DNA of 21,299 nucleotides from a virus. A program made the position numbers and the translations under genes. The stretch is taken from positions 1-21,299 of the IMG/VR virus record IMGVR_UViG_3300017769_000158. The stretch is one strand, 5' to 3'. Positions within the stretch are counted from its first letter, which is position 1. Every line of letters begins with the position of its first letter. Shown piece after piece: positions 1 to 21,299 of this stretch. The notes beneath the pieces were generated by a model. The model was not told the DNA's origin and searched no databases. It saw only the letters and a program-made list of their open reading frames with translations.

Positions 1-1262
1 AATTAAATGAAATATTAGATCAAGTAACTGATTATGTCTTTGAGGTATTACAGGCTTCTAATTTTTCACAGGAAGTGCATGAGTCATTTTTAGATATGGC
101 TCTAGGGACAGGAGTCCTCTTAGTAGAAGAGGGAGATGCTGTTAATCCTATTAGGTTTAGAGCAATACCTTTGCCTCAAGTTTGGTTAACATCTGGACAC
201 GATGATAGAGTAGACCATGTCTTTAGAAGAAGAGTTATTCGCATGAAAGAAATACAGGTTGCTTACCCAGATGCTGTATTTGGAGACAAAATGATGATGG
301 ATTTGAATAAAAATCCAGACAAAGAATGTGAAATTATAGAAGTTGTATACCGAAACTACCACAATACTAAGGAAGAAGAGTACCATTTCTGTGCTATTTC
401 TAAAGAATATGAAGAAAAATTGCACGAAGAAACCTTTAAAGGGAGAGGTTCTAACCCTTATTTAGTCTATAGATGGAGCAAATGTGCTGGAGAAACTTAT
501 GGTCGTGGACCATTAATGAATGCTTTACCAGCAATTAAGACAGCAAATCTTACAATTGAAATGATTTTAGAAAATGCACAGATGTCTATATCAGGTATGT
601 ATCAGGTAGAAGATGATGGTGTAGTTAACGTAGACAACATAGCTTTGATTCCGGGAACTATTATTCCTAAAGCAGCTGGATCTCAAGGACTAACACCAAT
701 CCCACAAGCTGGTAACTTTCAGGTATCTGACTTAGTTTTAAATGACATGAGACAAAATATTAAAAAAGCTTTATACAATGATATGTTGGGAAATCCTAAT
801 GTTAAAACTCCTATGTCAGCTACTGAAGTAGCAGAAAGACAAGCTGACTTGTCCAGACAAATAGGATCTGCATTTGGTAGATTGCAGTCTGAATTAGTTA
901 ATCCATTGTTAGAAAGAATTGTTTATATATTAAAAAAACAAGGAAGAATTAAATTACCTAAAGTTAATGGCAAAGAAGTTAAGATTGTATCTACTTCTCC
1001 ATTAGCACAAGCACAACATCAAAGCGATGTAGCTACAGTAGACAGATTTTTAGGCATGATACAGGGCAGAGTAGGTCCAGAACTTACTAATATTTTAATA
1101 AAACAGGATGAAGTTGCTAAGTTTGTGGCTAAAAAACTAGGCATTCCAGAGAGTTTAATACGCTCTAAGGAAGAAATGCAACAAGCGGCAATGCAAATGC
1201 AACAGATGATGCAACAGCAACAAGCCCAACAACCAAACCAAGAGGAGACACCTCCTCAATAG
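1..1262 (+). CDS. Portal (head-to-tail connector) protein, 5' partial
   Basis: This is a T7 gp8-type portal protein, which forms the dodecameric ring at one capsid vertex through which DNA is packaged and ejected and to which the tail tube attaches. The reading frame is open from base 3 to the left edge, so the GTG at 75 is internal: upstream codons read LNEILDQVTDYVFEVLQ and continue into the recognised part. About 419 residues are visible against roughly 500-540 in the family, so about a fifth of the N-terminus is missing. Family-like stretches include the helical 'DMALGTGVLLVEEGD' region, the 'SATEVAERQ' segment typical of podovirus portals, and the following long helix. The C-terminus is a Met/Gln-rich tail (MQMQQMMQQQQAQQ), probably disordered. 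It is followed after 8 bases by a small gene with its own ribosome site. Confidence in the family is high. Confidence 0.92.
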   Translation, partial: LNEILDQVTDYVFEVLQASNFSQEVHESFLDMALGTGVLLVEEGDAVNPIRFRAIPLPQVWLTSGHDDRVDHVFRRRVIRMKEIQVAYPDAVFGDKMMMDLNKNPDKECEIIEVVYRNYHNTKEEEYHFCAISKEYEEKLHEETFKGRGSNPYLVYRWSKCAGETYGRGPLMNALPAIKTANLTIEMILENAQMSISGMYQVEDDGVVNVDNIALIPGTIIPKAAGSQGLTPIPQAGNFQVSDLVLNDMRQNIKKALYNDMLGNPNVKTPMSATEVAERQADLSRQIGSAFGRLQSELVNPLLERIVYILKKQGRIKLPKVNGKEVKIVSTSPLAQAQHQSDVATVDRFLGMIQGRVGPELTNILIKQDEVAKFVAKKLGIPESLIRSKEEMQQAAMQMQQMMQQQQAQQPNQEETPPQ

Positions 1263-1270
1263 GAGACACT

Positions 1271-1558
1271 ATGACAGAGAAAAAGCCCGATATGCTTATT
1301 GGTTTAGACGGAATAAAACGAAAACCAAAAGATGAGGAGAACTTAAATGCTTTGTTTTACGCCTTGTTCAATACACCCGGTGGTGCTGAAGTTCTTAAAC
1401 ATCTTAAAGCCTTAACACTAGAGGCAGTAGCTGGTCCTGAAATATCAGACCAACACCTACGTCATCTAGAGGGACAAAGATATTTAGTAGGATTAATACA
1501 AAGAAGACACAACAAAGGCGCAAGCCAAAATATAATTAAGGAGACTAATAATGAGTGA
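1271..1558 (+). CDS. Small Bbp19-like phage protein
   Basis: This 95-residue soluble protein lies between portal and scaffold. A central segment has the pattern 'LFNTPGGAEVLKHLK...HLRHLEGQRYLVGLIQRR', which resembles the small Bbp19 family found beside portal genes in podoviruses; the TPxGxxVL and EGQR elements are the basis of the call. Bbp19 has been seen as a virion-associated protein in Bordetella phage BPP-1, but its job is not known. The start is supported by AGGAG at 1261-1265, five bases before the ATG. The stop overlaps the scaffold start by 8 bases (ATGAGTGA), so the two are probably translationally coupled. There is no signal peptide or membrane segment. The family assignment is from memory of the motif and is moderate; that the gene is real is near certain. 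Confidence 0.7.
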   Translation: MTEKKPDMLIGLDGIKRKPKDEENLNALFYALFNTPGGAEVLKHLKALTLEAVAGPEISDQHLRHLEGQRYLVGLIQRRHNKGASQNIIKETNNE

Positions 1559-2342
1559 AGAACAAGCAGTAGAACAACAAGCAGAGCCTGTACAAACACA
1601 GACTGATGAGGTTTCACGTGAAACACAATCAACACATATTTCAGCAAGACCAGAACATATACCAGAAAAATTTTGGAATGCTGAAACTGGAGAAACAAAT
1701 ATAGATGATTTAGCTAAGTCTTATAATAATCTTGAAAAGTTTTCTACAGGCAAGAAAGATGAAATGAGAGAATCTTTAATTGCTGAGATAACAGCTGAAG
1801 CGGCAGAGGGATTACCTGAAGATGGTAAAGGCTATAAGCTACCTCCATTAGTAGAGGGTTTAACAGAAGAAATGGTAGAAGATAACCCACTAACAGGATG
1901 GTGGAGAGAGAAATGTCATTCTATGGGATTAGATCAAGATAATTTTGAAGATGGTATTAATCAATATATTGCTTTTGCACAAGGACAAATGCCAGATACT
2001 CAAAAAGAAATAGAAAATCTAGGAGAAAATGCACAAGAAAGGATTGAAGCAGCAAATAACTGGGCTAGTACAGTACTTAATCCAGAACAATTTGAAGTAT
2101 TGCAAGGAACTTTAGGCATGTCTGCTAAAGGAGTTGAGGTTATTGAGTCTTTAATGGAGGCAACTAAGCAGAATATATCAAGATCCGCTAGCGTTGCACA
2201 ACCAGAAAGAGAGTTAAGTATGGCTGATGTAAAAGAAATGATGAATGATAAAAGATATTATGATTCAAGACATAGAGATTTGTCCTATGTTAAAAAAGTA
2301 GATGATGCTTTTCAAAGATTACAATTATCTGGAAAACTATAA
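1551..2342 (+). CDS. Capsid assembly scaffolding protein
   Basis: This acidic, largely helical 263-residue protein sits directly before the coat region, the standard place for the scaffold that guides procapsid assembly and leaves before maturation. Visible marks are a Gln/Glu-rich disordered N-terminus (about residues 1-30), the podovirus scaffold motif RPEHIPEKFWN near residue 33 followed by a 'DDLAKSYNNLEKF' helix, and a long acidic middle. The end is a more basic segment (MMNDKRYYDSRHRDLSYVKKVDDAF) that could be the coat-binding element known from scaffolds in general. The length is close to T7 gp9 (about 300 aa). A strong AAGGAG at 1538-1543, seven bases before the ATG, fits a protein made in many copies. 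The stop abuts the next start without a spacer. Confidence 0.88.
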   Translation: MSEEQAVEQQAEPVQTQTDEVSRETQSTHISARPEHIPEKFWNAETGETNIDDLAKSYNNLEKFSTGKKDEMRESLIAEITAEAAEGLPEDGKGYKLPPLVEGLTEEMVEDNPLTGWWREKCHSMGLDQDNFEDGINQYIAFAQGQMPDTQKEIENLGENAQERIEAANNWASTVLNPEQFEVLQGTLGMSAKGVEVIESLMEATKQNISRSASVAQPERELSMADVKEMMNDKRYYDSRHRDLSYVKKVDDAFQRLQLSGKL

Positions 2343-2870
2343 ATGCTCTACGTGGAGAAAGGTACTCCAGCTCATGCATTTGAATTAGCTTTTAAGTTAA
2401 AGCAGTCTGATAAATATGAGCTAGCAATCATGGGACATGATCCATTAACGGCTCTTACTAATGTATTTAGATACAGTAGAAAGGGAATTAGAACCTATAC
2501 TGTCTTTGAAAAAGATAATGTATTAGCAATGTTTGGTGTAGTTTCAGAAGCAAAGAATGAAAAGAGAGGAGCTGTTTGGTTCCTTTCTACCGATTTTACT
2601 AACAAACAATGGACATATTTTTTAAAAAGGAATAAAAAGTGGACAGAATTTTTTTTATCTGACTATGAATTTGTGGCTAATCTAGTACCTTTAGAGAATA
2701 AAAACACAATAAGATGGTTAAAATGGCAAGGTTTTACTTTTGAATCTAGAGAAATACTTGTAAAAGGAGTTAAGTTATTGTATTTTTATAAGAAGATACG
2801 TAGTGTATCTAAAGATATACAGCCCGTTTTAGGGGATATCGGTCCAATATGGACAACCGATCTAAGCTAG
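2343..2870 (+). CDS. T7 gp13-like GNAT-fold internal virion protein
   Basis: This 175-residue protein has the pattern of T7 gp13, a protein of the GNAT (acetyltransferase) fold needed for a productive virion although not known to transfer acetyl groups. Shared landmarks in order are 'VLAMFGVV' (T7 'FPLAIGG'), 'AVWFLSTD' (T7 'CWFVTSD'), a basic helix with 'FLKRNKKWTEFFLSDY', 'VANLVPLENKNTIRWLKWQGF' (T7 'VWVGNTSHIRFLKTIGA') and a final 'LLYFYKK' strand. The start is the ATG directly after the scaffold stop, and no ribosome site is seen, so coupled translation is likely. It lies inside the head module between scaffold and coat, whereas T7 keeps gp13 after tail protein gp12. The last 14 codons overlap an inverted repeat. 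An enzymatic acetyltransferase cannot be excluded, but no clear acetyl-CoA loop is visible. Confidence 0.78.
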   Translation: MLYVEKGTPAHAFELAFKLKQSDKYELAIMGHDPLTALTNVFRYSRKGIRTYTVFEKDNVLAMFGVVSEAKNEKRGAVWFLSTDFTNKQWTYFLKRNKKWTEFFLSDYEFVANLVPLENKNTIRWLKWQGFTFESREILVKGVKLLYFYKKIRSVSKDIQPVLGDIGPIWTTDLS

Positions 2871-2881
2871 AAGTGGACAAC
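2838..2881 (+). promoter_or_regulatory. Inverted plus direct repeat ahead of the capsid gene
   Basis: ATCGGT at 2838-2843 is complementary to ACCGAT at 2856-2861, and CCA/TGG inside extends the hairpin around a small loop with a three-base bulge. The right arm overlaps TGGACAAC (2850-2857), and the same eight bases recur at 2874-2881. The element spans the end of the gp13-like gene and the 46-base gap before the capsid gene, the only gap of that size in the head module apart from the terminator. A role as a promoter, operator or mRNA-processing site for the most highly expressed gene is inference from position. Confidence 0.35.
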
Positions 2882-2904
2882 TGTTAGTTTAACAATTAAC
2901 AAAC

Positions 2905-2910
2905 TGGAGG
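2905..2910 (+). promoter_or_regulatory. Ribosome binding site of the major capsid gene
   Basis: TGGAGG lies six bases before the capsid ATG at 2917 and is one of the three clearest Shine-Dalgarno matches in the window. It fixes the capsid start and fits the high copy number of the product. Confidence 0.8.
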
Positions 2911-2916
2911 CTTAAT

Positions 2917-3741
2917 ATGGCTACGCAAATTACTAATGCGTTTATTAAGCAGTTTGAAGCCGAAGTCCACATGGCTTACCAAAGGATGGGTTCTAAACTG
3001 CGTAATACTGTGCGCCAATCAAATAATATTACAGGCAACCAAGCAAGATTCCAAAAGGTTGGGAAAGGTGCCGCGTCTACTAAATCTAGACACGGACAAG
3101 TCAACACAATGGAAGTTACACACTCAAACGTAGATGTTACATTAGCTGATTACTATGCTGCTGACTATGTCGATGCATTAGATCAACTAAAAACAAACAT
3201 TGACGAAAGACAAGTGTTGGCTACATCTGCTGCGGCTGCTTTAGGAAGAAAAATGGACTCATTGATTATTGATGTCCTTGACGCTGGATCTAACTCAGCA
3301 AACATTGTTCATGGATCAGCTGCTTTAACATTAGCTAAAGCACTAACTGTGTATGAAACGTTTGGTGAAGCTGATGTTCCAGATGATGGACAAAGATACT
3401 TCGTTGTGTCTTCTCAAGGCTGGGCTGATTTACTACAAATAGATCAATTCAGTAGAGCAGAATATGTGGGTGAAACAGACTTACCATATGCTGGCGGTAT
3501 GACTGCTAAGCGTTGGTTAGGTTTCTTATGGTTCAGCCACTCAGGACTGTCTAAATCTAGTACCACTAGAGATTGTCATGCTTACCACTCAAGTGCAGTA
3601 GGTTTGGCAACTGGTTCAGATGTAAGAACAGAAATTAACTATGTACCTGAAAAGGTCAGTAACTTGATTACGTCATACTTTAGTGCTGGAGCTGTCATGA
3701 TTGACAACGATGGCGCAATTGAATGTCAGATCACAGAATAA
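2917..3741 (+). CDS. Major capsid protein
   Basis: This 274-residue protein follows scaffold and the gp13-like gene, and is preceded by a strong ribosome site, as expected for the coat subunit. It begins 'MATQITNAFIKQFEAEVHMAYQRMGSKLRNTVR', a helical N-arm typical of short podovirus coats. A basic stretch rich in Lys, Gly and Ser follows (about residues 45-60), then 'VDVTLADYYAADYVDALDQLKTNID' and a helix with 'AALGRKMDSLIIDVL' that corresponds to the spine-helix region of HK97-fold coats. A C-terminal strand set holds 'TEINYVPEKVSNLITSYFSAGAVMID', where coats usually have their P-domain strands. It is clearly shorter than T7 gp10A (about 345 aa) and belongs to the compact coat group seen in marine podoviruses. 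The HK97 fold is inferred from family knowledge; the role is well supported by context. Confidence 0.9.
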   Translation: MATQITNAFIKQFEAEVHMAYQRMGSKLRNTVRQSNNITGNQARFQKVGKGAASTKSRHGQVNTMEVTHSNVDVTLADYYAADYVDALDQLKTNIDERQVLATSAAAALGRKMDSLIIDVLDAGSNSANIVHGSAALTLAKALTVYETFGEADVPDDGQRYFVVSSQGWADLLQIDQFSRAEYVGETDLPYAGGMTAKRWLGFLWFSHSGLSKSSTTRDCHAYHSSAVGLATGSDVRTEINYVPEKVSNLITSYFSAGAVMIDNDGAIECQITE

Positions 3742-3746
3742 GGAGG
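3740..3746 (+). promoter_or_regulatory. Strong ribosome site fixing the start at 3752
   Basis: AAGGAGG overlaps the capsid stop codon and lies five bases before ATG 3752. It is the best Shine-Dalgarno match in the window. It shows that the next gene starts at 3752 and not at the in-frame ATG 3701 inside the capsid gene. Confidence 0.85.
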
Positions 3747-3751
3747 ATATC

Positions 3752-4000
3752 ATGGCTTTAGATGCAACAAACTTAAAAAAAGTAGCTGGTGCTGGAGATA
3801 TGAATCTCTTCTTATACAAAAGTACTGACGCTATTAGTACAATTGTTGGCTCTGGCTATTTTAATAGCTCGACAGACGATCTAAAACAATTCGACACTAT
3901 CATTTGTATTGGTTCTACTGGTGGAACTGCAACGGTAGATGTTGTAATTGTTAAATCTGCGACTGGAGCAGCGACTGTAACGACAACTAACGGAACATAA
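3752..4000 (+). CDS. Small head-associated protein (candidate capsid decoration)
   Basis: This 82-residue Thr/Val/Gly-rich, probably all-beta protein follows the coat gene immediately. The pattern 'NLKKVAGAGDMNLFLYKSTDAISTIVGSGYFNSSTDDLKQFDTIICIGSTGG' matches a small family common near phage coat genes (N-L-x-G...W/F-x-Y-x-[ST]-T-D-A...G-Y-F...D), whose members are thought to be virion or decoration proteins. No enzyme motif, signal peptide or membrane segment is present. The very strong ribosome site, the position after the coat and the hairpin just after its stop all suggest that it is made at coat-like levels, which fits a decoration or cement protein. That function is inference; the gene and its start are well supported. 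Confidence 0.72.
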   Translation: MALDATNLKKVAGAGDMNLFLYKSTDAISTIVGSGYFNSSTDDLKQFDTIICIGSTGGTATVDVVIVKSATGAATVTTTNGT

Positions 4001-4007
4001 TGTTTCA

Positions 4008-4037
4008 GAGAGAGGGGTTTCCAAGTACCCCTCTCTC
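4008..4037 (+). terminator. Perfect GC-rich hairpin after the head module
   Basis: GAGAGAGGGG at 4008-4017 is exactly complementary to CCCCTCTCTC at 4028-4037; an extra T-A pair (4018, 4027) gives an 11-bp stem with an eight-base loop. It begins eight bases after the stop of the decoration-like gene and stands out sharply from the A/T-rich surroundings. Position matches the main late terminator (T-phi) after gene 10 in T7. No run of T follows (only ACCTTAAAATT), so it may be a partial terminator for a phage-type polymerase, an RNase site or an mRNA-stabilising 3' end instead of a classical factor-independent terminator. Confidence 0.65.
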
Positions 4038-4048
4038 ACCTTAAAATT

Positions 4049-4660
4049 ATGAGTGATAGTAAATTTGACATATGTAGCAAAGCATTGGTTTTAGTAGGAG
4101 CCAACACTATCACTGCCTTTACGGAAAACACTACTGAGTCAAAAGTAGCTGGACAGTTATATGAAACTACGCTAGAAACAATGTTGACCAGATGTAGATG
4201 GAGATTTTCTTCAACACAGTCTCAGTTATCAAGAAACGCTTCAGAACCTACTGCTAGATTTTCTGCAAAATATGCTGTACCTACTGGAGCATTAATAATA
4301 CATACAGTTACAGTAAGTGATTCTGTTATTGAATATGACAGATATGAAGATTTTTTATATTGTGATGCTTCTGAAAGCGATGTAGTAGTAGCTGATTATA
4401 CATATCAACCCTCAGAGGCTAATTTTCCAGCCTATTTTAAACAAGCCCTAGTCTTTGAGCTAGCATCACTATTTGCTGGAGCAATAGCTAGAAATGATAG
4501 CTTATCTAATCTCTATCAAAATAGAGCAATACAACAAATAGCAATAGCTAAATCTCAAGATTCACAGGCACAAACATCTAGAAGACTCGATGTTGATAAG
4601 TTTAGAACTAGGAGGAACTCAGGAGCTTTAGGAACAATAAAGGCTACTGTTGGCTCATAA
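4049..4660 (+). CDS. Tail tubular protein A (T7 gp11-like)
   Basis: This 203-residue protein is the adaptor or gatekeeper that forms a twelve-fold ring below the portal in T7-like virions and holds the nozzle protein. Family marks are the N-terminal 'FDICSKALVLVGANTITAF', then 'AGQLYETTLETMLTRCRWRFSSTQSQLSR', 'RFSAKYAVPTGAL', and the 'YTYQPSEANFPAYFKQALVFELASLFA' helix region. The length is close to T7 gp11 (196 aa). There is no Shine-Dalgarno sequence before the ATG; the upstream 11 bases are A/T-rich and sit just downstream of the hairpin, so initiation may use an unstructured leader. The stop directly abuts the next start. Confidence is high. Confidence 0.92.
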   Translation: MSDSKFDICSKALVLVGANTITAFTENTTESKVAGQLYETTLETMLTRCRWRFSSTQSQLSRNASEPTARFSAKYAVPTGALIIHTVTVSDSVIEYDRYEDFLYCDASESDVVVADYTYQPSEANFPAYFKQALVFELASLFAGAIARNDSLSNLYQNRAIQQIAIAKSQDSQAQTSRRLDVDKFRTRRNSGALGTIKATVGS

Positions 4661-7141
4661 ATGGGTACACATAGAATACATCAATCCAATTTTAATAAAG
4701 GGGAGCTTGATCCTAAGTTAATATCTAGAACAGACTTAGTGTCTTATGGATCTGGTTTGCAAAAATCTAGAAACACAGTACACACAAATCAAGGACCTGT
4801 TGAAAGAAGAGGTGGTACTTTTTACCGTGCAGACTTAGGAGCAACTACAAGACTTGAATCTTTTATTTTTAGCGGAGATCAAGAATATTTGTTTGCCTTT
4901 CAAAATACTGCATTAAAAATATATTCAACTGCTGGCGTTTTATTACAAACAATAACTTCATGTGCATGGGGAACAGCAGATTTATTTGAGTTAAACTTTA
5001 CACAACAAGCAGACACAATGATTATTGTTCACAAAGATCATGCACCTACAATGATTACAAGAACAGGAGCAACATCTTTTTCTAAATCTGCATTTACATT
5101 TGATGAGAGTGTTAATGGAGAGATGGTTTATCAGCCTTATTTCAAATTTGCTAGCGATACAATTACGCTTGATATTGACTCCGTTACAAAAGGAGATACA
5201 AACGTTACATGTACTACATCTGCTGATTATTTTACATCAGACTATGTTGGTACCAGAATACGATATATGGGTGCAGAATTGCTTGTTACAGCCTATACAA
5301 ACGCTACTACAGTTACAGCAACACTAAAATCTGTTCCAATAGTAGAGTTAGACGAAGATCCATTTGCAACATCAGCTGGTAGTGCAATAGTAGTTGTAAC
5401 TCATGTAGCTCATGGATTTAGTACAGGAGCTTCTATAACTATTGCTGGAGCAGAATCAATCAATGATGTTGATGGGGCTGGAATTGCTTTTAGTAATCTT
5501 AATGGAGATAGAACAATTACTGTAATTGACGATAATCATTATAAATTTACAACAGGTGGTAGTGATTCAGCAACAGAATCAGTAGATGGAGGAGGTGTAC
5601 GAGTTACTGTATCTGGTCATCCACCCACTAGAAATTGGGATGAACAAGTGTTTTCTGCTGTTAATGGTTTTCCTAGAGCAGTAACGTTTCACGAAAATCG
5701 TTTATTTTTTGGAGGAGTAACGTCTTTACCAGATGGTATACAGGGTAGCAAAGTAGGTTCTTTTTTTAATTTTGATGTAGGAGGCGGAGAAGACATTGAT
5801 TCAGTTCAAGTACAAATTGCTTCTAATGAAATAAACGAAATAAGACATTTAATATCTGGTAAGGTTTTAGAAATATTAACCAATACTTCTGAGTTTTATT
5901 TAAAACCACAAGTATCAAAACCAATAACACCAGCAGATATTCAAATTATTAGACAAACAACCATAGGCGCGCAAGAGAAAGCAATGCCTAGAATATTCGA
6001 TGGAGCTACAATTTACGTACAAACTAATGGAAAAACTGTTAGAGAATATTTGTATAGCTCAAGTTTTGAAGAATTTACTTCTGGAGCTATTAGTCTAGAG
6101 TCAAATCATTTAATTGGAACGCCAACAGATACAGCATTTATTAATGGTATTCCAGATAGAACAGAACAATTTTATTTTGTAGTTAATACAGATGGTACGA
6201 TGGCAGTATATTCTTCTCAAAGAGATCAAAAAATATACGGATGGAACCTTTGGTCAACAGATGGGGTTATAGAATCAGTAGCCTGTACAACGAATTTTGT
6301 TTATGTTTCTGTAAAAAGAACCATAAATAGTGCAACTGTTTATTACTTAGAGCAGTTTGCATCAACATCTTTCGATATACCAACAGACATGACCGTAACT
6401 AAAACATTGTCTGGGAGCTACCAACCACATGGGTCCCCCTTGACCAACGGAACAACGAGTAGCTCCACCGGTGTAATTGTTGATGGATTTACTAATGCTC
6501 CCTCAGTAGGAGAAAAATTTACTTTTGCTGGTAATGCAACAGTATATACTATAAATGCATCATCAGCGACATCAAACTCTGGTGAATACAGCCTAACTCT
6601 TAATGCTGCGGTCAGCACATCTAATGATGTGGCTCTTACCTTTACTACTTCTAAAACATGGTCAGGATTAAATGCTACTCCAGATATGAGAGGATTAACG
6701 GTACACGGAACATCTGGATCAACAGAGGGTGGAAGCATCAATTACTTTGGCGATGGAACTGTTACAAGCGGAGGTGTTGTAGTTTTAGATAGCCCAACAT
6801 CAGCTATAGATATTGGTCTTGATTATACTGTTGAGATAAATACTATGCCTGTTGATGGAGTTTTAAGACAATCGTTAGGCGCTGCACCATTAACAAATTT
6901 GCCAAGAAAGATAGCAAAAACTATACTTGAATTATCTAGCAGTTATAATATCAAAGTAAATAGTACAGATGTTTTGATAGGAACTGTATCAAACTTAGAT
7001 ACCTCAGCATCTTTAACAGCTTTTACAGGAAAAAAATCAGTATTTTTTTTAGGATATGATGACGAACCTTTTTTAACAATTACTCAATCAGCACCTTTAC
7101 CTCTTAGGATTTTAGGTATAACAACGGAGATTTATTTTTAA
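4661..7141 (+). CDS. Tail tubular protein B (T7 gp12-like nozzle)
   Basis: This 826-residue protein is the tail nozzle, normally a hexamer extending the tail tube. The N-terminus 'HQSNFNKGELDPKLISRTDLVSYGSGLQKSRNTVHTNQGPVERRGGT' is the classic gp12-type start. Further family motifs are 'RAVTFHENRLFFGG' near residue 340 and 'EILTNTSEFYL' followed by 'QTTIGA' near residues 405-435. An insertion at about residues 235-315 has the pattern 'VTHVAHGFSTGASITIAGA...LNGDRTITVIDDNHYKFTTGG', the beta module that annotation pipelines label E1-FCCH-like in phage tail proteins. A second extra beta-rich region (about 585-760) precedes the conserved C-terminal 'RILGITTEIYF'. The start abuts the preceding stop without a ribosome site, and the stop overlaps the next ATG by one base. 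Length is near T7 gp12 (794 aa). Confidence 0.92.
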   Translation: MGTHRIHQSNFNKGELDPKLISRTDLVSYGSGLQKSRNTVHTNQGPVERRGGTFYRADLGATTRLESFIFSGDQEYLFAFQNTALKIYSTAGVLLQTITSCAWGTADLFELNFTQQADTMIIVHKDHAPTMITRTGATSFSKSAFTFDESVNGEMVYQPYFKFASDTITLDIDSVTKGDTNVTCTTSADYFTSDYVGTRIRYMGAELLVTAYTNATTVTATLKSVPIVELDEDPFATSAGSAIVVVTHVAHGFSTGASITIAGAESINDVDGAGIAFSNLNGDRTITVIDDNHYKFTTGGSDSATESVDGGGVRVTVSGHPPTRNWDEQVFSAVNGFPRAVTFHENRLFFGGVTSLPDGIQGSKVGSFFNFDVGGGEDIDSVQVQIASNEINEIRHLISGKVLEILTNTSEFYLKPQVSKPITPADIQIIRQTTIGAQEKAMPRIFDGATIYVQTNGKTVREYLYSSSFEEFTSGAISLESNHLIGTPTDTAFINGIPDRTEQFYFVVNTDGTMAVYSSQRDQKIYGWNLWSTDGVIESVACTTNFVYVSVKRTINSATVYYLEQFASTSFDIPTDMTVTKTLSGSYQPHGSPLTNGTTSSSTGVIVDGFTNAPSVGEKFTFAGNATVYTINASSATSNSGEYSLTLNAAVSTSNDVALTFTTSKTWSGLNATPDMRGLTVHGTSGSTEGGSINYFGDGTVTSGGVVVLDSPTSAIDIGLDYTVEINTMPVDGVLRQSLGAAPLTNLPRKIAKTILELSSSYNIKVNSTDVLIGTVSNLDTSASLTAFTGKKSVFFLGYDDEPFLTITQSAPLPLRILGITTEIYF
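6414..6466 (+). other. GC-rich potential RNA structure within the nozzle gene
   Basis: GGAGCTA at 6414-6420 is complementary to TAGCTCC at 6460-6466, and GGTC at 6432-6435 can pair with GACC at 6442-6445 inside. The stretch uses C- and G-ending codons that are unusual in this A/T-biased gene (CCC, ACC, GGG). It encodes a Gly/Ser/Pro/Thr linker just before the second beta region of the nozzle protein. It may mark a module junction or a structured mRNA segment; no function can be assigned. Confidence 0.3.
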
Positions 7142-7764
7142 TGTGTGATCCAGTAACTTTATCAATAGCGGCAGGCTCGGCAGCGGGTTATGGATCTTTT
7201 GTTGTTGGAGCTGGAGCAATAACTACTGGAGCTGCTGTCGGAATAGGCTTAACTGTCGGCATGGGTGTAATGCAGTATTCAGCTGCGCGTAACGCTCAAA
7301 AAGCAAAAGACGCTATGTATGACAATCAAGTCAAGAGAGCCAATACAGAATTAGAACAAGAAAATTTAGAAATGTTACAAAATTCAAATGTCATAGGAAG
7401 AAAATACCAAAAAGAATTTGTAAAACTAGCATCCAAAATGTCTGGGAAAGGTATAGCTTTAGGTTCTGCTTCTTACAAAGCACAGTTTGAAACACTTGCA
7501 GATGATAAAAGAGATGATTTATCTTTAGCTAAACTATCTGGATTAGAAAAAATGGCAGTAACTGAAAGTTATAAACAAGATATATTGACAGAAAAATCAG
7601 CTTCAAGACAAGCATACAAAACAAATCAAATTACTAATCTATTTAAAACAGGAAGAGACATAAGTATTCTTGGATCAGAGTTTTCTAGAGCGCCATCAGA
7701 TGATGGTAACAAGGGTAGTAGTATTAGTAGTACATATGATGCATATCAAGGACCAAAAGTATAA
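7141..7764 (+). CDS. Internal virion protein, T7 gp14-like
   Basis: This 207-residue protein corresponds in position, size and layout to T7 gp14 (196 aa), the ejected protein that inserts in the outer membrane as the first part of the DNA channel. It begins 'MCDP', like the 'MC' start of gp14 proteins, followed by a Gly/Ala-rich hydrophobic stretch (residues 6-45), then a long amphipathic helical region (about 48-165) including 'GKGIALGSASYKAQFE', a common gp14 element. The C-terminus is Gly/Ser-rich and flexible. There is no ribosome site; the ATG overlaps the TAA of the nozzle gene (TAATG), so translation should depend on the upstream gene. The three ejection genes then follow without gaps. 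Confidence 0.82.
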   Translation: MCDPVTLSIAAGSAAGYGSFVVGAGAITTGAAVGIGLTVGMGVMQYSAARNAQKAKDAMYDNQVKRANTELEQENLEMLQNSNVIGRKYQKEFVKLASKMSGKGIALGSASYKAQFETLADDKRDDLSLAKLSGLEKMAVTESYKQDILTEKSASRQAYKTNQITNLFKTGRDISILGSEFSRAPSDDGNKGSSISSTYDAYQGPKV

Positions 7765-10040
7765 TGGCTAAGTTAGTAAATTACGTTGCACAAACAGGCG
7801 TTAACAGAGGCACGGGGGCTAGAAATACTGTTGCCATAAAAGAACAAACAGCTAATAAGTTTGGTCAAATGGCTGACATGTTTGCAAACGACACTCTTCA
7901 ACAGTTAAAAAAAGATGGAGAAAAACTTGGTACAGATACAGCTTTGCAAACAAAATTCATAGACAAAGAGGTTTTAATAACAAATGAAAATGGAGATCAA
8001 ACTTATATAAATGTTCCTGTCCTACCTAAAACTCCTAACTATTTAGGAAAAACTGCATCAGAAAATTACGACAAAGTTGTATTTAAAAGGTACATAAATG
8101 AAATACAAAATGATGTTACTAATATTATTTCAGAAGATTATCATCGTGCAAAAACAAAACAACTGCCGCCAATGGTAGTAGAAAATTTATTAGAAGAAAA
8201 AAAAGACTTATATATCAAAAACTTACCACCAAAAGTTGGTGAATTAATATCACAGCATTGGCAAGAAACTTTCCAGAAACAAGGATTAGGTTATTTAGAT
8301 ATTTATGGGGAAAGGATAGATAAAAATAATAAAGAAATATTTACTAATGAATTAGCTAAAGAAAATGTATTTTATAATCAACAAATTTCAGCTGGAAATT
8401 TTAATTATAAAGATGACAATTTAATGCTTATCTATGAAACTGGTCTTAATAATAACATTTTAGATAGAGAAAGATATCCAGAGTTATTAAAAGAAAAAAA
8501 ATTAAAAAGGACAGTTACAAAAGATATTTTTAAAAAATATTATGATTATATTGGACCAACTACAGATGTTTATAATGTAGATGACATTGCAACTAACCAG
8601 CAAAAAATTAATAATCTTAAAAAAATAGGAAGTATGTTGAATCCAGATGGACAAACTCCAGCTTCTGTTACTCTTAAAAGCAACAAAGGAGATATTATAG
8701 TAACAGCTAAAGACATAAATGAACTTGTACAGGGAAATTTAATCAACGCTTCTGAAACAAAAACATTTATAGAGAAAACTTCATCAACAGTTAAACAGCT
8801 AACTGATGCACAAAAAAAACAAATAACTGGACAAGAACAAGTTAATGCAAATGCTTCAAGAACAAAATCTGCTAACGGAATATATATTCAGCCTTTAGAA
8901 TATAGAATGTCTGTTGCAGATTTAAAAGATTATATGGACACAGATGATGGAAAATCACAAATATTAAATATTGTAAATACAAAAAGAATAGAAAATGGCG
9001 AAACTACGTTTAATGAATCAAATCTTTACAAAGATCATGGCGCTTTAAAAATAATACTTGCAGATAATGGAACTTTGCCAGATACAGTTACTGATGTATA
9101 TGCAGAAAAAGTGCGTTCTTTAAATCCGGAAATATTAACTGAAAGAGATTTTGAATTATTATTATATCCTCTTAGTTTGAACATGGATTCTTTCGATTAT
9201 GAAATTAATTTTGGTTTTAATAAAAAAAATGCTAAAAGACTAGAAAACATAATGTATGAATATAATAGAGATACAAACAGACCTTTAGCAGAAGTGTTGT
9301 TTAGAGTTAAAAACGATGAAAATCTTGATCTAAAAGATAGAAGCAGAAGCATTTTTGAGTCATTGTATGATACAAGTGCTTTTCGAACGCCCGCAGAATT
9401 TTCTGAAAGTGTTAGTAAAATAGTAACAAAAGAAATAAATAATCATTTAGATGAAGAGATGTTATCTATAGGAAAATATTATCAAAACGACATAATAAAT
9501 TTAGTCTATCAAGAAATAGCATCTTCCTCTACTCAAGTTTTAGCAGAACCACAAATAACAAATAAAGTAAAATTAGTATTAGGTAAATATTCTTTTACTA
9601 AAAAATTTGGTAGAGATAATGCTACAGTAGGAGCAAACACAATAATACGAAAAGGACAAGATTTTACTAAAGACAGTGTAGCAGCTTTGCCAGCTGGTCT
9701 AATATACACAAGAGAGGGAGAATCACTTGATAATTTACAAAAAAATATTTTAAGAATTATATCTACAGAAAGACCAATGAGTCAAAGGAGTAAGGATATA
9801 TTCGGGAATGTAGCTTCTGATAAATCATTTGATAGAAAATTAGGAATTATACCAACTAATTTTAATTATTTAAAAGATCCAAATTTTGTTAGAAACATTG
9901 AAAACTATGACATAGCAAGACCAAGTTATTATGTTGTTGGATACAACGTAAAAACTGAACAATGGGAATTTTTAAGAGACAACAATGATGAATTTTATAT
10001 TACAAAAGAAGAAGATTTCTTAGAATTTACAGAGGATTAA
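7764..10040 (+). CDS. Internal virion protein, T7 gp15-like
   Basis: This 758-residue, mostly helical, hydrophilic protein matches T7 gp15 (747 aa) in size and order. In T7 that protein is ejected and spans the periplasm as part of the DNA-translocating channel. The N-terminus 'NYVAQTGVNRGTGARNTVAIKEQTANKFGQMADMF' has the look of gp15-type proteins, which start with a short beta piece and then a long helix. The rest is Lys/Asn/Glu/Ile-rich, following the A/T bias, with no membrane segment and no visible lytic transglycosylase or peptidase motif. The C-terminal 'YYVVGYNVKTEQWEFLRDNNDEFYI' looks like a small globular end. The start overlaps the preceding stop (TAATG) with no ribosome site. The role rests on synteny and size more than on sequence identity. 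Confidence 0.78.
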   Translation: MAKLVNYVAQTGVNRGTGARNTVAIKEQTANKFGQMADMFANDTLQQLKKDGEKLGTDTALQTKFIDKEVLITNENGDQTYINVPVLPKTPNYLGKTASENYDKVVFKRYINEIQNDVTNIISEDYHRAKTKQLPPMVVENLLEEKKDLYIKNLPPKVGELISQHWQETFQKQGLGYLDIYGERIDKNNKEIFTNELAKENVFYNQQISAGNFNYKDDNLMLIYETGLNNNILDRERYPELLKEKKLKRTVTKDIFKKYYDYIGPTTDVYNVDDIATNQQKINNLKKIGSMLNPDGQTPASVTLKSNKGDIIVTAKDINELVQGNLINASETKTFIEKTSSTVKQLTDAQKKQITGQEQVNANASRTKSANGIYIQPLEYRMSVADLKDYMDTDDGKSQILNIVNTKRIENGETTFNESNLYKDHGALKIILADNGTLPDTVTDVYAEKVRSLNPEILTERDFELLLYPLSLNMDSFDYEINFGFNKKNAKRLENIMYEYNRDTNRPLAEVLFRVKNDENLDLKDRSRSIFESLYDTSAFRTPAEFSESVSKIVTKEINNHLDEEMLSIGKYYQNDIINLVYQEIASSSTQVLAEPQITNKVKLVLGKYSFTKKFGRDNATVGANTIIRKGQDFTKDSVAALPAGLIYTREGESLDNLQKNILRIISTERPMSQRSKDIFGNVASDKSFDRKLGIIPTNFNYLKDPNFVRNIENYDIARPSYYVVGYNVKTEQWEFLRDNNDEFYITKEEDFLEFTED

Positions 10041-10041
10041 A

Positions 10042-13000
10042 ATGTCTGACGAAGATAAAAAAATATCACAAATAACAGGTCTTGAAAGATTTGAGCAAGG
10101 AAATTTTTTTGACAATCTTAATTCATTAAATACCTTAGACATGGATTATCTTGAAGAAAAAAATGCTAAAGAACAAGGCATATCTTTAGAGGAGTATAAA
10201 AAAAATGGCGGGGTAACACCAGAAAGCCAAATGAAAGAAACAGATTTTATTATAAATTCTCTAGAAAATTATTATTTAGATGCACAAGAAAAGATCCCTT
10301 TAAATATTACTAATGATCCTTATTTAAAAAATCAAGAATATTATAGCAATTTGGAAAAAATTGTTGCTAACTGGCATCTTTCTATTGGAGGTCAATTTGT
10401 TCAAGATTTATATTTATTAAACGATATAGGTATACCAGATAGAAATGCACAGTATGATGAAGACGGAAATGTTTTTAATCCTTATAAACATCCAGTTGGG
10501 GTTGATTTAGTTAAAAGAGGTCATGGACAAAAACTTATAGATGAAAGAGTTGTAAATCCTCAACACCTTTTATACCTAAATGCAGATATAACTAAAAACG
10601 AAGAGCATTATAAAAGAGCGGCAGAGTCTAATTTGTTACAAATGTTTATTGGAGGAGCGTTTGCTCTTGAAAATTTTATGGGATTTTTTTTAGTAAAACC
10701 CGGATTAGCGGTAGCCAATGGTTTAGGAAAAACATTTTCAGGATTTACAAAAGGCAAAAAAGTACAAAAAGTATTGAATTTAAAAATACCTTTGGTTGGA
10801 GCAACAGTAGGACAAACAAGCAAAGGATTTGTTTCAGCTGGAACTAATACATCATTAACAGCTTTAGCATTAGAACCTTTGAGATGGGAGTTAGATCCAT
10901 TAGGAAGTGCTGCTCAGACACCGGGAATATTATTAGGTACATTTTTAGTGGGAGGCACATTTCATTCTGTTGTAATGCCTACTTTAAAAAATGGAGCTAA
11001 AAGTGCATTTAATAAAAATTACAGAGATCGTCATTTTGCACCAGAGGGTGGCGAACAAGCAATGCAACAAAAATATATTGGACAAGAATATATTAAAAAA
11101 AATAATAATGAAGACTGGGACAATTTTGAATATGAAATAGGCGATGATTTTGTTGGTATAAGAACAGTAGAATATGCAGATACTAATACATTTTTAATTA
11201 AAGAAAATGGCGGAATATTAATTACAAAAAAAGTAGACTTGCCAGATAACGAAAAACCAATACTTTATGAAAATAGGAATAATGAATCATATCCAGCTGA
11301 GTATATGCCAATTGTTATTAAAGAAGTTAGCGGCAAAGGAAACCAACCAAGACTAGAAATTATAAAAGATGAATTTAATTTAGAGTACTCTTTTAATCAA
11401 GGGTTTTGGAAAGATATTGTACCTGAACCTATGCACCCATTAATTAAAAATGCAGATGATTTAGGTAAATGGCATTTAAAAAAAGAATTTTATAGAACAG
11501 TTAAATACCCAAAAAAAACAAATGAAACGCCTTTTCAACATATGGAAAGAATAAACACACTTATGGATGAGGATTTTAAATTAAGACAAACAGATGATAT
11601 AAGAACAGATTATGGAAAACTTCCATTATTATCTGATTACACTAAAGCAATAAATTCTTTTACAGATATAGAAATTGGAACTAGATCGTTTGAGGGCAAT
11701 CGCAATCTTCAATATAGAATAGGAAAGTCTTTTTCAAGATTACTTGCAGATAATAGAGTACCAACTAAATCTCAAATTTCAGCAGAAACTAATAGTATTT
11801 TTTTAAAAAAACGTGCAATTTATGAACCTTTAGATAATAAGTTTATGGATGATTTTGCAAATGATTATAATCAATATTATAACGATAATTATAAAGCTGA
11901 ATACAGAGATAGATTCCCTCTTGCTAGAGCAGACACTCAAAAACATATTAACCAAGCCTTAGAGTTTGAAAAAAGAAACATCAAAATAGAAGAAAGAGTA
12001 AAAAAACTTTCTGATTTAATTACTAATAAACAAAAAGAAAATGATTTTGAAATAACGAGAGATAAAAAATTATATAAAACAGAATATGAAGACGCTATTT
12101 TTAGAGCAGTTATAGATGATGAAAAGTTTAATGCATTAGATAATCAAGGAATGATTAATTCTGTTAATCGTGTAAGAAGATATCTTGATAAATTTAAGCA
12201 AGACATTGAAGATATTGGAATGTTAGATAATCTTGTAAATTCAGAAAAAATCCAAAGAGGGTTTAATGAAATAATAGATTTTCAAACAAAAATATTAGCA
12301 GATCATAACAATGGTGTTAATAAATTAGAACCTAAAGTGTTAAAATACATAACGAAAGCAAGAAACGATTTAATTAGAGAAAGAAACTCTATGGGACTCA
12401 AAGATCCCATTGACTTAAAAGAAGCTAAAATTAAAGATGCAGAAAATTTAAATAAAAAATATGAATTAACAAAAGAATACATGCCGAGACGATATGTGGT
12501 AGATAACATTGTTTCTAAAAACACAATATGGGAAACAAAAGTACTTTATCCTTTTTATATGGCTAATGAATTGAAGATAAATGTTATAGGTGCAAATGGT
12601 AGGCAGATGAAAGGTTTTCTAGTAGAAGAATTAGTACAAAAAAAATTAGATACATTTCCTGTAGAAAAACAAAAAAAACTTATTAATAAAATAATGAAAG
12701 AAGCTAGAAAAACAAGTTTAACCATTATTGATGTTAATAGTGTTGTTCCAGATATTGAGGGCGGGTTTGCTGGTTATCATCCTGATTTAATAAATATTAG
12801 CAACAGGAATAAAATAAGTCCATTACAAGCAAGAGGAGTACAAATAGCAACACACAACATGATAGATATTCCTTATGGTAGCAAAGGCAAAACTGTTACA
12901 TTTGTTAGCACAGAAGTTACATCTTCGCTTAGAAATTATAATAATAGAGTTTCTACTGCAATAGAAATGCATCAGAGATTTGGGGATAAAAACGGAAGAC

Positions 13001-14823
13001 TAGAATACCACAGAATACAAAAAGACATTATAAAAGAAATGCTGAAGATGAAAAAAGTAAGTTCAAAATTTATAACTGAATCTAATAAAGTTTTAAGTTC
13101 TTGGGAAAATGGAGTCAATAAACAATACGGCACCTATCAGACATTAGATCCAAGATCAGTTACTACAAAACTTGCTAATATAGCAAAAGATATTCTTACA
13201 CCAGCTAAACTAGCAAATGTAGTATATAGTTCATTAGTTGATTATGCACAACATCATCAGGTTCATAGTTTTGCTAGTTATTTAAAATCAAGCGGAGCAT
13301 TAAAAAGCCTTGAAAAAACATTAAGTCCAGATGAATTGCGAGTTATGAAAAAAGAGAGTCAATACATTATTGGAATAATAGAAAGATTTGCAAACAATCA
13401 GTCTATTGATAGATTTGTAACTACCGATAATTTAACAGGCGTAAGCAAAACTAATTTAGCACCACAAAATTCTAGTGCTGCTCAAAGAGGATTAGCAAAA
13501 CTTAAAAATTTTGGAGAATCTTCTTTATCAAAAACAGAGTCTGCTATGCAAGATTATAATAGATATTTTTTTCAGATTTTTGGTTTACCTCAATGGACTG
13601 CTTATCAAAAAGAATTAGCAAAAGATGTAGTATCACAAAATATTTTTTCATATATGGTTAAGTTAGGAAAAAACAGAATAGATAAAAGTTTTGATGATGT
13701 GCCGTTTATGGAACAATATTTAAGAGATATTGGGATTAGTAAAACAGATATTGAATCTGCAATGAGGTTATATGATGCTGGTCTTTTTAACGAAACAGCT
13801 GTTGATCCAAAATCTTTTTTATTAAAATTTACTAGCCTAGAACGATTAGCAAAAATAGAAAATGAAACAGGAAGAACAGATGGCAAAGTAACTAATGTTT
13901 ATTACCCAGCAATACATAAATTTGCTACAAGCGGTATACCAAATGCTGCTAACTTGAGCATGAAAATAAGATTTGCTATTGCAGCTGGTGTTGATAAAAC
14001 AATATTAGTTCCAAATCATAATACAGAGGGATTGTTTTACGGAGATGCTTTTCATCTTTATAGTGATAAATCAAGAAATATTGCTGCTTCTCCTTTTTTT
14101 AAACCAGCTGGAGTTGCAACAGCCGCAGCTTTAGGAATGGCAACAGGTGGACCAGTAGGTAGTGCTATTGGAGCTGGTTTAGCATTAACAACGAAAGTAA
14201 CTGTAAGAAAAGATCAAGTTATTTTATCGCATGTAATTGCTAAATTGTTTGGTCAATTTTTAGCTTGGACAAGAACAGCATCTAGAGTCCGATTAACAAA
14301 TGTATTTGCAAATAGAGATGCAAACATTGGTGGGGGTATGTTATTTACTACGCTCTTAGCATCTTTAGGTTTATGGATTAAACAGCCAGAGGCTGTTATG
14401 AGGATGATGGAAGATGACGATTGGGAAGAAATAGCTTTGCAAAGTTTTATAGCTGGCGGTTCACTTAGTTCAGGCGCAGATATATTTAACGCTATAGATA
14501 TGGCAACTGATTATCAATATGGAATAAGAGGATTATTAGACATGCCAAATCCTTATGGTATAGATAGATTTGATACAAACTATTCAAGAAATTTTGGAGC
14601 TTTAGCTTCTACTCTTATAGAGGGACACCAAATTTTTAATTATGGAACAGATGAAGATAAAGCTGATTGGCTAACAAGATCAGTATTGCCAGCAAATAAT
14701 TTCAAAATCCCAAGAATCCCTTATAATGTAGGAAGAAATGTTTATTATCCTGAAGATAAAGGCGGTAGTGCAATAGGAGAAACCTTTAGAGAAAACCTAA
14801 TTATGCCATTTGTAGAGGATTGA
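10042..14823 (+). CDS. Giant internal virion protein, T7 gp16-like
   Basis: At 1593 residues this is the largest protein in the window and takes the place of T7 gp16 (1318 aa), which is ejected to the inner membrane and helps pull DNA in. T7 gp16 begins with a lytic transglycosylase domain; here the first 200 residues show no Glu-Ser-x-Gly type motif, so that activity seems absent. Hydrophobic segments occur at about 198-228, 268-315, 1354-1385 and 1434-1448, fitting membrane insertion. The middle (about 470-1100) is helical and Lys/Glu-rich. C-terminal marks include 'RKDQVILSHVIAKLFGQFLAWTRTASRVRLTN' and 'WEEIALQSFIAGGSLSSGADIFNAID', similar in style to gp16-type C-termini. AGAGG at 10031-10035, six bases before the ATG, gives a fair ribosome site. 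Confidence in the role is good, in details moderate. Confidence 0.82.
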   Translation: MSDEDKKISQITGLERFEQGNFFDNLNSLNTLDMDYLEEKNAKEQGISLEEYKKNGGVTPESQMKETDFIINSLENYYLDAQEKIPLNITNDPYLKNQEYYSNLEKIVANWHLSIGGQFVQDLYLLNDIGIPDRNAQYDEDGNVFNPYKHPVGVDLVKRGHGQKLIDERVVNPQHLLYLNADITKNEEHYKRAAESNLLQMFIGGAFALENFMGFFLVKPGLAVANGLGKTFSGFTKGKKVQKVLNLKIPLVGATVGQTSKGFVSAGTNTSLTALALEPLRWELDPLGSAAQTPGILLGTFLVGGTFHSVVMPTLKNGAKSAFNKNYRDRHFAPEGGEQAMQQKYIGQEYIKKNNNEDWDNFEYEIGDDFVGIRTVEYADTNTFLIKENGGILITKKVDLPDNEKPILYENRNNESYPAEYMPIVIKEVSGKGNQPRLEIIKDEFNLEYSFNQGFWKDIVPEPMHPLIKNADDLGKWHLKKEFYRTVKYPKKTNETPFQHMERINTLMDEDFKLRQTDDIRTDYGKLPLLSDYTKAINSFTDIEIGTRSFEGNRNLQYRIGKSFSRLLADNRVPTKSQISAETNSIFLKKRAIYEPLDNKFMDDFANDYNQYYNDNYKAEYRDRFPLARADTQKHINQALEFEKRNIKIEERVKKLSDLITNKQKENDFEITRDKKLYKTEYEDAIFRAVIDDEKFNALDNQGMINSVNRVRRYLDKFKQDIEDIGMLDNLVNSEKIQRGFNEIIDFQTKILADHNNGVNKLEPKVLKYITKARNDLIRERNSMGLKDPIDLKEAKIKDAENLNKKYELTKEYMPRRYVVDNIVSKNTIWETKVLYPFYMANELKINVIGANGRQMKGFLVEELVQKKLDTFPVEKQKKLINKIMKEARKTSLTIIDVNSVVPDIEGGFAGYHPDLINISNRNKISPLQARGVQIATHNMIDIPYGSKGKTVTFVSTEVTSSLRNYNNRVSTAIEMHQRFGDKNGRLEYHRIQKDIIKEMLKMKKVSSKFITESNKVLSSWENGVNKQYGTYQTLDPRSVTTKLANIAKDILTPAKLANVVYSSLVDYAQHHQVHSFASYLKSSGALKSLEKTLSPDELRVMKKESQYIIGIIERFANNQSIDRFVTTDNLTGVSKTNLAPQNSSAAQRGLAKLKNFGESSLSKTESAMQDYNRYFFQIFGLPQWTAYQKELAKDVVSQNIFSYMVKLGKNRIDKSFDDVPFMEQYLRDIGISKTDIESAMRLYDAGLFNETAVDPKSFLLKFTSLERLAKIENETGRTDGKVTNVYYPAIHKFATSGIPNAANLSMKIRFAIAAGVDKTILVPNHNTEGLFYGDAFHLYSDKSRNIAASPFFKPAGVATAAALGMATGGPVGSAIGAGLALTTKVTVRKDQVILSHVIAKLFGQFLAWTRTASRVRLTNVFANRDANIGGGMLFTTLLASLGLWIKQPEAVMRMMEDDDWEEIALQSFIAGGSLSSGADIFNAIDMATDYQYGIRGLLDMPNPYGIDRFDTNYSRNFGALASTLIEGHQIFNYGTDEDKADWLTRSVLPANNFKIPRIPYNVGRNVYYPEDKGGSAIGETFRENLIMPFVED

Positions 14824-14844
14824 AGATTATAGTAGAGTAAAATT

Positions 14845-16680
14845 ATGACAATAGTTAGTAGTAAAAATACACCGAGAATTGCTTATACAGCAACAGCAAA
14901 CCAACAAGCGTTTACAATACCGTTTGAGTTCTTTGCAGTAGCTGACGTAAAAGTATACAACGGCACAACATTACTTACTTATGACGCTAATGCAGATGCG
15001 GTAAATGAGTATTCGATTACAGGCACAGCTTCTGATAGCGATGAATCATATGAGTTTGGTGCTGGTGGTACAGTTAATATTGGAGCTACCGGTATTTCGG
15101 CTGGAGCTATTATCACAATTATTCGAGATATTGCTATAGAAAGAGCATCAGACTTTCCATCATCTGGATCGTTTGACATGAAATCTTTGAACACAGATTT
15201 AGATAAAGTTTATGCAAAATTAGCAGACTTAGATCAACATATAGATCGTTCAGTAAAACTTCTGGACACAGACTCAATATCTGCAACAACCAGTTTACCA
15301 GCAAAGGCGACCAGAGCATCTAAGGTGATGACCTTTGATAGCGATGGAAATGTAGCAACGACATTCACAGCAGTAGACACCAGCACAGTAGCTGGAATAG
15401 CAAGTGATGTTACGACTGTAGCTGGTATTTCCTCAAACGTTACAACCGTTGCCGGCATCTCGTCTAATGTTACATCTGTTGCCGGAGTTTCAGCTAACGT
15501 TACAACTGTTGCTGGTATCAGCTCGAATGTAACTACAGTAGCTGGGATATCATCTAACGTCACTAGCGTGGCTGGAATTGCAGCTAATGTAACTACAGTA
15601 GCTAATAACATATCTAGTGTTAATAACTTTGAAGCTATTTATAGAATTGGAACATCTGATCCTACATCTTCACTAGATGAGGGAGATTTATTTTATAACT
15701 CTACTGATAACAATTTAAAATTTTACAATGGATCTGCATGGACCAGTATTGATACAGGACTTACAGATATTGTAGGAGATGCTAGCCCACAATTAGGCGG
15801 CAATCTGGACGTGTTAGCCAGAGAAATTAATACCTCTACAACCAATGGCAATATTATACTTACGCCAAATGGGACAGGTATGCTTGAGGTTAAAGGTAAT
15901 ACTAATGCTGGTACTATACAGCTTAACTGTGAAGATAACTCGCATGGAATAAAAATTAAAGGACCACCACATTCGGCAGCACAATCTTATACATTGACTT
16001 TGCCATCAAGCATTACAAATAATTATTATTTAAAAACAGATGGTTCTGGAAACCTATCGTTTGCAGAAGTACCAACAGAAACTAAACCAACAGTAGCTGA
16101 TGTTAGCCAGACGATTGCACCAGCGAGTGCAACAACCATTAATATTACAGGTACAAATTTTGTAACTGTCCCTATTGTTGAATTTATAAAAACTGATGGA
16201 TCTATTACTAGACCAAACTCTGTTTCGTTTACTAATGCAACAACGTTATCTGTAAATGTAACGCTTGCAACTGGTGCTTATCATGTACGAATAGAAAATC
16301 CAGATGGTAACGCTGGACGTAGTACTAACAATATTATTACTGCAAGTACAGCACCAAGCTTTAGCACATCGGCTGGAAGTCTAGGGAGTGTAGCAGCTGG
16401 AGACTCTGTATCTATAGATGTAGATGGATCATCAGATTCAACAGTAGCGTTTAGTGAGACTACAAGCGTACTTACAAGCAATGCTAACACACCAGCGGCA
16501 ACAATGAATTTATCACTTAACAGCAGTACTGGAGTGATAAGCGGAACAGCTCCATCTCCAACAAGTGAGACAACATATAACTTTACATTACGATTAACAG
16601 ATGCAGAGAGTCAAACAGTAGATAGGGCATTTAGTATAACAATAAGTGTTGGCATGGCTAACTCAGGACAATTTAACTAA
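14845..16680 (+). CDS. Tail fiber with T7 gp17-type N-terminus, repeats and Ig-like domains
   Basis: Residues 1-140 match the N-terminal tail-attachment domain of T7 gp17: 'PRIAYTATANQQAFTIPFEFFAVADVKVYNG', then 'IIRDIAIERASDFPSSGSFDMKSLNTDLDKVYA', the region that docks on the tail. Residues 182-251 are seven 10-residue repeats (VAGISSNVT[TS]), likely part of a trimeric shaft. A 'SLDEGDLFYNSTDNNLKFYNGSAW' module follows near 270, common in marine phage fibers, then 'GDASPQLGGNLDV'. From about 413 to 500 lies an IPT/TIG-like Ig domain, and the end (about 503-605) resembles a putative-Ig (He_PIG) domain with 'SSTGVISGTAPSPTSETTYNFTLRLTDAESQTV'. The gp17 receptor tip is replaced. The protein ends in MANSGQFN, echoing the MANS start of the next gene. 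No strong ribosome site is seen. The stop overlaps the next start by one base. Confidence 0.9.
   Translation: MTIVSSKNTPRIAYTATANQQAFTIPFEFFAVADVKVYNGTTLLTYDANADAVNEYSITGTASDSDESYEFGAGGTVNIGATGISAGAIITIIRDIAIERASDFPSSGSFDMKSLNTDLDKVYAKLADLDQHIDRSVKLLDTDSISATTSLPAKATRASKVMTFDSDGNVATTFTAVDTSTVAGIASDVTTVAGISSNVTTVAGISSNVTSVAGVSANVTTVAGISSNVTTVAGISSNVTSVAGIAANVTTVANNISSVNNFEAIYRIGTSDPTSSLDEGDLFYNSTDNNLKFYNGSAWTSIDTGLTDIVGDASPQLGGNLDVLAREINTSTTNGNIILTPNGTGMLEVKGNTNAGTIQLNCEDNSHGIKIKGPPHSAAQSYTLTLPSSITNNYYLKTDGSGNLSFAEVPTETKPTVADVSQTIAPASATTINITGTNFVTVPIVEFIKTDGSITRPNSVSFTNATTLSVNVTLATGAYHVRIENPDGNAGRSTNNIITASTAPSFSTSAGSLGSVAAGDSVSIDVDGSSDSTVAFSETTSVLTSNANTPAATMNLSLNSSTGVISGTAPSPTSETTYNFTLRLTDAESQTVDRAFSITISVGMANSGQFN
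15388..15597 (+). repeat. Seven in-frame 30-base repeats encoding VAG-I-x-x-NVT units
   Basis: Seven consecutive 30-base units encode near-identical decapeptides: VAGIASDVTT, four units with VAGISSNVT, VAGVSANVTT and VAGIAANVTT, ending in a partial eighth unit (VANN). The DNA of the units is much less alike than the protein, since synonymous codons are varied from copy to copy: the GISSNVT block is written four different ways. The repeats probably form a regular coiled or beta-helical part of the trimeric fiber shaft. Confidence 0.9.
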
Positions 16681-18116
16681 TGGCTAATTCATATTTAAGT
16701 AAAACACCAAATGCAAGTAACAGAAAAACTTATACAATTAGTTTATGGTTAAAGAGAAGTGCTTTAGGTGTTAGTTCTCCTTATCAAGCACACCCAATAT
16801 TTACTGCTTACGAAAGTCCTTTTACATCGAGTAGTGGAGAAATACTTTTGCATTTTGATGGTGATGATACTTTGCATTTTAGACAATGGAACGGCAGTTC
16901 TCCTTATGTCTTATTATTAATCACGGATAAAAAATTTAAAGATACTACAAGTTGGTATCATATTGTTGCATCTGTAGATACTACACAAGCAACAGACTCA
17001 AACCGAATTAAATTATATGCGAATGGAGAATTATTAACTTTAGCAACAGCTGGTTATCCATCACAAGATTACGACACTCGTTTTAATGCTAATGTACAAC
17101 ATACCATAGGCACAGGAACTGATGGCACTCAAAAATTTTTTGATGGACAAATGGCTCACTTCCATTTTGTAGATGGCACAGCTTTAACACCATCAACATT
17201 TGGAGAAACAGATAGCACAACAGGTGAATGGAAACCTAAACTTAATCCAAGTGTTACTTATGGAACTAATGGTTTCTTTTTAAAATTTGAAAATAGTGGT
17301 GCTTTGGGTACTGATTCATCAGGCAACTCAAATACATATGCAGTTAATGGAGATTTAAAACAATCTATATCAACGCCTAGCAATAACTTTTGCACATTAG
17401 ATGCTAACCAAGCATACGATAAAACTCATGTAGATTATGCTGGTACAGCGTTTCTAGGAACATCGACAAACGCTAGAGGGTGTGCATCTACTCAAATGGT
17501 CAAAAATGGAAAATGGTATTTTGAAGTTAAAGTAGAAACTGATAGAACATCGTCAGATGGAGCTACTATATCTATTGCAAAAAATGGTACTCATGCACAA
17601 AGAAGATGGAGAAATGAGACAGCTAGTGCAATCGTAGGTAAAGAAACAGGCTCGAATGGTTGCGAAGGAATTACTTATCAACCTATGACTAGCACACCAA
17701 ACATTATAGATGATGGTGGTGGTGGCACAGTAAACTATGGCTCTACAGCAAGTGCTAATGACATTATTATGGTAGCAGTAGATTTATCAGCAGCTACTTC
17801 TAAAATATGGTTTGGTAAAAACGGCACATGGTTTAATGCCCCTAGTACATCTAGTGCTGGAGATCCAGCTAATGGAAATTATCCCGGATTATCGTTTGCT
17901 AAAGGAGATGACTTTTGGGGAATTAATATTACAAGCGTAGTTAATGCAGCAGATAATGCAAACAAATATATGTTCTGTAATTTTGGTGAAGGCAGATTTG
18001 GAACAACAGCAGTAGCAAGTGGTAATGCAGATGACAATTCAGTAGGTGTATTTGAATATGATGTACCAGCTGGATTCTATGCAATCTGCACAAGAAATAT
18101 CAAAGATTATGGATAG
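16680..18116 (+). CDS. LamG plus SPRY-like tail adhesin
   Basis: This 478-residue protein is probably a carbohydrate- or surface-binding part of the tail. Residues about 1-195 form a concanavalin-like LamG domain: 'SYLSKTPNASNRKTYTISLWLKR', 'SWYHIVASVDTTQATDSNRIKLYANGE' and 'FFDGQMAHFHFVDGTALTPSTFGE' are typical Laminin_G_3 strands. Residues about 260-478 look SPRY-like: 'KNGKWYFEVKVE', 'ANDIIMVAVDLSAATSKIWFGKNGTWFNA', and a final 'YAICTRNI' element often found at the end of marine phage adhesins. The ATG overlaps the TAA of the fiber gene (TAATG) in another frame, and no shift site joins them, so it is a separate protein made by re-initiation. It lacks the gp17 attachment domain, so it must bind to the fiber or another tail protein. 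Depolymerase activity is not indicated. Confidence 0.8.
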   Translation: MANSYLSKTPNASNRKTYTISLWLKRSALGVSSPYQAHPIFTAYESPFTSSSGEILLHFDGDDTLHFRQWNGSSPYVLLLITDKKFKDTTSWYHIVASVDTTQATDSNRIKLYANGELLTLATAGYPSQDYDTRFNANVQHTIGTGTDGTQKFFDGQMAHFHFVDGTALTPSTFGETDSTTGEWKPKLNPSVTYGTNGFFLKFENSGALGTDSSGNSNTYAVNGDLKQSISTPSNNFCTLDANQAYDKTHVDYAGTAFLGTSTNARGCASTQMVKNGKWYFEVKVETDRTSSDGATISIAKNGTHAQRRWRNETASAIVGKETGSNGCEGITYQPMTSTPNIIDDGGGGTVNYGSTASANDIIMVAVDLSAATSKIWFGKNGTWFNAPSTSSAGDPANGNYPGLSFAKGDDFWGINITSVVNAADNANKYMFCNFGEGRFGTTAVASGNADDNSVGVFEYDVPAGFYAICTRNIKDYG

Positions 18117-18127
18117 GAGAAAATAAC

Positions 18128-19180
18128 ATGGCATTTACAACAATAGCAAAACCATCAGTACATTTTGACTGTCCTACATGGACAGGAAGTGATAGCACAA
18201 CAACAATTACTGGAATGGGTTTTAAACCTGATGCTCTTTGGATTAAAAGATATGATGGTGCTGGAAACCCTGTATTCAACAATTCATCAGATGGTGTTGC
18301 TAAGAATTGGTCGCCTGATGGAAACAATACTGTTGATACAACAACTTATGTAGCAAGTTATACCTCAGATGGATTTACTCTGACAGGGAATATAGCAAAT
18401 ACCAATGATGCTAGTAATAAATATGTAGCAGCTTGTTGGAAAGCAAATGGTGGTACTACTGCATCAAATTCTGATGGCAGTATTACTTCAACAATCCAAG
18501 CAAACACAACTGCTGGTGTATCAGTATTGCAATGGACTGGCACAGGTGCAAATGGCACGATTGGGCATGGTCTTGGAGTAGCTCCTAAGTTAGTTATTAT
18601 AAAATCTACTGGTACTGCTGATAGAGGAGAACTGTTAAATATGGGCAAAACTTTTATTACTGACCCTGAAACCGATATGATACAGTTTGCGACAACAGGC
18701 ACTCTTACAGATGTAGCAGAAGCTTGGAATGACACAGCACCAACATCTAGTGTTATTTCTATAGGCTCATCTGCTCTTGGTAATGCAAGTGGTCAAGCAT
18801 GTATCGGATATGCTTTTGCAGAAATTCAAGGATTTAGCAAAATTGGATATTATTCAGGCACAGGTAATGCTCAAGGAACTAAAGTTTATTGTGGCTTTAG
18901 ACCTAAATGGATAATGATTAAAAGCACAACAACAGGAGATAATTTTAATTCTAGAGTATCAGGTTTGACAGGTTATGGATTAGGTGGAGAAAGAACAAGA
19001 AATATTAATCTTAATAATAATGAGTCTAATGCAGAGGGTACTATTCAGTTTGAAAGTAATGGATTTAGAATGGCATCAACATCTACTGCAAACAATCAAG
19101 AAAATACAAAATATTTATACATGGCTTTTGCTGAAATGCCAATGGTCGGAACTAACGGAACAATAGCACTAGCAACATGA
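18128..19180 (+). CDS. Tail adhesin with about three repeats (DUF7483-like)
   Basis: This 350-residue protein is made of about three related beta-rich units of roughly 100 residues. Unit starts are 'GMGFKPDALWIKRYDG' (about 28), 'GLGVAPKLVIIKSTG' (about 148) and 'YCGFRPKWIMIKSTTTGDN' (about 257). Unit ends are 'YVAACWKANGG', 'IGYAFAEIQGFSKIGYYSGTG' and 'YLYMAFAEMPM'. This pattern (GF-P-x-[LW]-[VI]-x-IK ... YAFAE-x-x-G-x-S-x-x-GxYxGxG) is common in marine phage tail genes and I associate it with DUF7483; the accession is from memory. It follows the LamG/SPRY gene with a clear AGGAG about eight bases before the ATG, so it has its own translation signal. The TGA overlaps the ATG of a small membrane gene (ATGA). 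A role in host binding is inferred from position and fold type. Confidence 0.75.
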   Translation: MAFTTIAKPSVHFDCPTWTGSDSTTTITGMGFKPDALWIKRYDGAGNPVFNNSSDGVAKNWSPDGNNTVDTTTYVASYTSDGFTLTGNIANTNDASNKYVAACWKANGGTTASNSDGSITSTIQANTTAGVSVLQWTGTGANGTIGHGLGVAPKLVIIKSTGTADRGELLNMGKTFITDPETDMIQFATTGTLTDVAEAWNDTAPTSSVISIGSSALGNASGQACIGYAFAEIQGFSKIGYYSGTGNAQGTKVYCGFRPKWIMIKSTTTGDNFNSRVSGLTGYGLGGERTRNINLNNNESNAEGTIQFESNGFRMASTSTANNQENTKYLYMAFAEMPMVGTNGTIALAT

Positions 19181-19338
19181 AAGTAACTAACGAACAATTA
19201 ATGGATAAACTAGAGAAGATGGATCAAAGGATCGTTGCTCTAGAAGAATTTATGCACAGAAGCAAAGGTTCTGTATCTATAATAGCATGGCTAGCTGGAC
19301 TAGCTGTCGTAGTGGGAGGCTATTTCTATAACAAATGA
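19177..19338 (+). CDS. Small coiled-coil/TM protein (XhlA-like, holin candidate)
   Basis: This 53-residue ORF begins at the ATGA overlap with the adhesin stop. Its N-terminal half (MKVTNEQLMDKLEKMDQRIVAL, abbreviated) is an amphipathic helix with a heptad pattern, and residues about 33-50 are one hydrophobic segment (SIIAWLAGLAVVVGGYFY) ending in Asn-Lys. A short coiled coil followed by one C-terminal membrane helix is the plan of haemolysin XhlA-type proteins that occur in phage lysis cassettes. Its own stop overlaps the start of the next membrane gene by another ATGA. A tail-anchored holin or holin regulator is the likeliest role, but a virion membrane protein is possible. Confidence 0.72.
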   Translation: MKVTNEQLMDKLEKMDQRIVALEEFMHRSKGSVSIIAWLAGLAVVVGGYFYNK

Positions 19339-19766
19339 TACCAATGGAACTTATATCAATGCTCGGCTCTACTGTACTAGGTGGTGTTATGTCTATCATG
19401 GCACAGAAAGGACAGGCTGAAGCAGAGAAACAAAAGTTATTAATGCAACGTGCTGGGTTTGCAGCTAAACAAACTGACAAAGCCAGAGATGTTAAAGATG
19501 CTCACACCAAACATACCAGACGATGGATAGCATTGATGTGTGTATTCTCTATCATTGTTGTACCTATCATCGCACCTATCTTTACTGACGTTAATGTTAT
19601 CTATCAGGTAATGCAAGAGGTTGACTCTGGCTGGTGGATCTTTGGATCAAGCTATGAAACTTCAGTATGGAAAGAGGGTAACTCAATATTTATAACGAGC
19701 CTTCAATCTCATACAATTTTTTCAATCATTGGGTTGTATTTTGGTGGCTCATTAACTAGGAAATAA
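19335..19766 (+). CDS. Multi-TM membrane protein, holin-like
   Basis: This 143-residue protein shows a weakly hydrophobic N-terminal helix (residues 4-22, 'MELISMLGSTVLGGVMSIM'), and a basic amphipathic helix (about 24-60) rich in Lys, Gln and Ala. It then has a strong membrane helix (about 64-84, 'WIALMCVFSIIVVPIIAPIF') and a last hydrophobic segment (about 125-140, 'TIFSIIGLYFGGSL') before 'TRK'. The plan resembles the 3TM holins of gene transfer agents and marine phages. The first ATG (19335) forms an ATGA overlap with the 53-aa gene; ATG 19344 is an alternative start, but neither has a ribosome site. Paired with the preceding small membrane protein it would make a lysis pair, though no endolysin is visible nearby. 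Membrane location is secure, holin activity is inference. Confidence 0.72.
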   Translation: MIPMELISMLGSTVLGGVMSIMAQKGQAEAEKQKLLMQRAGFAAKQTDKARDVKDAHTKHTRRWIALMCVFSIIVVPIIAPIFTDVNVIYQVMQEVDSGWWIFGSSYETSVWKEGNSIFITSLQSHTIFSIIGLYFGGSLTRK

Positions 19767-19767
19767 T

Positions 19768-19914
19768 ATGGCTAAGTTATGTGCAAGAGGTAAAGCAGCA
19801 GCGATTAGAAAGTTTAAGAAGTACCCATCGGCTTATGCAAACATGTATGCAGCTGGGGTATGTTCTGGAAGAATTAAACCCGGAGGCAAGAAGAGTGGCA
19901 AAAAAAGGTCTTAA
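19768..19914 (+). CDS. 48-aa basic two-cysteine protein
   Basis: The ORF starts one base after the preceding stop (TAATATG) and encodes MAKLCARGKAAAIRKFKKY-type sequence: an Ala/Lys-rich N-terminus, a 'YPSAYANMYAAGVCSGRIK' segment, and a Lys/Gly tail ending KKSGKKRS. It has two cysteines (C5, C32) and is strongly basic. I recognise the K-F-x-x-Y-P-S-A-Y-A-N pattern as one found in small proteins of marine viruses, but know no function. The gene is supported by its tight spacing and by the family-like motif. It overlaps the next gene by 20 bases. Confidence 0.68.
   Translation: MAKLCARGKAAAIRKFKKYPSAYANMYAAGVCSGRIKPGGKKSGKKRS
19882..19886 (+). promoter_or_regulatory. Ribosome site selecting a GTG start at 19895
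   Basis: GGAGG lies inside the 48-aa gene, eight bases before GTG 19895. It supports the GTG as the true start of the next gene in place of the long in-frame extension to 19781, whose translation is unrelated to the conserved part and covers the 48-aa gene. Confidence 0.7.
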
Positions 19915-20134
19915 AGAATGGGTTAAAGAAAAATGGGTAGACATAGGCGCTCCTAAAAAGAATGGCAAGTTTCAACCATGCGGTAGAAAGAAAGGAGATG
20001 GTCGTGCTTACCCTAAGTGTGTACCATTAGCTAAGGCTAATGCTATGACATCAGCTCAAAGATCAGCGGCAGTCAGGAGAAAACGTGCAAAGAACAATTC
20101 AACAAAAGGTAAACCAAGTTATGCGAGGACTTAA
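19895..20134 (+). CDS. 79-aa basic protein with W-V-K-E-K-W-V-D motif
   Basis: Starting from GTG 19895, the protein reads MAKKGLKEWVKEKWVDIG, then 'KNGKFQPCGRKKGDGRAYPKCVPLAKA', then 'MTSAQRSAAVRRKRAKNN' and a Lys/Pro-rich end. It is very basic and carries two cysteines (C29, C42) around a Gly/Arg/Lys loop. The 'GLKxWxxEKWVD' start and 'PCGR...YPKCVPLAKA' core occur in small proteins of marine phages and of large DNA viruses (possibly the DUF5872 group, from memory). A nucleic-acid or basic scaffold role is suggested by charge only. The start rests on the GGAGG eight bases upstream. The stop is one base from a tiny ORF (TAATATG). Confidence 0.72.
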   Translation: MAKKGLKEWVKEKWVDIGAPKKNGKFQPCGRKKGDGRAYPKCVPLAKANAMTSAQRSAAVRRKRAKNNSTKGKPSYART

Positions 20135-20135
20135 T

Positions 20136-20186
20136 ATGAAAAAGAAAACTAAAAAGAAACCAGTAAAAAAATATCCGGGATATTAA
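20136..20186 (+). CDS. 16-aa lysine-rich micro-ORF
   Basis: The ORF encodes MKKKTKKKPVKKYPGY between two basic genes. It is flanked on both sides by the same TAATATG junction (stop, one base, start). Nine of its sixteen residues are lysine. The perfect fit into a tandem of genes with identical junctions suggests that it is translated, but at this length it could also be a spacer, a leader peptide or a remnant. No ribosome site is distinct from the upstream purines. Confidence 0.4.
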   Translation: MKKKTKKKPVKKYPGY

Positions 20187-20187
20187 T

Positions 20188-20334
20188 ATGCTAACAGCAA
20201 AACAGAAGTCTATATTATTAAAACATAAGAAGCATCATTCTTCTAAACATATGAGTCTTATGAAAAAACTTATGAATGATGGTAAGTCTTTTACAGTTGC
20301 ACATAAAATAGCACAGAAAGAAGTAGGAAAATAA
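20188..20334 (+). CDS. 48-aa His/Lys-rich basic protein
   Basis: This ORF encodes MLTAKQKSILLKHKKHHSSK followed by 'HMSLMKKLMNDGKSFTVAHKIAQKEVGK'. The pattern L-T-x-K-Q...H-x-x-H-H-S-x-K-H-M-x-x-M...M-x-x-G-K-x-F-x-x-A-H-x-x-A-x-x-x-V-G-K is one I recognise from short ORFs of marine phages; function unknown. It is predicted to be two helices with five histidines grouped in the first half, and has no cysteine. It starts two bases after the preceding stop's TAA begins the TAATATG junction, and its TAA overlaps the next ATG (TAATG). The family-like pattern makes it a real gene with good confidence. Confidence 0.68.
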   Translation: MLTAKQKSILLKHKKHHSSKHMSLMKKLMNDGKSFTVAHKIAQKEVGK

Positions 20335-20585
20335 TGGTAGCTAAAAAATATCAAAATCCAGATGGTGGTTTAAATGCAGCGGGTAGAGCATACTTTAAAC
20401 GTAAAGATGGATCTAATCTTAAAGCTCCTGTTACAGGTAAAGCACCTAAAGGATCTAAGGCAGCAGCAAGACGTAGAAGTTTTTGTGCTAGAATGTCAGG
20501 TATGAAAGGACCAATGAAAGATAGTAAAGGAAGACCAACAAGAAAAGCCTTAGCATTAAGGAAATGGAAATGTCGCAAGTCGTAG
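20334..20585 (+). CDS. 83-aa basic two-cysteine protein (DUF6321-like)
   Basis: The protein starts with 'PDGGLNAAGRAYFKRKDGSNLKAPV', then a Lys/Gly/Arg-rich loop, then 'RRRSFCARMSGMKGPMKDSKGRPTRKALALRKWKCR'. This matches the small family I know as DUF6321, found in phages and marine viruses: GGLNAxGRxxY...FCARMxGMxGP...D-x-G-x-P-T-R-K-A-L-x-L-x-K-W-x-C. Cysteines are at 51 and 80. It is strongly basic with no membrane segment; a nucleic-acid contact or capsid-associated role is possible, but nothing is shown. Start overlaps the previous TAA (TAATG). The 3' end overlaps the next gene, whose ribosome site lies inside it. Confidence 0.78.
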   Translation: MVAKKYQNPDGGLNAAGRAYFKRKDGSNLKAPVTGKAPKGSKAAARRRSFCARMSGMKGPMKDSKGRPTRKALALRKWKCRKS

Positions 20586-21169
20586 CCAAACAATGCTTAT
20601 GGGTAATGCTGGTTCTAATATTAGTCTATGGTATAGCTGATGCCATAGGAGATGTTACTTCATCTGGCTCAACCACGAATACCCAGTCCAACAACGCTGG
20701 TTCAAACACAGCAATCACAGGCGGATATGAGTCAGCAACCACATATCAGTCAGGCTCATCTTCCAATAGTACTACAAACAATGAGACCAACAATAGCACC
20801 AACCAGAAAACAGCCGTAAACAGCGCCTCAGCGCCCTCTATGAGCGTATATGGACAGGACTCTTGTGTCATACCATTGGCATCTGGGGTTACAATCATAG
20901 GATTTAGTGGTTCATTTGGCACATACGTGACGGACAAATCGTGTGAACGTAGAAAATCTATAGCTGTATTAGCTAAACTTGGCATGAAAGTGGCGGCAAT
21001 TAGTCTTGCCTGTCAAGATGAAAACATCTGGCAAGCAATGATGGATGCGGGTACACCATGCCCTATAGATGGATTGATTGGAGATAAAGCTAAAGCTAGA
21101 TGGATGCAGAAACGTAAAGAAACATTAAGGAATACTACGGCTAAACCTAGTATGACATGGAATGATTAG
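20570..21169 (+). CDS. Exported Ser/Thr/Asn-rich protein with four-cysteine C-terminal domain
   Basis: I cannot name this 199-residue protein. Residues 8-24 are a hydrophobic signal sequence or anchor (CLWVMLVLILVYGIADA), with a possible cleavage site after ADA. Residues 29-88 are a Ser/Thr/Asn/Gly/Gln-rich, probably disordered linker using more C-ending codons than its neighbours. The C-terminal domain has cysteines at 99, 125, 148 and 164 and the pattern 'CERRKSIAVLAKLGMKVAAISLACQD...AMMDAGTPCPIDGLIG', known to me from unnamed marine phage proteins; two disulfides would fit a periplasmic or surface location. ATG 20570 is preferred because AAGG at 20558-20561 is eight bases upstream; ATG 20564 would add two residues. 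The stop overlaps the following lipoprotein by eight bases. Candidate roles are a spanin-like lysis protein or an exposed virion/host-surface protein. Confidence 0.72.
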   Translation: MSQVVAKQCLWVMLVLILVYGIADAIGDVTSSGSTTNTQSNNAGSNTAITGGYESATTYQSGSSSNSTTNNETNNSTNQKTAVNSASAPSMSVYGQDSCVIPLASGVTIIGFSGSFGTYVTDKSCERRKSIAVLAKLGMKVAAISLACQDENIWQAMMDAGTPCPIDGLIGDKAKARWMQKRKETLRNTTAKPSMTWND

Positions 21170-21284
21170 AATAATTTTAATTAGTTTTATGTTATCTAGT
21201 TGTGCTACACATTCAGTAACACTAGGACCAATGACTGTATATGGAAGTAATGAACAATCTATACCAGAACCAACAAGAGAATAA
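21162..21284 (+). CDS. 40-aa lipoprotein (candidate outer-membrane spanin)
   Basis: The ORF starts inside the end of the preceding gene. It encodes MIRIILISFMLSSCATHSV followed by a short Ser/Gly/Pro-rich tail ending PEPTRE. Residues 4-13 are hydrophobic and LSSC at 11-14 is a good lipobox, so the mature product would be a 27-residue lipoprotein. Ala at +2 predicts outer-membrane sorting. Very short lipoproteins overlapping an upstream exported gene are typical of Rz1-like o-spanins, and this is the first guess. The upstream gene is not a classic coiled-coil i-spanin, however. Mature residues include M-T-V-Y-G, echoing M-S-V-Y-G in the preceding protein. Confidence 0.62.
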   Translation: MIRIILISFMLSSCATHSVTLGPMTVYGSNEQSIPEPTRE

Positions 21285-21299
21285 GTATGTATGTATTTA

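Follow-up and report, generated by a model that had tools for sequence, protein, structure and literature searches.

The decad array and its tail fibre gene

The window analysed here (the whole stretch of DNA, 21,299 nt) is a virus record of 21.3 kb that contains a T7-like virion module. Its genes follow the order portal, scaffold, capsid, tail tubular proteins A and B, internal virion proteins and then fibre, with profile matches, in the same order, to Head-tail_con, Phage_T7_Capsid assembly, capsid, phrog_394, phrog_376 and phrog_342 ahead of the fibre. The fibre gene (Table 1) lies within the virion module and after the internal virion proteins, as T7-like (Autographiviridae-type) tail fibre genes do. 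In annotated phages, tblastn finds its relatives chiefly among Pelagibacter phage tail fibres, with some cyanophage and roseophage members. The phage that carries it is a T7-like, pelagiphage-type marine phage.

Residues 1-180 of the fibre gave no match to the Pfam phage T7 tail fibre domain (PF03906), and the tail protein profile phrog_1640 matches the N-terminus (4.9e-08). A putative Ig domain, He_PIG, occupies residues 512-601 at the C-terminus. The genes that follow the fibre encode a Laminin_G_3 lectin-like domain and DUF7483. Residues 331-411 comprise an 81-residue module with a counterpart in the cyanophage P-SCSP1u fibre (E 8.6e-19), while the rest of the two fibres differs, which at the sequence level reads as modular exchange. 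In the related loci L010, L038, L041 and L074, other sequence stands in the place of this module.

Table 1 Features of the fibre locus. Positions are those of the window, except in the two L006 rows.
Feature	Position	Strand	Basis or remark
Tail fibre gene, 611 aa	14845..16680	+	Immediately follows internal virion protein gene; PHROG tail-fibre matches; tblastn to pelagiphage 'tail fiber' genes
Antisense open frame, 125 aa	15234-15611	-	
Non-repetitive linker before array	15280..15387	+	
Shaft between conserved anchors FDSDG and YR, 104 aa	15334..15645	+	
Predicted continuous alpha helix, residues 178-265 (88 residues)	15376..15639	+	AF2 monomer, 28 homologues; pLDDT about 75-88
Seven decapeptide units, 30 nt each	15388..15597	+	In frame with fibre ORF
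18-nt exact direct repeat AATGTAACTACAGTAGCT, copy 1	15526..15543	+	
18-nt exact direct repeat AATGTAACTACAGTAGCT, copy 2	15586..15603	+	60 nt downstream of copy 1
Eighth, degenerate decad VANNISSVNN	15598..15627	+	Sequence; alignment
81-residue module, fibre residues 331-411	15835-16077		Match to P-SCSP1u fibre
He_PIG domain, fibre residues 512-601	16378-16647		
L006 fibre locus	1466-3298		
L006 array	about 2009-2248		

The seven units read, in order, VAGIASDVTT, VAGISSNVTT, VAGISSNVTS, VAGVSANVTT, VAGISSNVTT, VAGISSNVTS and VAGIAANVTT, and the degenerate eighth decad that ends the array is followed by an F..IYRI anchor. When the seven are compared in register, 168 of 210 residue pairs are identical. 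The array is also found in the DNA by TRF, at periods of 30 and 60 nt, the 60-nt period having the higher score. An earlier note on this DNA had reported seven near-identical 10-residue units; their place, frame and sequences are confirmed, and every codon that it gave for the four GISSNVT copies is correct. The open frame antisense to the array is probably a by-product of the repeated codons rather than a gene.

An AF2 monomer model built with 28 homologues predicts a single unbroken helix over the array. Prediction of the whole fibre with 12 sequences was unreliable in the array region (pLDDT <40, about 30), and the IcmE/DotG matches returned by a PDB search with the array alone were set aside as compositional only. 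Taken together, the predicted helix, the published layout of pelagiphage fibres (PMC3909814) and the P-SCSP1u fibre, which is trimeric (PMC10575957), suggest that the array likely serves as the rod (shaft) of the fibre, which would then be a helical trimer. The shaft repeat keeps a strict 10-residue period, corresponding to 3.33 residues per turn if helical. Decad runs in relatives reach up to 15 units, with hydrophobic positions 1, 4 and 7 or 8; the pattern used to search for arrays is itself partly responsible for the hydrophobic residues at 1 and 4 and for the alanine at position 5.

Codon identity between units

Codon identity between units in register is 0.292, compared to 0.392 ± 0.048 for random synonymous coding under the window codon table (P = 0.011) and 0.369 expected from the array's own codon frequencies (P = 0.048); the array was chosen post hoc for its scrambled look, and the P values carry no correction for that choice. 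Nucleotide identity between units, at 0.676 versus 0.697 ± 0.020, is not significantly low (P = 0.16) and so is statistically equal to the random expectation. Codon-table nulls drawn from the window, the fibre gene, the virion genes and the array itself were compared, together with uniform and permuted codons. Across these nulls codon identity is the sole statistic that comes out low, and the signal disappears on permutation, as codons permuted within the array give 0.296. Uniform random synonymous coding yields 0.269 and the lowest achievable value is 0.149. As the observed value is close to the former and well above the latter, the array resembles random coding rather than optimal avoidance, its codons being used a little more evenly than the codon table would predict. 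Between-unit pS is 0.742, versus 0.662 ± 0.053 for fully random synonymous coding (P = 0.048), and pN is 0.15.

A register test rests on the premise that selection against repeat pairing would reduce identity for aligned codons alone. In this test the window array gave a codon identity of 0.325 in register and 0.313 off register, and in nine of the nine relatives examined the in-register value was near or above the off-register one. Codon dissimilarity confined to in-register positions was therefore not found, either by the register test or against the permutation null, and because neither shows a register effect, the small deficit in codon identity amounts to flatter codon use.

The longest exact direct repeat in the window array is 18 nt, where about 14 nt is expected; in L008, which is near-identical to the window, this repeat is broken by one synonymous base. 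We see no shortage of long exact direct repeats, in the window array or in 116 clusters of related arrays. A ceiling on exact repeat length had been considered as a sign of purging, with none longer than 26 nt in 199 metagenomic arrays. It was dropped, since the Pelagibacter phage HTVC131P has a repeat of 31 nt, other decads at the same loci share exact repeats of 29-33 nt, and units are seldom identical even at the protein level.

The earlier note also held that rare C- and G-ending codons, avoided elsewhere in the genome, appear in the array. They are indeed raised there (GC3 0.257 versus 0.155 expected for its amino acids, P = 0.018), but the adjacent non-repetitive linker shows an excess that is the same or larger (0.39 versus 0.17). 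Every close relative also has an elevated GC3 in its array, with 0.35-0.47 in L006 where 0.17-0.18 is expected. Over the 116 clusters the excess is only 0.009. No close source was found for the C/G-rich array DNA, the nearest phage arrays matching at 66-81%.

Arrays in related phages

Arrays with at least four decads were collected from IMG/VR loci, giving 199 arrays in 116 sequence clusters. Over the clusters, codon identity is 0.420 versus 0.374 expected (mean z +0.80 ± 0.12), with 16% of clusters above 2 and 1% below -2, and the longest exact repeat averages 12.9 nt versus 11.3 nt expected. The 14 clusters whose units are at least 70% alike have z 0.02 ± 0.31. The window array, at z -1.9, is the fifth lowest of 199, and its cluster ranks fifth of 116; this is a tail value, yet within what a set of 199 yields. 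All seven arrays of its clade lie at z -1.0 to -2.4.

Among annotated phage records, 15 loci were fetched (a few of them uncultured genomes), of which 13 have qualifying arrays, 19 arrays in total. Their average z is +1.27. Related arrays include exact inter-unit repeats of 20-31 nt, the 31-nt example being that of HTVC131P. In short, no anti-repeat signal, in the sense of inter-unit identity below synonymous expectation, is seen across the 116 clusters and the annotated phages, and homologous arrays are at or above random expectation.

Inheritance of the units and shaft length

Close relatives, with 89-100% protein identity, keep seven units with the same position-specific residues, including VTS in units 3 and 6 and, in all except L006, V in unit 4. 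Codons are also shared at orthologous units, mostly at 0.77-0.99 (0.51-0.61 for L006). Between the window and L002, L003, L005 and L007 the orthologous-unit identity is 0.79-0.87, whereas units within one phage share 0.29 of theirs. Codons specific to a given unit turn up again in metagenome contigs that are independent of one another. The units therefore diverged before the phages did, and the scramble is ancestral. Between phages, pS in the array is 0.15-0.27 (0.53 for L006) versus 0.24-0.52 in the N-terminal domain, and so synonymous change is not accelerated in the array.

The anchor-to-anchor shaft measures 104 aa in all nine distinct relatives with this architecture, among them L038 as well as L010 and L041, whose repeat sequences differ. 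The L006 array stands apart from its flanks, which match L002, L005 and L007 at 0.78-0.90. In L006, unit 5 corresponds in part to unit 4 of the other phages, and unit 4 is similar to unit 2; a segment is displaced by one unit (a 22-nt exact match on diagonal +30), and there are still seven units. The L006 array is thus a mosaic with an out-of-register segment and an unchanged copy number, which shows that recombination across registers occurs and that length is kept.

Origin of the scrambled codons

The scramble very probably reflects a fibre shaft that is ancient and constrained in length and whose synonymous sites are saturated. The decads would have been duplicated before this phage group diverged. 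Purifying selection on shaft structure and length would since have held the amino-acid pattern and the decad number, with synonymous positions left to drift until nearly saturated. Units would thus differ from each other and yet pass largely unchanged from phage to phage. Out-of-register recombination still occurs occasionally, as in L006, the survivors with the right length being those that we see. The part of the earlier note that described an old array kept at the protein level agrees well with the high between-unit pS, the low pN and the codons shared at orthologous units. A weak clade-specific push toward codon diversity may be superimposed, given the low z of the window array and its clade and a pS above random.

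A tentative possibility is that regionally flat codon use, with more C/G-ending codons, lowers inter-unit codon identity irrespective of repetition, possibly because a module was exchanged with a phage of different codon use, because codon selection is relaxed, or because translation is slowed to aid folding of the fibre. The raised GC3 of the linker and of the arrays of all close relatives fits this, as do the linkers of most clade members, where codon identity for the same amino acid is low (0.24-0.31 versus 0.36-0.39 expected). However, the window linker itself is not low (0.41 versus 0.37), the GC3 excess nearly vanishes over the 116 clusters, and no donor with this DNA was found. Such codon use complements drift in an ancient shaft and does not replace it.

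It is unlikely that the scramble is neutral but the shaft unusual, forming a coiled coil at 3.33 residues per turn over its whole length, as the predicted helix and the decad period might suggest. Coiled-coil periodicity is assumed to go no lower than this value, 10/3, which also marks the greatest strain that has been observed in a continuous coiled coil (PMC4786415). If true, fibres of a type widespread in marine phages would consist of continuous stammers, or else the rod would adopt another fibre fold.

We regard as very improbable the proposal of the earlier note that selection against inter-unit DNA similarity, which would counter slippage or recombinational shrinkage, actively diversified the codons. 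The deficit in codon identity under the window table, the uniformly low z of the seven clade arrays and the constant copy number speak for it. However, the clade shares inherited codons and so comes close to one observation, the observed codon identity is twice the achievable minimum, and the family as a whole lies above expectation. There is also no register-specific avoidance, and the window array holds a longer exact repeat than expected, from which the near-identical L008 differs by one disrupting base. Nucleotide identity statistically equal to random and relatives at or above expectation are the two outcomes that the earlier note had set as refuting the proposal, which is unsupported. 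Recent tandem duplication plus assembly or sequencing noise has next to no chance of being correct: TRF does call a tandem array, but most differences between units are synonymous, and separate metagenome contigs carry the same codons unit by unit.

Attributing the scramble to drift in an ancient, length-constrained shaft thus does away with an appealing claim of active codon scrambling that lacks support. It also offers a yardstick: units of marine phage fibre arrays are on average slightly more codon-alike than random coding, which is what old duplications followed by drift would give. Finally, a copy number that stays constant over substantial divergence, even through an out-of-register exchange, points to selection on shaft length, which may be the cause of that constancy.

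Comparison with known systems

Little literature on codon diversification in tandem repeats was found. One report describes how, in Mycobacterium tuberculosis, codons are chosen according to context in a way that avoids nucleotide repeats (PMC2430213). This is the same kind of selection as had been proposed for the fibre, with synonymous choice preventing repeats; as described there, it concerns frameshift-prone nucleotide repeats and was shown against a null model, whereas the corresponding test on the fibre arrays was negative.

The cyanophage P-SCSP1u fibre gp28 (PDB 8i4m) has in common with the window fibre the 81-residue module noted above, and it gave no significant match to the decad array. 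T7 gp17 (PMC3909814) resembles the window fibre in having an N-terminal virion-binding part, a repetitive rod and C-terminal domains, and its gene likewise comes after an internal virion protein gene. The window fibre differs from it in an N-terminus on which PF03906 scores nothing, in decads rather than heptads, and in its C-terminal Ig-like He_PIG domain. In an earlier description of pelagiphage fibres (PMC3909814), the N-terminus is T7-like and leads into a repetitive stretch. The window fibre is also like the T7-like fibres of pelagiphages and cyanophages (Autographiviridae, such as HTVC021P, HTVC105P, HTVC131P and S-TIP37). These occupy the same place after the internal virion protein gene, and their genes, annotated as tail fibre, contain decad arrays of the same VTTVAG type, but with other array lengths and unit orders, and several of them have codon identity above random.

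Follow-up and report, generated by a model that had tools for sequence, protein, structure and literature searches.

What are five tiny, strongly basic genes doing in a row near the end of a viral sequence, and do their products work together? The window analysed here is the whole 21,299-nucleotide stretch of virus record IMGVR_UViG_3300017769_000158, and the tandem run in question (19768-20585, plus strand) comprises ORFs of 48, 79, 16, 48 and 83 aa. We refer to the first 48-aa protein as D1, the 79-aa protein as D2, the second 48-aa protein as D4 and the 83-aa protein as D3. D1 (19768-19914), which carries a PSAYA motif, starts at ATG, has cysteines C5 and C32 and a net charge of +14. It overlaps by 20 b with D2 (19895-20134), which starts at a GTG with GGAGG upstream and has cysteines C29 and C42 and a net charge of +19. 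The Lys-rich mini-ORF of 16 aa (20136-20186), half of which is Lys or Arg (net +8), is flanked by TAATATG junctions, one with the 79-aa ORF and one with the second 48-aa ORF. D4 (20188-20334) is Lys/His-rich, with five His, no Cys and a net charge of +10, and meets D3 (20334-20585; C51/C80; net +22) at a TAATG junction. Recomputed from the sequence, the sizes, junctions and overlaps, the Lys/Arg-richness of all five (net +8 to +22), the two cysteines each of D1, D2 and D3 and the His-richness of the other 48-aa member are all as described in the initial annotation.

The run has no sharp border, because the 143-aa gene directly upstream of D1 (g143, 19335-19766, plus strand) ends in the same TAATATG and a 201-aa gene (g201, 20564-21169, plus strand) overlaps the end of D3. 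Both lie outside the basic set. The hydrophobic segments of g143 suggest a membrane protein. In relatives, g143 often sits upstream of D3, and g201 is the downstream neighbour in several of them. A DUF7483 protein (18128-19180, E 1.1e-77) is encoded further upstream of the cassette and precedes D3 in some relatives. Basicity is special to the cassette, as the 18 other window genes that were computed span a net charge per residue of only -0.095 to +0.046. For relatives at 70-99% protein identity, dN/dS was 0.02-0.14 in all listed pairs with unsaturated dS, including 0.02-0.05 for D1 where computable and 0.08-0.11 for D4 in two comparisons. By this measure, D1, D2, D3 and D4 are under strong purifying selection. 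A 14-codon version of the 16-aa ORF is found in contigs L084 and L085, with identical C-terminal residues and junction.

Profile searches placed the four longer proteins in families. D3 is a clear member of DUF6321 (PF19846; 97.8 bits, cut-off 28.5). D1 and D4 match the unnamed PHROGs phrog_27331 (E 1.7e-21) and phrog_31838 (E 2.9e-9), respectively, and a D4 homologue is present in phage P-SCSP2. D2 matches phrog_23735 (E 9.7e-28). It scores 14.7 bits against DUF5872 (PF19197; E 0.049), under the curated cut-off of 27.5 bits, which its P-SCSP2 homologue exceeds with 53.3 bits. As profile comparison of D2 with DUF5872-type sequences gave a probability of 98%, D2 is, by these scores, a distant relative of DUF5872. 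The same type of comparison ruled out that D1 and D2 are mutual relatives (probability 0.09%). The profiles built here had zero matches to the reversed sequences of 47661 ORFs. In 50,697 records of annotated phages, at the limits used, D3 was found 544 times, D2 eight times, D1 six times and D4 not at all, and the phages with D3 have very different hosts. Among 15 bacterial or metagenome-assembled genome (MAG) contigs from a D3 scan of genomes, 13 contained D3, one contained D2 and D3 by profile, and one contained neither.

We examined how these families are linked in other loci. D2 lies at most 449 b downstream of D1 on the same strand in 77/80 loci fetched with D1, and D1 lies at most 600 b upstream of D2 in 79/80 loci fetched with D2, although the loci do not count as independent cases (22 distinct D1 sequences; 130 distinct contexts among the 160 loci). 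The three D1 loci without D2 are on contigs that end 23-164 b past D1, and the single D2 locus without D1 starts 184 b before D2. D1 and D2 thus appear to be an almost obligate pair. D3 is present in 34/80 D1-fetched loci. The 80 loci fetched with D3 contained D1 in only 9 cases, D2 in 10 and D4 in 5, so that D3 is far more widespread than D1 and D2 and usually occurs without both. When the capsid protein of the window was used as query, D3 was found in 13 of the 80 loci, D2 in three, D1 in two and D4 in one. These loci reach 10 kb and would therefore miss a cassette placed as in the window, 17 kb downstream from the capsid gene.

The order D1-D2-D4-D3 was found only in the window and in contigs L002 and L003, whose D1 is 100% identical. 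P-SCSP2 has all four families in a different order, together with a fifth small gene, between its scaffold and capsid genes. As the exact order is rare, we rejected the five-gene order as a fixed unit. The unlinked occurrence that would speak against a common role was absent for D1 and D2 and partly holds for D3 and D4. The initial suggestion that the proteins work together is thus supported for D1 and D2, by their linkage in both directions, and by fusions of D1, D2 and D3 (see below), while D3 and D4 are partly independent. Two further small genes were observed in these surroundings. A 41-aa gene within the P-SCSP2 cassette (L087:4174-4299) resembles a single EF-hand loop, just under the Pfam cut-off. 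A basic module, RGLYANIHAKRKR (phrog_16028), adjoins or is fused to DUF6321 and was seen in 21/80 D3-fetched loci (examples are L090:4852-5001 in HTVC168P, L107, L132, L176 and L177).

In T4-like cyanophages, the modules are found on one polypeptide. An 880-aa protein of ACG-2014f, encoded between the terminase genes, begins with D2, has D1 in its middle, ends with D3 and contains a further module, D6. P-SSM2 gp114 (271 aa), which directly precedes the small terminase gene, contains D2, D1, D6 and D3. D6 is a two-Cys module with a CWxGY motif that occurs in cyanomyophage fusions, sometimes twice. Both of its cysteines are present in all 33 distinct aligned sequences (e.g., L094, L095, L097, L099 and L119). 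Comparison of the fused and separate profiles gave a probability of 97% for D2 and 90% for D1, the latter over a common core of only 18 columns. At least two different modules on one ORF were found in 35/80 cyanomyophage loci, in 5/13 named reference loci (all five from cyanomyophages), in 2/15 genome contigs and in 1/80 D2-fetched loci, where a stop-to-stop frame contains D1 and D2. No module fusions were found in the D1-fetched, D3-fetched or capsid-fetched loci. Members of DUF6321 also occur within other longer proteins, and DUF6321-like folds were seen on uncultured phage proteins labelled Ferritin/DPS (679 aa, BFVD A0A6J5N5R9) and AAA domain (1143 aa, A0A6J5R4H4).

The family of the T4-type prohead protease, S77, was found in 9/11 cyanomyophage records and in 0/15 non-cyanomyophage records, which included the window relatives L359 and L362 (the record of the window itself, which is partial, was outside this set). 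The protease family S78 was found in 0/26 records. An association of fusion with the protease agrees with these counts, which kinship may explain equally well. In 38 distinct fused ORFs, we counted protease-like sites, allowing L, I, V or M before X-E, that lie at most 14 residues upstream of a module. Such sites preceded D1 in 19/29 cases (shuffled mean 5.1), D2 in 10/30 (3.0), D3 in 25/37 (8.1), D5 in 5/7 (1.7) and D6 in 19/40 (6.8).

The N-termini provide a second parallel with T4. T4 IPII and IPIII carry the known ten-residue targeting peptide at the N-terminus in the T4 record; residues 4 and 7 of this peptide matter for targeting, and gp21 cuts after L/I-X-E (excerpts of PMC3012670 and PMC9026906). 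Short cyanomyophage forms of our modules begin with a T4-like capsid-targeting peptide. A start resembling the T4 capsid-targeting sequence together with a cleavage-like site was found in 23/65 distinct cyanomyophage D3 ORFs with a complete 5' end (four truncated ones were left out) versus 7/907 other ORFs of at least 80 codons from the same loci, a comparison that is descriptive only, as the sequences are related and the pattern was written only after the cyanophage N-termini had been viewed. The capsid-targeting peptide is absent from the window proteins, which start with MAKLC, (V)AKKG, MLTAK and MVAKK. T4-like targeting starts were also seen in other genes near the terminase, namely S-CREM2 ORF136 (L098:1402-2115), S-SCSM1_30 (L439:8216-8536) and S-SZBM1_191 (L440:14312-14629), suggesting a wider set of putative head-targeted cyanophage proteins.

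Next to which genes do the modules lie in other phages? In T7-like and SU10-like relatives, too, they adjoin genes for terminase, portal, scaffold or capsid. All 13 D3 genes in the capsid-fetched loci lie 1.1-3.1 kb upstream of the large terminase gene (TerL), and seven of them lie 162-293 b after a recognised small terminase gene (TerS). In L226, TerS was identified by Pfam, and the gene that we take to be TerL, which had no Pfam match at E 0.01, was named from its position and GSGKS motif. Further small, very basic genes of L226 lie between TerS, D3 and TerL (2992-3183 and 4416-4814), and its 132-aa basic protein is DUF5872-like by eye, with no Pfam match at E 0.01. In the 80 cyanomyophage D3 loci, the order TerS-D3-TerL was found 33 times, TerS only 20 times, TerL only 14 times, neither 11 times and another arrangement twice. 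The 80 D3-fetched loci were more varied. The order scaffold-D3-capsid was found in ten, and also in HTVC168P and P-SCSP2. Three had a capsid gene at most 3.5 kb downstream with no scaffold match, six had a portal or capsid gene elsewhere, in 19 the sole match was a homologue of g143 or the DUF7483 gene, which lay upstream in 18, and six were classified as other. The core genes that we sought were absent from the remaining 36, which counts against a location in the head interior.

D1 and D2 also have head genes as neighbours. An SU10-like contig (L371) contains, in this order, TerL, an SU10 portal gene, D1-D2 and an SU10 capsid gene. In the 130 distinct contexts, where neighbour names were assigned by eye, the commonest neighbours were a 167-aa protein with hydrophobic stretches (59) and a portal-like protein (35), followed by a longer D2-type protein (34), a GroES-like co-chaperone (30) and a scaffold-like protein (29). 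The cassette of the window sits after the tail genes and g143, outside the head operon, which also counts against the head interior. In HTVC106P and HTVC023P, cassette genes lie near an M15 peptidase. There are thus at least two recurring niches, among packaging genes and among head genes, and the window represents a third, after tail genes and g143.

The virion proteomes of related phages give a divided picture. S-CREM2 ORF137 contains DUF6321 and was detected in CsCl-purified virions with four unique peptides and only 4.1% coverage; its neighbour ORF136 was detected with eight peptides and 24.1% coverage (PMC10665884, in excerpt). S-SCSM1_29 contains D2, D1, D6 and D3 and is labelled 'virion protein' in its record. 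We infer that this label comes from the mass spectrometry experiment that identified 45 virion proteins of S-SCSM1 (part of PMC9602691). The DUF6321 protein S-SZBM1_192, whose start is targeting-like, is absent from the 30 detected virion proteins in the table of PMC9146016. For S-SM1, 41 virion proteins were detected according to an excerpt of PMC3037559, and its homologue is 'hypothetical' with no structural label, a negative that is taken from the record label. The S-CREM1 virion proteome consists of 14 proteins (PMC9964418, in part). The record of the Syn9 homologue has no structural label. The S-P4 homologue is labelled structural in its record, and we know of no experiment behind this label. 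Our literature search found no virion data for any T7-like relative. Homologues are thus reported from the particles of two cyanophages (S-CREM2 and S-SCSM1), with three phages without such reports (S-SZBM1, S-SM1 and Syn9). As very basic proteins give tiny tryptic peptides, absence from virion proteomics is weak evidence.

The cysteine pairs are highly conserved. Both cysteines are present in 21/22 distinct aligned D1 sequences and in 66/67 distinct D2 sequences, and the remaining row is a gap in each case. In the 174 distinct D3 sequences, 148 have both cysteines, one has only the first and is gapped at the second position, and two have a gap at the first; L021 and L026 are contig-cut rows with a gap. 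In the other 23, Ala or Leu replaces C51 and no second cysteine aligns, although some of them end at a contig end (at least one, L298; by another count at least three). The complete sequences among the 23 have a different, Gly-containing C-terminus, and one, L322, has cysteines at two other places. As Ala or Leu at C51 goes with the lack of an aligned second cysteine, the cysteines of D3 were gained and lost together, which favours a mutual bond, whether a disulfide or a metal link. An AlphaFold2 model of D3 (pLDDT 86.4) has three helices. Comparison of this model with the PDB yielded no match (best E 6.2; none at Z 2 among 18 chains), including no DNA-binding or effector fold, which does not prove a new fold, and a Foldseek search of viral models returned mainly DUF6321 proteins. 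The model of the four-module fusion was too poor (pLDDT 53), leaving D1 and D2 without a model. Profile and structure searches found no solved-structure relative of D1, D2 or D3. A chemokine stretch (E 0.1) and eS30, the best match among PDB profiles (E 0.27), were not significant and were taken as chance.

We consider it on balance probable that these are small, DNA-associated proteins of the head interior that resemble the T4 internal proteins in role and are not homologues of them. We place them in the head with the DNA because of their gene neighbourhood, the capsid-targeting-like N-termini and the mass spectrometry reports of fused homologues. Packaging with DNA, which the initial annotation had offered as an example, is now the best-supported reading, with the support coming from homologues rather than the phage of the window, for whose own proteins we infer a virion location by analogy. 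In the mechanism that we propose, small basic proteins would be built into the head and stay with the packaged DNA. D1 and D2 would act as a pair and D3 would be the most frequent component, with D4 and the 16-aa peptide as optional additions. The prohead protease of cyanomyophages may cut the fusions into units that phages without the protease encode separately, and binding to DNA or scaffold may bring the window proteins into the head. Their Lys and Arg residues would neutralise DNA, and each small fold would be locked by its Cys pair through a disulfide or a metal. It is possible, and we propose it only tentatively, that unrelated marine phages (T7-like, SU10-like and T4-like) share a modular toolkit, encoded as separate genes where there is no protease and as a protease-cut polyprotein in T4-like cyanophages. 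Both routes would lead to the same small DNA-bound set, whose disulfide or metal lock may close or open when the particle is released from a cell or infects one.

Several other roles may be considered. The proteins could be accessories of head assembly or DNA packaging that help the terminase or scaffold and for the most part do not remain in the finished particle. This role would fit the place of the genes, which is between TerS and TerL in two lineages of phages and between the scaffold and capsid genes in another, as well as the three of five virion data sets without detection or label. We nevertheless find it rather unlikely, since fusion proteins are reported from purified S-CREM2 and S-SCSM1 virions and the targeting-like N-termini are similar to those found on T4 proteins that remain in the head. 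A role as packaged and injected effectors, acting on host nucleic acid, polymerase or defence nucleases, shares location and targeting with the T4 internal proteins, of which IPI is an injected restriction inhibitor (PMC3012670, in excerpt), and would agree with a module content that differs markedly between phages. However, strong purifying selection and conserved motifs are at odds with the high diversity of T-even internal proteins, as far as the excerpted accounts describe it. D3 moreover occurs in phages of very different hosts, and structure comparisons found no effector fold, making this role unlikely.

A late role in the cytoplasm that has nothing to do with the head, in lysis or on host RNA or ribosomes, seems improbable in view of the head and packaging neighbours in several lineages and the virion reports. 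It draws on the position of the window genes after g143, on the HTVC106P and HTVC023P copies near an M15 peptidase, and on a ribosomal-like composition (small, Lys/Arg-rich; the eS30 match at E 0.27 is not significant). That the ORFs arose by chance or are non-coding has next to no probability. They are very short and lie in a Lys-rich stretch, and the 16-aa ORF by itself might serve as a coupling leader. Selection and family matches refute this explanation for the four longer ORFs, and the dN/dS of 0.02-0.14, the conserved Cys pairs and the lack of reversed-sequence matches all speak against it.

Location in the head interior would have consequences beyond this window. Phages that infect the most abundant bacteria of the ocean carry these families very commonly (DUF6321 in 544/50,697 phage records), and no function is assigned to them. 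Should they prove to be packaged, many small pelagiphage and cyanophage genes annotated as 'unknown' would be candidate genes for the head interior, and T7-like phages would possess DNA-associated internal proteins in addition to the T7 core. The occurrence of polyproteins versus separate genes is a directly testable prediction. The initial annotation saw here an undescribed system, which is too strong, as DUF6321, DUF5872, the PHROGs and T4-GC119 are already catalogued, without function. The families are known by name; of their function, mutual link and polyprotein contrast our literature searches found no account, and for DUF5872 and DUF6321 they turned up a single paper.

How do these proteins compare with known systems? 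The T4 proteins IPI, IPII and IPIII are small, basic and packed with DNA, and gp21 removes their targeting peptide (PMC3012670 and PMC9026906, in excerpt). The likeness lies in the targeting-type starts of part of the cyanomyophage DUF6321 proteins. No sequence relation is apparent; IPII and IPIII as read lack, by eye, the PSAYA, W..W..C..C and DUF6321 signatures, and the window proteins differ in having no targeting peptide. It is only through their basicity that contact of the window proteins with DNA is suggested. In the podovirus T7, the core proteins gp14-16 are internal head proteins. These and the small T7 virion proteins are large or unrelated compared with the small basic proteins of the window, and we know of no Cys-pair basic module among them. 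DUF5872, which has also been named in the haptophyte virus CpV-BQ1 (PMC12085832, in part), resembles D2 in its Trp-rich start and its C-G-R and P-x-C pair, with D2 scoring below the family cut-off. A known counterpart by content is the cyanophage group T4-GC119 (S-SM1_115 and Syn1_112, with homologues Syn9 gp114 and P-SSM2 gp114), which has the same modules near terminase genes. In this group, D2, D1 and D3 are fused, and Syn1_112 is D3 alone. Most T4-GC119 proteins are multi-domain polypeptides that also contain linkers and an additional two-Cys module, whereas the window encodes separate small proteins.
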